64,000 nt of DNA from a bacterium 1XD42-54 (GTDB lineage Bacteria; Bacillota; Clostridia; Lachnospirales; Lachnospiraceae): contig RAZH01000001.1 of assembly GCA_003612585.1 (NCBI GenBank), positions 558,001-622,000 on the forward strand. Direction: 5' to 3'. This document shows positions 1-64,000 of this stretch, piece by piece; positions within the stretch are counted from its first letter, which is position 1; every line of letters starts with the position of its first letter. The notes below the pieces were generated by a model. It worked only from the letters and a program-made list of their open reading frames with translations. It did no database searches and was not told where the DNA came from. A program made the translations under genes and the position numbers.

Positions 1-53
1 CAATTCCCCGGACCCTTTTATGCTCCATATTTTGCTTTATGGCACACAACCAG

Positions 54-677
54 TCATGACTGCGCCTTTTTCACACTCCGTCCGTTTGCTTCGATCATTG
101 TTGTGTCAATATCATCCTCATACGTCCGCATTTCGACTTCAAGCGGCGTAGGATCAGAAGCGTTCTTTTTGCGCGCAAAATGATGGAAGAAAATTAAAAT
201 GCCAAGCCCCACACCTATGGAATAGGAAATTTCCAGCAAGGTAAATCCATTTGAAGTTTCGCCGGTAAATATCTCATAAAGCTGTCCGAACAGAGTCGTA
301 ATTCCGACGTCATTATTAAAAGCCATAATGGAAAACGCCGCGCCGAAAAAGGCAAGCAAACAGACAAGAATTGTTTTTACCCAGCTCACCGCATCCGGAC
401 AGTGTTTTTCTTTTTCTACTGTCAGAATAAAATCGGATTCTCCCAGATTGTTCACCTCGAGAGACGGGTATTCTTTCTGAATTACATCAATCACATCCAG
501 AACAGAAAATACATATCGCCCTGGTCCCTTAATCTGCTGTGTCGGAAGACGGAGCGTCTTGATCTTGTTTACTATCGCCTTTTCTGCGCAGTTCATTTCC
601 GCAATGTCTCCCAATACAACCTGCTTGCTTTTAATCTGAATATTTTTATCAATTTTCAGATATAATACTTCGCCCAT
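54..677 (-). CDS. spoVAA: Stage V sporulation protein AA
   Basis: This 207-residue protein resembles SpoVAA, a membrane component of the SpoVA channel through which dipicolinic acid enters the forespore and leaves at germination. The N-terminal ~95 residues form the soluble domain. Two hydrophobic segments follow at about residues 99-120 and 148-166, and the tail is charged and probably cytoplasmic. The ATG has a strong GGAGGAGG site, and the gene overlaps the preceding small membrane protein by 22 bases, so the two are probably translationally coupled. spoVAB would be expected just beyond base 1. The location close to spoIIAA-spoIIAB-sigF is the classical arrangement, although two unrelated genes separate sigF from spoVA here. 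Family assignment is from remembered SpoVAA sequence features. Confidence 0.85.
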   Translation of the reverse strand: MGEVLYLKIDKNIQIKSKQVVLGDIAEMNCAEKAIVNKIKTLRLPTQQIKGPGRYVFSVLDVIDVIQKEYPSLEVNNLGESDFILTVEKEKHCPDAVSWVKTILVCLLAFFGAAFSIMAFNNDVGITTLFGQLYEIFTGETSNGFTLLEISYSIGVGLGILIFFHHFARKKNASDPTPLEVEMRTYEDDIDTTMIEANGRSVKKAQS

Positions 678-838
678 GACGCGTCCTCCTCCATTCTCTC
701 CGGAAAGCCTTCCTGATGCGCAAGCACCGCATCTTCATGTACTTTGTCCGTTCTCTCTGTGAAATACCACGCGGCTCCGAGACATAAGACTAAAATTGCT
801 ATAAATATCACATACTTCATCAGATATTTTCGAATCAT
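656..838 (-). CDS. Small single-span membrane protein, first gene of the spoVA operon
   Basis: The 60-residue protein has a basic start, one hydrophobic segment at about residues 8-25 and an acidic, probably external tail. No known family is recognised. An AGGAGG ribosome site precedes the ATG, and a consensus forespore promoter lies 40 bases further upstream. The 3' end overlaps spoVAA by 22 bases. It is therefore likely co-expressed with the SpoVA channel in the forespore; a role in that membrane is inference from position only. Confidence 0.7.
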   Translation of the reverse strand: MIRKYLMKYVIFIAILVLCLGAAWYFTERTDKVHEDAVLAHQEGFPERMEEDASWAKYYI

Positions 839-877
839 TCCAGTTCCTCCTGGTCAGGTTTTTGGAATCTGCCGGAT

Positions 878-907
878 TAGTATGTGCAGGTGGTGTGTGT
901 TTTATAC
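878..907 (-). promoter_or_regulatory. Forespore (SigG/SigF-type) promoter of the spoVA operon
   Basis: Read on the minus strand, the -35 is GTATA (903-907) and the -10 is CATACTA (878-884), separated by exactly 18 bases. This fits the SigG/SigF consensus GHATR-N18-CATxHTA at every fixed position. It sits 40 bases upstream of the small membrane protein and spoVAA. SpoVA operons are known to be SigG-dependent, so sequence and context agree. Confidence 0.75.
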
Positions 908-918
908 TTTAAGAGGAC

Positions 919-989
919 GAAACAGAGGACTGCCACTGCCCGGGGTTCCGACAAACAAGTCACCCCGGGCAGTGGCAGTCCTCTGTTTC
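919..989. repeat. Long perfect hairpin with conserved loop, copy 1 of a dispersed element
   Basis: Two perfectly complementary 28-base arms (919-946 and 962-989) flank a 15-base loop, TCCGACAAACAAGTC. It lies between the FGGY kinase stop and the forespore promoter, so it can serve as the kinase terminator, though no long T run follows. The loop and inner stem recur at 36653-36675 and, inverted, at 40386-40412, with unrelated outer stems. That recurrence suggests a repeat family, not a simple terminator. Confidence 0.85.
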
Positions 990-1059
990 TGGCTTTTGAA
1001 TAAAGAGGATAAATTACTGTGTTCATTTGGATATACGTACTGCATTTATCCGAATACAA

Positions 1060-2418
1060 TTATAAGTATCTAATCAGCTCCTGGGCCGCCTTAAGCGTTG
1101 GATAGATTCCCGCAGCCGTCATTGCATACAGGGCGGCTCCGTAGGATGCTTCTTCGCGGTGTACCGGGATTTGCATTTTCATATGGTACAGATTTTCGAA
1201 TATGTTCCGGAAGTGGCGGTTGAAACGGATTGCGTTGCCGCTTCCGATCAGGTATTTGGGGATACCGGCTCCTTGGGCGCACATTGATTTGTGGAAGGTT
1301 ACAAGTTCTTCTGCAATGCCTGACAGTATGCCGTAGAGAAACTCCTCTGGTGTGAAATTGTCGAGTTTCAGGCCGCAGATGCTTCCGGTAAGCTCCGGGT
1401 TTTCTCTGGTGCCGCAAAACTGCGTATGAAACTGCAATGTGCAGGGGCGGCTACCGCGTCTTGCAAGTATTTCATCCATTTTTGCGTATAAATTTCCCGT
1501 GTCCAGGCCGGTTATGTCCTTCACTGTAGCGCGGAAAAATTTTTCCATTGCCGCATAGGCCAGACCGCCGCAAAGGCTCGAACCAACAAGAATATAGGAT
1601 GCTTCTGTAAGTACGCGAAGTTCCACGTCTATGACATCCATATAGTGTGCAACACCCGCTGAGACCTGTCCTGAGGTGCCGACGTTCATCAGGACACTGT
1701 TCTCACTGTCTTTGACAGAGCCAATCACGCTTGCCTGATTGTCTCCGATTGCAGCACTGACCGGTATCCCCTCTGGCGTCCTGCCAATCACGGTACAGCT
1801 GCGCTCACACTCCGGAAGCAAGGAGCAGTCAATGCCTGCCTGTTTTACAGCTTCTGTATCAAACCGCAGCGTTTTCAGGTCAAAGCAGCCATGACTTGCC
1901 GCATCGGAAGCTGAGACCAGCGGCTCTCTGCGTCCAGTCAGACGCATACCGATGTAATCATGAATTGTACAAAAATGAACTGCCTGATCCGGCACAAGAT
2001 TATTTTTCAGCTGATAATAGTGAGTGGTAAGGCCAAAGCCAGTCGCCATACGATACCCTGTCTCCTGTGACAGCCGTTCTGCGTAAGTCTTTCCGTCTTT
2101 CATCATCTGGTTTCCACGCTCATCCTGCCAGGTATACAGAGGGCTCACTGCTCTGCCATCCCGATCTGTATAGACAATTCCGTGCATCTGTCCGGTCAGA
2201 CCGATGCTGCAAATATCCGGATATCTGATAAGAAACTCCTGGTAAAGCTTCTGTACCTGATGCCAGATACGCTCCGGATCTTGCAGCCATTCATAGGACG
2301 CCCCCAAAAGAACGGAATCATTCGGCAAAGTCTCGACCATTTCCACCACGCCGGTCACAGCGTCCATCACAATGCCACAAATGGTTGTCGTACCAATGTC
2401 AATTCCGACTGCTTTCAT
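1060..2418 (-). CDS. FGGY-family carbohydrate kinase (sedoheptulokinase-like)
   Basis: The 452-residue protein belongs to the FGGY kinase superfamily, which phosphorylates sugars and polyols with ATP. The N-terminal phosphate-binding loop reads GIDIGTTTICG. A GLTGQMHG segment near residue 75 carries the substrate-side signature, WQDER follows, and the second nucleotide-binding segment is MNVGTSGQ. The C-terminal GSGNAIRFNR segment is the adenosine motif. Length is typical of sedoheptulokinase or xylulokinase; the shape of the GQMHG region favours sedoheptulokinase-like proteins, but the substrate cannot be fixed. AAAGGGG precedes the ATG. It lies between sporulation genes without an obvious functional link and appears to end at the hairpin at 919-989. 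Confidence 0.8.
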   Translation of the reverse strand: MKAVGIDIGTTTICGIVMDAVTGVVEMVETLPNDSVLLGASYEWLQDPERIWHQVQKLYQEFLIRYPDICSIGLTGQMHGIVYTDRDGRAVSPLYTWQDERGNQMMKDGKTYAERLSQETGYRMATGFGLTTHYYQLKNNLVPDQAVHFCTIHDYIGMRLTGRREPLVSASDAASHGCFDLKTLRFDTEAVKQAGIDCSLLPECERSCTVIGRTPEGIPVSAAIGDNQASVIGSVKDSENSVLMNVGTSGQVSAGVAHYMDVIDVELRVLTEASYILVGSSLCGGLAYAAMEKFFRATVKDITGLDTGNLYAKMDEILARRGSRPCTLQFHTQFCGTRENPELTGSICGLKLDNFTPEEFLYGILSGIAEELVTFHKSMCAQGAGIPKYLIGSGNAIRFNRHFRNIFENLYHMKMQIPVHREEASYGAALYAMTAAGIYPTLKAAQELIRYL

Positions 2419-2518
2419 AAAAATCCCCTTTGTATATTCGCGTGTTCTGCCCTGTCAGCTTTTCTGATTGCGGCACAGGCAGGCCTTTCTGTTTTTGCAT
2501 TTCATCCTGCCGTCCATG

Positions 2519-4447
2519 TTACTGTGGAATCTCGGTCAGGATATCCAGCTTAAATCCCTCCCACATATCCGCAGATACATTCCAGTCCCGCAGGTCTGTC
2601 ACGATCTTATGATAAAATCCTTGCCCGCCGCGCACAATGTCATACGTCCGCATATCCACACGCGCTTCCATATGCCGTCCAAAGCTGCAATTTTTTACAT
2701 CCTCCACGCCGTATCTGTCCCAGGCCCCGTCCGGCCAAAATATGTACAATCCCGGAACCCCTTCTGTCTCTGCATCCGGTACGCCTGCCTGCTTCAGAAA
2801 CTTTCGCCCCGGCTCCTCATATCCAGTAAATACATGCGCATAACGCCATACCGTTCTCGTAAAATCTGAAACCCGAAACGGCGCAAGCCAATCTTCGTCC
2901 ATCATACCGTCCTGATTTTCCTTTGAAACAATCACTACCAGGGGGAAATTGCGCTCCGGGTCCCGCAACACCTGCAAAAGCTCCGGCAACCGTTCCTCAC
3001 GCAAAAGCCTCCGCTTGTTCATGCACACGGTTCCGTTAAAGATTCCCACATTGTCCACAATGCTTTTATAATAGCCCGGATAGCTAAAGAAAATTCCGGC
3101 GCTCTCCTGGACAAAATTATCGTCCGGCTCTGGCTCAGCGTAGCCGTTGCAGACTTTTAATATCACACGCTCGTTTGCATCTGTCTCGAGAGACGCCTCC
3201 GAGTACCATATTCTGCCGCCTACCTCCATATCCATATGGCGCACATGCATGTTCAGCCTGTAACGGCCGGGATCGTAATTCACCGTCACATGGTAAGCCA
3301 GAATGTCCGCATGATACGTACAGACGCCCTGCGGCATATCCTTAAAAAGAACACCGTATTTGCGCACAATCCACTTATATATGATATCCGCAGAACGCTC
3401 AAAAATCTGCCGGGAAGACGGCGTCTGTTCCTGACGTATCCTGCTTCCGTCTACCTGGGTACACATCTGAAACACGGTATGTCTGGTCAGGGGACGAAGC
3501 TCGTAATGCCTTGATTCCGCAAGACTCTCCTCCCGCCCGTCATTGTATACATCGTATGATTTGAAAATAGCCGACAGACGGCTGTCATGAAACTGGCTGT
3601 CATTGAGCAGCGCAATAATCGTATTTACGTTAATTGGAATTTTCCGGCTCCGCTTTGAAAGCTGCTCGATCAGTACGGGCCTCGGCGTCTTATAAATCTT
3701 TTTTGCCAGATTTTCCACCCGCTCCATATCTTTGTTCAGCAGTTCTTCCACTTCCGGATACAGGGAGGCCGTTCCGAGCTTTAACCGGAAATGACTTTTG
3801 ATCATATCGCTCCAGCGTCCGGATTTGTACAGCTCGTGTCCCAGATCCTCAAATAGCGTCACCATAGACTTGTCACACAGTTCCAGCGTGGCCAAAATGC
3901 TGTTTAGATATCTGGAAAAACTCGGATAATGTCCCCAGAGCTCTTCCCCTTTGTAACGCATGTCATGCTCGATTTCATGCCACCCCTCAAAAAACATGGT
4001 CTTGATCTGTATCTCAAAGGTATCGTCAATAAACATCTCCCAGGTATCGGAAGAAATTTCACTTTTCAGATAATCCGGAAGCCGGAACACTCCATTCAGC
4101 TTCGTGGGTTTGAACTCCGCTTCGCTTCGCTCAGAAGTGGACCAGTCAACCAGCTCAAACGAATGCTCCATGATATTTTTACAGATATCCGTATCATCCT
4201 CAAAATAGAGATTGATACGCACCCCGATCAAATCCTGGAGCTTCCGTCCCTCACCGTATTCCTTCATTTCAAATTTGCGCGCCATCGAAGTCGCCGTTTT
4301 TATCCTGGAAAACACCCGAAAATAAAGTCCGCACTGCTCCAGACGATCACTGATAATTCGTTTTAAATCCTGCTCCACAACAGTCGGAACCCTGACCGCC
4401 ACGGCCAGCTCCTCCTTTGTAAAAACAGCCTTTTCCTGTTCTTTCAA
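2519..4447 (-). CDS. RelA/SpoT-fold nucleotidyltransferase with long C-terminal domain of unknown function
   Basis: The N-terminal ~240 residues carry a RelA/SpoT synthetase fold: an ATP-side R-x-K-x3-S-x3-K stretch at 48-58, DLIGVRI at 72-78, EIQIKT at 145-150 and WHEIEHDMRYK at 156-166. The segment where (p)ppGpp synthetases normally have a Tyr-Arg-Ser-x-His G-loop instead reads LNGVFRLP (118-124). There is no HD hydrolase domain and no recognisable TGS or ACT. Residues ~240-642 match no family I know. The frame opens with TTG at 4447; an alternative GTG at 4402 has an AAAGGAGG site eight bases upstream. The gene follows sigF with a 112-base gap containing a possible TATACT -10 (4528-4533). 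It could make alarmone, act on another nucleotide or RNA, or be a toxSAS-type effector; this is undecided. Confidence 0.75.
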   Translation of the reverse strand: MKEQEKAVFTKEELAVAVRVPTVVEQDLKRIISDRLEQCGLYFRVFSRIKTATSMARKFEMKEYGEGRKLQDLIGVRINLYFEDDTDICKNIMEHSFELVDWSTSERSEAEFKPTKLNGVFRLPDYLKSEISSDTWEMFIDDTFEIQIKTMFFEGWHEIEHDMRYKGEELWGHYPSFSRYLNSILATLELCDKSMVTLFEDLGHELYKSGRWSDMIKSHFRLKLGTASLYPEVEELLNKDMERVENLAKKIYKTPRPVLIEQLSKRSRKIPINVNTIIALLNDSQFHDSRLSAIFKSYDVYNDGREESLAESRHYELRPLTRHTVFQMCTQVDGSRIRQEQTPSSRQIFERSADIIYKWIVRKYGVLFKDMPQGVCTYHADILAYHVTVNYDPGRYRLNMHVRHMDMEVGGRIWYSEASLETDANERVILKVCNGYAEPEPDDNFVQESAGIFFSYPGYYKSIVDNVGIFNGTVCMNKRRLLREERLPELLQVLRDPERNFPLVVIVSKENQDGMMDEDWLAPFRVSDFTRTVWRYAHVFTGYEEPGRKFLKQAGVPDAETEGVPGLYIFWPDGAWDRYGVEDVKNCSFGRHMEARVDMRTYDIVRGGQGFYHKIVTDLRDWNVSADMWEGFKLDILTEIPQ

Positions 4448-4559
4448 TTACGTAACACCACCATTTGTCTATGTCTACGGGCAATGAGCCACGCAGCCGC
4501 GCTTTCGCGGATTACACTTCCTGATTCAGTATAACAGATTTCCCCCAAATACAAAAGGC

Positions 4560-5279
4560 CTAATGTTCCGCCGCTCCGCGCAGCTTTTTCAAAATCCTCT
4601 TTTCTGCCCGCGATACCTGTACCTGTGTCATGCCAAGTCGGAGCGCCACCTGCACCTGCGTCTGATCGTCAAAATACCGCAGACGAATCATCTCCTGTTC
4701 CTCATCCGTCAGAAACTCAAGAAGCTGTTCTAGGAGCATTCTGTTGAGAAGCTCTTCATTTCGGTCCTGCCTGTCCGGCAAACGGTCTCCCAGTAAAACA
4801 GGCGTCCCGTCTCCGCTGTAAACTGTCTGACTCAAGGATTCCACACCTGACGTCGCTTCCATTGCAAGCACCAGCTCTTCCGGACTGATACCGGTTTCCT
4901 GTGCAATTTCCTCCATCGTCGGTTCTGTTCCGTGCTGCTTTTCGAGAATTTCCCGGGCATGAAATGCTTTTGCAGCAGATTCTTTTAAAAGGCGGCTTAC
5001 CTTGATCATTCCGTCATCCCGCAAAAACCGTTTGATTTCTCCTGCAATCATCGGAACTGCATACGTAGAAAACCGCACTTCAAAAGAAGTGTCAAATTTA
5101 TCAATCGCTTTCAGAAGACCGATACAGCCGATCTGCACCAGATCTTCCCGATCACATCCGCGGCCGAGAAAGCGGCGGACTACCGTATACACAAGCCCCA
5201 TATTTTCTTCTACAAATCGTTCTCTGGCTTCTTTATCCCCTTCGTGTATCCGCTCAATCAGCGCAAGGGTTTCTTCCAT
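4560..5279 (-). CDS. sigF: RNA polymerase sigma factor SigF, forespore-specific
   Basis: The 239-residue protein is a sigma-70-family factor of the SigB/F/G group. Region 2 includes NMGLVYTVVRRF, the DLVQIGCIGLLKAIDKFD core-binding helix and the FSTYAVPMI-GEIKRFLRDDG -10 recognition part. Region 3 follows with EPTMEEIAQETGISPEEL, and region 4 ends in a helix-turn-helix containing QVQVALRLGMTQVQVSR. It is the third gene of a spoIIAA-spoIIAB-sigF operon, nine bases after spoIIAB, the universal order in endospore formers. SigF drives the first forespore genes and is held inactive by SpoIIAB until septation. Placement after spoIIAB distinguishes it from SigG. Confidence 0.95.
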   Translation of the reverse strand: MEETLALIERIHEGDKEARERFVEENMGLVYTVVRRFLGRGCDREDLVQIGCIGLLKAIDKFDTSFEVRFSTYAVPMIAGEIKRFLRDDGMIKVSRLLKESAAKAFHAREILEKQHGTEPTMEEIAQETGISPEELVLAMEATSGVESLSQTVYSGDGTPVLLGDRLPDRQDRNEELLNRMLLEQLLEFLTDEEQEMIRLRYFDDQTQVQVALRLGMTQVQVSRAEKRILKKLRGAAEH

Positions 5280-5288
5280 TTGCCAGCC

Positions 5289-5771
5289 TTACCTTTCTGC
5301 CATATTTTTTGCGGTCTCCGTATCCAGATAACCGGGAAACTGCTCTGTGTCATGCCGGATGTGCTTGCGCATGCGCACGCATGTCCCCCTGCCCGGCGCT
5401 GATTCCACCTCCAGGGCATCCATAAAAGCCTCCATAAAAGCAAAACCCATTCCGGCCCTGTCACACTCTGCCTTTGTCGTGTACATCGGCTGCATGGCCA
5501 ACTCCACATCGGGAATCCCTTTTCCCTCGTCACGTACCTCAACAAACAGCGTTTCCTGTTCAATCCGGCAGAAAATCTCAACCTTTTTTACCCGTCCCTC
5601 ATATCCGTGGATAATCGCATTCGTTACCGCCTCTGAAACCGCGGTTTTTACATCTGCCACCTCCTCCAGTGTCGGATTGAGCTGTGTCATAAAGGCTGCT
5701 ACAGCTACTCTGGCAAAGCCTTCGTTGCAGGAACGGCTGTCAAATTCCAATTTCATTTCATTTTGCTGCAT
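5289..5771 (-). CDS. spoIIAB: Anti-sigma F factor and SpoIIAA kinase
   Basis: SpoIIAB is a GHKL-fold protein that binds SigF and phosphorylates SpoIIAA with ATP. The N-box is EAVTNAIIHGY, the G1 box DEGKGI and the later GMGFAFMEAF and GRGT segments complete the Bergerat site. The start is placed at the ATG at 5771, giving 160 residues, because GGGGGAGAG lies seven bases upstream. An ATG at 5795 would overlap the spoIIAA stop and lacks a site of that quality. The product is slightly longer than the ~145 residues of Bacillus, with the extra length in the C-terminal tail. Confidence 0.93.
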   Translation of the reverse strand: MQQNEMKLEFDSRSCNEGFARVAVAAFMTQLNPTLEEVADVKTAVSEAVTNAIIHGYEGRVKKVEIFCRIEQETLFVEVRDEGKGIPDVELAMQPMYTTKAECDRAGMGFAFMEAFMDALEVESAPGRGTCVRMRKHIRHDTEQFPGYLDTETAKNMAER

Positions 5772-5791
5772 CGTTCTCTCCCCCTGATTCA

Positions 5792-6124
5792 TCACAAATT
5801 TAATTGCTGTGGTATCCCTTCATAAACATCAATCACCTTATCAATCCCGGACAGCGTCAAAACCCGCTGAATCTGTTCATTCGCCCGGACAGCCGCCACA
5901 TTGCCCCCGAGAAAACGCATCATTTTATAGCGTCCGATCAGCATTCCGATTCCGGAGCTGTCCATAAATACCGTCTGTCCGAAATCAAACAACATCCACC
6001 GGATATTCCGGCCTGTAGCAAGCCGGTCCGCTTCTAGACGAATTTTTTCCGAGCTGTGGTGATCCAGTTCTGCCGGCAGGCGAATGATGAGTGTTGTTCC
6101 TGATATTGTAAAAAGCTGTTCCAT
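5792..6124 (-). CDS. spoIIAA: Anti-sigma F factor antagonist
   Basis: The 110-residue protein is a STAS-domain anti-anti-sigma factor. The phosphorylation loop MDSSGIGM places the regulatory serine at residue 57, matching Bacillus Ser58 in position. Dephosphorylated SpoIIAA releases SigF from SpoIIAB after asymmetric septation. It is the first gene of the spoIIA operon, with a GGGGGAGAG site before the ATG. The operon is insulated from the upstream TPR gene by a terminator at 6187-6227. A Spo0A/SigH promoter would be expected in the 60 bases upstream, but a match with correct spacing was not found. Confidence 0.95.
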   Translation of the reverse strand: MEQLFTISGTTLIIRLPAELDHHSSEKIRLEADRLATGRNIRWMLFDFGQTVFMDSSGIGMLIGRYKMMRFLGGNVAAVRANEQIQRVLTLSGIDKVIDVYEGIPQQLNL

Positions 6125-6186
6125 GATTCTCTCCCCCTGTCTAATTATGATATAAATTCTTTTTTGGTTTCCTGCGGTGCAAAAAA

Positions 6187-6227
6187 GGAACTGAAATGTG
6201 GGACATACTTGTCCTTACTTCAGTTCC
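6187..6227 (-). terminator. Rho-independent terminator of the TPR gene
   Basis: Arms GGAACTGAA (6187-6195) and TTCAGTTCC (6219-6227) enclose an inner GGACA/TGTCC stem (6201-6205, 6210-6214). On the minus strand the stem is followed by six T residues. It separates the zinc-ribbon/TPR gene from the spoIIA operon. Confidence 0.85.
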
Positions 6228-6264
6228 CCTGCTTCGGAGTTTTTCTTTTGGTTGTAATTTAAGT

Positions 6265-7893
6265 TTATTGCTGGCCTGGCATCAGGTTGCCGTATTGGTC
6301 ATATTTCAGGCCAGTTGTCGGGTCAGTCCAGGCTACGTAGGAATCCGGTGCTGGCAGATTCTGCTGCGGTTCGTCCTGGATGTCGATGTTGTCGTCGCCT
6401 CCGGAATAACCTCCATCGCCGCCCGTGGTGGTAGCGCCGCCCATTCCGCTGATATCTGCCGCTCTTGAAAGCGGGTCAGGTGTGCTGCCGCTGCCGGAAA
6501 CGTATGCAGAAATTCCGTACTGCTGCGCAATGTTCGGGAAATACTGGATGATTTTGTTAAAAGATTCATCTGCTTTCGTCCGATCCCCCTCATTATAATG
6601 GGACATGCCAAGATATAAAAGGGCGTCTCCGTGATTTGTCTGACTGCGCTGCGGGTCTGCGTCCACCGCTTTTTGAAGCTGCTCCGCCGCGGTTTTGTAA
6701 TCACCGGCCACATATGCGGTCGTTCCCGCATTGTAATATTGCTGGAACAGGTTACCCTGTACCGCCCCGCTTAAAGAGTCATAAAGTGTTTTCGCGTTTC
6801 CGTCAAAATTTTCTTTGTCAAGAGAGGCAACCAGATTGGCCGCCTGGTTCTGATCTCCCGTTATGTAGACATTCGCCACTGCCAACAGATCATCATAGCT
6901 CTGCGCTTTTTCCAAAGCCTCATCCCGTTCCTGTTCCGCGCGCTCCTTTTGTTCCTCATAGCCGTCGATCTCGTCCTGAAGCTCCTGTACTTTTACGGAT
7001 TCCGTGGCGAGCTTTGTGTTCGCATCTGTCACCTGACGGTTCGCCTGGTCATTCACAGACTGACGGTTGGCCGGAACGATCAGAAACCACACAATCGCGC
7101 CTCCAAGCAAAATACCCAGAATAATATTGATAAACGTGGCAATCGTTGAGCTGTCCCGAAAGGTCGTAGGCTGAATCACCATTTCTGTGCCACTCATATA
7201 CCGCAATGTACCGGTTACTTTATCCTGCTCTGTTTCTTTTTCGTATTTCTTATGCTTCTTGGTCAGGTTGGTTCCCTTACCTGTCACATCCTCAATCTCC
7301 TGCAGATAACGCAGGATCGTTGTGTTCGTCATATCAATCGCAGCCGCTTTTTTGAGCAGCCTGCGCGCACGTTCATATTCCTGCCGCTTCATATAGAGAA
7401 GCGCCAAAAGCTGATATGCCTTCACAAGCTTGGGATTCTGGTTGATCACCTTTTTGAGCTGAATGATCGCCATATCCTCATTGTCCTCGCGACAATACAT
7501 GACAGACTGATTATATTTTCGGATAGTCTGGTTGATCGTATCGAGACGGTTTTTGTTATTCTGAAGCTGATCCAGATAATAATCTGCCAGGTTGTCCTGC
7601 GGCTGAAGATTTTTGCTGACCACCCATTCGCACAGCGCAGAAACAGCCTCACCTGTCTCATAATAGCAAAGACCCAGAAGATTTCTGGCATCCGTATTTT
7701 CTTTGTTGAATTTCAGGCTGCGCTTCAGGCAGGTGACAGCTCCCTTCATGTCCCTTACGAGCGCTTTTTCCAGCCCCTCATTATACAGAAGATTGGAAAT
7801 CCGGACAATCCGCTTCTGGATTGTGATATCGGCACCGCACCCTGTGCAGTAGTCAATCCCGGCAAGAGGGGTATTACAGTAAATACACCTCAT
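6265..7893 (-). CDS. Zinc-ribbon, TPR and coiled-coil membrane protein
   Basis: The 542-residue protein begins with a short zinc ribbon (CIYC...CTGC within the first 20 residues), followed by TPR helices to about residue 215. One hydrophobic segment at about 251-272 anchors it, then a Gln/Glu/Lys-rich coiled coil runs to about 330. A second TPR set covers about 340-470, and the tail is rich in Gly, Asp and Pro. The topology suggests an N-terminal cytoplasmic zinc ribbon and TPR with the coiled coil and second TPR outside. Such proteins are common hypothetical proteins in Clostridia; the function is unknown. It starts four bases after a 50-residue gene and is probably translated with it. Confidence 0.75.
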   Translation of the reverse strand: MRCIYCNTPLAGIDYCTGCGADITIQKRIVRISNLLYNEGLEKALVRDMKGAVTCLKRSLKFNKENTDARNLLGLCYYETGEAVSALCEWVVSKNLQPQDNLADYYLDQLQNNKNRLDTINQTIRKYNQSVMYCREDNEDMAIIQLKKVINQNPKLVKAYQLLALLYMKRQEYERARRLLKKAAAIDMTNTTILRYLQEIEDVTGKGTNLTKKHKKYEKETEQDKVTGTLRYMSGTEMVIQPTTFRDSSTIATFINIILGILLGGAIVWFLIVPANRQSVNDQANRQVTDANTKLATESVKVQELQDEIDGYEEQKERAEQERDEALEKAQSYDDLLAVANVYITGDQNQAANLVASLDKENFDGNAKTLYDSLSGAVQGNLFQQYYNAGTTAYVAGDYKTAAEQLQKAVDADPQRSQTNHGDALLYLGMSHYNEGDRTKADESFNKIIQYFPNIAQQYGISAYVSGSGSTPDPLSRAADISGMGGATTTGGDGGYSGGDDNIDIQDEPQQNLPAPDSYVAWTDPTTGLKYDQYGNLMPGQQ

Positions 7894-7896
7894 GAA

Positions 7897-8049
7897 TTAT
7901 CCCTGCTTTCTGTTCTTCTTTTCATCCCGCAGCATTTCCTTTAAAATGTCTGTGACATCCGTCAGATCACGGCTGTAAATCGCATCCTCTGCCTCATTTA
8001 CATCCATGCTCGGATGAAACTTCTTCAGTTCTTCCTCATAATTAATCAT
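7897..8049 (-). CDS. Small acidic/basic protein of 50 residues, upstream partner of the TPR protein
   Basis: This frame is short but has a good start: GAAGGAGAG lies before the ATG at 8049, and the TAA at 7897-7899 is followed four bases later by the ATG of the TPR gene. The product starts MINYEEELKKFHPS and ends in a Lys/Arg-rich DEKKNRKQG tail. It is strongly charged, predicted mostly helical and without a membrane segment. No family is recognised. Tight spacing implies an operon and perhaps interaction with the TPR protein, which is inference. Confidence 0.65.
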   Translation of the reverse strand: MINYEEELKKFHPSMDVNEAEDAIYSRDLTDVTDILKEMLRDEKKNRKQG

Positions 8050-8117
8050 ATGTAACTCTCCTTCAAATTCTCATCCGGTATGTTCTGCCCGCAAACCTTG
8101 TTTCCGCCGGTTCCCGC

Positions 8118-9476
8118 TCAGATTCCGTTCTTCCCTCGTTTTGCAAGAATCGCTTTCAGCTCTCCCACCAGATACAGCGATCCGGCGCAAAACAACATAC
8201 TGTCTCCCCGGAGTGCAAGCGCCGTCTCAAACGCCTCTGCCACGTCGTCTCTGGCAATGACCTCCGCCTTTGTATATTTCCGGAATTCCTCCGCCAGCGC
8301 TTCTGCTTCCACTACACGGGAACCGCCGACCTGCGTCACCACAATCGACACCGGAGAAATCGACTCACAGATGGTACGGATCATTTTTTCATGCTCTTTT
8401 TCCACCACAGCGGAAAATAACAGGGATACCGGCCTGTGTGCCTGAATATCCTGTACCGTACGGATAAATTCCCGAATCCCGTCTGCATTGTGTGCACCAT
8501 CCAGCACAACGCCTGGCAAAACAGTCTCCATACGGCCCTGCCATCTTGTATCTGCAATGCCCTTCACTACCTGTGCATCACTGATCTCCCTTTCCGGGTC
8601 CACCACACGCAAGGCAGCCATCGCAAGAGAACTGTTCACAATCTGGTATTCCGCCAGATACGGCACCGTCACCGGAAGCGCTCCATACAGCTCAGACACT
8701 GCATGAACCCCGCACGGTACGGCCTTTGTATTTTGTCTATCATACCTGCTATTGAAAATAAAATCAATGCTTTTGTCTGTTTTTCCAGTGATTTCACACA
8801 TGGAACCGTCAAAACGATACGCCGGAGCATGCATCTTTTCTGCCTGTGAAAGAATCACCGCTTCTGCCTCCGGATTTCTGCCGTCATAAATCACAGGAAC
8901 ACCCTCTTTGATAATTCCTGCTTTTTCCCCGGCGATCTCCGCAACGGTGTTTCCCAGATACTCCATATGATCCAAACTAATGCTTGTCAGCACGCACGCA
9001 ATGGGATGCTCGACCAGATTGGTTGCATCCAGCCGGCCGCCAAGTCCCGTCTCCAGAACCAGATATTCCACTCCTGCATCCCGAAAAATCAGAAGGCCAG
9101 CCGCAAAAAGCAGCTCAAAATAGGCAGGATGGGCAAAACCATTCTGAACCATATCGTCTACTTCTGTTTTGATCTGCTCAAACGCCCGCGTAAAACCGTC
9201 CTGCGATACCGGACGTCCATTGATCTGAAACCGTTCCGTAATCTCCACCAGGTGTGGCGATGTAAACAGGCCTGTGCATTTTCCGGCTTCAGTCAAAATA
9301 GAGGAAAGAAACGCACAGACAGAGCCTTTTCCGTTCGTCCCCGCCACATGAATTACTTTCATACTGCGCTCCGGATGGCCAATCCGCCGGAGCAGCTCAA
9401 GCGTATTTTCTGGTTTGTTTTTTTTCGTAAACTTTGGCACTTCTTCTATATAATTCGTCGCTTCTGTATAATTCAT
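8118..9476 (-). CDS. folC: Folylpolyglutamate synthase / dihydrofolate synthase
   Basis: FolC adds glutamate to dihydropteroate and to folates with ATP. The P-loop HVAGTNGKGSVCAF follows the typical Clostridial start NYTEATNYIEEVPKF. The Mur-ligase central domain includes ETGLGGRLDATN and SLDHMEYLGNT-AGEKAGI, and the C-terminal domain contains LDGAHNADG. The start at 9476 is preferred because family members begin MNYTEA and AAAGG lies nine bases upstream; ATGs at 9485 and 9518 are alternatives. It is separated by 68 bases from the small gene downstream, so the three may form one transcript. Confidence 0.93.
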   Translation of the reverse strand: MNYTEATNYIEEVPKFTKKNKPENTLELLRRIGHPERSMKVIHVAGTNGKGSVCAFLSSILTEAGKCTGLFTSPHLVEITERFQINGRPVSQDGFTRAFEQIKTEVDDMVQNGFAHPAYFELLFAAGLLIFRDAGVEYLVLETGLGGRLDATNLVEHPIACVLTSISLDHMEYLGNTVAEIAGEKAGIIKEGVPVIYDGRNPEAEAVILSQAEKMHAPAYRFDGSMCEITGKTDKSIDFIFNSRYDRQNTKAVPCGVHAVSELYGALPVTVPYLAEYQIVNSSLAMAALRVVDPEREISDAQVVKGIADTRWQGRMETVLPGVVLDGAHNADGIREFIRTVQDIQAHRPVSLLFSAVVEKEHEKMIRTICESISPVSIVVTQVGGSRVVEAEALAEEFRKYTKAEVIARDDVAEAFETALALRGDSMLFCAGSLYLVGELKAILAKRGKNGI

Positions 9477-9678
9477 CCTGTTCATCCTTTGCTTTTTTTC
9501 CTCAGCCCACAAAAACATACCTGCTCCTGTTCACTGAACTTGTCACTTTATGATACCACAGGAACCCTATTATTCAAGAAATTTTTTTCGCAAAATGCGG
9601 CACTTTTCCCGATATCCATTGAGTTCTGAAGTTTTCCTTAATTTTCGATTTCTGTGCCATTTCTGCCATTTCATTCTA

Positions 9679-9707
9679 TAGACACACTTATTTTTTAATG
9701 CTATAAT
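9679..9707 (+). promoter_or_regulatory. SigA-type promoter of the secreted protein gene
   Basis: A TAGACA -35 (9679-9684) and TATAAT -10 (9702-9707) are separated by 17 bases. They lie about 55 bases before the ATG at 9763, which has an AAAGGAAGG site. This is one mismatch from the housekeeping consensus. Confidence 0.7.
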
Positions 9708-9762
9708 TGCAGACGAATATTTTTTCAAATGCCAATACATACGAAAGGAAGGAATAAAATCT

Positions 9763-10707
9763 ATGAAGAAAAAATTATTATCTGGTCTCGTGATCTTAGG
9801 CGCAGCTTCCATGCTGTGCGGCTTTGACAGTGCAGAGACTCTTGACAGCCTGTCTGCCAAAATGACTGAGGCAAACGCTTCGATCAAAGGCGCCACCGCA
9901 GAAGCTTCTTTCAATCTTGACGCTACAGTTAACATCAGTGACGGCACAACCAACACTTCACTCGATGCAATCGCGAACGGCTCTCTGAACTACCTGTTTT
10001 CCATGGAACCGTTTGCAATGCAAGCGGATATCGAAGGAAATTTCTCTTTTCTGGGAACCGGCCAGCAAATCAAAGAAGAAATCTATTCTGTCACAGATGA
10101 AAATGGTGCTGTGAAAATGTATATGAAAATTACAGACCCGGGCACTGGTTCCGAGCAGTGGGTCGTTCAGACCATGGATGATCTCAACATCACTGAAATA
10201 ATCGCAAACGCTGGCGGCAAGAACATGAATTTCTCTGAGATGGCCGAGTGGGGACTTGCTTTTGAACTGGCTCCGGAGGCTGCCGATGTGAACGGAACAG
10301 AGTGCTATCTGATCTCTACAACGATCGACGCTGCATCTCTTCAGACGATTCTTCAGAAAACCGGAGAGATAACCGGACAGGATCTTGCATCTGATCCGAA
10401 CGTAACTATGGGACTTTCCCTGTTAAACGGTTTGAAGCTCAATATCTCCTACTATGTAGACGCAGCTACCTATATCCCGATAAAAGGACATATTGATATG
10501 AATGGCAGTGATTTCTCTTTGGTCAGCCAGATGATCAGTGGTCTCCTTGGTTCTACTGCAAGCGAAGATGCTCCGGCTTCTACCATAGATCTTACTGTTA
10601 ACGACATTTCCATGGATCTTCTTATGAACTATGGGGAAGCCCAGACCATCACAGTTCCGCAGGAAGCGCTTGACGCAGAAACCTCCGGCATTGCCGTACA
10701 GGGCTAA
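9763..10707 (+). CDS. Secreted, probably cell-surface protein (LppX/DUF6612-like)
   Basis: The 314-residue protein has a signal peptide (MKKKLL, then a hydrophobic stretch) with a cysteine at residue 19. The residues before it (SML) are a poor lipobox, so lipidation is uncertain. The mature part is acidic, rich in Asp, Thr and Ser, and predicted beta-rich, with a repeated pattern of strands resembling LppX/LprG or DUF6612 proteins that bind hydrophobic ligands. That assignment is by overall look only. It is transcribed alone from the promoter at 9679-9707 and ends at the hairpin at 10730-10803. Confidence 0.65.
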   Translation: MKKKLLSGLVILGAASMLCGFDSAETLDSLSAKMTEANASIKGATAEASFNLDATVNISDGTTNTSLDAIANGSLNYLFSMEPFAMQADIEGNFSFLGTGQQIKEEIYSVTDENGAVKMYMKITDPGTGSEQWVVQTMDDLNITEIIANAGGKNMNFSEMAEWGLAFELAPEAADVNGTECYLISTTIDAASLQTILQKTGEITGQDLASDPNVTMGLSLLNGLKLNISYYVDAATYIPIKGHIDMNGSDFSLVSQMISGLLGSTASEDAPASTIDLTVNDISMDLLMNYGEAQTITVPQEALDAETSGIAVQG

Positions 10708-10729
10708 TGCTTTATTAAGCCTATAAGAA

Positions 10730-10803
10730 GGCTGTCACAGGAAAATATTTTACCAACATATAGACGTTCTATATCCGGTATCTTTTATTTTCATGTGACA
10801 GCC
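10730..10803 (+). terminator. Terminator hairpin after the secreted protein gene
   Basis: GGCTGTCACA (10730-10739) pairs with TGTGACAGCC (10794-10803), extended inward by an imperfect AGGAAAAT/ATTTTCAT stem and a small ATATAG/CTATAT stem. TCTTTCC follows on the plus strand. Confidence 0.7.
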
Positions 10804-10861
10804 TCTTTCCTTTTCTCACAGAATCGCTTTAAATCAAATTGTCTGGAAACAGGAGGAGCCC

Positions 10862-12058
10862 ATGGGTGCTGTTTTACTTTCCCCCGTTTATATTCTTTTG
10901 AACATCTATCTTGCAGTCCGCATCCAGCACTGGTTTGCTGTGCTGCATCCTATTTTTGACAGTTACTGGTTTACAGGTTTGTTTTCCATCTTGTATGCCT
11001 TTGCAGCTCTTACACCTCTGGCCGCTGCCTTTTACCATGGAAAACTCAAGGCCTGGACAAAACGCATCAGCAATTACTGGCTCGGCATTCTGATGTATCT
11101 GCTGCTCTGTGTCCTTTTTATTGACCTTGCCCGTATTCTTGTCCGGCTTTTGCAGCACCGCGATGTTTTTCAACCTTCCGACGCCTTTGAATACCGCGTC
11201 ACCATCGGTTCTGGTATTGCTGCTGCCGTTGCTTTATCGTTATACGGAATCCGGCATGCTTCCAGAATTAAAATTACCCGTTACGAAGTGACAATACCCA
11301 AGAGCTGTCCTATTCCTGATCTGAAAATTGCGCTCGCGGCAGATCTGCATCTTGGATATAACACGAAACTGCTCCATATTCAGAAAATCCGAAATGCAAT
11401 TTCCTCCATTCATCCGGATCTCGTTGTCTATGCGGGAGATATTTTTGATAATGAATTTAACGCAGTTCCAAAGCCTAAAAAAGCAGCTGCCCTGTTCGCC
11501 AGCATAAAAACCACTTATGGTTCTTTTGCCTGCTGGGGCAATCACGATATTGAAGAAGTCATTCTGGCCGGGTTTACATTCGACAGTCAGGAGCGTGCTG
11601 TCTCCTGCGATCCCCGCATGGTTCAGTTCCTGAAAAAAGCGGACATCCGACTGTTGGAGGATGAAACAGTGCTGATTCAAAACGCTTTTTATCTCTCCGG
11701 TCGGCTTGACGCATCCTGCAAAGAAAAAAGCGGAACCACGCGTCTTACTCCCGCTGAACTTCTCCTTGGACTTGACCGCTCAAAGCCGCTGATCGTCATG
11801 GATCATCAGCCCTCTTCGCTGCCAGAACTCTCTGAAGCAGGCGCTGATCTTGTGCTGTCCGGCCACACACATGACGGGCAGATTTTTCCCGGCAATCTCA
11901 CAACACGCATCGGCTGGTTGAATTCCTACGGAAAGCTTGTTCTTGGTTCCATGACAAGCATTGTAACGTCCGGCGCCGGAATCTGGGGGCCTGCGATGCG
12001 TGTGGGGACAAGCAGTGAAATCGCAGAGATCGTGGTGAAATTTAATCCTCCTCGATAA
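10862..12058 (+). CDS. Membrane-anchored metallophosphoesterase (YkuE-like)
   Basis: The first ~125 residues form about four membrane spans, and residues ~145-398 form a calcineurin-like phosphoesterase. Metal-binding motifs are all present: DLHLG near 160, GDIFD near 190, GNHD near 226, a DHQP histidine segment, and SGHTHDGQ near 333. Such proteins face outward or act on membrane-derived phosphoesters; the substrate is unknown. An AGGAGG site is adjacent to the ATG. The 3' end overlaps the convergent PTS gene by 17 bases. Confidence 0.85.
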   Translation: MGAVLLSPVYILLNIYLAVRIQHWFAVLHPIFDSYWFTGLFSILYAFAALTPLAAAFYHGKLKAWTKRISNYWLGILMYLLLCVLFIDLARILVRLLQHRDVFQPSDAFEYRVTIGSGIAAAVALSLYGIRHASRIKITRYEVTIPKSCPIPDLKIALAADLHLGYNTKLLHIQKIRNAISSIHPDLVVYAGDIFDNEFNAVPKPKKAAALFASIKTTYGSFACWGNHDIEEVILAGFTFDSQERAVSCDPRMVQFLKKADIRLLEDETVLIQNAFYLSGRLDASCKEKSGTTRLTPAELLLGLDRSKPLIVMDHQPSSLPELSEAGADLVLSGHTHDGQIFPGNLTTRIGWLNSYGKLVLGSMTSIVTSGAGIWGPAMRVGTSSEIAEIVVKFNPPR

Positions 12059-13694
12059 ACGTATCCAGATAATCTTCCAGATCGGATTTAATCACTGTTA
12101 CACGAGGGCCATAAATAATCTGCACACCATTCCCTTTGTGAATCACGCCGGATGCGCCTGTTGCTTTTAGCACTGCATCTTCCACCTTGCCTGCCTCAAA
12201 AACAGTACACCGCAAACGGGTCGCACAACAGTCTATATCTGAAATATTGTCTTTTCCTCCAAGTCCCCGGCAAATCGCGGCTGACATAGACGCTTCCGCT
12301 GACATTGCATCATTTTGTCCATAAGTCCTTTCATCCTGTCCGCCCGCGGCACTGCCATTTTGTGCAGCTGCCTTTCGGGCTTCCACGTCACTGCGCCGAT
12401 AAAGCTTTATTTCGCTTCCCTCTTCACGTCCGGGAGTTTTCAGATTCAGCCGACGTATCAAATACGCAAACAGCACATAATACACAATAAAATATCCAAC
12501 TCCCACTACCACGATCCAGAGCCAGTTCGTCTTCGCATTTCCCTGAAGAATTCCAAATAAAAATAAATCAATCAGGCCTCCCGAAAACGTCATTCCGACG
12601 CCAACTCCAAGCACATGCATCAGCATATAAGCAAGGCCTGCGAATACACAGTGAATCACATAGAGCACAGGCGCTACAAACAGGAACGTAAATTCAAGCG
12701 GTTCCGTAATCCCTGTAATCATAGCGGTAAGCGCTGCGGAAATCAGAAGTCCGGCAACGGTCTTCTTTTTCTGCGGGTCCGCAGTACGGTACATTGCAAG
12801 CGCAGCTCCGGGAAGTCCAAAAATCATCAGCGGAAATTTTCCGGACATAAACCGTGTGGCTGAAACTGCAAACTGCTGTGTACCAGGATCTGCAAGCTGT
12901 GCAAAAAAGATATTCTGCGCACCCTCAATCAGCTTTCCTCCCACTTCCAGTGTGCCGCCAACGGCTGTCTGCCAGAACGGAAGATAGAATACGTGATGCA
13001 GGCCGAACGGAATCAGAAGGCGTTCCATCAGACCGTACACCCAGGTGCCGGCATAACCGGAATTCAGCACAAGGTTTCCAACCGCGTAGATTGCATTTTG
13101 AATCGGCGGCCAGATAAAATACATAAGGATTCCGACTGCCGTGTACACAAGCGCACTGATGATCGGCACAAACCTCGTTCCTCCGAAAAAAGAAAGCACC
13201 TGCGGAAGAGAAATACGATAAAAGCGATTGTGGAGCGACGCCACGCCAAGTCCTACGATGATTCCGCCAAAGACTCCCATCTGCAAGGATGTAATGCCAA
13301 CCACAGACGCTACCGCACCGTCCGGCATGGCCTCTGTGCCGCCATTTATTACAATCATTGCACCGATGGATGCATGCATAATAAAAAATGCGATCGCCGC
13401 CGCCAGCGCTGCTACTTCCTTTTCACGCCTTGCCATACCGATCGCGACTCCCATTGCAAAAATAATGGGCAGGTTCGCAAATACAATGTCTCCTGCCTCA
13501 CGCATTACTTCAAAAATTGCAAAAAGTACCGTACCAGGTCCCAGAATCCCTGTCAGTCCATACGTTTCCAGCATTGTTGCATTTGTAAAAGATCCGCCAA
13601 TCCCGAGCAGAAGCCCCGCTACTGGAAGAATCGCAATCGGAAGCATAAAGGATCGGCCGACTCTTTGCAGCACACCAAATATTCTGTCTTTCAT
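12042..13694 (-). CDS. PTS glucose/maltose-family EIICB permease
   Basis: The 550-residue protein has an N-terminal EIIC channel of the glucose superfamily (to about residue 390), a hydrophilic linker, and a C-terminal EIIB domain at about 460-550. The EIIB phosphorylation loop is CATRLR, with the active cysteine near residue 489. Order and length fit MalX/PtsG proteins lacking their own EIIA, so it must take phosphate from an EIIA encoded elsewhere. AAAAAAGGAGC precedes the ATG. An imperfect palindrome at 13714-13740 (TTAATAA...TTATTA) lies upstream of the ribosome site and could be an operator. The sugar is not determined. Confidence 0.88.
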   Translation of the reverse strand: MKDRIFGVLQRVGRSFMLPIAILPVAGLLLGIGGSFTNATMLETYGLTGILGPGTVLFAIFEVMREAGDIVFANLPIIFAMGVAIGMARREKEVAALAAAIAFFIMHASIGAMIVINGGTEAMPDGAVASVVGITSLQMGVFGGIIVGLGVASLHNRFYRISLPQVLSFFGGTRFVPIISALVYTAVGILMYFIWPPIQNAIYAVGNLVLNSGYAGTWVYGLMERLLIPFGLHHVFYLPFWQTAVGGTLEVGGKLIEGAQNIFFAQLADPGTQQFAVSATRFMSGKFPLMIFGLPGAALAMYRTADPQKKKTVAGLLISAALTAMITGITEPLEFTFLFVAPVLYVIHCVFAGLAYMLMHVLGVGVGMTFSGGLIDLFLFGILQGNAKTNWLWIVVVGVGYFIVYYVLFAYLIRRLNLKTPGREEGSEIKLYRRSDVEARKAAAQNGSAAGGQDERTYGQNDAMSAEASMSAAICRGLGGKDNISDIDCCATRLRCTVFEAGKVEDAVLKATGASGVIHKGNGVQIIYGPRVTVIKSDLEDYLDTFIEED

Positions 13695-13784
13695 TCTCGC
13701 AGCTCCTTTTTTTCATTAATAAGCAATTTCGTTATTAGTGATTTAGGATTAACCAAATTTGAAGCTGTCATTCATTCTGGGAGA

Positions 13785-14849
13785 TCAAATGTTTATTTCT
13801 TTTAATTTTTTTACAAATGCCATTCCACTAAAAAGGGCAATCAGATTTGCGACAAAAGACACCAGCAAGTTCCAGAGCAGCATGAGCTGCATTTCTCCCT
13901 GTGCGCTGCCGAGGATGCGCAGAAGGTTCTGCCTCTGTCGATTCCACCAGTCTGACCAGAATGTAAAATCTGACCATTTGGACGGAATCATATCTTGCGG
14001 AATACGCCAATACTGCAATATCAGCCACAGCGCTGCTGCCATGACGGCAAAGGCCGCCACAAAACAGAACCATTTTTCTCCCCGCGCTGAAGCTTTTTTT
14101 CCAGATTTTAAAAAGAAATAAAAGATAGTTGCTGCCAGAAAAAGCGGTAGTATCAGAAGAAGATCACCTGCCACAACGCCCGGTAATGTAAACTCAGCGA
14201 CCTCTCCGGTAAGCGCATTTCTCATTAAAAACTGTTCTGCGCTGCCGGCACTGCTTTTAGCCACTTGGATGGACCATACAGCTTCCAAAGTTTCCTCCTT
14301 TGGCGTATGAAGGGAAATCGTATCGAGACAAGCGCCATCCTGCGGCTCTGCCTGTCGCACCATCACACGGCGCAGACTATCAAACGTGCCGCAAACCGTA
14401 TAACTTTTTTCCTCGCACCACAACCGCTGTCCCGCTGCCTGCTGTGTTCCGAACAGCTCCTCCGCTGTCTGCGTATCAAGGAAACATCCGTCCTCCTGCC
14501 ACTGAAGAGAGACTGTTCCGGACATGACAAGCTCCGGATTTCCTTTTGTCACGATGGCCAGAGTCCGACTGATTTTTGCAGTTTCCCGGCATACAAGCTC
14601 CACCCCCGGCAATTCACCCCAAAAACAGCTTTGTACAAAATCCTCCTGTTCTTCCTCCCGGGTGAGAATTTCCTGTGCTTCCTTCCCGGAAAGTGGCGAT
14701 CCTTCTAACATTACCGTGATGATACCGGACGTTTTCTGCACGCGTCCCAGACAGAGCACTGCCAGAAAATAGCAGCCTCCCATTATGAAAAACAAAACAG
14801 CGCTCCATAGAAGCGTGCTGATACGATATTTTTTCAATATTCTCCCCAT
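13785..14849 (-). CDS. FtsX/MacB-type permease-like membrane protein
   Basis: The 354-residue protein has one N-terminal membrane span (about 13-35), an extracytoplasmic domain to about residue 220 resembling a MacB periplasmic domain, and then three hydrophobic segments (about 228-248, 262-284 and 320-342). This is the architecture of an ABC exporter permease half, but no ATPase gene is adjacent. The ribosome site is weak. It follows the HlyD-type adaptor after a terminator-like hairpin at 14876-14904. Together with that adaptor it suggests a MacAB-like export complex whose ATPase is encoded elsewhere; this is inference. Confidence 0.6.
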   Translation of the reverse strand: MGRILKKYRISTLLWSAVLFFIMGGCYFLAVLCLGRVQKTSGIITVMLEGSPLSGKEAQEILTREEEQEDFVQSCFWGELPGVELVCRETAKISRTLAIVTKGNPELVMSGTVSLQWQEDGCFLDTQTAEELFGTQQAAGQRLWCEEKSYTVCGTFDSLRRVMVRQAEPQDGACLDTISLHTPKEETLEAVWSIQVAKSSAGSAEQFLMRNALTGEVAEFTLPGVVAGDLLLILPLFLAATIFYFFLKSGKKASARGEKWFCFVAAFAVMAAALWLILQYWRIPQDMIPSKWSDFTFWSDWWNRQRQNLLRILGSAQGEMQLMLLWNLLVSFVANLIALFSGMAFVKKLKEINI

Positions 14850-14875
14850 CCCGTCTTAATTTGTCCTGCTTAATC

Positions 14876-14904
14876 AAAAGGCTGCCACAGTGCGACAGCC
14901 TTTT
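14876..14904 (-). terminator. Hairpin between the adaptor and FtsX-like genes
   Basis: AAAAGGCTG (14876-14884) pairs with CAGCCTTTT (14896-14904) around a short loop. Both flanks are A/T-rich, so it could act in either direction. On the minus strand it would end or attenuate the adaptor transcript before the FtsX-like gene. Confidence 0.65.
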
Positions 14905-14930
14905 TTGTTCCTTTAATTTACAAATAAAAA

Positions 14931-17204
14931 CTAGCCTTCGATTCGGATACGGCTTCCGTCGTCAACTGCTTTATCGGAACTCGTAATTACCTTCTGGTCA
15001 CTTCCAAGTATCCCATCAGCCAAGGCCGCATACGATTCATTTTTTTCCTGTACCGTCACACTCACCTTACGCGCTTTCGTCTCGATTCCCATAATGGAAT
15101 CGTACTCCTCCGGCACCAGAACATACGCCTGATTCTTGTCGTCGAGATGAAGGGCGGAAAGAGGAACCGTGACCGGATACGCCTGTGATTTTTTCACAAA
15201 ATCCATTGCCGCAGTCATACCAATCTCAAAGGTATTCTCCGGTATCTGGACGATCACATGATAAATGTCCGCATCTGCCTCGTCCACTGTGACGGACTCC
15301 ACCGCCAACTCCTCAAGCTTCAGCTTACCGTTACCTCCGCTTAAAGTAACCAGATCCCCCGTACCGATATACTTTTCCTGTTCCTTTGTGATCTCTGCCG
15401 TAAAACGATAACCTTTCGTCAAATCTGCCATCAAAACAGCAGTCGTATCGGAGGTCTTCTCTCCTGTCTGAATCTGAATCTTCATAATAAGACCGTCGGT
15501 ATCGGCGTAAACCTTCCCGTTTTCCTTTTTCAGCTTTTCCAGCTTCTTAAGAGAAAGTTCCATCTGCTCATATGTAATTTCATTCAAACGGTCTGAACTG
15601 TTTGACGCATTCGGAATCCCTGCGGCTGCAACAGCCCTTCCTGACGTAACCGCTGCCTGATTTGCTGCAATTGCAGCATCCTCATACGCCTGCTGCGCTG
15701 CCTGCACATTTGCAATCAACTGTCTTTCTGCTGCGGCCTCGTCTGCATTCGCTGCTGTCATCCGCTCCTGCTGATATGCCATCAGAGCTGCCTCTGCGGC
15801 CTCCTTTTCTGCCCGTGCATCTTCCACCTTGCGCTGAGCTGCTGCCAGCGCCTCACGATAACTGTTGCGAACGGACGCTTCGATCTGCGCAAGCTCCTCC
15901 TGCGTCACTCCCTGACCAGAGCTGTCCCCGAAACTATCCTCCGGAAATATCACTGAAGAATCTCCCGAATTTCCATTGCCCCCACTTCCAGAAGGCAGAC
16001 CTGATGTCCCTGGTACATTTCCGGAAATGGAACCAGATGTTCCGTCTGACTCTGTATCCGGCACCTGATCAAAGCCGCCTGGTACCGTTCCGGTATTTAT
16101 ATCTGATACATCGCCCGAAATCTGGCCAGACATGCCGTCTCCTGTCGTTCCGGTATTCATGTCCGAACCGTCATGGAACAGATCGCCTGCTGTATCCCCG
16201 GATATTCCGTCGGATATATGTTCCGAATTTCCGGAACCTTCGCCCGAGGATGGTGCACTGCTTCCAACTTCTTCTACCGAATCAATGCTGATTTCCGGTA
16301 CGCTGTTCTGTGCGCCGGTGCTCCCAAACGTTACTTTTCCGACGTTTCCGTTTTTATCGAACAGAACATTTTTTATTCCCATGACAATTTCACCCGACAT
16401 ATCGCCGGACGTATCAGCGTCCGAGCCTGATCCGAAAGAAGCGTTTTCCGGCTTTTCTTTCTCTTCTGCACACAGGTCTTCTTCGGTTTCCTCCAAAACA
16501 AAAAATTCTTCCGATGCCTGAGTCCTCGGTATCTGTGTTTTGCTAAGCGTAGCGCCGTTTTGTGCAGCCTGAAGCGCTGCATTTACCGCGTTCTCAATCT
16601 TCCACTCCAAGGACGTAAGCTCCTGCTGCGCTGCAATATACGCATTACTCTTCTCAACAAGCGCCTGTTCCAACGCTGCTTCTACACTGTCGTCGGTCTG
16701 TAGATTTCCGCTCTTTTTCCGGAATTCCTTTAGTTCTTTTTGCGCATCCGAGAGCTGCTTCTCCGCTCTTGAAAGCTGTACCCCCGCACTTTGCGTACTG
16801 AGCGAGTACTGCTCTGCCGCCTGTGCCTGCTCATTTTCCTTCTGCCTCTTGCTGATATCTTTCTGGCTCTTTGCATCCGCCACATTCAGCTCCTGCTTCT
16901 CCAGCTCCTGTTTCTGATACAGAATTTTTTCGTCCAGCAACGTCGTATCCAGCTCAAACAGCAAATCGCCCTTTGACACACGCTGCCCCTCGCTGACATG
17001 TATTGCCGTCACACGCTGGTCCGGCTCTGTCGTCACCGCCAGCTCCTGATTCTGAACGATTCTCCCTGTCGCCCTAACCGAATGCCCGATCACCATATTC
17101 TGCGGCCGCTCCACTTTTACTACAGCAATCCCCATCTGATCTGCCGCACGGGACAGAATCGTAAAGCACAGCATAAATACAAAAAATACTGCTGTCGCCT
17201 TCAT
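14931..17204 (-). CDS. HlyD/MacA-type efflux adaptor with Ser/Gly-rich insertion
   Basis: The protein has an N-terminal membrane anchor, a biotinyl-lipoyl half (RVSKGDLLFELD), a long coiled-coil hairpin split by a low-complexity insertion, then the second lipoyl half and a beta-barrel. This is the membrane-fusion-protein plan used with MacB- or RND-type exporters. ATG at 17204 is preferred (GAGGGAAG six bases upstream), giving 757 residues. A TTG at 17222 with AGGAGG upstream would add six. The insertion, about 170 residues at 15920-16430, is rich in Ser, Gly and Asp and repetitive. The gene begins about 30 bases after the orphan permease stop, so the two share an operon. Confidence 0.82.
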   Translation of the reverse strand: MKATAVFFVFMLCFTILSRAADQMGIAVVKVERPQNMVIGHSVRATGRIVQNQELAVTTEPDQRVTAIHVSEGQRVSKGDLLFELDTTLLDEKILYQKQELEKQELNVADAKSQKDISKRQKENEQAQAAEQYSLSTQSAGVQLSRAEKQLSDAQKELKEFRKKSGNLQTDDSVEAALEQALVEKSNAYIAAQQELTSLEWKIENAVNAALQAAQNGATLSKTQIPRTQASEEFFVLEETEEDLCAEEKEKPENASFGSGSDADTSGDMSGEIVMGIKNVLFDKNGNVGKVTFGSTGAQNSVPEISIDSVEEVGSSAPSSGEGSGNSEHISDGISGDTAGDLFHDGSDMNTGTTGDGMSGQISGDVSDINTGTVPGGFDQVPDTESDGTSGSISGNVPGTSGLPSGSGGNGNSGDSSVIFPEDSFGDSSGQGVTQEELAQIEASVRNSYREALAAAQRKVEDARAEKEAAEAALMAYQQERMTAANADEAAAERQLIANVQAAQQAYEDAAIAANQAAVTSGRAVAAAGIPNASNSSDRLNEITYEQMELSLKKLEKLKKENGKVYADTDGLIMKIQIQTGEKTSDTTAVLMADLTKGYRFTAEITKEQEKYIGTGDLVTLSGGNGKLKLEELAVESVTVDEADADIYHVIVQIPENTFEIGMTAAMDFVKKSQAYPVTVPLSALHLDDKNQAYVLVPEEYDSIMGIETKARKVSVTVQEKNESYAALADGILGSDQKVITSSDKAVDDGSRIRIEG
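15920..16430 (-). repeat. Low-complexity Ser/Gly/Asp repeat inside the efflux adaptor gene
   Basis: The coding sequence here repeats short units of the kind SGDxSGxISGD and MNTGTTGDG. At DNA level, segments near 16095-16135 and 16180-16215 are recognisable variants of each other. The region interrupts the adaptor's coiled-coil hairpin. Confidence 0.6.
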
Positions 17205-17235
17205 TAACTTCCCTCTGTTCAAAACCTGTACCTCC

Positions 17236-18084
17236 TTATTCTTTCAGCGCTGCCGCTGCAATTCCCTGCTCCAGATACTCCTGTCCGGAAAGAAAAATAA
17301 GCAGCGCCGGTATCAGCATCATAATTGCCGCTGCGAATCCCATACCGGCCTCCTTCAAACCAATTTCCGGCAAAAACAACGACAATGGCCACAAGGACCT
17401 TGTCTTTAAAAATGTCATAGGCTGCTCGATCATATTCCAGGATTCCAGGAATCCCAAGATCCCTGACGAAACAATTCCTGCCGCCCCGAGCGGAATCCCA
17501 ATTCTCCAGAATATCTGAAAATTTCCGGCTCCGTCAATCCGTGCCGCTTCCAGAATAGCCTCCGGAATCCCGCCAAAAAACCGGTACATGATAAACACCG
17601 GAAAAGTAGAAAACACAGCCGGAAGTATCACCGCCGCATGAGTATCCAGAAGACCGATCTGGTTTAACACCAGATATTCCGGCATCATCAACACCTGGAA
17701 CGGCATCAGCATCAAAACAATGTACAGCATCAGAATCGCCCGCTTCCCCGGAAAAGAAAATCTGGCCAGAGCCCACGCCGTCGGTACACCAAAAATTGTC
17801 TGTCCTGCCAGAATACAGAAAGACAACTTCAGGGAATTCCAGAACATCACGAAAAACTGCGGGGAATCCATCAAAAGCTCCACCAAAGACTGTAAGGTCG
17901 GTGCATGAGGCAAAGCCGCCCACCGTGCCATCCCTTCTGTGCCGCCAAGGACCGGGGCCAGATATTCTTCAAGCTCCCACTGCTGCATAAACACACCGGA
18001 AACAGCAAACACCACCGGAAAACAGATCACCGCAGCCAGTAAAAACAGCCATATGTAAATGAATATTTTTGTAATTTTTTTCAT
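17236..18084 (-). CDS. Orphan MalG-family sugar ABC permease
   Basis: The 282-residue protein has about six membrane spans and the binding-protein-dependent permease EAA loop, here EAARIDGAG-NFQIFWRIGIPL. It is the MalG-like second permease of a carbohydrate importer. No partner MalF-type permease, binding protein or ATPase lies beside it; upstream is the terminator of the glycyl radical operon, and downstream is an efflux adaptor. The family role is sugar uptake, but the context suggests either a leftover of a dissected importer or recruitment into an export complex. Confidence 0.8.
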   Translation of the reverse strand: MKKITKIFIYIWLFLLAAVICFPVVFAVSGVFMQQWELEEYLAPVLGGTEGMARWAALPHAPTLQSLVELLMDSPQFFVMFWNSLKLSFCILAGQTIFGVPTAWALARFSFPGKRAILMLYIVLMLMPFQVLMMPEYLVLNQIGLLDTHAAVILPAVFSTFPVFIMYRFFGGIPEAILEAARIDGAGNFQIFWRIGIPLGAAGIVSSGILGFLESWNMIEQPMTFLKTRSLWPLSLFLPEIGLKEAGMGFAAAIMMLIPALLIFLSGQEYLEQGIAAAALKE

Positions 18085-18206
18085 TCCTCCGGCCTTTCCA
18101 TTTTATCATACTCCTCTGTTTTTTCAAAGTTTACTATTGCAATCTCCAAAATTCCTCTAAAATGGAAGCAGGCCTGAGACTTTTGCCATGCAGGAAACGA
18201 AATTTT

Positions 18207-18261
18207 AAAAGCAGAGCCGTGTAAACCGCACTAGAAAGTGCCTTTACAAAGCCCTGCTTTT
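18207..18261 (-). terminator. Terminator of the glycyl radical operon
   Basis: Imperfect 19-base arms (18207-18225 and 18243-18261) begin three bases after the activase stop codon. On the minus strand the stem is followed by TTTTAAAATTTC. Confidence 0.75.
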
Positions 18262-18263
18262 CA

Positions 18264-19112
18264 TTACAAAATTTTCCAATCTATCCCTGCTTCTTTCAAC
18301 GGTGCGAATGGACTGCGCAATTTCTTTTCTGTATCAAACCCGGGATGATACTCCATACCGAGCATCGCATATTTGGAGCCTGCCATTGTATTGTAAGGCA
18401 GAATCTCCACTCTCGTGCGGTCTGCCGCATCTCCGACGGCCTCTGCAATCCCGGTAAAATGCGATTCAGTATCATTGATTCCCGGAATCAGAGGAATCCG
18501 GACCACAAAAGGCGTTCCGCTGTTTTTTAAAACCTGAAAATTAGAAAGAATTCTTTCGTTTGAGACGCCCGTATATTTCTTGTGCAGTTCATCATCCATC
18601 ACCTTGAGATCCATCATCACAAGATCACAGTCGTGAATTGCCTTTTCAAATACCTCCTGCTTTGCATACCCGCTTGTCTCAATTGCACGGTGAATCCCCC
18701 TCGTCTCTTTTAAAAGCTCCAGGAGAAACTCCGGCTGCGCCAGTACCTCCCCGCCGGAAAAGGTCAGCCCTCCTTTGCTGCTGTTAAAAAACGGTGTAAA
18801 TTCCCTTAATTCCTGCGCCAGCTCATGCGCATCGCGCCAGGTTCCGCTCATTCTGATCAGGTTATTCGGACAGGCCGCAACACATGCCCTGCACAAAATA
18901 CAGTTCCCGGGAGACGGGCAGACTTTCTCGCAGTCTTTGCAGTGTGTACAGCCATTCGGACTTTTCACAATCTGGGGCCTGGCTTTCCAGCCCTCCGGGT
19001 TATGGCACCATGCACAACGCAAAGGACACCCTTTGAAAAACACGGAAGTACGGATTCCCGGCCCGTCGTATATCGTAAATTCTTCAATCGAAAATATCAA
19101 TCCCTCTGCCAT
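18264..19112 (-). CDS. Glycyl radical enzyme activase (radical SAM)
   Basis: The 282-residue protein is a PflA-family radical SAM activase that abstracts a hydrogen from the partner enzyme's glycine. The S-adenosylmethionine cluster cysteines are 29, 33 and 36 (GCPLRCAWC). A ferredoxin-like insert carries two more clusters with cysteines 55, 58, 61, 65 and 71, 74, 77, 81. The insert is typical of activases for dehydratase/lyase-type glycyl radical enzymes and absent from true PflA. GGEV and later SAM-binding segments are present. It lies 14 bases after the glycyl radical enzyme gene, which is its likely substrate. Confidence 0.93.
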   Translation of the reverse strand: MAEGLIFSIEEFTIYDGPGIRTSVFFKGCPLRCAWCHNPEGWKARPQIVKSPNGCTHCKDCEKVCPSPGNCILCRACVAACPNNLIRMSGTWRDAHELAQELREFTPFFNSSKGGLTFSGGEVLAQPEFLLELLKETRGIHRAIETSGYAKQEVFEKAIHDCDLVMMDLKVMDDELHKKYTGVSNERILSNFQVLKNSGTPFVVRIPLIPGINDTESHFTGIAEAVGDAADRTRVEILPYNTMAGSKYAMLGMEYHPGFDTEKKLRSPFAPLKEAGIDWKIL

Positions 19113-19126
19113 CTGTGTTTGTCCTT

Positions 19127-21199
19127 TTACGAAAAAGTAAATTCTGTCCGGCTGATAATCTGATCCTGATACTCCTTATCCAGCTCCACAAAATATCCGC
19201 TCCAACCCCACACGCGTACGATCAGGTTCGGATGATTTTCCGGATGCTCCTGCGCATCCAGCATCTGTTCTCTGTTCACCGTATTTAACTGAAGCTGATG
19301 GCCCCCGAGATCTACAAATGATTTTACAAGCATTGCTGTTTTCATAATTCCTTCATCGTTCCGGAATACGGTATCATGCAGCTCAATAGTCAGCGGGCCG
19401 CCATTGCAGCAGTTTTGCAAATCCGGTTTTGTAAAAGACTTCACCGTCGAAAGAGGCCCCTTTAAGGTTGCTGTCAGAGAAGGGGAAAAATCTGCCGGAA
19501 GAGGCGCGTACGCTTTTCTTCCGTCAGCCGTAGCCGGAAGATTTCTTGTATACCATATATAGAACTGTGCGGTCCCGGTACCCGGACGGAATATCCCGCC
19601 AAGTGCATTTTTCTTTCCCCGCATCGCGTCTGAGAACAGTTTCATCATATGCACCGCCAGGCTGTCCACGTATTCCTCGTTATGTCCCATCTTCGGAACC
19701 TCTTGAATAATCTGGTTGCGGAGCTCCGGACAGTCCGCAAAATCAGTGTCCAGCGCATGAATCAACTCCTCCGGCGTAATCTTTTTTTCATCAAACACAA
19801 GCTTTTTTACTGTTGTCATAGCATCGACGCCCGTCGATATTCCGGCGCCGTGCAGGCCATAATTGTGATACTTCGCAGCAGACGTAAAATCACGCGCTTT
19901 CTCCACACAACCCTTCATCAGCACTGACTGCCACGGACACGGCTCCACATGGACGTAATGATATCGCTTCACCAACCGGTCAATCTCCTCCCGAAAGATT
20001 TTTTCATACGCTTCCAGGAAATCTTCAAACGTCTTACAGGAAGGAAGTTCTGTATGAATCGCATCATTCACCAGTTTTGCAAAATTCACGGCATCAAGAT
20101 TGGGCAGGTCCATACCCGTACCCGGTATAATAAATTCCCAGCATGCTGCAACACCATAATTCTCAGCGTCCTCTTTTTCATATCCCATCGCTATCAACGC
20201 AGGGATGACTACGTCATCATTGCAGTACTGGGGAAATCCAAGCCCGATTTTTGTGAGCTCACTACCTTTGATATAGAGATCCAATGGGGTCGTTTTTCCT
20301 ACTCTGAGATTGATCTTCGGGTCAATGAGATTGTTTTCCCTACATGCATCAATACAGAGAAAAACAAGATCATTGTAGTACATGGTCCCGTCTTCGCGCC
20401 GTTCTCCAAGCACCATGCTCTGTCCATTATCCCCCACCTGAATTCCATAATACAGGTCTGAGTCGCGGTTTGCTGCAAGAAAGAACTCCTGTACCAGGTC
20501 AAAGGCCTCCTCTTTTGTGAGCCGCCCTTCCTGAATGTCTTTTTCATAAAACGGATACATGTACTGATCAAATCTTCCAAAAGGAATCAGATACTTAATG
20601 TTAAACCAGATCGTAAAGTTGAGCAGCCTCAGGAACTGAAGTGCCTGCTGAAATGTATGCGCCCCCTCCCCGTCTGCAATGACGCGAAACGCCTCTGCCA
20701 CTTCTGCGTTCCCAACGCGCTCTGCTTCCTTTTGATAACGCCTTGCAAAGTCCATAGTGGCAAGGACTGCCGTCTTTGCGCATCCCAGAAATTCTATTCC
20801 TTCCTGATCCTGCTCCCGCTGTACGCGTTCCATTGACGCATCAATCTCTGCCAGCCGCCCTCCCAATCCTCTCTCAATCGTATATCCATAATCTGTAATA
20901 ATATTGCACATATAGTAATCCTGGAAGCACTCATACTTCTCATTGAGTGCCTTCCATTCCTCCTCTGTGTAAATAGACGGAATCTTTTTTATTGTCCTTG
21001 TAATTGCAATCCGTTCCTCTGCAAAAACAATCGGTTTTTCTGCCTCCAGAAGCAGCTTATACCGCATCACGCTCCTGACTGGCACAGAGTACCCCTTTTT
21101 GCTGAACTCTTCAGCAAAGGACAGTTCAACATCCTGACGATACCTCCCAAACCGCCTGTGAAGGCAATCCTCCCGGATTTTTTTCAAACGCTCAATCAT
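19127..21199 (-). CDS. Glycyl radical enzyme of unassigned substrate (PFL-like family)
   Basis: The 690-residue protein has the PFL-like barrel and, at its end, the glycyl radical loop RVWGWSGYF with the radical glycine at residue 665, followed by DKEYQDQIISRTEF. The active-site cysteine is Cys353 in a C-W-E context (AACWEF); the glutamate two residues on resembles the C-x-E of dehydratases and C-O/C-S/C-N lyases, whereas pyruvate formate-lyase has Cys-Cys. Most such enzymes read GCVE, so the Ala and Trp are unusual. AGGAGAGG precedes the ATG, and a long hairpin lies upstream at 21238-21311. Operon partners (aldolase, kinase, isomerase, sugar importer) imply a sugar or anhydrosugar-phosphate substrate, possibly 1,5-anhydroglucitol-6-phosphate; this is inference. 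Confidence 0.88.
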   Translation of the reverse strand: MIERLKKIREDCLHRRFGRYRQDVELSFAEEFSKKGYSVPVRSVMRYKLLLEAEKPIVFAEERIAITRTIKKIPSIYTEEEWKALNEKYECFQDYYMCNIITDYGYTIERGLGGRLAEIDASMERVQREQDQEGIEFLGCAKTAVLATMDFARRYQKEAERVGNAEVAEAFRVIADGEGAHTFQQALQFLRLLNFTIWFNIKYLIPFGRFDQYMYPFYEKDIQEGRLTKEEAFDLVQEFFLAANRDSDLYYGIQVGDNGQSMVLGERREDGTMYYNDLVFLCIDACRENNLIDPKINLRVGKTTPLDLYIKGSELTKIGLGFPQYCNDDVVIPALIAMGYEKEDAENYGVAACWEFIIPGTGMDLPNLDAVNFAKLVNDAIHTELPSCKTFEDFLEAYEKIFREEIDRLVKRYHYVHVEPCPWQSVLMKGCVEKARDFTSAAKYHNYGLHGAGISTGVDAMTTVKKLVFDEKKITPEELIHALDTDFADCPELRNQIIQEVPKMGHNEEYVDSLAVHMMKLFSDAMRGKKNALGGIFRPGTGTAQFYIWYTRNLPATADGRKAYAPLPADFSPSLTATLKGPLSTVKSFTKPDLQNCCNGGPLTIELHDTVFRNDEGIMKTAMLVKSFVDLGGHQLQLNTVNREQMLDAQEHPENHPNLIVRVWGWSGYFVELDKEYQDQIISRTEFTFS

Positions 21200-21237
21200 A
21201 TTCCTCTCCTTTTCAAATGTTCAACCTAAAAACAAAG

Positions 21238-21311
21238 CCCGGATAAAACACACAAAACCTAAGAACCCTGATTGTTCTGGAACTCCGTTTTGTGCGTTTT
21301 ATCCGGGTTTA
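21238..21311 (-). terminator. Long hairpin between the regulator and glycyl radical enzyme genes
   Basis: The 23-base arms 21238-21260 and 21289-21311 differ at two positions. The 28-base loop contains its own AGAAC/GTTCT stem (21264-21268, 21276-21280). On the minus strand it is followed by TTGTTTTTAGG. It can be an intra-operon terminator or attenuator that sets lower or conditional expression of the radical enzyme. Confidence 0.75.
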
Positions 21312-21335
21312 TCCAATATCGACCAAAAACCTGGA

Positions 21336-22175
21336 TTAAAACTTATTGTCCGACAGTATTTCCTCGGGAGCAAATGCGCACACGCTATTGATCTTATCAT
21401 AATTCATGACAAATTCCAGCTGCAGATCTATGACTGCTACAATTTTAAGGAATTCTGAATCAATATGATAGCGCGAAGTGGCATGGCCGCCCCCTGAGCT
21501 CAGAATATAGTCTGAAATAACAGACAATGGCGATATCGTTGAAGTCGTGATGGCGATTGCCTTGATCCCTCTTTTCTTGGCCAGACGCACGCCTTCTACT
21601 ACCTGCTTGGAACTTCCGGACTGTGAAATAGCAAGTACCACATCCGACTTTCCCGCAAGATTCACCTGGTTCAAAAAGCCTTCTGGTGATATTTCCGCAG
21701 TACTCCGTACACCAAGCCGTTCCATTTTAAAATGCATATACTGCGCCAGCGGATTTGTGTTGCCAACTGCGATGATATGCACAAACGTGCTGCTTCGAAT
21801 CAAATCCGCACACGTTTCCAGAAGCTCACTGCTCAGCTCATACCGGATTTTAAAAATCTCCTCCGTATATCTGCGGATGATGCTTGACACAGAATCTTCG
21901 CTTTTCAGCAGCTCCTCATGCGCTTTGCGTTCCTCCGCAATTTTCCCATTGTCGTTCGCCAGAAAAATAGCAAACTGATGAAAACCCTTATAGCCCAGAT
22001 GTTTGCAGAACCTCACAACCGTTGCGTCGCTGACGTTCCCCAGCTTTGCCAGCTGCGATACATTTTTGTCGTTAATCTCAGTCGGATGCTCCAGAATGAA
22101 ATCTGCAATTTTCCGTTCCGCCATCGGCAATTTACTATACTCTGACCGTATTGTCTCTAATACTGACTTCTCCAT
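21336..22175 (-). CDS. RpiR-family transcriptional regulator
   Basis: An N-terminal helix-turn-helix (about residues 1-75, with NVSQLAKLGNVSDATVVRFCKHLGYKG split across the recognition helices) is followed by an SIS sugar-phosphate-binding domain (about 120-270, with AISQSGSS). The start is placed at the ATG at 22175, giving 279 residues, because family members begin near this point; the frame stays open to 22232. The 5' end overlaps the kinase gene by 41 bases. It probably senses a sugar phosphate of this operon and binds the palindrome at 28421-28437. Confidence 0.88.
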   Translation of the reverse strand: MEKSVLETIRSEYSKLPMAERKIADFILEHPTEINDKNVSQLAKLGNVSDATVVRFCKHLGYKGFHQFAIFLANDNGKIAEERKAHEELLKSEDSVSSIIRRYTEEIFKIRYELSSELLETCADLIRSSTFVHIIAVGNTNPLAQYMHFKMERLGVRSTAEISPEGFLNQVNLAGKSDVVLAISQSGSSKQVVEGVRLAKKRGIKAIAITTSTISPLSVISDYILSSGGGHATSRYHIDSEFLKIVAVIDLQLEFVMNYDKINSVCAFAPEEILSDNKF

Positions 22176-23469
22176 TTGTCTCAGTTCCAAAACATATTTG
22201 CATACCTGCCGTAAAAGAATCCCCCAGGCCAATCGTAAAACGTGGTTTGTCTATGTATCTCGTTGGAATAAGCTGCACGTCATCATACGAACCTGCTGAG
22301 ATGGCGGCAGCAAACTCTGCCCCTTTCTCACTTATTGGCAACGCAAGGACCCTTTCTACATCCTCCAATGTCGGGTACCTGCCCACGGACGCCCGTGCGG
22401 TAGCCAGCAAACCGCCCCAATATAATCCCCGTTCGATTGCTATATCTCCTTTGTCACCGACAAATACCGCATAATCTGCCGTATGCACCACAATCCCACG
22501 TCTTACCCCATACTTTCTCCGGAATGCTCTTGCGAAACAGACCACAGAATCAATGTCTTTGATCTCTGTATCCATATACATACCTCTGGCATTGTCAGCC
22601 AGCTCTTCCTCATTCATCCCGAAGATATCTGTCAACGGAAGTATGTGTTCCATACAACTTTGCCGGATTACGCTGTCATGGTATGCAGCATCCTCCATGT
22701 ACACGATTCCTGCTGGATTTCCCGCTCTGTAACGGCTGATATGTGCCGCTGTATCTGACAGTCTCCGTTTCAGCACAGCCAGATCAAGAATACAGTTAAA
22801 ACCGGAAATCACCTGACTCGTGATACAGATTGCATGATGTTCAATATACTGAAAATACTTTGCAGACAGCGGAAGCAATTCGCTGATTCCCCGTTTGGTG
22901 AGTATCAGTCTATTGGAGGTTGGAATCACATATGTTTTGTCCTCTAATTCAATCTCGTCGCCTTTTTTGTATTGTATAATAAAATGCGGTTCCTGTCCAA
23001 CCCTGCTTTTTACCTGCCCTGTATGCACCGCACGTCCCAGCGAGTCCACAGTATAGATCGTTTCTGTATTCATCCTGCCTCGCACTTCATCCGAATCATC
23101 CGTCAGATGGACCAGTGAAGGACAGCCTGTTCCTGACAGCACCAGAGCTGCCTGGGCTGCCGTTCCCCCTACTGCCCTCTGCCCCTCTCCAAAACAATTC
23201 AGCAAAGAAACATCAGAAATATCACGTTCTCCTCCCAATCCATTCAGGCAGTAGTACACCAGTGTCTCAAGAAATTCCTTCTCGCTGCTCACAGGCTGAA
23301 ACGTCGGCTCCTGACGGATTCTCCCACAGCTGATCCCATATTTTACAAGAAGGCTGTTTACAATAACCGTATCCAGCTCATAAACAATATCCAGATTGCT
23401 TGTATAACCAAGCGCAGTCAGCTGTTTTCGCTCAATCCTTTTCTTTATTGTATCCTGTAATTCTTTCAT
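22135..23469 (-). CDS. ADP-dependent-type PfkB-superfamily sugar kinase
   Basis: The 444-residue protein is longer than usual PfkB kinases and resembles the ADP-dependent phosphofructokinase/glucokinase group. It has an N-terminal G-x-T-x-N-x-D sugar-side segment near residue 20, an NEEE (N-x-x-E) metal/phosphate motif near 286, and the catalytic GLGDSFTAG near residue 418. Members phosphorylate hexoses or hexose phosphates, using ADP in archaea. The donor in bacteria like this one is not certain. It begins five bases after the aldolase stop and overlaps the regulator at its end. In the operon it would phosphorylate the imported sugar or an intermediate. Confidence 0.75.
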   Translation of the reverse strand: MKELQDTIKKRIERKQLTALGYTSNLDIVYELDTVIVNSLLVKYGISCGRIRQEPTFQPVSSEKEFLETLVYYCLNGLGGERDISDVSLLNCFGEGQRAVGGTAAQAALVLSGTGCPSLVHLTDDSDEVRGRMNTETIYTVDSLGRAVHTGQVKSRVGQEPHFIIQYKKGDEIELEDKTYVIPTSNRLILTKRGISELLPLSAKYFQYIEHHAICITSQVISGFNCILDLAVLKRRLSDTAAHISRYRAGNPAGIVYMEDAAYHDSVIRQSCMEHILPLTDIFGMNEEELADNARGMYMDTEIKDIDSVVCFARAFRRKYGVRRGIVVHTADYAVFVGDKGDIAIERGLYWGGLLATARASVGRYPTLEDVERVLALPISEKGAEFAAAISAGSYDDVQLIPTRYIDKPRFTIGLGDSFTAGMQICFGTETNGEVSIRDNTVRV

Positions 23470-23474
23470 CCTGT

Positions 23475-24443
23475 TTAATATAACTCTGCTTTTCCCGCAG
23501 CTCCAAAAAGTTTAATTTTCTGCTTTGCTACCTCCTGCATAGCTTTAATACAAGGCGGTTCAATTTCATTCGGCTCCCTGAGGCCCTCCTTTTTCAACAC
23601 CTCACGCATTTTTTCATAATATGCCACCTTGATATCGCTTGATATGTTGATTTTGCTGATTCCTTTTTGCGCTGCCTCGCGGATTTCCGCATCCGGATTG
23701 TTCGAGCCTCCGTGAAGAACAAGTCTTGTATCCAGCCCTGCTGCCCGAAGCGCATCGCGAATCTGTTCCAGACGTTCCATCTGAAGCTTCGGCTCATATC
23801 CTTTTGGATAAATTCCGTGACACGTACCGATTGAAATCGCCAGGGCGTCGATGCCTGTTTCCCGTACGAACCGAACCGCTTCCTGCGGATCTGTATAATA
23901 GATGATCTGATCAAACGCCTTATCAGGATCAGTCACACCGATGCTTCCAAGTTCTCCCTCCACCGACACCTCGGATGCAAAATACGAAGCTGCATAATTC
24001 CATACGTCGCCGTCCGCCACCTGCGCTCTGCGCGGATCGTCTGTATCTGTTGCCATGGTATAGCTGATTGCCGCATGTGCAGCTTCTACCACCTTCTTGC
24101 ACATAGCAATATTCTCTTCAAACGGAAGTGCCGATGCATCAATCATAACGGAAGTAAAACCGGCCCGGATTGCAGCCATCACATTTTCATAGGAAGCGCC
24201 GTGATCAAGATGAATCGCAGCCGGAACCGGTGAAAATGCAATGCGTCCAGCCATTGCCCGAATGCTGTCTGTCCCGATATGCTTCAGTTCATTCGGATGA
24301 AGTTCAATGATCACAGGTGCTTTTTCTCTTTCTGATATATCCATAATTCCATTAAACATCGCATAACTGCTGATGTTAAATGCCGGAACGGCAAAATGAT
24401 TCTCCTCTGCCACAGCAAGCAGTTGTTTCAAATTAAATAACAT
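23475..24443 (-). CDS. Class II (zinc) ketose-bisphosphate aldolase family protein
   Basis: The 322-residue protein shows the class II aldolase signature: zinc and catalytic residues in HLDHG (78-82), EGELGSIG, the GTCHGIYP histidine loop, and LHGGSNN with NISSDIK for phosphate binding. It is of the FbaA/GatY/KbaY size class. The two substrates (fructose, tagatose, or a deoxy-ketose phosphate) cannot be told apart. AAGGAGA precedes the ATG. A TTGAA-N8-TTCAA inverted repeat lies about 20 bases upstream of the start. Position between importer and kinase indicates cleavage of the operon's sugar phosphate to triose units. Confidence 0.88.
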   Translation of the reverse strand: MLFNLKQLLAVAEENHFAVPAFNISSYAMFNGIMDISEREKAPVIIELHPNELKHIGTDSIRAMAGRIAFSPVPAAIHLDHGASYENVMAAIRAGFTSVMIDASALPFEENIAMCKKVVEAAHAAISYTMATDTDDPRRAQVADGDVWNYAASYFASEVSVEGELGSIGVTDPDKAFDQIIYYTDPQEAVRFVRETGIDALAISIGTCHGIYPKGYEPKLQMERLEQIRDALRAAGLDTRLVLHGGSNNPDAEIREAAQKGISKINISSDIKVAYYEKMREVLKKEGLREPNEIEPPCIKAMQEVAKQKIKLFGAAGKAELY

Positions 24444-24527
24444 GTTCTCTGTCTCCTTTTTGAACCTATAGTTTCAACATATAATCAATCGCTCATTTAC
24501 GAAATCTTTTTCCAAGCAAGAACACTG

Positions 24528-25352
24528 TCACGTTTTTTCGGCGCCGGCAGTCAATCCCTCGATCAGCTGCTTGGAACACAGCAGATACATGAGAATTACC
24601 GGAATTACGCTGATCACTACCATCGGAAATACTTTTTCAATGAAAAACAGGAAGGACGACAGGCATTCCTGAAGCATGACAGTTGCCGTCCGCTGTTCCC
24701 CGCTCAGAAATATGAGCGGCATATAAAAGTCATTGTAAATCGTCAGTCCTGATACGAGTGCCACGGTTCCGAGAATCGGTTTTGACAGTGGCATCATAAT
24801 CCGGAAAAATATCGTAAACTCATTTGCACCGTCAATCTTGGCACTTTCCGCGAGCGCTTCAGGCAGCTTTTTAAAAAATCTCATAAAGAGAAACGCTGCT
24901 AAAGAGAGGTTGCCGATATAGATAAGAATCAGTCCCCATGGCGTATTAACCAGATGCAGTGCATTGATGATCCTGTAATTAATCAGTACGCCAAGCTGAA
25001 TCGGGAACATCATGCCCAGAAGAATAAAGGTCTGCAAAAATGACTTCCCTTTAAAGTCGTACCTGGCGTAACCGTAAGCCAGCATAGAAGAAACGATTAA
25101 AAGACCCGTAATCGATACACCTGTGATGAAAATACTGTTCCACATGGATTTCAGAAAATGGTTCTGCGTAATGACTTCTATGTAATGCCTGAAATTCCAC
25201 ATAGATGGCAGGGCAAAGATATCTGTCACGATCTCCGTGCTGTCTTTAAAGGAGGAAATTAATGTAATAAACAAAAGCAGTATAATAATTGAGCTGTATA
25301 ACAGACAAATCAACGTTATCAGCCAGCTTTTATGGCCCAGTTTCTTTTTCAT
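24528..25352 (-). CDS. Carbohydrate ABC importer permease, MalG type
   Basis: Six membrane spans are apparent, with the EAA loop ESAKIDGANEFTIFFRIMMPL split near residue 190. The start at 25352 is preferred (AGGTG eight bases upstream) to the ATG at 25361. It forms the channel together with the MalF-type permease immediately upstream, 45 bases away. No ATPase gene is present, so a shared MsmX-type ATPase is likely. Confidence 0.88.
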   Translation of the reverse strand: MKKKLGHKSWLITLICLLYSSIIILLLFITLISSFKDSTEIVTDIFALPSMWNFRHYIEVITQNHFLKSMWNSIFITGVSITGLLIVSSMLAYGYARYDFKGKSFLQTFILLGMMFPIQLGVLINYRIINALHLVNTPWGLILIYIGNLSLAAFLFMRFFKKLPEALAESAKIDGANEFTIFFRIMMPLSKPILGTVALVSGLTIYNDFYMPLIFLSGEQRTATVMLQECLSSFLFFIEKVFPMVVISVIPVILMYLLCSKQLIEGLTAGAEKT

Positions 25353-25397
25353 AATGATCACCTGTCATCTTCCTGTTTTTCAATTCCTGCGCAACTC

Positions 25398-26345
25398 CTA
25401 TTCATTCCACACTTTCACCTTGCCAAGTGCAAAATTCATCACAGAGGTAAAAAGCAAAATAAACAAAAACGTTACTGTCCCTATCGTTGCCGCATATCCA
25501 AGGTCAATGTTCAGACGGCTCATGCTTCCGCTTCCAAATGCAATTCTGTAAAAATACATATTTACAAAATCAAGTCTGCCGTCCATACCGCCGAACGTAC
25601 CTGCGAGCATGTACGGAAGATCAAAGAGCGTGATCCCCCAAATGATATCAAGAACCAGAACATTGATCATTCCCGGCCCGATGTCCGGCAGTATTATATA
25701 AAGAAATCTCTGGAAGGAACCAGCTCCGTCAATGGTCGATGACTCAATTGTCTCATAAGAAACATTTTTCATATTTGACAGAATAATGAGCATACCGATC
25801 GTTGCACTGGACCAGATACCAATCCCAATCAGAATCGGAAACATCATCTTCGGATCTGCAAGCCATCCAGGCAGGTTTACCCGCGAAACCCCCAGTGTCA
25901 GTAATGCCTTATTCACTATACCAAAGCTGGCATTAAAGAAGATGGTGCCAAAGAAGGCAATCACTGCAGTACTGAGCACGTACGGAAGAAAAAAGATGGC
26001 CTGAAAAAACTTATACCACCGGATTTTAGAATACAGCATATATGCCACGCCCACCTGTATCGGTACGATAATAAAATACTCGCACAGAATAAACTTCATA
26101 TTATTTCCAAATGCATTCCAGTACGTAGCAGCATTGGCCGGGTCCAGAAACAGCCGTTTATAATTCTCAATCCCTGTAAACGTCAGTTCTCCAAGTCCGT
26201 CCCATGAGCTCAGGCTGAGAAAAGATGTCGCTATCAGCGGTATAATCATAAACATGCAATAAAAAATCAGGCCCGGAAGCATAAACCACAGATATGGTCT
26301 GCGTTTTTTCTTTTTCTTAACTGTATTCCCCATACTATTCCTCAT
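25398..26345 (-). CDS. Carbohydrate ABC importer permease, MalF type
   Basis: After a short basic leader (VKKKKKRR) six hydrophobic spans follow. The EAA-type loop is SSTIDGAGSFQRFLYIILP, near residue 215. ATG at 26345 has GGCGGAG just upstream; ATG at 26333 with GAGGA is an alternative, and the frame is open to 26384. It pairs with the MalG-type permease and the upstream binding protein to form one importer. Confidence 0.87.
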   Translation of the reverse strand: MRNSMGNTVKKKKKRRPYLWFMLPGLIFYCMFMIIPLIATSFLSLSSWDGLGELTFTGIENYKRLFLDPANAATYWNAFGNNMKFILCEYFIIVPIQVGVAYMLYSKIRWYKFFQAIFFLPYVLSTAVIAFFGTIFFNASFGIVNKALLTLGVSRVNLPGWLADPKMMFPILIGIGIWSSATIGMLIILSNMKNVSYETIESSTIDGAGSFQRFLYIILPDIGPGMINVLVLDIIWGITLFDLPYMLAGTFGGMDGRLDFVNMYFYRIAFGSGSMSRLNIDLGYAATIGTVTFLFILLFTSVMNFALGKVKVWNE

Positions 26346-26444
26346 TTCTCCGCCTTTTCCATACGTGCGGTGGCAGCGCATCACTTTGTCTGCCGCCGCA
26401 TGCTCTGTGCTGTTAACCAGTTAACCTGTTTTCCCGCTCTACAA

Positions 26445-27710
26445 TTAGTCAATGTTTGCCTGCACATTGTCACAGAACTCCTGTGCGTCAAGAGAACCGC
26501 TAAATACGCTCATGATATTTGCCTCAAAATATTCCTCTGCCTTTGCGCCGAGCAGAAATACCTTCTCCTCATTTGCTGCAAGCAATACATCTGCCATACC
26601 GATCTTTGTGGAAACTTCGTCAGAAGAAGGGGTTTCCTCCAGGGCCGGAATGGATGCATTGGAATTGATATAAGTCTGCTGGCCTTCGACTGTTGTCATC
26701 CACTGTGCAAACATCTTGGCTGCTTCTAGATTCTTCGTGTTCGGGTTAATGCTGTAACCGCCGTTTGCAGTAATGCATGCATAAACCTTTCCATCTTCAT
26801 CATTTGCAAGCTTGAATACATCAAAGTTCAGGTTTGCATTTGCATTCCGGATTGTAGAGAGCATCCAGGAACCGCAGATGATCATGCCAGTGCTTCCGGT
26901 CGCAAATTCCATACATGCCGCTGTTGCATCATTTGCCACAGAACTAATGGAGAAATATCCCTTGTTCTTCCAGTCAACCATTTTCTGAAGTGTATTCACA
27001 TTCACTTCCTCATTAAATGCAGCCGTGCCTTCTCCAAGTCTCGTAAAGAAATCCGGACCGCCTGCCTGTGTACATACCATGAAATCCCACGTATGCATAA
27101 TGGATGCCCAGTCCACACCAGCCAGCGTCAGAGGCACAATGCCATCCTCCAGCATCGTATCGCAAAGTGCCTCAAATTCAGCAACGGTTGTCGGAACTTC
27201 ATAGCCATTGTCTGTGAAAAGATCTGCGTTATAGTACACAGTTCTTGTATCAATGCTCGACGTCGGTACTGCATACAGCACATCGTCCACGTAACAGATT
27301 TCACTGATCATCGTCGGCTCACCGTCTTTTTCGAACAGAGACATGTCCACAAGATCTGTCAGCGGCAGTGCATTTCCCGCCTCCACCTGTCCTTCAAAAA
27401 CGGCATTCTTCGTACCGCAGGTCCAGAAGATGTCCGGCCCGTTGCCGGACTGAAAAGCAGTTGAAAGCGCTGTAAAATATGTATTTTCCGGTTTTGCTTC
27501 ATAACTGAAATCTATGTTCGGATACATCTCTTTGAGCACAGCAATCTGAGCCTCTGCACATACACCGCGCTCAGACGTGCCTTCCCAGATCACCAACTTC
27601 CCACTCAAGGAAGTATCCGGTTCTGCCGCAGCAGCCGGCATTGCCACACCCGCTGTCATAGCTCCTGATAACGTAACTGCCAAAAAAGTTTTCATCCACT
27701 GCTTTTTCAT
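26445..27710 (-). CDS. Sugar ABC transporter substrate-binding protein without lipobox
   Basis: The 421-residue protein is a family 1 (MalE-like) solute-binding protein. It has a classical signal peptide ending in an Ala-rich AAAAE site, then GKLVIWEG and the NGPDIFWTCG hinge region, and a C-terminal lobe with NGGYSINPNTKN. No cysteine follows the hydrophobic core, so the usual lipid anchor of Gram-positive binding proteins is missing. AAGGAGG precedes the ATG. It is the second gene of the operon, before the two permeases. The ligand is presumably the sugar handled by the kinase, aldolase and glycyl radical enzyme. Confidence 0.9.
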   Translation of the reverse strand: MKKQWMKTFLAVTLSGAMTAGVAMPAAAAEPDTSLSGKLVIWEGTSERGVCAEAQIAVLKEMYPNIDFSYEAKPENTYFTALSTAFQSGNGPDIFWTCGTKNAVFEGQVEAGNALPLTDLVDMSLFEKDGEPTMISEICYVDDVLYAVPTSSIDTRTVYYNADLFTDNGYEVPTTVAEFEALCDTMLEDGIVPLTLAGVDWASIMHTWDFMVCTQAGGPDFFTRLGEGTAAFNEEVNVNTLQKMVDWKNKGYFSISSVANDATAACMEFATGSTGMIICGSWMLSTIRNANANLNFDVFKLANDEDGKVYACITANGGYSINPNTKNLEAAKMFAQWMTTVEGQQTYINSNASIPALEETPSSDEVSTKIGMADVLLAANEEKVFLLGAKAEEYFEANIMSVFSGSLDAQEFCDNVQANID

Positions 27711-27796
27711 TTCGTTTCCTCCTTCTTTTGTTTATAAAACCCTTTTCCTAATACAACTTTTTATTTCTGTTACTTACTTATAGCAAATTCAGAATA

Positions 27797-28354
27797 CTAT
27801 TCATAATTTCTGTGGCGCTTCTCCATATCTTCATCCGTCAGGTTCATTTTCACCTTTAACTCCTGAGAAATAATATCGAAAAGCAGTACTGCTGACTGTT
27901 CATACAGATTTCCCATCAGCTGTTTTGTCTGTACAAGATCTCCTTTTGCCCTCCACGCCATGGCCGGAAGCCAGCAGACAACATCAGAAATCCTTCCGAT
28001 ATCACTGTCCGGATCTGCTGTAACCGTGACAACCTTTGCCCCTGCCTTTTTGGCAAGTTCTGCCAGATAAACAACGTGACTGTAAAAACCAGGACCGCAG
28101 GAAACGAAAAATACATCGCCTTCCCCCACGTTCGGCGCCGTATCCTCCATGCCCCAGTGAGCATCTTTCCCAAGATGCATCAGACGCATAACGAAAAACT
28201 TCAGTCCCAGCCCTTCACGGCCAGCGCCATAGCAAACAACTTTTTTTGCAGAAATGACTGCGTCCATCAGCGGCTCAATGTCTTTGTCAGACATCCGGTC
28301 CAGAACCTCCTGCAGCTCCTTCAGTTCCAGATTTGCACACTCTCTAAAACTCAT
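27797..28354 (-). CDS. SIS-domain sugar-phosphate isomerase (6-phospho-3-hexuloisomerase-like)
   Basis: The 185-residue protein is a single SIS domain of the HxlB/PHI type, with CYGAGREG near residue 42 and VSCGPGF in the phosphate-binding loop. AAAGGAGGG precedes the ATG at 28354, so the longer frame to 28417 is not the true start. It is the first gene of the glycyl radical operon, 48 bases after the promoter's likely start site. Proteins of this group isomerise 3-hexulose or related ketose phosphates; the substrate here is unknown. HxlA, the usual partner, is absent, and a class II aldolase is present instead. Confidence 0.82.
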   Translation of the reverse strand: MSFRECANLELKELQEVLDRMSDKDIEPLMDAVISAKKVVCYGAGREGLGLKFFVMRLMHLGKDAHWGMEDTAPNVGEGDVFFVSCGPGFYSHVVYLAELAKKAGAKVVTVTADPDSDIGRISDVVCWLPAMAWRAKGDLVQTKQLMGNLYEQSAVLLFDIISQELKVKMNLTDEDMEKRHRNYE

Positions 28355-28408
28355 AAGAAACCCTCCTTTAATGATATGATGCAATTTATTCTTCCTTTGT
28401 GTAGTTGT

Positions 28409-28437
28409 ATCATACACTAATTGAAATATTATTTCAA
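28409..28437 (-). promoter_or_regulatory. SigA promoter of the glycyl radical sugar operon
   Basis: On the minus strand the -35 is TTGAAA (28432-28437) and the -10 is TATGAT (28409-28414), with a 17-base spacer. The SIS gene starts about 55 bases downstream. Confidence 0.75.
28421..28437. promoter_or_regulatory. Perfect 17-bp palindrome, probable RpiR operator
   Basis: TTGAAATATTATTTCAA has eight-base arms around one central base. It covers the -35 element and most of the spacer, where a bound repressor would block polymerase. Several RpiR-family operators share a TGAAA...TTTCA layout, and the operon encodes an RpiR protein. Confidence 0.65.
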
Positions 28438-28524
28438 TATATTTTTCATCTTTGTAATATTATTTCCGTTTCTTTCTACCAATTTCACAATTTTATACTT
28501 TGATTTCTATGCATAACACACAAA

Positions 28525-28571
28525 AACAGAGTACTATCAAATATCAAAAAGATATTTTTCAGTACTCTGTT
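28525..28571 (-). terminator. Terminator of the multi-span membrane protein gene
   Basis: AACAGAGTACT (28525-28535) and AGTACTCTGTT (28561-28571) form the outer stem, and AAATATC/GATATTT (28539-28545, 28551-28557) the inner stem. TTTTTGTG follows on the minus strand. Confidence 0.8.
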
Positions 28572-28625
28572 CTTAAAATCATTCTCTTTTTATCTTACAT
28601 CTCTATGTTATAGATATTGTCCTAT

Positions 28626-30509
28626 TCATCCTTCGCCTCGCAAAATACAAAGTCCAATCAGAAATGGCGCCGCATAAATCAGGGGCATAATATAACGGAA
28701 GTTCCCGTTTGCCGGACAGATCAGAAGAATCCCTGTTGAAAGAACCGACATCAGTCCCGGGATGAGATATGCATAGTTTCTTTTCCGTATCATATCAAGA
28801 ACAAAATAAACCACAATCCATGCATACATTCCCACACTAAACAGTAAATTCACAATCGGAATGCGCTGCAAAGTGTCTACCGCCATCTGAACCGCTTGTA
28901 ATACCGTTTCGGACAAAAACGGCGCCTCAAACGACAGCACACCCTCTTCCTTCCAATGAGACTTCTGCTTAAAATCCCTGTAGACCATTCCGGATGGCTG
29001 ATCCAGGTAGAAAAATCCATAGCAGTTGTTAAGCACCGCCTCTATATACGTACCCGGATGCCGCAGCAGCATCCCAAACCATGCGTTCAGATAAGCGGCA
29101 AGCTCCTGCGATGTGCAGTCCTGGCGAAACGTATATTTCACGGGATCAGTCAGCTGTGGATTGTATTTTTCTGCCAGTTTCTCATATTCAATCACACCGT
29201 CAATCGCTTCTTTTTCTTCCGGCGTCACCTCCTCAGGATACTGTTTCACATAACGCGCTGTCTGCTGAAACAAAATGCCCAACATCTCCTGACGGCCTCC
29301 CGGTGCAACCTTCCACTTGGGAAGCAATACCCCTATCCATACAAACTGAAACAGCAAAATTGGGAGCAACAAAGAGGCAACCACAGCAATCCAGTAACGG
29401 CGGTAAACGGTCAGGATCACCACCAGCACCACCAGCATCATATATACCCCCTGGCTGCGAAACAGCATTATCAGCAGGCTGTCCAAAGCAAACCCTGCAC
29501 AAAATAATTTTTTCTTCAGACAAGCGCCCTTTGAGCGTACAATCTCCAATAAAAGCACTGACAGAATCAGGCAGAAGACACCAAAGGCCGTATCTTTCAA
29601 CATACAGATTGCATACATCGGATAAAGTGGAAAAAATGCCGTGAAAAAAAGCCCTGCTTTCATGCAACGCCTGGACAATCCTGCCCACCGCAGATAAAAC
29701 CAAACCCCGGAAAGTGTAAATGCCATAAAAATCATCTGCAACAACACATATAGCGCCACACCTACCGCCGCATTTCCAAGCCATACTCCAACCTTGACAA
29801 AAACTCCTGCCAGCACTGTCGTAAAAAACGGGAAATGATTGCTCAGATAAATATCCTTTCCGCGCACTGCTGACAATTTCCGTGTCCACGTGGACTGCCC
29901 GAAAAACTGCGCAATCTGACTTGCTGTGTCATTCCCGGAAGTTCCCGGAAAAAACAAAATAAAATAAGGCAGCCAGCAGAGAAAAACCAGCAGTGCAGCT
30001 GTCACAAAGTATTTTCCTGAAAAAACGCCTGCGCCTGTATTCTCTTTTCCAGAAACTTTTTCCATAAAATGAAATGCAAAAAGAATCAGATAATAAACCG
30101 GCACCGATGCCCCCAGAATGATAAGCAATGCCCGTAAAAACACAAATTTCCCGCCAAAAAGCATCCCCCAGCTGTCACATATACTATAAGATTTTCCAAG
30201 AAACTGCATACCCGAAAAACACACGGCAAAAATTGCAGCCAGAACGCGATCGCGGCTTTGAAATTCTCTTTTCCGTACTTCTTTTATCAAAAAAACCATT
30301 AGGAATGCAATCAAAAAGGGCAGAATCCTCTCGGCTGACAGGGAACGCTCCAGCCTTGCCAAAAAAGAGGCCAGCACTCCATATCCCTCCAGCCCTTCAC
30401 CGGATACGCACCAGGCATCCATATCCACTCCGCATGTGAGTCCGATTGCTGAGAAAATTGCCAGAAAAATCATGCTCCACATCTTTCGTATTGATATTTT
30501 TCTTTCCAT
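28626..30509 (-). CDS. Multi-span membrane protein, DUF6020/PMT-like
   Basis: The 627-residue protein has about a dozen hydrophobic spans and a large loop near residues 390-500 after the central spans, in the style of DUF6020 proteins and lipid-dependent glycosyltransferases. FPGTSGNDTASQIAQFFG and an SNHFP segment in the first extracytoplasmic part resemble the conserved acidic/His loop of that group. A sugar-transfer role is inference. ATG at 30509 has GAGGAG six bases upstream; the frame is open to 30611. It appears to be a single-gene unit with the terminator at 28525-28571. Confidence 0.7.
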   Translation of the reverse strand: MERKISIRKMWSMIFLAIFSAIGLTCGVDMDAWCVSGEGLEGYGVLASFLARLERSLSAERILPFLIAFLMVFLIKEVRKREFQSRDRVLAAIFAVCFSGMQFLGKSYSICDSWGMLFGGKFVFLRALLIILGASVPVYYLILFAFHFMEKVSGKENTGAGVFSGKYFVTAALLVFLCWLPYFILFFPGTSGNDTASQIAQFFGQSTWTRKLSAVRGKDIYLSNHFPFFTTVLAGVFVKVGVWLGNAAVGVALYVLLQMIFMAFTLSGVWFYLRWAGLSRRCMKAGLFFTAFFPLYPMYAICMLKDTAFGVFCLILSVLLLEIVRSKGACLKKKLFCAGFALDSLLIMLFRSQGVYMMLVVLVVILTVYRRYWIAVVASLLLPILLFQFVWIGVLLPKWKVAPGGRQEMLGILFQQTARYVKQYPEEVTPEEKEAIDGVIEYEKLAEKYNPQLTDPVKYTFRQDCTSQELAAYLNAWFGMLLRHPGTYIEAVLNNCYGFFYLDQPSGMVYRDFKQKSHWKEEGVLSFEAPFLSETVLQAVQMAVDTLQRIPIVNLLFSVGMYAWIVVYFVLDMIRKRNYAYLIPGLMSVLSTGILLICPANGNFRYIMPLIYAAPFLIGLCILRGEG

Positions 30510-30590
30510 TTTCAACTCCTCACCATCCATCTGCATTCTTTCATCCGGTCCGCCCGCAAACCAACCTTTTCCTGCCCGCCTACAGACTAA

Positions 30591-30692
30591 CAGACTACAC
30601 CTCTCAGCCATTTCAGTCCGTGTGCAGACTACACTTCCCGTTCATTTCTGTCTATACGCAGACTATATTCTTATTTCGCGATCACAGATCGC
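30591..30692. repeat. Degenerate 34-bp tandem repeat, three units
   Basis: Units begin CAGACTACAC at 30591, CAGACTACAC at 30625 and CAGACTATAT at 30659, exactly 34 bases apart. Units one and two agree at about 24 of 34 positions. The unit borders carry short AGTC/GACT inverted repeats. The array fills the gap between rsmI and the membrane protein gene. Confidence 0.5.
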
Positions 30693-31542
30693 CTGCCTTC
30701 TTCTCCAGCAGCATGGCATAAACCTCCCGCTTCGTAAGACCTCGATCCTTTGCCGCGCATTTCATGGCTTCTTTTCGGTCCATCCCCTGTTTTTCGTAGA
30801 TCTGTACGTGAGTTTCAATATCTGTATCCGCCCAGGATTTCTGTGCTTCCTGTTCCAGCTCATCCGGGCTGCGGCCCTCCATTACTATCACACATTCCCC
30901 TTTGGGGCCGTCCGCCTCATAATGTACAATTGCCTTCGAAAGCGTGGTCTGAAACACCGTTTCATACCGTTTCGTCAGCTCACGGCATACGGTTACACGG
31001 CGATCCCCCAGCGCTTCCAGAAGTTCCCCCAGAGTACGCAGCAGCCGATGTGGCGCCTCATACAAAATAGTCGTTCTGGTCTCGGTTTTCAGTTCTTCTA
31101 AAATCCGTTGCTTTTCCTTCTTTTCCTGCGGTAAAAATGCTTCAAAACAAAAACGCCGTGTAGGAAGGCCCGAAAGAGTGAGCGCTGTCACACAGGCGCA
31201 GGCGCCCGGGAGGGAGGTTACCTCAATACCGGCTTCATAACAAAGACGCACAAGCTCTTCGCCCGGGTCCGAAATCCCCGGCGTCCCGGCGTCTGTAATC
31301 AGCGCAACATTCTGTCCGGAACGCATTTTCTCAATCAGAACATACGCCTTTTCTATTTTATTGTACTCATGGTAGCTTGTCATCGGCGTACGGATATCAA
31401 AATGATTCAGCAGATGCAGGCTGTTGCGCGTATCCTCCGCTGCAATTAAATCTGCCTCGCGCAGGGTTCGAAGCACCCGCATCGTGATGTCTTCCAGATT
31501 GCCGATCGGCGTCGCACACAAAAATAACTTTCCCTGTTCCAT
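30682..31542 (-). CDS. rsmI: 16S rRNA C1402 2'-O-methyltransferase
   Basis: The 286-residue protein is an SAM-dependent methylase of the RsmI/YraL family that methylates the ribose of C1402 in the decoding centre. The N-terminal ATPIGNLEDIT, AAEDTR and SDPGEELV motifs are characteristic. A short C-terminal helical domain ends it. The start at 31542 has GAGAGGGAG upstream, although the frame is open to 31611. It lies ten bases after trmN6 and ends the housekeeping operon, as in Bacillus yabC. Confidence 0.94.
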   Translation of the reverse strand: MEQGKLFLCATPIGNLEDITMRVLRTLREADLIAAEDTRNSLHLLNHFDIRTPMTSYHEYNKIEKAYVLIEKMRSGQNVALITDAGTPGISDPGEELVRLCYEAGIEVTSLPGACACVTALTLSGLPTRRFCFEAFLPQEKKEKQRILEELKTETRTTILYEAPHRLLRTLGELLEALGDRRVTVCRELTKRYETVFQTTLSKAIVHYEADGPKGECVIVMEGRSPDELEQEAQKSWADTDIETHVQIYEKQGMDRKEAMKCAAKDRGLTKREVYAMLLEKKAGDL

Positions 31543-31552
31543 TGTCTCCCTC

Positions 31553-32290
31553 TCAATACCCATAAATCTCTGTAATCTCCGGCATATACACTCCAGGTTC
31601 CCGGTATACAATCAGCGGTTTTTCCACTGTCATCCGCGGTTTTCCGCCGCGCACAGCTTCGATCAGAACCATATTTGGTTCACGGTCCACATAAGGATAG
31701 ACAAGCTGCATCCTTTTCGGCTCCAAACCGTACTTTACCATTGTGCAAATAATTTCTGCCAGCCGAAACGGCCGATGCACCAGAAAAAAACTGCCTCCGG
31801 GGCGTACCAGCTTTGCCGCTGCACGCACCACATCTTCCAGCGTACAGAGAATTTCATGCCGGGCCGCCGCCTTTTCCAGATCAGGATTTACCAGCCCGTG
31901 CTGTCCCATCATATATGGAGGATTCGACGTAACGGTGTCAAAAGAAGCCGGAGCAAACAGCTCCCCGGCCTCCTTAATATCTCCTCTGACGATTTCCACC
32001 TTTTCCTGCAAGTCATTGAGCAGTACGCTTCGCGCAGCCATATCCGCACTGGTCGGTGAAATCTCCAGCCCCGTAAAATGACGGCCCTGCGTCTTTGCTG
32101 CAAGCAAAATCGGAATAATGCCTGTACCAGTCCCCAGATCAAGCGCAGTTCCCTGCTCTTTTACCTTCGCAAAACCGGAAAGTAAAACAGCGTCCATCCC
32201 GAAACAGAACAGCTTTCCGTTTTGGATAATCTGAAATCCATTCCGGTGCAGATCATCCACGCGTTCTCCTTCTTTCAGCTCAATCTTCAT
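31553..32290 (-). CDS. trmN6: tRNA1(Val) adenine-37 N6-methyltransferase-like
   Basis: The 245-residue protein is a class I SAM methyltransferase with LDLGTGTGIIPILLA for cofactor binding and the catalytic NPPYM of N6-adenine methylases. The N-terminal DLHRNGFQIIQN...GMDAVLL is typical of the TrmN6/YabB family. Its ATG overlaps the ricT stop (ATGA-style, 11 bases), implying coupled translation. In this operon position Bacillus has yabB. Confidence 0.88.
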   Translation of the reverse strand: MKIELKEGERVDDLHRNGFQIIQNGKLFCFGMDAVLLSGFAKVKEQGTALDLGTGTGIIPILLAAKTQGRHFTGLEISPTSADMAARSVLLNDLQEKVEIVRGDIKEAGELFAPASFDTVTSNPPYMMGQHGLVNPDLEKAAARHEILCTLEDVVRAAAKLVRPGGSFFLVHRPFRLAEIICTMVKYGLEPKRMQLVYPYVDREPNMVLIEAVRGGKPRMTVEKPLIVYREPGVYMPEITEIYGY

Positions 32291-33224
32291 CCAGCTTTGA
32301 TTTCCCTTCTTTTTTCTCAAGCGCTTCCAGTTCGCGCAGCTCCTTATCGACGGAATTGTCCTTACCGCTCCTGTCGATTTTCTCGCCCTTACCGCCCTTT
32401 TCTCTGCGGCGTTTTGGCTTAAACTTTAATTCACTGACGTCGTATTCCTGTATTTCCTTCTCATCATCCACATCTACCAGCAGTTTTACCTTCTGACGCA
32501 GCACATTTACGCTATGCACTTCACCCTTTCTTCCGTCAAGTGTCGTGACCGTATCGCCGATCCCCGGAAGGCGGTTGTTCAGATATTCGTACGTATCCTC
32601 CTCATTTTTGAGGCAACACATCAGACGGCCGCAGACACCTGAAATCTTCGTCGGGTTCAGGGAAAGGTTCTGCTCCTTCGCCATCTTGATCGAAACCGGC
32701 GCAAACTCGGAAAGGTAGCTGTTGCAACACAAAATACGACCACATATGCCGATGCCGCCCAGGATCTTCGTCTCATCCCGGACACCGATCTGACGCAGTT
32801 CAATCCGCATTTTAAATACGGCGGCCAGATCCTTTACCAGCTCCCGGAAATCAATCCTGCCATCCGCCGTAAAATAAAACAGTACTTTATTGTTATCAAA
32901 TGTATACTCTGCATCAATCAGCTTCATCTCAAGTCCGTGCTTTATAATCTTTTCCTGACAGATTTTTAACGCATCTCTTTCTTTGACACGGTTTCTCTGC
33001 GCACGTGCGTCATCATCCGGCGTCGCCACACGGATCACACCCTTGAGCGGCTGCACAATCGTCTCCTCCGGCACACTTCGCACCGGACCGATCACAGTAC
33101 CATACTCAACGCCCCGGGCTGTCTCCACAATCACGTGATCTCCCGGCTCAATCTTATATCCCTTCGGGTCAAAGTAATATACTTTCCCTGCATTTCTGAA
33201 TCGTACTCCAACTATTTTAACCAT
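32280..33224 (-). CDS. ricT: PSP1-domain protein RicT (YaaT)
   Basis: The 314-residue protein begins with the PSP1 fold and carries two cysteine pairs, GRILCCNSYL and GRLMCCLKNE, that bind a [4Fe-4S] cluster in the Ric complex. In Bacillus, RicT with RicA and RicF promotes RNA processing by RNase Y and sporulation/competence phosphorelay. The C-terminus is Lys/Glu-rich. ATG at 33224 has AAGGAG eight bases upstream and overlaps the holB stop. Its place between holB and trmN6 is the conserved Firmicutes order. Confidence 0.93.
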   Translation of the reverse strand: MVKIVGVRFRNAGKVYYFDPKGYKIEPGDHVIVETARGVEYGTVIGPVRSVPEETIVQPLKGVIRVATPDDDARAQRNRVKERDALKICQEKIIKHGLEMKLIDAEYTFDNNKVLFYFTADGRIDFRELVKDLAAVFKMRIELRQIGVRDETKILGGIGICGRILCCNSYLSEFAPVSIKMAKEQNLSLNPTKISGVCGRLMCCLKNEEDTYEYLNNRLPGIGDTVTTLDGRKGEVHSVNVLRQKVKLLVDVDDEKEIQEYDVSELKFKPKRRREKGGKGEKIDRSGKDNSVDKELRELEALEKKEGKSKLDED

Positions 33225-34215
33225 GTATATTCTCCTTAATGACAAGGAACAGAAGTTCCATTGTCAGATCAAAATTAACGTTCGCGGACAGCCTTGTCTT
33301 GGCATTTTCGATCGCTTTCATGACTTCCTCCACGCCTTCATAAGAGCAAAGGCTTACTGTCTCACGTATCGTCCGGATCTCATCCCGGAAAATAATGCCG
33401 TCAATGTCCCTCGTCGCCTTGAAATATACCATATCCCGGTACCAGAGCGCAAGGATATCCAGATAATCCTGAACAGAAAGCTTGTATTCCTGTACCTCCT
33501 TTACGTAATCAATCAGCTCGCTGACCTCCATTTTGCCAGCATTTCGCAGAAGCTGCATAGCTGAAGCCTTGATCGCTGAAAAATCCTCCGAGGAAGCCAG
33601 ACGCACCGCTTTTCCGATATTTCCCTGTGCAAATGCGACACAGATGTCCGCCTGGTAATCCGGCACCTGAAGCTCCTCCATCAGGTACTGCTTTACCTGC
33701 TGATCCGGAACAGGCTTCAGGCTAAGAAGCACGCATCTGGAACGAATCGTATCAAGAAAAATCTGTTCATTTGCGGTAAGCAAAAGAATGACCGCATACT
33801 CGGGCGGCTCTTCGATCGTCTTCAGAATCGCATTTTGCGCCTGCACGGTCATTTTCTCCGCGTCCTGAATGATATAAATCTTGTATTTTCCATTGTACGG
33901 GCGAATCTGAATGTCTCCTGTGAGCTGTTCACGAATATCCTCGACACCGATGCTCGCAGGCTTCTCATGCCGCACATAAATAATATCCGGATGATTTCCG
34001 CTTAGCGCCTGACGGCAGGAATGGCACGTGCCACAGGGATGCTCTCCTTCTCCCGTACACTGAAGCGTCTCTGCAAATGCCTGGGCCAGCCGATGCTTGC
34101 CTGTCCCCTTTTCTCCACTGAAAATATATGCATGACTGACCTGCCCGTTCTCAATTGCCCGCCTCAGATGGGCAATCTCCTGTTCATGTCCAAGAATATC
34201 GTTAAATCCTGCCAT
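33217..34215 (-). CDS. holB: DNA polymerase III delta-prime subunit
   Basis: The 332-residue protein is a clamp-loader AAA+ subunit. The P-loop reads SGEKGTGKHRLA, a zinc module contains CTGEGEHPCGTCHSC, and sensor-1 SRC follows in TIRSRCVLLSL. The C-terminal collar helices end the protein. A GGTGGAGG site precedes the ATG. It is followed by ricT with an eight-base overlap. A separate promoter may lie in the 145-base gap upstream, where TATATT (34311-34316, minus strand) is a candidate -10. Confidence 0.93.
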   Translation of the reverse strand: MAGFNDILGHEQEIAHLRRAIENGQVSHAYIFSGEKGTGKHRLAQAFAETLQCTGEGEHPCGTCHSCRQALSGNHPDIIYVRHEKPASIGVEDIREQLTGDIQIRPYNGKYKIYIIQDAEKMTVQAQNAILKTIEEPPEYAVILLLTANEQIFLDTIRSRCVLLSLKPVPDQQVKQYLMEELQVPDYQADICVAFAQGNIGKAVRLASSEDFSAIKASAMQLLRNAGKMEVSELIDYVKEVQEYKLSVQDYLDILALWYRDMVYFKATRDIDGIIFRDEIRTIRETVSLCSYEGVEEVMKAIENAKTRLSANVNFDLTMELLFLVIKENIHG

Positions 34216-34360
34216 ATGCTGCCTCCACCTTCTGTTTCAGTTGCTCTGAACTCCTGATTTCGTATATTTTCTCAGGCCCGTCCTCTCATCGCTTTGCAAC
34301 TTTCTACCTTAATATAACACATTTTAAGGTTCATGGGAAGCGGTTCGCACGTCTGTTCTC

Positions 34361-34948
34361 TTAAGATTTTATTATATATTCCGCCACCTCATCCATGCAT
34401 AGCTGACGGTCTCCATTATTCGAAAATCGTTTTGTAATTCCGGCCCTCTGAATATTTTCTTCTGAAAAATCTTTCTGGTCTGCCAGAAAACGTCTGCATA
34501 CCTCGTCATAGTTCGGTACCGGCTGTTTTTTCTCCCGCTTAATCGAGCGTTCTAGCCTCTTCTCATCGTCAACTTCTATGTAAACCGGCACGACACGGTC
34601 GTTTCCGTAATAATTTTTCACTTTCTCATAGGATTCCAGCGTACCGAGCGCCAGATAATTATTTTGCGCTATATCCATCGTGTCGCCGTCTGCGGTAAAA
34701 TAATGCCACGGTCCCTGCACCGTATGATACGTACGAAGCTCAATTACCTGCCCCTTTTCCTGCAACTCTTCCAAACGCTCCTGCGTCACAAAATGATACT
34801 GCACACCGTCCGTCTCTTTGGCCCGAATCGGCCTTGTCGTGTACATGATAAACGGAACCAGCCCCAGCTCCGGGCGCATAAGAAGCTCCTCATAAATCGT
34901 ATCCTTTCCTGACGAACTTTTTCCCATAATATAAAATAACTTTCCCAT
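34361..34948 (-). CDS. Guanylate-kinase-like nucleotide kinase
   Basis: The 195-residue protein has the guanylate kinase fold with a P-loop MGKSSSGKDT, YTTRPIRAKETDGVQYHF for GMP binding, and a lid with RSIKREKK. The P-loop differs from the usual GPSGAGKST. It lies where Bacillus has thymidylate kinase in the yaaO-tmk-holB order, so it may be a second, specialised guanylate kinase; a housekeeping gmk is usually found near rpoZ. AAGGGGAG precedes the ATG at 34948, 10 bases after the decarboxylase gene. Confidence 0.8.
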   Translation of the reverse strand: MGKLFYIMGKSSSGKDTIYEELLMRPELGLVPFIMYTTRPIRAKETDGVQYHFVTQERLEELQEKGQVIELRTYHTVQGPWHYFTADGDTMDIAQNNYLALGTLESYEKVKNYYGNDRVVPVYIEVDDEKRLERSIKREKKQPVPNYDEVCRRFLADQKDFSEENIQRAGITKRFSNNGDRQLCMDEVAEYIIKS

Positions 34949-34958
34949 ACTTCTCCCC

Positions 34959-36500
34959 TTATATACCCTCCGAAAAATTTCCGGATATCTTTTCCTCCCG
35001 CACAACCAGAATTTTTTCTCCGGTGTAGTCTGCCATGCCCTGGATCTTCATGCCCTCCGACCGGTACTGTTTCAGCTTTGCAAGCAACTCTTTTGAGATA
35101 CGTTCCCCCGGAACAACCAGCGGAATCCCCGGCGGATACAGGTATACAAATTCTGCCGAAATACGCCCGGCACTGCAATACAAAGAGACAGAATCACACG
35201 GGTAATCCTCCGTTTCCTGAATCGTAAGAACTGTCTCATTTTCAAATATAAAATTCTTTTTCCGAGGACTGTCGCCCCTGTCAGCCACCCCCGTTATTTC
35301 CTGGTTCAGGCCAGGATCCGACTTTCGCATAGCCACAGACAATTCACCGTCAATCTCCAGCAGCGCCTGCTCCAGCCGGTCAAATCCTTCCTGCGTATCG
35401 CAGACCGTCATGATTGCCGTCACATAATGCTCCGCCTCCATCTCCGCCTCCAGGTGATACCTTTCCCGGAGCATCTGCGCCAGCCACGGACCATGATACC
35501 GCTGTGTACTGCCTCCTTCCAGACGCCCGCACTTCTCCGTTGAAATCAGCACCTTCGACCGGTCAAACTGCCACGCAGAAAGCTCCGTCTCATTTCCGTC
35601 CACAAGGTGGAGCACCCGCATACCGTGAAGCTTCTCCCTCATATTTTTCAGGCGCTGCAAAAATCCGTCAAACAGTTCCTTTTTGTGTTCTTGCATCTGA
35701 TCAACACACGCATCCATCCCCGCCATCAGCACGTAACTTGGGCTGCTGGTCTGATAAATTCCAAGATATTTTTTCAACCGTTCCCGATTGGCTCTCGTCC
35801 CGCATACATGGAGCAAAGCGCTCTGCGTTAAAGCCGGCATTGTTTTGTGCAGGCTGTTGATTACCACATCCGCCCCGCACTGCACTGCACAATCTGGAAA
35901 ATCCGGATGCATCGCAAAGTGCGCGCCGTGCGCCTCATCCACAATCAGCACAGCCCCGTACTCGTGTACCGTCTCTGCAATGCGGCGGATATCCGACACG
36001 ACGCCGTCATACGTTGGAGAGGTGATTACAACAGCTTCTACGCTATGTCCGCCCGCCTGATGTTCCCTCAGTGCCGCGCGCACCTGCTCCGGCATAATAC
36101 TTCCATTGATCCCGCGCCGCACATCTGCTTCCGGATAAAGGTACGATGCCTGCAGCCCATTTAATAAAACCGCATGGTAGACCGCTTTATGACAATTTCT
36201 CGCCATTAAAATCCGTCCGCCGCGCCGCACGCAGGCCGAAATCGCAGCCAGAATCCCAGAGGTACTGCCGTTTACCAGACAGTACGTTTCATCTGCGCCG
36301 TACAGCAGCGCCACACGCTGCTGCAGCTCCAGCAAAATACCCTGCGCGTGGTGCAGGTTATCAAAGCCGTCTATCTCCGTAATGTCAATCTTGTATGGAT
36401 TTCCAAAATAGCCTGCCTGCCGTTTGTGCCCAGGCATATGAAGAGGGTAGGCATCTGATGCACTATAATTTTTCAGTTTTTCTAGTAGATGCTCCGACAT
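34959..36500 (-). CDS. Orn/Lys/Arg decarboxylase family PLP enzyme (YaaO-like)
   Basis: The 513-residue protein is a fold-type I PLP enzyme of the short, Bacillus YaaO/SpeA-like group. It begins with HMPGHKRQ, contains the PLP aspartate in DEAHGAHF and the Schiff-base lysine in SLHKTMPALTQ, and has the smaller C-terminal domain ending with PPGIPLVVPGE. The family decarboxylates lysine, arginine or ornithine for polyamine synthesis; which one is not visible. AGGAGG precedes the ATG. It is the first gene of the operon running to rsmI. Confidence 0.88.
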   Translation of the reverse strand: MSEHLLEKLKNYSASDAYPLHMPGHKRQAGYFGNPYKIDITEIDGFDNLHHAQGILLELQQRVALLYGADETYCLVNGSTSGILAAISACVRRGGRILMARNCHKAVYHAVLLNGLQASYLYPEADVRRGINGSIMPEQVRAALREHQAGGHSVEAVVITSPTYDGVVSDIRRIAETVHEYGAVLIVDEAHGAHFAMHPDFPDCAVQCGADVVINSLHKTMPALTQSALLHVCGTRANRERLKKYLGIYQTSSPSYVLMAGMDACVDQMQEHKKELFDGFLQRLKNMREKLHGMRVLHLVDGNETELSAWQFDRSKVLISTEKCGRLEGGSTQRYHGPWLAQMLRERYHLEAEMEAEHYVTAIMTVCDTQEGFDRLEQALLEIDGELSVAMRKSDPGLNQEITGVADRGDSPRKKNFIFENETVLTIQETEDYPCDSVSLYCSAGRISAEFVYLYPPGIPLVVPGERISKELLAKLKQYRSEGMKIQGMADYTGEKILVVREEKISGNFSEGI

Positions 36501-36788
36501 ATTGCCTCCTGATTCACTTTACACAATCTATTTGCAGATAGTTTCCTATATGACAAACAACCCGCGCCTATGCAAGACCAGGCGGTACAAGTATAACATA
36601 AGCGCCAGCTCGATGGAAAGAAATGATTGGCATATCTGAAAAAACATTTTGAGGTTCCGGCAAACAAGTCACCCCTTACTTTGTGCAGGCGGCCAGAGGG
36701 CTGACTTTGAAAGTGTTTTTGGTTACTTCGATTATAACAGCCATTTGCCTTTTTCGTTTAAGAAATTAATTCCAGATTAAAAAAATAA
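36501..36788. other. Intergenic region with decayed hairpin element
   Basis: This 288-base gap holds a candidate -10 TATACT for the decarboxylase gene (36590-36595, minus strand) with no good -35, and the decayed repeat copy at 36653-36675. No coding frame is supported. Confidence 0.6.
36653..36675 (+). repeat. Decayed copy 2 of the conserved-loop hairpin element
   Basis: GGTTCCGGCAAACAAGTC followed by ACCCC matches the loop and inner stem of copy 1 with one change. Outside GGT/ACC the flanks no longer pair well, so the stem has decayed. Confidence 0.75.
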
Positions 36789-38543
36789 TCATACAGGACT
36801 TTCCTGCCGTGGAAGATACAGCAGGATATCAGTGCCTTCGCCAGGACTGCTTTCTACGGCTATTTTATAGTTTCCCTGGTACAGGTAGTTCAAGCGCATC
36901 CTGACATTGTATACGCCGATATGCGCCATGTCGTCCTGAAATTCTGGTTTCTTCCTGAAAAACTGTTCTGCGGTCTCTACATCCATGCCTGCTCCGTTAT
37001 CCCGGATCCGGATACAGATATCCGGGCCTTCCTGCGTTACGGAAACGGAAATTTCGCCTTTTTTTCCTTCTCCCTGCCCATCCTCGGCACATGCAATTCC
37101 ATGCTTTATTGCATTTTCGACGAGCGGCTGTATGATATTTTTCGGAATCAGCTCCTTCTGGACTTCCGCGGAGACTTTAAAAGAATACGCAATGCTCAGA
37201 TAGCTCAGATAACTCTGAATTAACATATATTGCCCCATTGCCTCCCGTTCTGCCTCCACGGTATCAAAGGTCTTGTAATTCTTCATTTTCAGGCGGTCCT
37301 TCAGCGTGCCGATCAGGGCGTTATTTACAGCTACAACTTCTTCGGTCCGCCCCAGTCCGGCAAGAACGGTCACTGTATTCAGCGTATTATAAATATAGTG
37401 AGGGTCCACCGCAGATACCATCAGCGTATACTGCATCTGCTCTTCCCGCTTCATATCCTTTTTGATTTTCTCCAGCATGGTCCAGAATGTATTACCCAGG
37501 CTGCTGATTTCGTCATTTCCCGGGGCTCTCGTATCGACGTCATAATTACCTTTTCGTACGCCGTTCATTTTCCGTTCCAGCTTCCGGATTCTGCTGATCG
37601 TACCCTTCAGCGAAATACCGAAAGCTGCCAGCAAAAATACGGTCAGGCCGCACAACAGCAGCTGAAAATATCCAAATGCCTTTTGATATGGTTCCAACAG
37701 AAGTTCCTCGGGCACGTTTATAATCAGCCTGAAATCCTCATCCTTATACGTACAAAGCACAGAAAACACCGTATCCGCTCCGTTTTCCCATTCCAGCACC
37801 TCATACTGCTTCCCTTCAAACAGGTAATTCGGACACTCCTCCACCTTCAGGCCGGATGCTTCACCCAGATTGCTGTATAATACACTGCCATTGCTGTAAA
37901 TCAGGTAATCCTCTGCCTGAAATTCTTCCAGCTCCCAGAGCTGTTCCAGCACCTCTCCGACTCCTACCATATTTACTGCAATACAGTTCACATCCCCTGC
38001 CCGGAAGGAATCCAGCACGCAGAAAAAGCGGCCCGTTTCCTCTTCCCCGATCACCGGAAGATGATATTTGATTTTCTGACTTTTGTCAAAGCTCTGATAC
38101 CAGTCTGAGGCCTCAAAAATGCGGGCTGCCTCCTTTGCCTGTTCCCCGCAGAAAATATCCCCTTCACTGGTGCACAACAAAAAATAATTGGTAAATGAAA
38201 TATACCCTGCATTCTCGTTCAGCTTTCCGTTTTCCAGAAGTGGCAGATATGATACAATCTTTGCCTCTGTCTGTCCTGTCCTTTTTTCCGGGTCATAGTA
38301 TTCGGAAATCAGCCGCTTCAGCTCCTGATTCTCCGTTATATTTTTCAGATGGCTGTTATTGCGCCAGATATAGCTCTGCCGCAGCGCAGCCGAACCAGCC
38401 ACGCCGGAGATCTGCTTGCACAGATGTGGCCGCATAATACGATAAAAAACGGATGGAAATAAAATGGTCAGTGCCAGCAGAACCACAATGCTGATGCCAA
38501 AAAGCTGAGCTATAATCTTCTTTGTTACGGTATTAAATTTCAC
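36789..38543 (-). CDS. YesM-type sensor histidine kinase
   Basis: The 584-residue protein has two membrane spans (about 12-34 and 285-307) around a large extracytoplasmic sensor, a HAMP domain (about 308-360), and a LytS/YesM-type kinase core. The phosphoaccepting segment is DPHYIYNTLNT near residue 379, and the ATPase boxes are NAIKHG, DNGAGMD and GEGTDI. These kinases usually sense carbohydrates or related extracellular cues. Its start overlaps the response regulator's end by 11 bases, so the two form a regulator-kinase operon. Confidence 0.9.
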   Translation of the reverse strand: MKFNTVTKKIIAQLFGISIVVLLALTILFPSVFYRIMRPHLCKQISGVAGSAALRQSYIWRNNSHLKNITENQELKRLISEYYDPEKRTGQTEAKIVSYLPLLENGKLNENAGYISFTNYFLLCTSEGDIFCGEQAKEAARIFEASDWYQSFDKSQKIKYHLPVIGEEETGRFFCVLDSFRAGDVNCIAVNMVGVGEVLEQLWELEEFQAEDYLIYSNGSVLYSNLGEASGLKVEECPNYLFEGKQYEVLEWENGADTVFSVLCTYKDEDFRLIINVPEELLLEPYQKAFGYFQLLLCGLTVFLLAAFGISLKGTISRIRKLERKMNGVRKGNYDVDTRAPGNDEISSLGNTFWTMLEKIKKDMKREEQMQYTLMVSAVDPHYIYNTLNTVTVLAGLGRTEEVVAVNNALIGTLKDRLKMKNYKTFDTVEAEREAMGQYMLIQSYLSYLSIAYSFKVSAEVQKELIPKNIIQPLVENAIKHGIACAEDGQGEGKKGEISVSVTQEGPDICIRIRDNGAGMDVETAEQFFRKKPEFQDDMAHIGVYNVRMRLNYLYQGNYKIAVESSPGEGTDILLYLPRQESPV

Positions 38544-40068
38544 TGTGCTCCCTCCTGTACTCCATTGGCGTCATCCCGCAGGTTTCTCGGAATACTTTCG
38601 AAAAATAGGAAATATTTTTGTATCCAGTCTTCCGGCAAATATCCGTCATTTCGTCCCTTCCCAAATTCAAAAGCTCTTTTGCCCGCTCCATCCGTACTCG
38701 GACGACAAACTTCCATAAAGTTTCCCCTGTTTCCTTGCGGAACACAGTATTCAGATGATTGGCGCTGATCTTCAGATGCGAGGCAATCTCTTCCACGCTG
38801 AGATCACTGTTTGTATAATTCCGGCTCACATACAGAACAGCCCGGTTAACAATGTCCGAATACTGAAAAACAGATGGATTCTCCAGAATCTTTCCCAATT
38901 CCATAACCTTATGCTTCATCCAGTGATAAAGAACAGAAGCTTCATACCAGTTTGCAGTGTCCTCACTTTCACACACTGTAAATATAACGCCTGTCTGCAA
39001 ATTCACCAGTTTTTCATGATATTCCATGAGCCTTACTGAAAAATAGCGTGTGAGCGCTTCAAACCGTTCTCCGTCTCTCGCTTCCACTGCCTTCAGAAAA
39101 TTCTGATCCATCCACCTGCATAGCTTTTCAAATTCACGATCCCGGATCCATCGATCCGCTTTTTCCAGATCAAGCGGCAGCGCAACCTTCCTGGAACGGC
39201 CGATATCCTCAGCGTGCAATACACAGGAACATACCCGGAAAATCCCCTGCCTGCGTACCTCTTTCGTCCGCAGATACCGATTTACACAGCCCGATAGCTC
39301 TTCCTGTTCTGCCAAAATCAGTACCGAAAACGTCGACCCAAACTTTTCCCGCAGCCTCAGCTTCAGATCGTAGGCCTGTTCTGTCGCACCCCCCTGCGTT
39401 TTCACAAGGCACAGCCAGAACCAGTCTCCTGCCTGAACCGCTGCCACAGTCTGTGGAACGGCCTGATAACAGAGACCCGCCACAGCCTTTTCGTCCGCCC
39501 TACTCTCCTGAATCCCGAAAACATCACAGACTACAGGATACCGATGGTCCTGCTCCACCCAGAACAGATCATAGACATCAGGCAGCCCGGCACTGTATTC
39601 CTCAATATGTATCTCCTCCCCATTTTTTCTCTCAAGCTCCCACACCAGTTCTGTAAACGCTGCCTCTGCATCATACCGGCTGTAACGTTTTCTTTTCTTA
39701 ATTTCACGCCCTGCCTCCTCCAGAATCCGTATCATCTGCACCCTGTTCATCTCGTGCTTCAAAAGATAACCACAGCTTCCTAGCTCCAACGCAGATTTCA
39801 CATAAGAAAATTCCTCATAACTCGTCAGAAAATACAAAATTGTCTCCGCCGACTTCTCCCGAATCCGCTCTCCAAGCTCAATCCCCGTCATTCTCGGCAT
39901 CTGAATATCCGCAATCACAAGCTCCGGATGATACGCTTCAAATTTCTGCCAGGCTCTTTTCCCATCCTCAGCCTTCAAAACAACGTCAAATCCATACTGC
40001 TTCCAGTCCACCATATTCGCGAAATGTTCCAGCAGCAGCGGATTATCCTCCGCCAAAAGTACCTTCAT
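38533..40068 (-). CDS. YesN-type response regulator with AraC DNA-binding domain
   Basis: The 511-residue protein has a receiver domain (1-120) with phosphoacceptor Asp54 in IADIQMPRMTG, a long central region of unknown function, and two AraC helix-turn-helix motifs at about 405-511 (EIASHLKISANHLNTVF and DICRKTGYKNISYFSKVF). It pairs with the kinase downstream. The divergent ceramidase-family gene across a 433-base gap is its likely target, by position. Confidence 0.9.
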   Translation of the reverse strand: MKVLLAEDNPLLLEHFANMVDWKQYGFDVVLKAEDGKRAWQKFEAYHPELVIADIQMPRMTGIELGERIREKSAETILYFLTSYEEFSYVKSALELGSCGYLLKHEMNRVQMIRILEEAGREIKKRKRYSRYDAEAAFTELVWELERKNGEEIHIEEYSAGLPDVYDLFWVEQDHRYPVVCDVFGIQESRADEKAVAGLCYQAVPQTVAAVQAGDWFWLCLVKTQGGATEQAYDLKLRLREKFGSTFSVLILAEQEELSGCVNRYLRTKEVRRQGIFRVCSCVLHAEDIGRSRKVALPLDLEKADRWIRDREFEKLCRWMDQNFLKAVEARDGERFEALTRYFSVRLMEYHEKLVNLQTGVIFTVCESEDTANWYEASVLYHWMKHKVMELGKILENPSVFQYSDIVNRAVLYVSRNYTNSDLSVEEIASHLKISANHLNTVFRKETGETLWKFVVRVRMERAKELLNLGRDEMTDICRKTGYKNISYFSKVFRETCGMTPMEYRREHSEI

Positions 40069-40501
40069 CCATCCCTTCCCCCTTTACAGCAACATCCAAA
40101 ACCACCGATTAGACATCCGTCTATTACTCCTATTGTATCAGACTTCCGCCCGCCCTGTAAAACAATTCTGCCCCTCAAAAACCCCCATTCCCCCTCCGTT
40201 TCCAGCTATTTTTACAAAATCGTAGAATCTTTACAATCTTCCTTTTTAAAGATAATAATCCCATTCTATTTGTTCTAATCTTTCCTTTTTTCCTCCACTC
40301 CTATCGTCCTATAATGAACTCACTTGAACAGATAGTTATAATTCTCTCATTCAAAGTCAGGCCCCTGGAAAAGGATACAAAAAAAGGGGGGACTTGTTTG
40401 CTTCGGAACCCCGTTTTTATATCCTTTTCCAGGAGCCGTCCGTTTAATCACGCTCTTTTATAACTACCTGATTCACAATCTCATAAAGGAGGATCACACT
40501 T
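40069..40501. other. 433-base divergent intergenic region
   Basis: No coding frame is supported. It holds a TATAAT (40310-40315, plus strand) without a clear -35, which suits activation by the AraC-type regulator, then the hairpin element at 40364-40433 and the AAAGGAGG site at about 40486. The stretch 40110-40300 is pyrimidine-rich on the plus strand. A 5' leader of about 180 bases containing the hairpin would result. Confidence 0.6.
40364..40433. repeat. Hairpin element with conserved loop, copy 3 (inverted)
   Basis: The stem pairs 40364-40377 with 40420-40433 (14 bp), then five A:T pairs, then GGGG/CCCC. The apex, read on the minus strand from 40412 to 40386, carries GGTTCCGAAGCAAACAAGTC, matching copy 1 apart from two extra bases. 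The outer stem sequence is unrelated to copy 1. Confidence 0.8.
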
Positions 40502-42844
40502 ATGAAACACAAATCACGTTATTTCCACAAGCTTCTCCCCGCCGCGCTTTCCATGAGCTGCCTTTTCTCCGGCTGCTACACAGCCTGCGCTGCCGAACCT
40601 CAGGCGGAAACACGGCCTGCTTCTACGTTCAGCGTCGGAGCCTCCATCCGGGATATTACGCCTTCTGAGGCCATGTTCCCTCTGACCAGAAAGCCGAACG
40701 TCGAAATGTCCGGCGTTCTGGATCCTTTAAGCGTGCGTGTAATCGCCATGTCCGACACCGACACGACAACGCTTATGGTGTGCAGTGAAACGGGACGCTC
40801 CTTTGGCCCACAGTTCGCTCAGGCGATTGCGGACCACACCGGACTTCCGCTCGAAAACATCGTGCTCACATCCACACATTCCCATGCGGCTCCGGAAATC
40901 ACGGAAGCAATTGATCTTAATTTCGAAGAAGGTGCAGAGGGTGTTACGACGCTACAGCTCTGGGCAAAATACGTGATGGGACAGGTACTCGATGCAGTGG
41001 ATGAGGCGCTTGACGCTCAGGAACCGGCCAGCGTGGGAATCGATTATTCTGAGAGCTACATCAATGTCAACCGTAACTCCGTTTACAACGTGGTCGGCGA
41101 AGACGGCTCCGCAACGGAATGCCGCGACCTTGGTTGGAGCCCGAACGGCATCTCAGACCGAACTGTTGCTGCCATCCGTTTCAATGATTTGAACGGCGAT
41201 CCGATTGCATTTATCATCAACTACGGCGTTCACGGTACTGTGATGCACGCTAATACCTGCATGGACGGAAAGACGGGCGTAAGTGCGGATATCCCAGGTA
41301 TTGTGTCCGGCTATATTGAGAACAATTATGAAGGCACTGTGGCTATGTGGCTTTCCGGAGCTGCCGGAGATCAGAATCCGATTATCCAAAACGACTTATA
41401 TACACGCAACCCGGAAACAGGGGAATTTGAAGAAACTTTTAACGACGATTATGAGATTCTGACCTTCCTCTCCAAAATCCACTATGCAGATATTGAGAGA
41501 GCGCTCAACTCCATTGACACCTATACCTCTGATGTTGATCTGAGCTGCGGTTTTATGGAATCTGCCATTCCTGCCACAGAAGGCGGAAATTACGCTATCT
41601 CTTTGCAGATGGTCCGCATCGGCGACATCGGACTTGCCTGCTTCCCGGGAGAGCTCTTTACCGCCACAGGTATGTATCTCAAGGACAACGCCCTGCTCGA
41701 CGATACAATTGTTGTAAATCATGCATGGCAGCGCGATTCCCAGCACAACGGCTATCATGCGGACGACTGGACAATTGAAAACGGCGGGTTCGGCCAGAGA
41801 CAGGCAAAATACGAGGCCGGATTCCTTGACGCTGAACTGACATCCATGATGAATGCCTTTTACGAAGAAACCGGCGCATGGATGTACAACACAGACGGCA
41901 CTGCCACCTACAGCACAACCGGCGAAGTCACGATTGTCGGCCCGGACGGAAAAGCCGGAACGGAAGATGACAACTGTGTCGTAAACCCTGCCGGTACTGC
42001 CCTGATGACAGATGTTACTCCGGAATATGATGAGGAAGGGAAAATTTTCATATCACTTGGAAACGGCTTCACACTGACAGCGGGCGCAGACGGAAAAATC
42101 GGCACAACCGACGACGTTGTAGCCTTCGGCTCCTATATGCAGAGCGAGCACGTAGAGGACGGAAAGACAGCAGCCCTCTCCTGGCGGCTTCTGGACATCC
42201 AGGATGGCCGCGCAACGCTTGTAACCGATAAAGTCATTGATGGACTTTCCTTTAATCTGAGCGATACGGACGGAAACGACTGGGCAGGCTCCAACCTGCG
42301 CTCCTGGCTCAACAGTGCCGGCGGCCAGAACATGACCGGCGACACGACTGGCTTCTATGATGCGGCTTTCACAGAGGAAGAAAAAACAAAAGTTCTTCTG
42401 ACCGATGTTTCCATGCAGTCTGACTCCTCGTATATTGCCTACAACACACTGTTAAAAGAAAACTGGTGGGGCGATTACACAACATCCGGAACAGATACAC
42501 AGGATTACGTCTACGCTCTGAGCGGTGAGGAAGTTTTTGAATATTTCGGAAAAAGCACAATCGCTACCCAGGAAGAGCTTGGCCATGACCCTCAGAACTA
42601 TACAAACGGCATGTCGGGTGCAACGCCTTATGCAGTCCGCTTCGGCGTTAAAACAAACGGCGGCGGCAACGGCAAGAGCTATATCGGTTATGCAGACTCC
42701 TGGACACGTTCTCCGGGCGCTGTCGATGAATCCGGCGAACTCTCCTGCGGCGTATTCCTCGGTTCTGTCGGCTCCCTGAACGTCGGCCGTTCCGTAACAC
42801 GCACCTATGGCGCACGGCCTGTGATTACGGTAGACCTTTCATAA
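40502..42844 (+). CDS. Secreted neutral-ceramidase-family protein with C-terminal DUF6273-like domain
   Basis: The 780-residue protein has a signal peptide with a possible lipobox FSGC at residue 25. Residues ~43-440 follow the neutral/alkaline ceramidase N-terminal domain, with zinc histidines in THSHAAPE (126, 128) and GAAGDQNP near 285 in place of the GDxSPN signature. Two GxDGKxGTxDD segments near 480 and 528 look calcium-binding. The last ~235 residues resemble DUF6273 (SWRLLDI, NLRSWLN, TYGARPVITV). AAAGGAGG precedes the ATG. Many family members are uncharacterised amidases, so ceramide as substrate is a possibility only. It is divergent from a two-component pair that probably controls it. 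Confidence 0.78.
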   Translation: MKHKSRYFHKLLPAALSMSCLFSGCYTACAAEPQAETRPASTFSVGASIRDITPSEAMFPLTRKPNVEMSGVLDPLSVRVIAMSDTDTTTLMVCSETGRSFGPQFAQAIADHTGLPLENIVLTSTHSHAAPEITEAIDLNFEEGAEGVTTLQLWAKYVMGQVLDAVDEALDAQEPASVGIDYSESYINVNRNSVYNVVGEDGSATECRDLGWSPNGISDRTVAAIRFNDLNGDPIAFIINYGVHGTVMHANTCMDGKTGVSADIPGIVSGYIENNYEGTVAMWLSGAAGDQNPIIQNDLYTRNPETGEFEETFNDDYEILTFLSKIHYADIERALNSIDTYTSDVDLSCGFMESAIPATEGGNYAISLQMVRIGDIGLACFPGELFTATGMYLKDNALLDDTIVVNHAWQRDSQHNGYHADDWTIENGGFGQRQAKYEAGFLDAELTSMMNAFYEETGAWMYNTDGTATYSTTGEVTIVGPDGKAGTEDDNCVVNPAGTALMTDVTPEYDEEGKIFISLGNGFTLTAGADGKIGTTDDVVAFGSYMQSEHVEDGKTAALSWRLLDIQDGRATLVTDKVIDGLSFNLSDTDGNDWAGSNLRSWLNSAGGQNMTGDTTGFYDAAFTEEEKTKVLLTDVSMQSDSSYIAYNTLLKENWWGDYTTSGTDTQDYVYALSGEEVFEYFGKSTIATQEELGHDPQNYTNGMSGATPYAVRFGVKTNGGGNGKSYIGYADSWTRSPGAVDESGELSCGVFLGSVGSLNVGRSVTRTYGARPVITVDLS

Positions 42845-42860
42845 AAAGTATTAAAAAACA

Positions 42861-42883
42861 GAGTGGGGAGATTTTCCCCTGCT
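42861..42883. terminator. Weak hairpin after the ceramidase-family gene
   Basis: GAG-T-GGGGA pairs with TCCCC-TG-CTC around GATTT. No T run follows on the plus strand; on the minus strand TGTTTTTTAA follows. Its direction of action is unclear. Confidence 0.35.
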
Positions 42884-42943
42884 CACCGTGCGGGACGTAT
42901 GCCGCCAAACGGCTAACTTCTATATATGCCCTTGCACAAAAAA

Positions 42944-42976
42944 GCTTCTCCATTCCTCTGTTATGAATGGAGAAGC
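42944..42976 (-). terminator. Terminator at the end of the broken toxin-antitoxin locus
   Basis: The perfect 12-base arms 42944-42955 and 42965-42976 enclose a nine-base loop, and TTTTTT follows on the minus strand. The upstream arm lies within the last codons of the toxin remnant. Confidence 0.8.
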
Positions 42977-43379
42977 CAGCTATAATCTTTTCGACAATCA
43001 ATTCCGTATTCTATATAAACTATTTCATCCTGAATCTGATATGAATGAGATACCATTTCTCAACAAACATCTTATGATATTTATTTCGAGTAATGTACAT
43101 CGCCTCAAAAAATGGAACGCGCTCGGGCATCCGGGAAAGTGATCGCATGGCAGTCATAACTTCTTTCTTTTTGGCTGCTGCCGCCTCTTTATTCACCTGC
43201 ACCATAAAGTAAATATGATTGCCCAGCATCTTTTCCCGCCTGTTATACGTTTCAATATCCATAACAACCAAATCACCTTCTCCGTTTTTGGTAAGAAACA
43301 CGGGTTCCGCTATTTTTCTGCACAGATCGGCAATCTCATTATAATTCTGGCGAATTGCTGTTGATGGACGAATATTCAT
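42961..43379 (-). pseudogene. Fused and frameshifted Phd/YefM antitoxin - RelE/ParE toxin remnant
   Basis: The frame starting at 43379 encodes a Phd/YefM-type antitoxin N-terminus (MNIRPSTAIRQNY...LTKNGEGDLVVMDIETY), then joins after residue 52 directly to the middle of a RelE/ParE toxin (NHIYFMVQVNKEAAAAKKK, SLSRMPERVPFF). The antitoxin's usual C-terminal ~35-40 residues and the toxin's first ~15 are missing. The open frame stops at 43020, but another frame downstream continues the toxin (YQIQDEIVYIEYGIDCRKDYSWLL) to a TAA at 42961. A single-base deletion near 43040-43050 would explain the shift. The locus is therefore an inactive toxin-antitoxin relic, or possibly a retained antitoxin-like DNA-binding protein of 119 residues. 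Confidence 0.75.
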
Positions 43380-43439
43380 ACCCGTACCCCCTCTGCTTTA
43401 TAGTAATATTTTGTCCTTTTCATACTATAAAGTCAATCC

Positions 43440-44777
43440 TTATGAAATATTTCTCGTCCGCCATTTCCCTGTCCGATACTCTGCGAATGAAATCACATAA
43501 TTAACAAGCCAGCCGATCGGCACAGCCACCCATACCATATGGATGCCAAACCGCGGCGCAAGTGTCATCGCCAGCACAACGCGCAGTCCGAGGTTTGCCA
43601 TGTTTGCTACCGTAAACATTTTCATGTCCCCGGAGCCCCGCAGCACGCCGTCTGTGATCATCTTCATACCGATCAGCACAAAAAACCAGCCAATGAATTT
43701 CAGATAATCCATCCCTGTTGCAAGCGCCACTGCTGTTCCGTCTTCTCCCAGAAACATCCGGATCAACGGATCGTAGAAAAGCTCCAGCCACAGACACAGG
43801 ACGACTGCAAACACTGCAACAATCCCATACCCTGTGTGATATCCCTTTTTCACGCGGTCAAACCGCTTCGCTCCAATGTTCTGCGCCGTATAAGAGGAAA
43901 GTACATTTCCCATTGCAGACATCGGCACCACACAGATGGTTTCAATCCGCATCCCGGCGGAAAATCCTGCCAGTGCTTCTGAACCAAAGCTGTTCACCAC
44001 GGACTGCACCAGCATCATTCCGATTGATATCGTCGACTGCTGCAAAATGGACGGCAATGCAACCTTTGACATACCATAAAACTCTCCGGGTACAAACCAG
44101 CCGGTCGCATGAACACGATAACTTTTCATCTCACGGCTGAAAATTAAAGCCGCAAACACGGCGGAAATCCCCTGTGCGATCAAAGTCGCCCAGGCAACGC
44201 CTGCAATCCCCATATCGAAGCTGCAAACCATAACGACATCCAGCACAATATTAAAAAGTGAGGAAAAGATCAGCAAAAACAGCGGCACCTTGGACCGCCC
44301 GAGCGCATTAAACATTGCTGAAAAAATATTGTACATAAACAAAAACGGTAATCCAAGAAAATAAATCCGCAGATACTCGGACGCCTGATCTAAAATGTTT
44401 GCCGGCGTATTCAGCCACACCATGATCTGCCTTGACATCACCAGGCCAACAATGCCCAGGAAAATACTCAGTACCAGAAACGAGGTCAGTGCTGTCCGGA
44501 CAGACTGTTTCATCTTTTCATAATATTTGGCCCCAAAATATTGGCTCGTGATCACGGACGCGCCTACGCCTCCTCCGATTGCAATCGAAATGAACACATT
44601 CGTCAGAGAGTAAGAAGCTCCTACGGCAGCCAGCGCATTTTCACTGACAAACCGGCCAACCACAACCGAGTCCACCATGGTGTAAAACTGCTGAAACAGG
44701 TTTCCGATGATCATCGGAAACGCAAATACCAGAAGCGCTTTCAGAGGTTTTTCCTCAATCAGATAATCTTTTTTCAT
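43440..44777 (-). CDS. MATE-family efflux transporter
   Basis: The 445-residue protein has about 12 membrane spans and the paired MATE half-repeats, beginning with FAFPMIIGNLFQQFYTMVD split by its first span. It exports drugs or metabolites in exchange for Na+ or H+. The start at 44777 has GGGAAGG eight bases upstream; the frame is open to 44795. The upstream DNA is a 14-bp purine-rich tandem repeat that may affect expression. Confidence 0.9.
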   Translation of the reverse strand: MKKDYLIEEKPLKALLVFAFPMIIGNLFQQFYTMVDSVVVGRFVSENALAAVGASYSLTNVFISIAIGGGVGASVITSQYFGAKYYEKMKQSVRTALTSFLVLSIFLGIVGLVMSRQIMVWLNTPANILDQASEYLRIYFLGLPFLFMYNIFSAMFNALGRSKVPLFLLIFSSLFNIVLDVVMVCSFDMGIAGVAWATLIAQGISAVFAALIFSREMKSYRVHATGWFVPGEFYGMSKVALPSILQQSTISIGMMLVQSVVNSFGSEALAGFSAGMRIETICVVPMSAMGNVLSSYTAQNIGAKRFDRVKKGYHTGYGIVAVFAVVLCLWLELFYDPLIRMFLGEDGTAVALATGMDYLKFIGWFFVLIGMKMITDGVLRGSGDMKMFTVANMANLGLRVVLAMTLAPRFGIHMVWVAVPIGWLVNYVISFAEYRTGKWRTRNIS

Positions 44778-44805
44778 AATTTGCCTTCCCATCAATTTTC
44801 TTTCT

Positions 44806-44847
44806 ATTCATTCTCTTTCATCCATTCTCTTTCATTCATTCTCTTTT
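44806..44847 (-). repeat. Three 14-bp tandem repeats upstream of the MATE gene
   Basis: Plus-strand units are ATTCATTCTCTTTC (44806), ATCCATTCTCTTTC (44820) and ATTCATTCTCTTTT (44834), with a partial fourth after them. On the minus strand the tract is purine-rich and includes a 16-codon frame starting MNEKRMNEREW. It lies about 30 bases before the MATE start codon. Confidence 0.7.
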
Positions 44848-44984
44848 CATTCATTTTGTATTCCTCTGTTTTAATCGTATCATAACATACCAGATATTTA
44901 CAGATCAAATTTTTCCGTAAAATCTTTCAGATCTGTGGGGAAAATTATCTATTCCCAGCCCTTTCTTTCCCCGCCAAACTGCTA

Positions 44985-44990
44985 TATAAT
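44985..44990 (+). promoter_or_regulatory. Candidate -10 element of proC
   Basis: TATAAT lies 46 bases before the proC ATG. At 17 bases upstream the -35 would be TTTCTT, a poor match, so only the -10 is supported. Confidence 0.5.
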
Positions 44991-45035
44991 CGAAAAGAAC
45001 CTGAAAAAACTCCACTTCGAAAGGATGTGACTCAT

Positions 45036-45830
45036 ATGAAACTTGGTTTTATCGGCTGTGGCAACATGGCCTCTGCAATCTTAAGCGGTATTTTGAAACA
45101 ACACCTCATCTCTCCGGATGAAGTCATTGCATCCGCGCTTCACCAGGAAACGCTCGACCGGGCCGCCGCCACCTGGCACATACATACGACCCTCGATAAC
45201 TGTGAGGCAGCAAAGGCTGATATCGTATTTCTGGCAGTGAAACCGCAATTTTACGAACAGGTAATACGCGAAATCCACGATGTTGTCTCAGATTCACAGC
45301 TGATCGTATCTATTGCCCCTGCAAAATCCATTGCCACCATCAGGCAGTGGTTTGGAAAGGATATCCGGCTCATCCGCACCATGCCCAATACACCTGCCAT
45401 GGTTGGAGAGGGTGTTACTGCGGTCTGTCCGTCTGAAAATGTTTCTACAGAAGAGTTGCAAAAAGTATTGACCCTTCTTGAAGCCTGCGGTCTGACCGAG
45501 GTCATGTCGGAACGCCTGTTAGACTCTGTAACCGCTGTCAGCGGCAGTTCCCCTGCTTACGTCTTTCTATTTATAGAAGCCCTGGCCGACGGCGCGGTGC
45601 GCGACGGAATTCCGCGCGCTCAGGCTTATCGCCTTGCGGCGCAGGCTGTACTTGGAAGTGCAAAGATGGTTCTGGAAACCGGAAAACACCCAGGTGAATT
45701 AAAAGATATGGTCTGCTCTCCCGCAGGTACGACGATTGAGGCAGTCGCAGCGCTTGAGGAAGCCGGCCTGCGCAATGCAGTGCTCGCCGGCATGAAAGCC
45801 TGCACCGACAGAACAAAACAAATGCGCTGA
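45036..45830 (+). CDS. proC: Pyrroline-5-carboxylate reductase
   Basis: The 264-residue protein reduces pyrroline-5-carboxylate to proline with NAD(P)H. The Rossmann motif is GFIGCGNMA at the start; AVKPQ and RTMPNTPAMVGEG follow, and the C-terminal dimer domain has VSGSSPAYVFLFIEALADGAV split by its helix and SPAGTTIEA. The ATG at 45036 with AAAGGA upstream is preferred over GTG at 45027. It is a single-gene unit converging on the pilus operon at the terminator 45860-45894. Confidence 0.94.
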   Translation: MKLGFIGCGNMASAILSGILKQHLISPDEVIASALHQETLDRAAATWHIHTTLDNCEAAKADIVFLAVKPQFYEQVIREIHDVVSDSQLIVSIAPAKSIATIRQWFGKDIRLIRTMPNTPAMVGEGVTAVCPSENVSTEELQKVLTLLEACGLTEVMSERLLDSVTAVSGSSPAYVFLFIEALADGAVRDGIPRAQAYRLAAQAVLGSAKMVLETGKHPGELKDMVCSPAGTTIEAVAALEEAGLRNAVLAGMKACTDRTKQMR

Positions 45831-45859
45831 GCATAGAAACCGAAAAAAGTTCTGAACGC

Positions 45860-45894
45860 ATTCCGGCGGAGGACAAGCAAGCCTCCGCCGGAAT
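45860..45894. terminator. Terminator between proC and the pilus operon
   Basis: Perfect 13-base arms ATTCCGGCGGAGG (45860-45872) and CCTCCGCCGGAAT (45882-45894) flank ACAAGCAAG. TTTTATATC follows on the plus strand; the minus side has ACTTTTTTC after 13 bases. It probably serves both converging units. Confidence 0.85.
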
Positions 45895-45907
45895 TTTATA
45901 TCATCTT

Positions 45908-47635
45908 CTACTGATTGTTCAATCTTGTTCTTCTTACAAGCAACAGCAAGGCAGCTCCAAATGACAGCGCAAGCAGCACAGCAAAGAGCACGATTGGCGT
46001 CTCGTCTCCTGTCCGGACGCTCTTTCCTTCCTTCTGAGCATTTCCTGAAGTGATATCATCGCCGGACTGAATGTCATCGCCCGGATCTGTCGATTCACTT
46101 TCACCAGCTTCCGGGAATGTGTTTGTTATAATTACTTCATCGTCCGGGCTCTCAGGTGTCAGTGTAACCTTTCCGCCTTCTTTATTCAAAGAAATGGAAA
46201 ACTGCTGGCCACTGCCAAGCGGTGTACCGTTTTCATCGGTCTCCGCTACATAATACGTCGCTGAATCGTTTTCTGAAGTGCCGATATTCACTTCAAGCGG
46301 AATGCTCACACTGCTGCTTCCGCTCATTTCCAGCGGAATTACTTCACCGTAACGGTCACGCAGCCCTGCATCCGTGAACAGGCTGGCATAAAATACCTCA
46401 TCTGTATCGTACGGCTCCTGTCCCATCATAGTCTTTTTCGTAATGGTCAGAGTACCGCCATAGTAGTAGCCCATCGGAAGTCCTGTTGTGGTATTCCGAA
46501 AGACAAGACTTCCCTCCGGTTCCTGGCGCGTAATCGCTACTGCCTGGCCATCTGGATACTGTGCCTCAAAAAGAACGCCATCTGCCCCGAGTGAACTTGC
46601 CACCGCATTTCCTTCTCCATCTGTCTCGGAAACGTAATACGTCTGGTCTGTTCTCAGATTCTCAAAAACCACTTCTGCCTGGTCGCTGTTCAGGAAACGC
46701 AGCGGCTGATGAGAGGTTCCCTCTACCCGCATCGTACATGCTTCGTCGGTAAACAAACCTGCATAAAATACCAGCTCTTGATTTTCAGGTGGATTATAAG
46801 CAAGCTCATTCTCAAGGTTAAACAGCTGTTTGGTTACACGAATCACGCCGTTATCACGCGGCCCGGTAAGCTCTGTTTTCGGATAAACATCCACCGCATA
46901 CTGCCAGGTATTTCCTCCCTCCGCATGAACCGGATAAGGAACCTGGACTAAAAAGCAGGCAATATCATCCACCCGGCTTCCGCTGTTTGCACCCGGCTCC
47001 TGAAATACCAGATACATACCTGCTTCCAAATTATCAAAGAAGGCCGTACCGTCTCCCCCTGTCGTTCCCTGTCTGATTGATTCTGCCCCTACTGTTTCCG
47101 ATGCGTTGCTTCCCGCATCTGCTCCGTTTGCCGCCTGTTGCTGTCTTGCCAGGGGAAGCAACACCTCGGCTGCCTCATTTGACTGCCCTGCATTCATACC
47201 TTCCAGTTCAATACCAGTCTCTTTGTATGCATCCAGAAGCGTGTACTCTGCCGAACCTCCGGTTACTGTCAGCGCCGCGATCTGCGCTACCTTCACTTCT
47301 GAATCGGAGATCGGTTTTACTGCATCCGTCTCCACATTCGGATCGGTATACGTCATTGTCACTTTTAAGGAGCACACCCTGCCAGCTTCCAGTTCCGGCA
47401 TCTGATTGGAATCTGCCAAACCGGACTGCGCGGTCCCTTCCTGATTTTTATCCGGCTGCGCTGCCCCTATCTGATTCTGCCCTGGCTCAGAAGCACGCAC
47501 AACACCCGGCAAGCCTCCTGCAACACCTGTCCCAGACAGCTCCGGCGCTACGGCTGCCAGTAAAAAGGTCAGCGCCAGCGCCCCTGCTCTGCGTCCCGCT
47601 CTTTTTTGTTTGATGTCAGAAAACATTTTCCACAT
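45908..47635 (-). CDS. Minor/basal pilin with variant sorting signal
   Basis: The 575-residue protein has an N-terminal signal peptide, a Gly/Gln-rich segment, an FctA-like N-terminal domain with strands, and two Cna-B/DUF7601-type repeats (IRVTKQLF and LTITKKTM segments, each ending YYVSETD or YYVAETD). The C-terminus has a hydrophobic span and RR tail preceded by VRTGD instead of LPxTG. Such xTGD signals are found on ancillary or basal pilins of Clostridia and may be read by a housekeeping or class B-type sortase. A GGAAGG site precedes the ATG. It is the last gene of the pilus operon. Confidence 0.8.
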   Translation of the reverse strand: MWKMFSDIKQKRAGRRAGALALTFLLAAVAPELSGTGVAGGLPGVVRASEPGQNQIGAAQPDKNQEGTAQSGLADSNQMPELEAGRVCSLKVTMTYTDPNVETDAVKPISDSEVKVAQIAALTVTGGSAEYTLLDAYKETGIELEGMNAGQSNEAAEVLLPLARQQQAANGADAGSNASETVGAESIRQGTTGGDGTAFFDNLEAGMYLVFQEPGANSGSRVDDIACFLVQVPYPVHAEGGNTWQYAVDVYPKTELTGPRDNGVIRVTKQLFNLENELAYNPPENQELVFYAGLFTDEACTMRVEGTSHQPLRFLNSDQAEVVFENLRTDQTYYVSETDGEGNAVASSLGADGVLFEAQYPDGQAVAITRQEPEGSLVFRNTTTGLPMGYYYGGTLTITKKTMMGQEPYDTDEVFYASLFTDAGLRDRYGEVIPLEMSGSSSVSIPLEVNIGTSENDSATYYVAETDENGTPLGSGQQFSISLNKEGGKVTLTPESPDDEVIITNTFPEAGESESTDPGDDIQSGDDITSGNAQKEGKSVRTGDETPIVLFAVLLALSFGAALLLLVRRTRLNNQ

Positions 47636-47700
47636 AATTTCCTTCCCTTCTTTTTCTGTATCTGTCCTACCTTTTGTTTTTTACAAGATTCTTTCTTAAG

Positions 47701-48699
47701 TTATCTTTCTATCGGATTATTTTCCTTTCGTTCATCATCTTCCTTTTTCCGCTTGCGTTTCCTCCGGTCTGAGATCTTCAGACAAATTCCCAGAATGATT
47801 AGAAACACAACAAATGCCAGCAGACCTACGACAAACAAGGTCTGTATATGGTTTGTTCCCTCAAGCGGATTCCGCAAAATGATACCAGGCTGTTTCGTTA
47901 TTTCTTCCGGCACATATTCCGTACGCGCTCCCCGCACCAGGAGACGGTGTGAATTCACGCCATACGGTGTGCATGTCACAAGTGTCACCAGATCTTCGTT
48001 TTGTTCAATTTCCAGATCCTTTGTTTCTTCCGGAAGAACCGTAAGGATTTCCTCCACTTTATAAGCCAGCGTTTCATCCAGTACTGTGATATAAAACAGG
48101 TCGCCCTTCTCTATCTGATCCAGATCCGTAAAAAGCTTCGCGCTTGGCAAACCGCGATGCGCTGACAAAACAGCATGTGTTCCCTTTCCGCCGATCGGAA
48201 GGCTGGTTCCCTCTATGTGGCCACAGCCATTTTCCAAGGCTTTTGTGCCAATTCCATGATAAATGGCCAGCTTCACATTGATTTTCGGAATTTCCACATA
48301 TCCCATCACGCCATTTCCCGCAGGATTTAAAACCTGCTCATAGAGACTCGCGTTCTCCTTCTCGGGAGAGATCTGCGACGCAGAAAATGTTTCCGGTTCT
48401 GTCCCCGGGGAATCTTCCGGCGCAGAAGATGTTTCTTCCTCATCAAATGCATCCACAATCGTATTCGTGCGATGATTCGCGTTATAGGCTCTTGCAGCCT
48501 CCCAAAGCTCCGAGTAATCCTCCGGCTCCATCACTTTTATCGCTTCACTGTAATCACTGATCAGTCTCTCATTCCGGTAACTGTTCCACAGATCACTGAA
48601 CACAGGATAACACAGGATACCGGCGCCCGCCAGAAAAAGCAGAACAAGAAACAGGGATGAAAGCCAGGAACCCTTTTTTTTACGGTTTCTTTTTCGCAT
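47701..48699 (-). CDS. Class C (pilus) sortase, second copy
   Basis: The 332-residue protein has an N-terminal membrane span, a sortase barrel and a C-terminal span followed by a basic tail, the class C layout. The catalytic residues are in SAHRG (His), TLVTCTPYG (Cys) and HRLLVRG (Arg). The lid motif normally DPW/DPF reads VDAFDE. The ATG at 48699 has GGAGG six bases upstream, and it overlaps the end of the first sortase gene by 20 bases. It links pilin subunits through isopeptide bonds outside the membrane. Confidence 0.92.
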   Translation of the reverse strand: MRKRNRKKKGSWLSSLFLVLLFLAGAGILCYPVFSDLWNSYRNERLISDYSEAIKVMEPEDYSELWEAARAYNANHRTNTIVDAFDEEETSSAPEDSPGTEPETFSASQISPEKENASLYEQVLNPAGNGVMGYVEIPKINVKLAIYHGIGTKALENGCGHIEGTSLPIGGKGTHAVLSAHRGLPSAKLFTDLDQIEKGDLFYITVLDETLAYKVEEILTVLPEETKDLEIEQNEDLVTLVTCTPYGVNSHRLLVRGARTEYVPEEITKQPGIILRNPLEGTNHIQTLFVVGLLAFVVFLIILGICLKISDRRKRKRKKEDDERKENNPIER

Positions 48700-49549
48700 G
48701 TTTTCCTCCAAACCGGCTGAGCAGCCAGACAACAACGCCTGCAATCAGAACACCTGCCACCCCAAACAGCACCTGAATCAGAAGCCGCGGAACATCCTTG
48801 CGCACTGCATGTTCGTGCTGCGCCGCATATTCTTCCTCAACAAATGGAATCCGATGCCCCCGCACAAGTATACGATGTGAATTTACGCCATACGGCGTAC
48901 ACGTCACAAGTGTCACATAATCCTTTCCTTCCGTAATCGCCAGCTCTCCCACTTCTTTTGGTTTCACCGTTAAAATCTGATCAACCTCATAGGCAAGAAT
49001 ATCATCTAGCATATGAAGATAAAAAACGTCTCCTTCTTTTAAGAGCGGGAGATCAGTAAACAGCTTTGCTGCCGGAAGTCCCCGGTGTGCGGAAAGAACC
49101 GCATGCGTCCCTTCCCCTCCTACCGGAAGGCTGCTGCCAAAAAGATGACCTACGCCCTTTTGCAGCGCTTCTTCGGTTGTATAATGAAAGACCGGAAGAT
49201 TCTCACCAATAGCCGGAATTTCCAGCGCGCCCATCATTCCTTCTTCATTCATATGCAAAAGAGCCTCGTATTCCTCATCCTGAAGCCCGGCACGTACGGA
49301 AAACGCGTCCGGCACTGCCTCTTGTTCCAGTTTCTCATTGTAAATGCGTGCTGCTTCCAGCATAGCCGTATGCGCCTCATCCCCGGAACTTTTTGATACT
49401 GACGCCGTATAATCACTGATCAGACGTTTTGCACGGTATGTATTCCATGTACTGCTCGCAGTTGGATACAGCAGTATGGACAGCCCTACGAGAAAGAGCA
49501 GTATAAGTCCAATATTTTTTTTATCAAGCTTTTTTCCTGTTTTTTTCAT
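48680..49549 (-). CDS. Class C (pilus) sortase, first copy
   Basis: The 289-residue protein is a paralogue of the next sortase, with SAHRG, TLVTCTPYG and HRILVRG as catalytic motifs and N- and C-terminal spans. Its lid reads PDAFS. The start at 49549 is preferred because GGAG lies seven bases upstream, just after the hairpin at 49564-49592; an ATG at 49561 lies three bases from that stem without room for a ribosome site. Tandem paralogues suggest division of labour, for example polymerising the shaft versus adding the tip or base. Confidence 0.92.
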   Translation of the reverse strand: MKKTGKKLDKKNIGLILLFLVGLSILLYPTASSTWNTYRAKRLISDYTASVSKSSGDEAHTAMLEAARIYNEKLEQEAVPDAFSVRAGLQDEEYEALLHMNEEGMMGALEIPAIGENLPVFHYTTEEALQKGVGHLFGSSLPVGGEGTHAVLSAHRGLPAAKLFTDLPLLKEGDVFYLHMLDDILAYEVDQILTVKPKEVGELAITEGKDYVTLVTCTPYGVNSHRILVRGHRIPFVEEEYAAQHEHAVRKDVPRLLIQVLFGVAGVLIAGVVVWLLSRFGGKHAKKKP

Positions 49550-49563
49550 AGGGTTCTCCATAC

Positions 49564-49592
49564 TGCTGCACAGGAAGTTCTCCTGTGCAGCA
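49564..49592 (-). promoter_or_regulatory. Intercistronic hairpin between major pilin and sortase
   Basis: Perfect arms TGCTGCACAGGA (49564-49575) and TCCTGTGCAGCA (49581-49592) enclose AGTTC. It begins nine bases after the pilin stop and ends 14 bases before the sortase start. No T run follows, so it may protect the pilin message or reduce read-through instead of fully terminating. Confidence 0.8.
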
Positions 49593-49600
49593 ATTCCTTT

Positions 49601-51331
49601 TTATTCTCTGTCGCGGCGACGCTTCAGGAAGAAAATTCCCACTGCCGCAGCCATAATTACTGCACCAACCATTGTGAACAGATATGTTCCGATGCCACCG
49701 GTCGAAGGAAGCGCAGAAAGTTTGGTGTTCCGGATTTCCTGTCCGCCTGTACTGTCAGTTGTCACAGATACCGGAACCTTTCTTGTTGTATCCTGAGATT
49801 CAAGCTGGTAAGCAGTTGCAGCATTTGTGATGGTCACCGTATCGTCTGTTTTATCATTCGTGATTGTTACCACATACTGCGCCAGCGTACCGTCCGTATT
49901 GTAAGACGGCGTAATCAGAATCGTATACACGGTTTCGTTCAGGCTGTAACCAGCCGGAGCTGTTGTCTCTTTCAGCGTATATGTTCCTGCGTCCAATCCG
50001 AGAATCGTCAGATGGCCTTCGCTGTCTGTTGTATATTCCCCGTCTGTAACAGCTACTTTCTCTTTTACTTTACCGCCCTGTCCGTCGTCTCTCTCTTCCA
50101 TTCCATAACCGGTTGTCACAGCAGCGCCAGAAGCATCATATAACGTAAATCCCGCACCGCCAAGAGGCTTATACTCGATTTCACCAGCCTCGTTGCGTAC
50201 TTCCCCTGTCTTCACAATTTCCTGTGAAGGTATTTGTGAACCTTCCCCGTTCAGCTCTGCATCAAGACCAAAGGTATAGTGGTACGTATTTTCCTCCGCT
50301 GTCGTATAGTCACTGCCCGTTGTCGGGTCTGTTGTATACGTATAGGATACTGAGTTTGTATTCGCATCAAAGTTGACTCCTGCGTCCTCGCCAACTACTG
50401 CATCATAGGTGATCTCTACCGTGTCTCCGGTATGAGCAAGAATGTAATCCCTGTCAGTAAGCGTCAGGCTGAAGGAATGTTCTGAAGTATTCACACTTCC
50501 CTTGTTTCCGATCTCAGTTGCCTGCCATTCATCTGTTCCTACCTTCACATTGAGGGTCTGAGCATCCAGAGAAAGTCCTTTTAAGGTATCCTGAATCCTT
50601 ACTGAAAGATTTTTGTACTGCGTTGTCTCACCAACCGCATAGTTCGGAATCGTCGTTGTGACTTTAAAGCTTACTCTTGTGCCGATTGCCACATCATCTC
50701 CGTTTGGACGGCCGGAACCGGAGCCTGTGATCTCCTTTGATACACTCGGGCCGTTGGTCCGTTTTGCGTAAGCTTCATCTGCACCGATTGTATAGTTTCC
50801 GGTTGCATCTACAATACCGCCTGCCGTTGTCCCGTTGCTTCCATTTACAATATATCTTGCGCTCAGCAGCATCGGATTGTACACATTGACTGCACTTTTA
50901 TCCTCGCCCGCAGTTACAATTACAACCCACGAGCCAACCGTCACATCAGCACTGTATACACCGTTGCCCTGATCTGTAAGCTGCTCTGATTCCAATCCTG
51001 TAATCGTTCCGTTATTAATTCCTGCAGCGATTGCAAGAATCTCTCCGGCTGACGGTGCTTCCATATCGTTGATCGAAACCCCATCCACAACATGATACCC
51101 CGTGAAACCATTGTTATAATCCGCATCAATTACCTGATAACCCGTAACCGTCAGCCCGGCTTCTACGTTTTTTACGGTGATCGTCGCCGTATCACTCGCA
51201 TTCGGTGTTCCCGTCCGCTCTGTCTTTGTCTGTGTAAGTTCCTCTTCCACTGCTGTCCCTGTCATTCCAAGAGACAGAACCATTGTCATCGCCAGCATAG
51301 CTGCTCCGACTTTTTTCAAACACTTCCTCAT
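49601..51331 (-). CDS. Major pilin (SpaH/EbpB-type), LPSTG-anchored
   Basis: The 576-residue protein has a signal peptide (MRKCLKKVGAAML), a pilin N-domain with the VNVYNPM segment typical of Clostridial shaft pilins, a D2-type isopeptide domain (about 190-340), a SpaA-type Cna-B domain with GAGFTLYDASG and the E-box YTLKETTAPAGYS, and a C-terminal LPSTGG sorting signal with membrane span and RRRDRE tail. The ATG at 51331 has AAGGAGA upstream; the frame is open to 51394. It is polymerised by the class C sortases downstream. Confidence 0.92.
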   Translation of the reverse strand: MRKCLKKVGAAMLAMTMVLSLGMTGTAVEEELTQTKTERTGTPNASDTATITVKNVEAGLTVTGYQVIDADYNNGFTGYHVVDGVSINDMEAPSAGEILAIAAGINNGTITGLESEQLTDQGNGVYSADVTVGSWVVIVTAGEDKSAVNVYNPMLLSARYIVNGSNGTTAGGIVDATGNYTIGADEAYAKRTNGPSVSKEITGSGSGRPNGDDVAIGTRVSFKVTTTIPNYAVGETTQYKNLSVRIQDTLKGLSLDAQTLNVKVGTDEWQATEIGNKGSVNTSEHSFSLTLTDRDYILAHTGDTVEITYDAVVGEDAGVNFDANTNSVSYTYTTDPTTGSDYTTAEENTYHYTFGLDAELNGEGSQIPSQEIVKTGEVRNEAGEIEYKPLGGAGFTLYDASGAAVTTGYGMEERDDGQGGKVKEKVAVTDGEYTTDSEGHLTILGLDAGTYTLKETTAPAGYSLNETVYTILITPSYNTDGTLAQYVVTITNDKTDDTVTITNAATAYQLESQDTTRKVPVSVTTDSTGGQEIRNTKLSALPSTGGIGTYLFTMVGAVIMAAAVGIFFLKRRRDRE

Positions 51332-51408
51332 GACTTCTCCTTTTTCCCGGCGTGCTGCTGCACCCGTCTGTTTAACAAATCTAGTTGCGCCCAAATATTT
51401 CTGTTAAA

Positions 51409-51453
51409 AGGATGCTGTACGTTCAAAATCCCTATCCTTCTGTACAGCATCCT
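51409..51453 (-). promoter_or_regulatory. Intercistronic hairpin between adhesin and major pilin
   Basis: AGGATGCTGTAC (51409-51420) pairs perfectly with GTACAGCATCCT (51442-51453) across a 21-base loop. On the minus strand TTTTAACAG follows. It is either a leaky terminator for the adhesin message or a 5' stabiliser of the pilin message. Confidence 0.75.
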
Positions 51454-51473
51454 GTCAGAAAACTTATCTGTGT

Positions 51474-54400
51474 TTACTGTGCGGCAGCTCTTCTCCTTCT
51501 TTCCAGTAACAGAAGCGCTGTCATCAACATTGCCATTCCAATCAGCGTATTCCACTGTGTTCCCGGTCCGCCTGTAGAAGGCAGCTCATAGAGACAGTCG
51601 TCCTCAATCCGGAATGAAATATTATACTGAACAGGTACCTTGGTCAGATCGCTGTCCTTTGTTACCACGCTTTGATGCGGGCTGGTCCGGAACATCTCAT
51701 CCGCAGGTACTTCACTTTCAAATGAACCGTCTGGCTGCGCCGTTTCTTCTGTCAGCAGCTTCGGCTGCGCAAGTGCAGCGCCGTCCTCATCCTTCAACTG
51801 AGATACCGTAATCACCGGTTTTACATGTTTCCACGTAAGCTTCTGCTGTTCTTCATTTTCCTGATCGGACAAATAAACAATTCTCACTTCATATACGGAT
51901 GCATTCAGGTCATATCCGTTTGGAGCCTTTGTCTCCTTCAGATAATAGGTTCCTGCTTCCAGATGCTCAAAAATTACCTTTCCGTCGCTGCGCGTCTGTG
52001 CAACTACTTTTCCGGTATCTGAAAGTCCTGCATCACGATACAGTGTAAACTGTGCGCCGGAAAGCAATGCCTGAGGCAGCGGTTTACCATCCGCATCCTT
52101 TGCAATAACAGAACTGAGTTTCGTCAGATCAATCCTGTAAAGAATCTGTGTATTGATCGCCTGGAACGTCCGTACGTCCTTCTCAGTCCAGTCTGTACTG
52201 CTCATGCGGAAGCCGGGGAGTACTTTGCCGTCCGCGCCTGTCGCAGATTCCGTCAGGCTGTAGGTAATTTTTCCGCCGCGGCCTTCTGCCTGCAGTGCCC
52301 GGTGCTCCAGAAGCCATGTTACCGTGCTGCCTGCTTTCACAACACTCTTTCCTCCCGTTGTCAAAACGGTCAGAGCTCCACCATCCGTGCGGGCTGTCCC
52401 CTGCGTATCCACAAGCGAATCCGCTTTGGTAACTGTAACGCTTGCAGCTGCATTATCTGCCTTCATATCATTATCAGCTGTCATCACATAGTCAGAAGAA
52501 TAATTCACCACATCCTCTGTGCCTACGGAAGCCTGAACGGTAAACGTAACAGAAGTATCCTTTTGGATCGGATTTACATAAATATTCTCCCAGTCCTTGC
52601 GAATCGTGAGATCCAGATAGTACAGACCGCAGTTCCAGTTTCCTGAGACATATTTTCCGGACTGAATACGGTTCAGATCCGGCAGAGAAATTCCCTGGCC
52701 TGCATTGTCTGCAAAGGCTCCTGCCAGTGCTGCCGCTCCACTCTGTACACTGTCTACATTCGTTCCGTAATCTGCTTCCGTCCGGTTCACCGGAGATCCT
52801 GTCGGCATATTTGCCGGAAGCTTTGTTACACTCAGCCGGTCAAAACTAATTCGTTTTGTGCCGTTGTTTACCTGATAACTGTTGTCGTCATCCGCGAATG
52901 CAACGAAATATCTGCCGCTTCTCAGCTTGTCGAACGAGTATGCCCCCTTATCGGAGGTGCTTCTGCGGGACACCAGATTACCCATTACATCCACCGCCGG
53001 GTATCTTACCTGACCATCAATCACAGCCGCTCCAAGTGAAACATGTCCCTGTGTCCATGTATCATCTGTCGGATCACCCGGCGTACCGCCGTCGTTTCGG
53101 CTGATCAGACCTGATTCTGTCTGCGGTTCTGTATCCGTATAAAGGAATACATCTACGTTTTTCAACGTCCGGTCAGTACTTGCATATCCGTTCGTTCCAA
53201 CTACATATTTGCCATCCTGGTTCTGATCCATCCATACTGTACCGCTGATAGAACGCTCTACTGTATCAATATAAGCCTTTCCGCTGATAACCGGATCGGA
53301 ACCACTCTTATAGAACAGATTATTCCAGTACGTATTACCGCCCTGCTGCGTTTTTCCGCTGCTCGTAATCAGTTCCTTTACCGGACCCGCGTCGGCTGTC
53401 TGCGGCGAAAGAACAACTTCTACTATAACAGATTTCGCTCCTGTTACCTGTGGTAAGTATGCGCAGAATCCAATACCGCCTGCGCCATTTGCAGCGTACT
53501 GAATCAGATTCTCACCGCTGTACTCAACAACCCAGCTTTCGTCCACTTTGCCTAAAGCTACCGCGCTCCATGCATCTCCGCTCTCAAGCAATGTGGCAGC
53601 CTCTTCCATTTCTGCCTTTCCAGCCCCGGGCGCTTTCATATCTTTCCGATACTTCAATGATCCTTCTGCAAGGAATTTCTCATAATCCTTCTGTTCACTG
53701 AACTTCATTCGAATGGCACTTACACGGTAGCCTCCAGTCATAGAAGTTCCCCGTCCGTCTCCATTATACGGAAGAACATCATACATCTGAATCGGCACCG
53801 GCGCCTCGGTACGGTTGCTGTAGTTCAGATAATAAACAAGATCGTCCCCCAGCTCTGTACGACTGCTCTTAACATCCATATAAATGCTGTCGTTACGGTT
53901 TGCCACTGCGTCAATCGAAACACTGTCCGACTTTGCATTGCATGCGATCTGATTGATCTCAGAATATGTGGTATTGATTTTCGCCTGCGTTGTAAGTACC
54001 GTACCGTTCGGAACGTCGAGCTCTTTCGGTGCTCCTGGCGTACCAATCGTACAGGAATAACGGATTTTCGGAAGCTTTTTCTTGATATCACTGACTGAAG
54101 TCCTCAGTGTGATAAACGCTCTTCCGGTCCAGATATCGGTCGGATTGCCCTGCGCATCTTTCTCCATCTCTTTCTCGTAATCCACATCCCAGATCAGCTC
54201 GCCATCCGCATAGCCGGAACCTGCTGTATCAATTCGAATACTTCCTTCATTGAAGTTCAGATGTTTCGGAAGCGTAAGCCTGATTTCGACCTGCGCGGGC
54301 TGAGAACCGTTATCAATCAACTCATGATTCTTAATCGCACTTGACTTCTGAATCGTTGGTGTGACAACAAAGTTTGCAGTTCGTTCTCCGTTGGACAGAT

Positions 54401-57400
54401 AGTACTGAGTCTTTGGTGTATTGGCCGACCCCAGAATGATATCTGCCACTCCGATCGTGACACCGCTGTCCATCGTGTACAGAAGCAGCGTATTTCCGCG
54501 GCGCCATCCTGTATGGGTTCCACCCATCGGACTTCCGTCCTCATACTCTGTCTTTACATATGAATCTGTGTAATCACTTCCTGATGCAAGTTTCCTGCGT
54601 CCCGTATTTTCATCATAATAATTTTCCGGCAACGTACCATTTCCCGTCCCGTATACACCCGTCTGTCCATTATAGGAAACATCTCTCCAGTTAAACTGAT
54701 AGACAACTTCCTGGCGTGCTACCGCACCTTTGGCGTATGCTTCCTTGTATGTTGGTCGGTACACAGTCCAGATCTTTGCATCGTTTGTTGTACAGAATGT
54801 TTTTCCTGTATCTGCAAAGTCATTTGTTACGTTCATCTTACTCGTAACGGTAATCCGTCTTCCCGTCCGGATGCAGCAATCGCGGAACTGATACAGAATC
54901 GCCACGCACTTTCCGCGCGAAATGCCATCCGCATCGTAGCCAAAATAATCATACAAAGCCTGCAACGTATCAAAATAAATCAGGTCTTCTTCGTGATGCG
55001 CAACCATATCGTCCTCGCCGCCTCTGTTTCGGAAAGCTGACGGACTTTCATCTTTCGTCCAGTTCGTTCCGTCCGGCTTTGCCGCATACAGGATCGTCAG
55101 GTTGTAGCTCATTGTTTTAATCGGATTATTTTTCGACCATGTCGTCGGTCCCTCTGTTGTCGTGATAATAAACGCCCCGTTACCAATATTTCTGGTCACC
55201 TGATTCTGCTCATAAGAAACGTTTGTCACGGCTGATGTGCCAACTGGCGTGTATGCGTCTGCGTCAAACTTCTGCAGCAGGTTCACCCCTGTCATATAAT
55301 TGTACTCTATAATATTGTGTATCTGCGGGTCAAAATCTTCAGGCGCAATGTAATGCCCGGAATTTTTATCCTGCGTATTAATGACCTTGCTGCTGTAGTT
55401 CAGATCCGCGGCAATATACACCTGGGAACCAAGCGGTGTTGTTCCCGTACCTCCTGTACCGGAAAGAATACCGTTCGAACCGGTATTGAAATAATTCGTC
55501 TTGCTGATCCCGTCTCCGTTACTGTAATTATCATTGTAGACATACATTCCTGTCACATGGGAAAGATAATTATCCTGATACAGCATTTCTCCTGTCGCAT
55601 GCTCCCGATAGCTGCTTCCAAAGTATTCCTGCATCTTTGCCATATCGTCGTCTTTTACATTTGACGTATCTTTTCCCTCTGCCGTATTTCCTGAGGAATC
55701 ACGAATCTGCAAATCAGAGACAATCCCTTCCATGTCAATTTCAAGATATCCTTCGCCGCCCTTCGTCACCTCCGGATTTACCGGGAAGAGAATCTGCACG
55801 TATCCTGCTGAAAACGGTTTTACCTGATTCGACCCGAAAAACTCACTGTTACCGCCGCTCGATGCGTAGGAAGGTGAAGAATTGTCGTATGCCGGGTTGA
55901 CAGTATATCCGCTGATCTTAAAGTGTACAACCGTTTCCGCATCGCCCTGCTCTGGCTGAGCTCCGCTCGCATGCCAAACACCTCCGCTGTAACATCCGCT
56001 GTTGCCGCCGCCGCTGTTGTAGGGCGCGGCCGCATATGCATACCGCGTCGTCCGCGTAATGTCGTCCTCATCGTTCCAGTCCATATTGAAGCCGTAATTC
56101 GTATTCGACAGATTCATTCCGTACGCCGTATTGACGTTTTCCTTGTAAGCCCAGATATACGGCGCCTGCTTCAGAGGATTTCCCTTATCATCAGTCAATT
56201 CCTTGCCCTCCAGGTACAGGGAGCCGCCCAGATGAAGGTCAAAATCAATATCTCCCTCCGGGAACTGAATACCCTGCAATCTGTTTGCTGCACCATCGTT
56301 TCTCAGGGAAAGCGTAATTCCGTATCCAAGCATTGTTCCATAAACAACAGTTCCGTTTCGCTCCGGATCTTCCAGACTTTCTTTATATTCTCTCTCGTTT
56401 ACCTCTTCTCCTGTTTCAAGGTTGAAATAACCCGTATACGCAAGTGCAGAATTTCGAAGGAGCGAAACATTATACTTATCCGTCGCTGATACTCTTGTCG
56501 GAGCTTCCGGACTCAGTTCCAGCGGATGCGCTTCATTCTCCGGATTATCACCGATCCACTGGCGGAATACCGGCTCGATCAGCTCGCCGTTTTTCATCGC
56601 CTTTACATTAATGGAAATGACATTCTCCTGCGTACCGGCCTCATTTTCAATTTCCCAGTAACCGCGCATCTTCTGAATCACCGTACCGTCTTCCGCTTCT
56701 GTCTCGCTGATCTCACAGACTTCCATCGATTCGTTATACACAAACTCTGCCTGCTCCGCGCTAAGTGGCAGTTCTGCTTCCAGCCAGAGCTTCAGTTTCT
56801 GTTTTTTTGCCGGTACAGGGTTCTCTGATTCATCGCCATCTGAACTCAATTCCTGACCATCCTGATTCTGTCCTTCTGCATCTGGATTCGATTCATTATT
56901 ACCCGGATTTTGTGCATTTTCATCCAAGTCAACTTCATTTTCACCTGAATTTGATCCGTTTGCATTCAGATCTGATTCTTGATCGCCCGAATTTTCCTTA
57001 TCTGCACTGGCATCCTGTACGGTTGTGATCATCTTATACATAATCCGGTCAAATGTACGAACAATTCCGTTGTTATTGCTGCTGTCGTTTCCGGCGCTCC
57101 ATTCCTTTGCCGGACCGTTTATTCCATTCTCCCACTCATCTGCCAGGGCATCGCCGTACTTCTCCGCTTCGCGTACAGCCGCCGTATTATTAAATCCTGT
57201 CACACCGTCCTTGATTCCCTCTGTAGCGTGGAAGTTCAGAGATTTTACTTCCATCGTTGTTTCATTTTCACTGCGTTCGGTGTCTCCATAACGGTCTGCC
57301 GTAAGCTGAAGATCAAAGCTCTGTATGATCCTGCCCGTCACATACTGACCTTCCAGAATCTGCTCCGCCGAGCGAACTGTTCCATTATAGCTGTCATCCT

Positions 57401-60400
57401 TCCAGACATTGTAGTCCGTATTGCCCATATCGACTGCCGGAATCAGCGTTGTCTTCGGATAACTTTTACCCGGATATACGCCCGTTCCTTCATATCTGGA
57501 ATAAATATCGTTTCCTGCTCCTGTTCGCGTCGAGGTATTGTTGCACAGCTCTCCGCCGGTCATCAGAAAGCTTGCCTCATTCCCAGCAGCCTGCGCCAGA
57601 CCGCCGCCAAACTGTGCTCTGTTCTCCGTGATACTTCCGCCTGTCATGCGAATCACGCCGCCGTACTGGTAGATCGCTCCTCCGCGGGTCGACTCATTTT
57701 GCGTGATAACGGTACCTTCCCCGATTGTCAGCGTACCGCCGCTTACCCGGAATGCTCCGCCGTAGCTCGTCGCATTCGTCGTTTTATTCCCCTGAACAGT
57801 CACGCCACCAACCTGCATCGTGCCGCCGGTCAGACAGACGGCTCCGCCATCATTTACTGCCTTATTTCCTTCAATCAGACCGCCGGTGAAACGACTTTTG
57901 CCGCTGGACTGGCAAATTACTCCGAATCTGCTGCTGGTATTATTGCGAATCGTACCGCCGGTCATCTGGAATACCCCGCCCGGAATCCAAATAACGCCGT
58001 CCCGCGTTGCTGTATTATTCTCGATGACACCGCCACTCATACGGAACACGCTGGCGCCGCTCTTTACCATTACAGCCGCTCCATACATAGAACTACAGTT
58101 GTTGATAGATGCTGTTCCGGTCAGTTCAAATGTACCGCCGTCCACACAGACGCCTCCGCCGCCATAACTACTGTTATCCCCGACTGCGCCGCCCGCGTGG
58201 GACTGACTGATCTGTCCGCTTTCCATCGTTACAATACCACCGGAACGTACCAGAACTGCGCCGCCGCTTTCCGGCGCATTTCCGATAATCGAACCAACCG
58301 CACCATCCGGCCCTGGCTCTGTCTCATCTTTGACATCCTTAATATGAAGTTTACCGTAACACGTGATCGCTGTTGTGGTTCCCTGTAAAGTATAGCCGTT
58401 CAGGTTCAGTGTCAGCTCCGTGCCGCCCGGTATACGTACATTTCCTGCCGCCTCTTTTACGAGAACAATCGTCGGATGCTCACCATATACTGCATGATCG
58501 GTATCAGCCACAATAGCGTCGACCGCCTTTTGTACCGTAGTAAACGGCGTATCTCCGATTTTTGCAACGATCTCCTCCGTCTCATATTTCAATGTGAGTC
58601 CGTAGCTTCGAAGCACCGGCGTATACGTTATCCCGTCTGTAATCAGATGATCACGACCTTCGTCATACCATCCCATTCCGCTCTTTCCGTCCGCTGCCTC
58701 AAACATGCCTGCTGCTGTCGGAAGACACAGATGAGAACTTTTATAGGAGGCATTATATGCCGCATAAACGTCCTGTCCGAACGCTGCTGTGTTATGGTAC
58801 AGTTGAGCACCCTTCAGCACTGTAACATTGCTGTCTGCAGACTCCATAGTAAGGCCGCCGCCATTGCCTCCTGTCTTGTTGTCACGAATCACACCGCCAT
58901 TTATCGTAAGGATCGTATTCCCATTGGCATTATAAATCCCGCCACCGCTTCCGGTTGCCACATTATCTGCAATCAGGCCGCCTGAAATTGTGTCTTCCCA
59001 GCCCAGATACGAATGGTCTTTGTTTGGCCTCTGCCTGTTATAAATCCCGCCACCGTAGGCTGCCTGGTTTCCGGTAATCTCTCCGCCTGTCATATTCAGC
59101 TTTCCATACCAGCTTACACAGATACCGCCGCCATTTCCGGTTGTTGTATTGTTGCGGATCTTGCCGCCTTCCACAGTAAGAGTCGTATAATCTTCCAGCA
59201 AGATGCCGCCGCTATTTCGTTCAATTACAGTCCCTTCCTGTACAATAGTTTCCGCTCTCGCGTTATTGTTTATTGTAACTCCGCGTCCTTTATTATCGCG
59301 AATCTGTACACCTCTCAGATAAACACGGTGTGTATTATTCCCCGCGCGTACCTGCAGGCCCGTTCCTGAATTGGAATTGATTACACCTCCGTTTAGATAT
59401 GCATTTGCGCAGCCGGCCACGCAGACTGCTCCATAACCGCGGTCTGTATTATTGCTGACCTCTACGCCGTCTTCCATTATAAAACTCGTACCTGCAGCAC
59501 AAACGCCGCTGTTATAGTATGCATAATTGCCGCTGATTTTCGTATTTCCCTCAAGCTTCGTAATACCGGTAAGATACAGGCCGCCATACCAGCAAATGTT
59601 CCGTTCTATGCGGTTATTCGTGATGGTACAGTCTGTCACTGTAACCGTCCCGCCAAGGCGTGCACCTCCTACGTTCGACAGCAACGCACGGTTACCGCTG
59701 ATCTCCGTGTTCTTTACGTTTACCAGATTTCCCGTACGCACAGAACAATAAAGACCGCCATACTGCCGCTGCGCCGTATTATTCAAAAATCTTGAATTTA
59801 CAATATCTATCGATTTGGCATGGCAGATATACGCTCCGCCACCGCCACTGTTCGAGTCTGAAGTCTCCTTCGTCACATTATTCTGGAACAGAGTATCGCT
59901 GATCGTAACGCTAAGAGGCTCCGCTGCGTTGTCAAATCCATAAATACGAAGGCCGCCGCCGCTTATCGTTGCCGTGTTACCGACAAACTCACTGCCCTGA
60001 ATGGAAACGGTACTCGGGGCGTAAAGTACTGAACCTGTATTTACAGCTCCGCCATATTTTGCCTGGTTGTTACGGAACGAAGCTCCTGTGATCTCCAGAT
60101 CAAATGCTTTCGTGCTGGCATTGTTAGAACTGAAGCCCTCTACCTGCAAAGCTCCGCCGTATGTTGCGCAGTTATCGGTGAACACAGTTCCCTCTCCGAT
60201 TCGGATACTACATCCATAACGCGCATAAATTGCTCCGCCATTCATTGCCAGACTTCCAGTTATGGAATCAGGATTACCAAAACCTGTAACCGTAATTCCA
60301 CTCACGTCAAGCACACCAGCCGTCATGTAAATCGCGCGTGCTCCCACACATCCTTCAGCCGGTGTCAGAAGGCCGCCTGCACTGCCTTCCTTCGCATCCT

Positions 60401-63400
60401 CCTGACGGTTCCCGCTTTGACTGCTGTCCTGTAATTTCAGTGCGCCGCCTGTCAAATAGAAAATATTATTATTATTTGTACTCAGCGTGTAGCCGTTCAG
60501 ATCAATTACAACATTCTGCCCCTCTCTGATCGTCACACGTTCACATACATCTTTGAGCAGATAAATAATTTCCCCGCCCTGTGCTGTCTCTATTGCGTCG
60601 CTGAGTTTGTCAAATTGCTGTACCTCATCTCCACTTCCGATACGCGCTACCGCATTTGTATGATCCTCTTTGCTCTTTGCCGCTGTCAGATAATACGTAT
60701 GTGTTTTCTTTATCACAGCAAGTGGTTCTTTTATATAGGAAGAATCATACCCATCATACCAGCTGTCATATTCCTCAAATCCCATATCGGAAGCTGCAAA
60801 CAGCTGAAATCTGTAATTTCCACTGTAAGCTACTGCACAGATATCTTTTGCATCTCCATTGCAGATGTTCCCGTATATCTGACCTCCGTTTAATTCCAGG
60901 TGCATATTTGCGACTGCATAAATGCCGCCGCCTTCGCCTTTGTTTCCCGTCGTCACCTGATTTCCTGTGATCACGCTGGTAGCGCCTTCCGGTATCCGGA
61001 CGGTTGTATTCCCAGCACCATAAATACCGCCGCCACTGTTTGCAGCTTTGTTATTTTCTATCCTTCCGCCTGTAAACTCAAATAATGTACCATTTCCATC
61101 CAGATAAACAGCACCGCCCGCATTGGTAGCCGTATTATTTCGAATCTCACCGCCGGATACATACACTTTAGAACTGTTATGCATACGGATTCCGGGACCC
61201 ATATCCGTCGAATTTCCCTCAATCACACCACCGGTCATGTAAAACGAAGCCCTGCTGTCCTGTAACCGCACACCGCCTCCATTGTTTGCCCGGATCTCAC
61301 CGCCATTCATCGTGAATACGCTGTTTTTCTGGACCCCGGATACATTTTCAGCATAGTTGACCAAAATGCCCATTCCACGGTTTTCTTCCACATACCCGCC
61401 GTCCATGGTAAAGCTGCCAAGTCCGCCAACGTAAACACCGGCTCCGTACCACGCTGTATTTCCTTTAATGTGTCCGTTTTTCAGCGTCACATCACCCAAA
61501 ACAAACAGGCCGCCGCCACTGTTCAGTTTATCTGTCCTGTTCGGATTTGCAGTTCCGCTTCCACCGCAGATAACGCCGTTTTTCATTTCGCTCGTATCAT
61601 CAATCGTAAGCTTCGCTCCCTGCTCCACATAGATGACGCTGCTCGAAAGCCCCCTGATCGTATGCCCCGCCAGATCAAGCGTTACAGAAACGCCTTCCGG
61701 TATCTGCACACACTCTATGCTGTCTGCCAGCATCGTAATCACTGCGTTTTCTGCCTGACCGTCTTCTTGCCCTGTCACCGCCAGCATGTCGATGGCTTCC
61801 TGCACGCTTCCATAAACCTCGCTGCCAAGCTGCGCCACAACATTCCCGTACCGGAATGTATACGCACGATTCTCACCGTATTGTAACATTTCTTCTTTCG
61901 TTTCCGTCACAGAGGTCTGGGAACGTTCCTCATACCAGTCAATCACCGGTTCCCCGGACGGGCTTACAAAATCTGATGCAGTTCCCAGTATCAGAATCGG
62001 AGCACGCGCAAAATTCTCCTCGTTTTTACTGGTACTTCCAGACTGATACAGATCATGGCCGCCTTTCGCGGCAAAAGCCGTATTATCACACAGCATACCG
62101 CCTGTGATAGAATTTGCTCCACTCTTGCCTACACTACCGGTCAGATAGATACCGCCGCCGCTTCCAATGGCTGTATTTTTCCGAACTGTACCGCCGGTCA
62201 TTGTCACACTGCCTTCTGCACAAATACCGCCGCCGTTACTGTTGGACTTATTATCTGTAATCTCTGTGCCTGTAATCACAATTTTTCCGCCCACATATGA
62301 CTGATGAATGCCGCCTCCAACGCCGCTGGCTGTATTCTCACTGATACGGCCGCCTGCAAGCGTACTCGTACCGCCTCCATACCAGTACACACCGCCGCCA
62401 CTCGCTTTGGAATTGTTATGTTCGATCGCACCGCCTTCCATTACAACAGTTCCGCGCACACCGCCGCCGCTGCTACTTGCCGTATTCTCTGCTACTTTTG
62501 CATCGTCGTAAAGGTAAAGCGTACCATAGATACCGCCGCCCTCGCCGCTTGCATAGTTGTTTATCACCTGCGCACGGTCATGCATCCTTGTCGTTCCATA
62601 CGTACCGCCGCCTGTCCATGCCTGATTATCCCGGATGAGCGCATCTCCAGTCATGGTAACAGCGCCCCAAACGCCGCCACCATTACCTCGCGTCATATTC
62701 TCACAGACAGCACCCCCGCTCATCGTCATTCCTACTTCCGTATAAATGCCGCCGCCGTGCACATCACTGTTGCCATCTGCGCTGTTGTGACTGATCTCTC
62801 CACCCGTCATTGTCAACTTTGCCCCAGTTCCACTGCGATGAAAAAGACCTGCGCCATATCCGTATCCCACGCCATGAATTACATTCCCTGAAATAAAACC
62901 TCCCTCAATCAACGTAACGCTGTAATTATCAACAAACAGACCACCGCCATGGGTAAAGTTTGTATTTTCTTCTATCCGTGTTCCTTCTTTTAATGTAACG
63001 GAAGCATACTGTCCCACATAAATGCCGCCGCCCCAGATATTCGCCGTAAGCCCTGTATCTTTTGAAGTATTTTCACTGATGCGGCCACCTGTCATTGTAA
63101 AGGAACTCCTGGCCCCATTGCTGCTGGCCAGATAAATACCTCCACCTGCAAGCGTCGTTTTGTTCCCATACAGCCAGTTGCCACGCACTGTTCCGCCGTC
63201 CATCACAAGCTGTGTCCCTGCCGTCAGATAGATTCCGCCGCCATAACGTCCGCTGGCATTCTCTGCGACATCTGCGCCATCCGTAATCGTACAAATGGCT
63301 GCTTTCTTTGCCAGATAAATTCCGCCGCCGTCCGCTTCCGCTTTATTTCTTCTGATGTTCGATGTCTGAATGGTAAAAGCTTCCGTTGCTTCATATAAAT

Positions 63401-64000
63401 AAAACCCGCCGCCATTGCCGGTTGCCGTATTTTCCACAATCAGAGTTTGGTTATCCAGAACATAGCTTCCTTCTGAGACCAGATACGCAAAAACACCACC
63501 GCCATCCTGCGCTGTGTTTTCGCAGATCGTTCCGCCTGCCATCGAAAAGCTGTTCCCATCATATGTGAAAACTCCACCACCATTTTGTGTGGCTGTATTG
63601 TTCCGGATACTTCCGCCTTCTATTGTAAACACACCGTGCTCTTCCACAAGCACGCCGCCGCCATTTCCGGTAACATGGAAATTCTCGATCACACCGGATT
63701 GCAGCACAAACTCGCCGCCGCTTCTAACTGCCACACCGCGAACACGCTCCGCAGGTCCAGCCGACGCTCTGTTTGCTACTGCACCGTTTTCATTGCCGCT
63801 ATTTTGCAACACAAGCGTACCATACACGGTAATTGTATTAATCGTTGCATTCCCAATACGCTTCTGTGTATCAGGAGAAAGGACGTAGCCGTTCAGATCA
63901 AGCGAGATGGTCTGACCGTCCCAGATCACAATATTCTCTGTATAATCCCGGTCCAGTTTAATCTGTGCGCTCTCGCCCTCTGCCACCGCATTGATCTGCG
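51474..64000 (-). CDS. Giant beta-helix pilus adhesin, LPSTG-anchored (N-terminus outside window)
   Basis: The frame is open to the window edge and has no in-frame stop there (the residues before GTG 63986 read QINA), so at least 4,174 residues are encoded and the signal peptide lies beyond. Residues to about 2,240 are right-handed beta-helix repeats of the GGGIY...MTGG.I..N.A type, in four modules. An acidic Asn/Asp/Ser/Glu linker lies near 56830-57010. The next ~1,000 residues form an adhesin region of unknown fold, then a DUF11-like part (about 53700-53900), an SdrD-B/Cna-B domain (52860-53260), a further Cna-B part, a SpaA domain with YYLKETKAPNGYD (51830-52080), and LPSTGG at the end. 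It heads the pilus operon as probable tip protein. Confidence 0.88.
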   Translation of the reverse strand, partial: QINAVAEGESAQIKLDRDYTENIVIWDGQTISLDLNGYVLSPDTQKRIGNATINTITVYGTLVLQNSGNENGAVANRASAGPAERVRGVAVRSGGEFVLQSGVIENFHVTGNGGGVLVEEHGVFTIEGGSIRNNTATQNGGGVFTYDGNSFSMAGGTICENTAQDGGGVFAYLVSEGSYVLDNQTLIVENTATGNGGGFYLYEATEAFTIQTSNIRRNKAEADGGGIYLAKKAAICTITDGADVAENASGRYGGGIYLTAGTQLVMDGGTVRGNWLYGNKTTLAGGGIYLASSNGARSSFTMTGGRISENTSKDTGLTANIWGGGIYVGQYASVTLKEGTRIEENTNFTHGGGLFVDNYSVTLIEGGFISGNVIHGVGYGYGAGLFHRSGTGAKLTMTGGEISHNSADGNSDVHGGGIYTEVGMTMSGGAVCENMTRGNGGGVWGAVTMTGDALIRDNQAWTGGGTYGTTRMHDRAQVINNYASGEGGGIYGTLYLYDDAKVAENTASSSGGGVRGTVVMEGGAIEHNNSKASGGGVYWYGGGTSTLAGGRISENTASGVGGGIHQSYVGGKIVITGTEITDNKSNSNGGGICAEGSVTMTGGTVRKNTAIGSGGGIYLTGSVGKSGANSITGGMLCDNTAFAAKGGHDLYQSGSTSKNEENFARAPILILGTASDFVSPSGEPVIDWYEERSQTSVTETKEEMLQYGENRAYTFRYGNVVAQLGSEVYGSVQEAIDMLAVTGQEDGQAENAVITMLADSIECVQIPEGVSVTLDLAGHTIRGLSSSVIYVEQGAKLTIDDTSEMKNGVICGGSGTANPNRTDKLNSGGGLFVLGDVTLKNGHIKGNTAWYGAGVYVGGLGSFTMDGGYVEENRGMGILVNYAENVSGVQKNSVFTMNGGEIRANNGGGVRLQDSRASFYMTGGVIEGNSTDMGPGIRMHNSSKVYVSGGEIRNNTATNAGGAVYLDGNGTLFEFTGGRIENNKAANSGGGIYGAGNTTVRIPEGATSVITGNQVTTGNKGEGGGIYAVANMHLELNGGQIYGNICNGDAKDICAVAYSGNYRFQLFAASDMGFEEYDSWYDGYDSSYIKEPLAVIKKTHTYYLTAAKSKEDHTNAVARIGSGDEVQQFDKLSDAIETAQGGEIIYLLKDVCERVTIREGQNVVIDLNGYTLSTNNNNIFYLTGGALKLQDSSQSGNRQEDAKEGSAGGLLTPAEGCVGARAIYMTAGVLDVSGITVTGFGNPDSITGSLAMNGGAIYARYGCSIRIGEGTVFTDNCATYGGALQVEGFSSNNASTKAFDLEITGASFRNNQAKYGGAVNTGSVLYAPSTVSIQGSEFVGNTATISGGGLRIYGFDNAAEPLSVTISDTLFQNNVTKETSDSNSGGGGAYICHAKSIDIVNSRFLNNTAQRQYGGLYCSVRTGNLVNVKNTEISGNRALLSNVGGARLGGTVTVTDCTITNNRIERNICWYGGLYLTGITKLEGNTKISGNYAYYNSGVCAAGTSFIMEDGVEVSNNTDRGYGAVCVAGCANAYLNGGVINSNSGTGLQVRAGNNTHRVYLRGVQIRDNKGRGVTINNNARAETIVQEGTVIERNSGGILLEDYTTLTVEGGKIRNNTTTGNGGGICVSWYGKLNMTGGEITGNQAAYGGGIYNRQRPNKDHSYLGWEDTISGGLIADNVATGSGGGIYNANGNTILTINGGVIRDNKTGGNGGGLTMESADSNVTVLKGAQLYHNTAAFGQDVYAAYNASYKSSHLCLPTAAGMFEAADGKSGMGWYDEGRDHLITDGITYTPVLRSYGLTLKYETEEIVAKIGDTPFTTVQKAVDAIVADTDHAVYGEHPTIVLVKEAAGNVRIPGGTELTLNLNGYTLQGTTTAITCYGKLHIKDVKDETEPGPDGAVGSIIGNAPESGGAVLVRSGGIVTMESGQISQSHAGGAVGDNSSYGGGGVCVDGGTFELTGTASINNCSSMYGAAVMVKSGASVFRMSGGVIENNTATRDGVIWIPGGVFQMTGGTIRNNTSSRFGVICQSSGKSRFTGGLIEGNKAVNDGGAVCLTGGTMQVGGVTVQGNKTTNATSYGGAFRVSGGTLTIGEGTVITQNESTRGGAIYQYGGVIRMTGGSITENRAQFGGGLAQAAGNEASFLMTGGELCNNTSTRTGAGNDIYSRYEGTGVYPGKSYPKTTLIPAVDMGNTDYNVWKDDSYNGTVRSAEQILEGQYVTGRIIQSFDLQLTADRYGDTERSENETTMEVKSLNFHATEGIKDGVTGFNNTAAVREAEKYGDALADEWENGINGPAKEWSAGNDSSNNNGIVRTFDRIMYKMITTVQDASADKENSGDQESDLNANGSNSGENEVDLDENAQNPGNNESNPDAEGQNQDGQELSSDGDESENPVPAKKQKLKLWLEAELPLSAEQAEFVYNESMEVCEISETEAEDGTVIQKMRGYWEIENEAGTQENVISINVKAMKNGELIEPVFRQWIGDNPENEAHPLELSPEAPTRVSATDKYNVSLLRNSALAYTGYFNLETGEEVNEREYKESLEDPERNGTVVYGTMLGYGITLSLRNDGAANRLQGIQFPEGDIDFDLHLGGSLYLEGKELTDDKGNPLKQAPYIWAYKENVNTAYGMNLSNTNYGFNMDWNDEDDITRTTRYAYAAAPYNSGGGNSGCYSGGVWHASGAQPEQGDAETVVHFKISGYTVNPAYDNSSPSYASSGGNSEFFGSNQVKPFSAGYVQILFPVNPEVTKGGEGYLEIDMEGIVSDLQIRDSSGNTAEGKDTSNVKDDDMAKMQEYFGSSYREHATGEMLYQDNYLSHVTGMYVYNDNYSNGDGISKTNYFNTGSNGILSGTGGTGTTPLGSQVYIAADLNYSSKVINTQDKNSGHYIAPEDFDPQIHNIIEYNYMTGVNLLQKFDADAYTPVGTSAVTNVSYEQNQVTRNIGNGAFIITTTEGPTTWSKNNPIKTMSYNLTILYAAKPDGTNWTKDESPSAFRNRGGEDDMVAHHEEDLIYFDTLQALYDYFGYDADGISRGKCVAILYQFRDCCIRTGRRITVTSKMNVTNDFADTGKTFCTTNDAKIWTVYRPTYKEAYAKGAVARQEVVYQFNWRDVSYNGQTGVYGTGNGTLPENYYDENTGRRKLASGSDYTDSYVKTEYEDGSPMGGTHTGWRRGNTLLLYTMDSGVTIGVADIILGSANTPKTQYYLSNGERTANFVVTPTIQKSSAIKNHELIDNGSQPAQVEIRLTLPKHLNFNEGSIRIDTAGSGYADGELIWDVDYEKEMEKDAQGNPTDIWTGRAFITLRTSVSDIKKKLPKIRYSCTIGTPGAPKELDVPNGTVLTTQAKINTTYSEINQIACNAKSDSVSIDAVANRNDSIYMDVKSSRTELGDDLVYYLNYSNRTEAPVPIQMYDVLPYNGDGRGTSMTGGYRVSAIRMKFSEQKDYEKFLAEGSLKYRKDMKAPGAGKAEMEEAATLLESGDAWSAVALGKVDESWVVEYSGENLIQYAANGAGGIGFCAYLPQVTGAKSVIVEVVLSPQTADAGPVKELITSSGKTQQGGNTYWNNLFYKSGSDPVISGKAYIDTVERSISGTVWMDQNQDGKYVVGTNGYASTDRTLKNVDVFLYTDTEPQTESGLISRNDGGTPGDPTDDTWTQGHVSLGAAVIDGQVRYPAVDVMGNLVSRRSTSDKGAYSFDKLRSGRYFVAFADDDNSYQVNNGTKRISFDRLSVTKLPANMPTGSPVNRTEADYGTNVDSVQSGAAALAGAFADNAGQGISLPDLNRIQSGKYVSGNWNCGLYYLDLTIRKDWENIYVNPIQKDTSVTFTVQASVGTEDVVNYSSDYVMTADNDMKADNAAASVTVTKADSLVDTQGTARTDGGALTVLTTGGKSVVKAGSTVTWLLEHRALQAEGRGGKITYSLTESATGADGKVLPGFRMSSTDWTEKDVRTFQAINTQILYRIDLTKLSSVIAKDADGKPLPQALLSGAQFTLYRDAGLSDTGKVVAQTRSDGKVIFEHLEAGTYYLKETKAPNGYDLNASVYEVRIVYLSDQENEEQQKLTWKHVKPVITVSQLKDEDGAALAQPKLLTEETAQPDGSFESEVPADEMFRTSPHQSVVTKDSDLTKVPVQYNISFRIEDDCLYELPSTGGPGTQWNTLIGMAMLMTALLLLERRRRAAAQ
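57260..64000 (-). repeat. Beta-helix coding repeats in four capped modules
   Basis: Units of about 20-30 codons recur dozens of times; GGCGGCGG-rich codons for Gly-Gly-Gly-Ile-Tyr and ATGACxGGCGG for Met-Thr-Gly-Gly are the conserved DNA parts. Four cap segments with a (L/V)xLNGYxL or LAGHTI core lie near 63880-63930, 61650-61840, 60480-60660 and 58390-58580. Units are diverged, so this is an old expansion. Confidence 0.8.

Follow-up and report, generated by a model that had tools for sequence, protein, structure and literature searches.

Dispersed intergenic hairpins are known in bacteria as REP/BIME and RAYT elements, and the stems of REPs share sequence. The hairpins described here are likewise dispersed and intergenic, but they occur in two genomes with no Y1 transposase, that of the species studied (G000) and that of its sister species (G037, 82% complete). 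They also resemble bacterial miniature elements (MITEs), as presented in the cited part of PMC10969869, in being short, geneless and intergenic, in having terminal inverted repeats and, in cousin elements, target duplications, and in sharing their ends with an insertion sequence (IS). They depart from that description in their central near-perfect palindrome, with a copy-specific stem and a conserved apex, and in the erasure of the terminal repeats in the lineage studied, where the core has survived. Within the IS1182 group, IS1272 reportedly attacks inverted repeats, and its new insertions replace stem-loops with no target duplication (PMC5678879, part cited). The likely partner transposase of our hairpins is related to IS1182 (DUF772 plus DDE), whereas its IS gives a 12-bp target duplication and its protein falls under the IS1182 family cut-off. 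Template switching is reported to perfect stems and preserve loops, in hairpins (PMC8794818, part cited) and in quasipalindromes (PMC7202029, part cited). Multi-base mirrored changes and a kept loop are common to those cases and ours, but here they extend across some 100 or more paralogous elements of one genome. The repetitive hairpin elements of sponge mitochondria, as the cited part of PMC2800124 portrays them, are dispersed as well but keep their stems and vary their loops, which is the reverse of what we see. Our literature searches, covering titles and the openings of abstracts, found no description of such an element. On the evidence below, the hairpins are probably old copies of a MITE of approximately 140 bp whose arms have drifted together via template switching and whose core is better conserved.

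We analyzed a stretch of 64,000 nucleotides of the Lachnospiraceae bacterium 1XD42-54 (the window), in which an earlier note had pointed out three sites with a shared apex. All three are present, and the window contains 3 matches to the apex pattern GGTTCCGN{1,5}CAAACAAGTC, versus 0 in 100 shuffles. A fourth, worn copy had been overlooked. The four copies, all intergenic, and one empty site are as follows:

919..989, plus strand: copy 1, hairpin whose 28-bp arms (919-946 and 962-989) pair perfectly, with apex GGTTCCGACAAACAAGTC at 944-961
6156..6167, no strand: empty site orthologous to sister copy L359, with the element absent; insertion in the sister and deletion here are indistinguishable
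21224..21323, minus strand: copy 4, with the long stem retained and the apex worn (E 7e-9 genome-wide)
36612..36712, plus strand: copy 2, degenerate, with the apex (36653-36670) and right arm retained, the left arm gone and no stem
40329..40470, minus strand: copy 3, whole element of 142 bp between worn ends CAGGTAGTTATAA and TTATAACTATCTG

The stem of copy 1 is exactly as the note had claimed; the structure-model match to this copy spans 906-1000, and the internal loop that copies usually have close to the apex has been lost. For copy 3, a stem of 14, 5 and 4 bp had been proposed; it folds somewhat better than that, as a single helix of approximately 24 bp that includes two G·T pairs. Its core hairpin lies at 40349-40450 with the apex at 40391-40410 (minus strand), its end points were set by eye on the inverted ends, and its orthologue in the sister species is L224. 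Copy 2 matches the model with an E value of 7.5e-4 in 886 kb searched. The view that the stems of the copies are unrelated in sequence is borne out. One open frame on the minus strand of the window (51474-63986) is very long, at 4170 codons.

Across all 3.70 Mb of G000, the exact apex occurs 11 times, not just at the three sites of the window, and its reversed control 0 times. Ten of the 11 lie on hairpins, one of them eroded (L001), so the apex does not occur mostly outside hairpins. We built a covariance model on 30 copies of similar stem length, 4 from G000 and 26 from the sister G037, which, with duplicates on both strands counted, matched 44 times in G000 and 132 times in G037. G000 has at least 34 distinct sites and one additional half copy, and the sister at least 95 (82 + 13). 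Applied to 98 relatives (G000 itself among the 47 from its genus), the model matched these two genomes and none of the 96 others, in a search with strict filters that scored 41 candidates per genome. Lone apex-pattern matches in three relatives (G003, G042 and G093) were not confirmed by the structure model. Contigs of named genomes contained at least 119 loci, of which 80 were tested, and only those of the MAG CAOJHI01 proved to be the element. In viral, phage and plasmid collections, the apex and terminal-repeat matches in viral contigs look like chance: none of 56 apex loci matched the structure model, and none of 15 terminal-repeat loci had a repeat partner with fewer than 5 mismatches.

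Genomic context was assessed in the 102 copies with enough flanking sequence. The core lies inside an open frame of at least 200 codons in only 3 of them, and a gene start with a Shine-Dalgarno-like sequence follows within approximately 160 bases past the core in 44 copies in the reverse orientation and in 35 in the apex orientation (0 and 1 in nonsense-strand controls). When we sought an interrupted, autonomous version of the hairpin by half-motif, we recovered a single odd site (G000:C34:163408, L379), which is a geneless half copy at a gene's 3' end, within a cluster resembling type IV pilus genes. Beside the sister hairpins L220, L221, L251 and L252, tandem duplications of arm or flank are visible, as slippage at palindromes predicts.

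When aligned on the apex, most copies follow one plan. Outer arms enclose an asymmetric base (GGACG / CTGAC), followed by a copy-specific stem of approximately 18 bp and, above it, by the inner parts AAAAC / TTATTTT and GGGG / CCCC and the apex loop TTCCG-n-CAAACAAGTCA; copies found later by the structure model include CAAAGAAG or TTCCA variants. The stems of the 82 sister copies differ from one another on average at 9.24 of 18 positions, and only 7 pairs differ by two positions or fewer. Despite this divergence the arms remain matched. In the 30-copy alignment, 98.6% of cells are paired versus 74.9% when shuffled, and in none of 500 shuffles was any of the five observed pairing measures attained. 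In these 30 chosen copies, both partners have changed in 20 of the 22 stem pairs, and covariation reaches 0.62 versus 0.16 in the shuffled set. The outer arms co-vary weakly, with the own arm ranked first in 6 of 107 cases.

An RNA constraint tolerates G·U pairs but not A·C. Over 108 copies (82 from the sister and 26 from G000), the 22 stem pairs are Watson-Crick in 2258 combinations, against 27 that are G·T and 32 that are A·C; a further 23 are of other kinds and 36 are gapped. Pairing is kept with no sign of the tolerance for G·U expected of an RNA family. As a yardstick, 38 tRNA genes have 58 G·T among 803 drawn pairs; their zero A·C was left unused because ARAGORN may not draw mismatches.

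The two species offer 16 orthologous pairs of copies, whose flanks diverge by 2-14% (8.7% overall). Per-site divergence is 8.6% in the stem and 5.6% in the apex. We counted mirrored changes in 15 pairs, omitting the mis-registered L292/L250. Both sides had changed at 17 positions, of which 14 went from one Watson-Crick pair to another, while independent change would yield approximately one mirrored pair by our arithmetic. Half of the 14 are transversions, and 8 of the 14 are concentrated in two pairs of copies. Only one side had changed at 24 positions, with the pairing broken in G000 at 18 and in G037 at 6. In addition, a one-base deletion is mirrored across both arms in L294/L347, and in L250, compared to L292, the left arm has adopted the form of the right arm. 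Mirrored substitutions, a mirrored deletion, the takeover of one arm by the other and a kept loop are all predicted by template switching. Together with G·T pairs no commoner than A·C, the mirrored changes argue that pairing is seemingly kept at the DNA level by template switching and not by RNA folding. The note was fair in calling a conserved loop on a freely changing, paired stem atypical of ordinary elements, and this combination is best explained by DNA template switching between the arms rather than by selection on an RNA fold.

To place the element, we relied on its ends. Cousins in another genus have 17-bp terminal inverted repeats (TAGGYAATTGCGAAACT) and 10-12-bp target duplications. 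A model search of 397 genomes of the family (334 genera), in which 10 candidates were scored per genome and counts are hence low, gave matches also in three other genera (G267, G240 and G428), which share the hairpin plan and have different loop centres. The frame GGTTCCG...AGTCACC is retained in most copies of G428 and in some of G267; those of G240 are more divergent. In the complete genome G428, TAGGCAATTGCGAAACT has 55 matches with up to two mismatches (reversed control 3), and 36 distinct repeat pairs can be delimited, mostly 138-143 bp long. Eleven of the 36 are flanked by a target duplication (0.47 expected, largest shuffle 3), with best lengths of 10-12 and one of 14. In a wider set, where one locus counts twice and two G240 elements are included, 14 of 40 pairs have one. 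The G428 cousins largely share one stem. Seven short elements of 52-64 bp in G428 (L436, L435, L415, L451 and others) have terminal repeats but no room for the hairpin, and L436 has a perfect 10-bp target duplication.

The terminal repeat itself (TAGGYAATTGCGAAAC) is present in 67 of the 397 genomes at up to 86 sites per genome, with zero for the reversed control in each; the counts are 86 in G259, 47 in G408, 34 in G271 and 21 in G235. Repeats are spaced by approximately 65, 131, 151, 210 or 286 bp in various genomes, which suggests that MITEs of several size classes have these ends in common. Near the core, worn repeats persist in the window genome and the sister at 22 of 210 ends (5 mismatches or fewer), compared to 1 of 210 when shuffled. 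Thirteen of the 20 copies with both ends in reach measure 136-145 bp. None of these 20, from either species, has a detectable target duplication. A search for repeat pairs that ignored the hairpin returned two pairs in 862 kb of G000, both hairpin copies (0, 0 and 1 in shuffles). The element is thus short (approximately 140 bp), non-coding, multi-copy and intergenic, as expected of a MITE, with terminal inverted repeats in the cousins and traces of them in the window genome and the sister.

An IS with the same ends also exists. Of 30 loci with the terminal repeat, we opened 14, and 8 of these have pieces of one transposase alongside. In G172, an autonomous 1745-bp IS has this terminal repeat at both ends, with 0 and 3 mismatches, and is flanked by the 12-bp duplication aattctatattg. 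Its protein matches Pfam DUF772 (E 4.9e-14), with DDE_Tnp_1 just below cut-off, and NCBIfam IS1182 (E 3.5e-21, 75.7 bits, cut-off 270); judged by its sequence, it is related to IS1182 and lies outside that equivalog. The sister has a 1747-bp copy of the IS with both repeats, broken in that the coding region is split over two frames. Searching 10 genomes with the IS protein gave matches in G037, G172 and G259 and none in G000, G428, G267, G240, G271, G183 and G475. Since the transposase was not found in G000, G267, G240 or even G428, where target duplications are clear, its link to the element rests on the shared terminal repeat rather than on co-occurrence. These data support the suggestion of a non-autonomous element, and we infer an IS-type transposase as its mover. 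The further suggestion that it inserts at or creates foldbacks is unnecessary, as the hairpin is carried within the element and the stems diverged together afterwards.

The history that best accounts for these observations begins with a non-autonomous element of Lachnospiraceae-type bacteria, presumably moved by an IS1182-related DDE transposase. In the lineage of the window this mobility would be ancient, with terminal repeats nearly erased and target duplications undetectable. The stem of each copy would later have drifted, a change in one arm being copied into the other by template switching during replication, and every copy would in this way remain a near-perfect palindrome with a sequence of its own. 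That template switching keeps the arms matched is deduced from the pattern of changes, and the age of the copies from their worn ends.

Strong covariation, together with the many copies lying shortly upstream of a gene start, would also be expected if the hairpins were a multi-copy structured RNA (a leader or small RNA) whose stem is selected to pair, whose loop is recognized and each copy of which regulates its neighbouring gene. We consider this unlikely: G·T is not above A·C (27 and 32), whereas tRNA genes are rich in G·T, the copies have no clear orientation preference, the neighbouring genes that we read show no common function, and 96 of the 98 relatives are without a model match. Moreover, the cousins have terminal repeats and target duplications, and there is no Rfam match at gathering score; at E values up to 5, six loci gave 13 matches, all below that score and mostly to microRNA precursors. 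A site for a trans-acting RNA, which the note had also entertained, finds no support.

Rather than drifting, the stem might have been rewritten at each transposition, with new copies born with a new perfect stem. This would fit the contrast between paralogous stems in the sister, with a mean difference of 9.2 in 18 positions, and orthologous stems, which diverge by only approximately 8.6% per site, near the value of the flanks. However, the eroded terminal repeats suggest copies old enough for ordinary drift, which is why we demoted rewriting to a rival; mirrored changes also arose in place in orthologues, and the G428 cousins largely have one common stem. We regard rewriting as quite improbable. 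The conserved loop and asymmetric internal loops could also recall a single-stranded DNA hairpin recognized by an HUH (Y1/REP-type) transposase or by a reverse transcriptase. Y1 transposases number zero in G000 and in the sister genome (82% complete), the only reverse transcriptase is one in G000, and terminal repeats with target duplications indicate a DDE enzyme, making such a mechanism very hard to credit. Drift of old MITE copies with template switching between their arms thus remains our preferred explanation.

In the sister copies, stems and terminal repeats have almost reached saturation, yet the apex and base are still recognizable, although this conservation is partly due to ascertainment, since the copies were found by core-based searches. 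The apex, GGTTCC..CAAA.AAGTCAC, is better conserved than stems and terminal repeats, as are the asymmetric internal loops, and this suggests, from sequence comparison, some constraint on the core. The proposal of a loop recognized by a protein or an RNA agrees with an apex that has changed less than stem and ends, but we found no binder; that the core is recognized in this way is our guess.

This constraint seems to be relaxed in the window species, where copies decay or are deleted. Counted by hand, 13 apex differences between orthologues depart from the family consensus in G000 and 0 in G037, with 6 undecidable; nine of the 16 sister orthologues had been chosen by exact apex, and in the seven pairs not picked in this way the count is 6 in G000 and 0 in G037 (2 undecidable). 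The two lineages appear to have branches of equal length, with derived sites in G000 and G037 of 74:78, 55:60, 7:3 and 5:4 for four outgroups. At 14 places matching sister copies, G000 is without the element; four of these retain apparent remnants (L242, L336, L354 and L248), and insertion and deletion are indistinguishable at empty sites. At the cleanest of them (L360), the 5-bp AGTAA was not used as a target duplication because it may lie within a worn terminal arm. Tentatively, and with doubt prevailing, the sister species may have domesticated a dead MITE, keeping some 100 or more intergenic, often 5'-leader hairpins for an apex bound by a protein or RNA, while the window species would have lost the binder and let its copies decay.

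Functional RNA folds are usually considered best proven by base-pair covariation, and here very strong covariation occurs in an apparent transposon relic. The equal abundance of G·T and A·C pairs and the transversions and deletion mirrored between the arms form a signature that can separate arm copying at the DNA level from selection on RNA. The approximately 130 paralogs and 16 usable ortholog pairs of the two sister species lend themselves, as a natural data set, to measurements of bacterial template switching, and the terminal repeat and its partner IS are now identified across many genera of the Lachnospiraceae-type family. If domestication were true, template switching would free the stems without breaking the hairpins, and the genome would hold a large natural library in which one loop sits on many stems.
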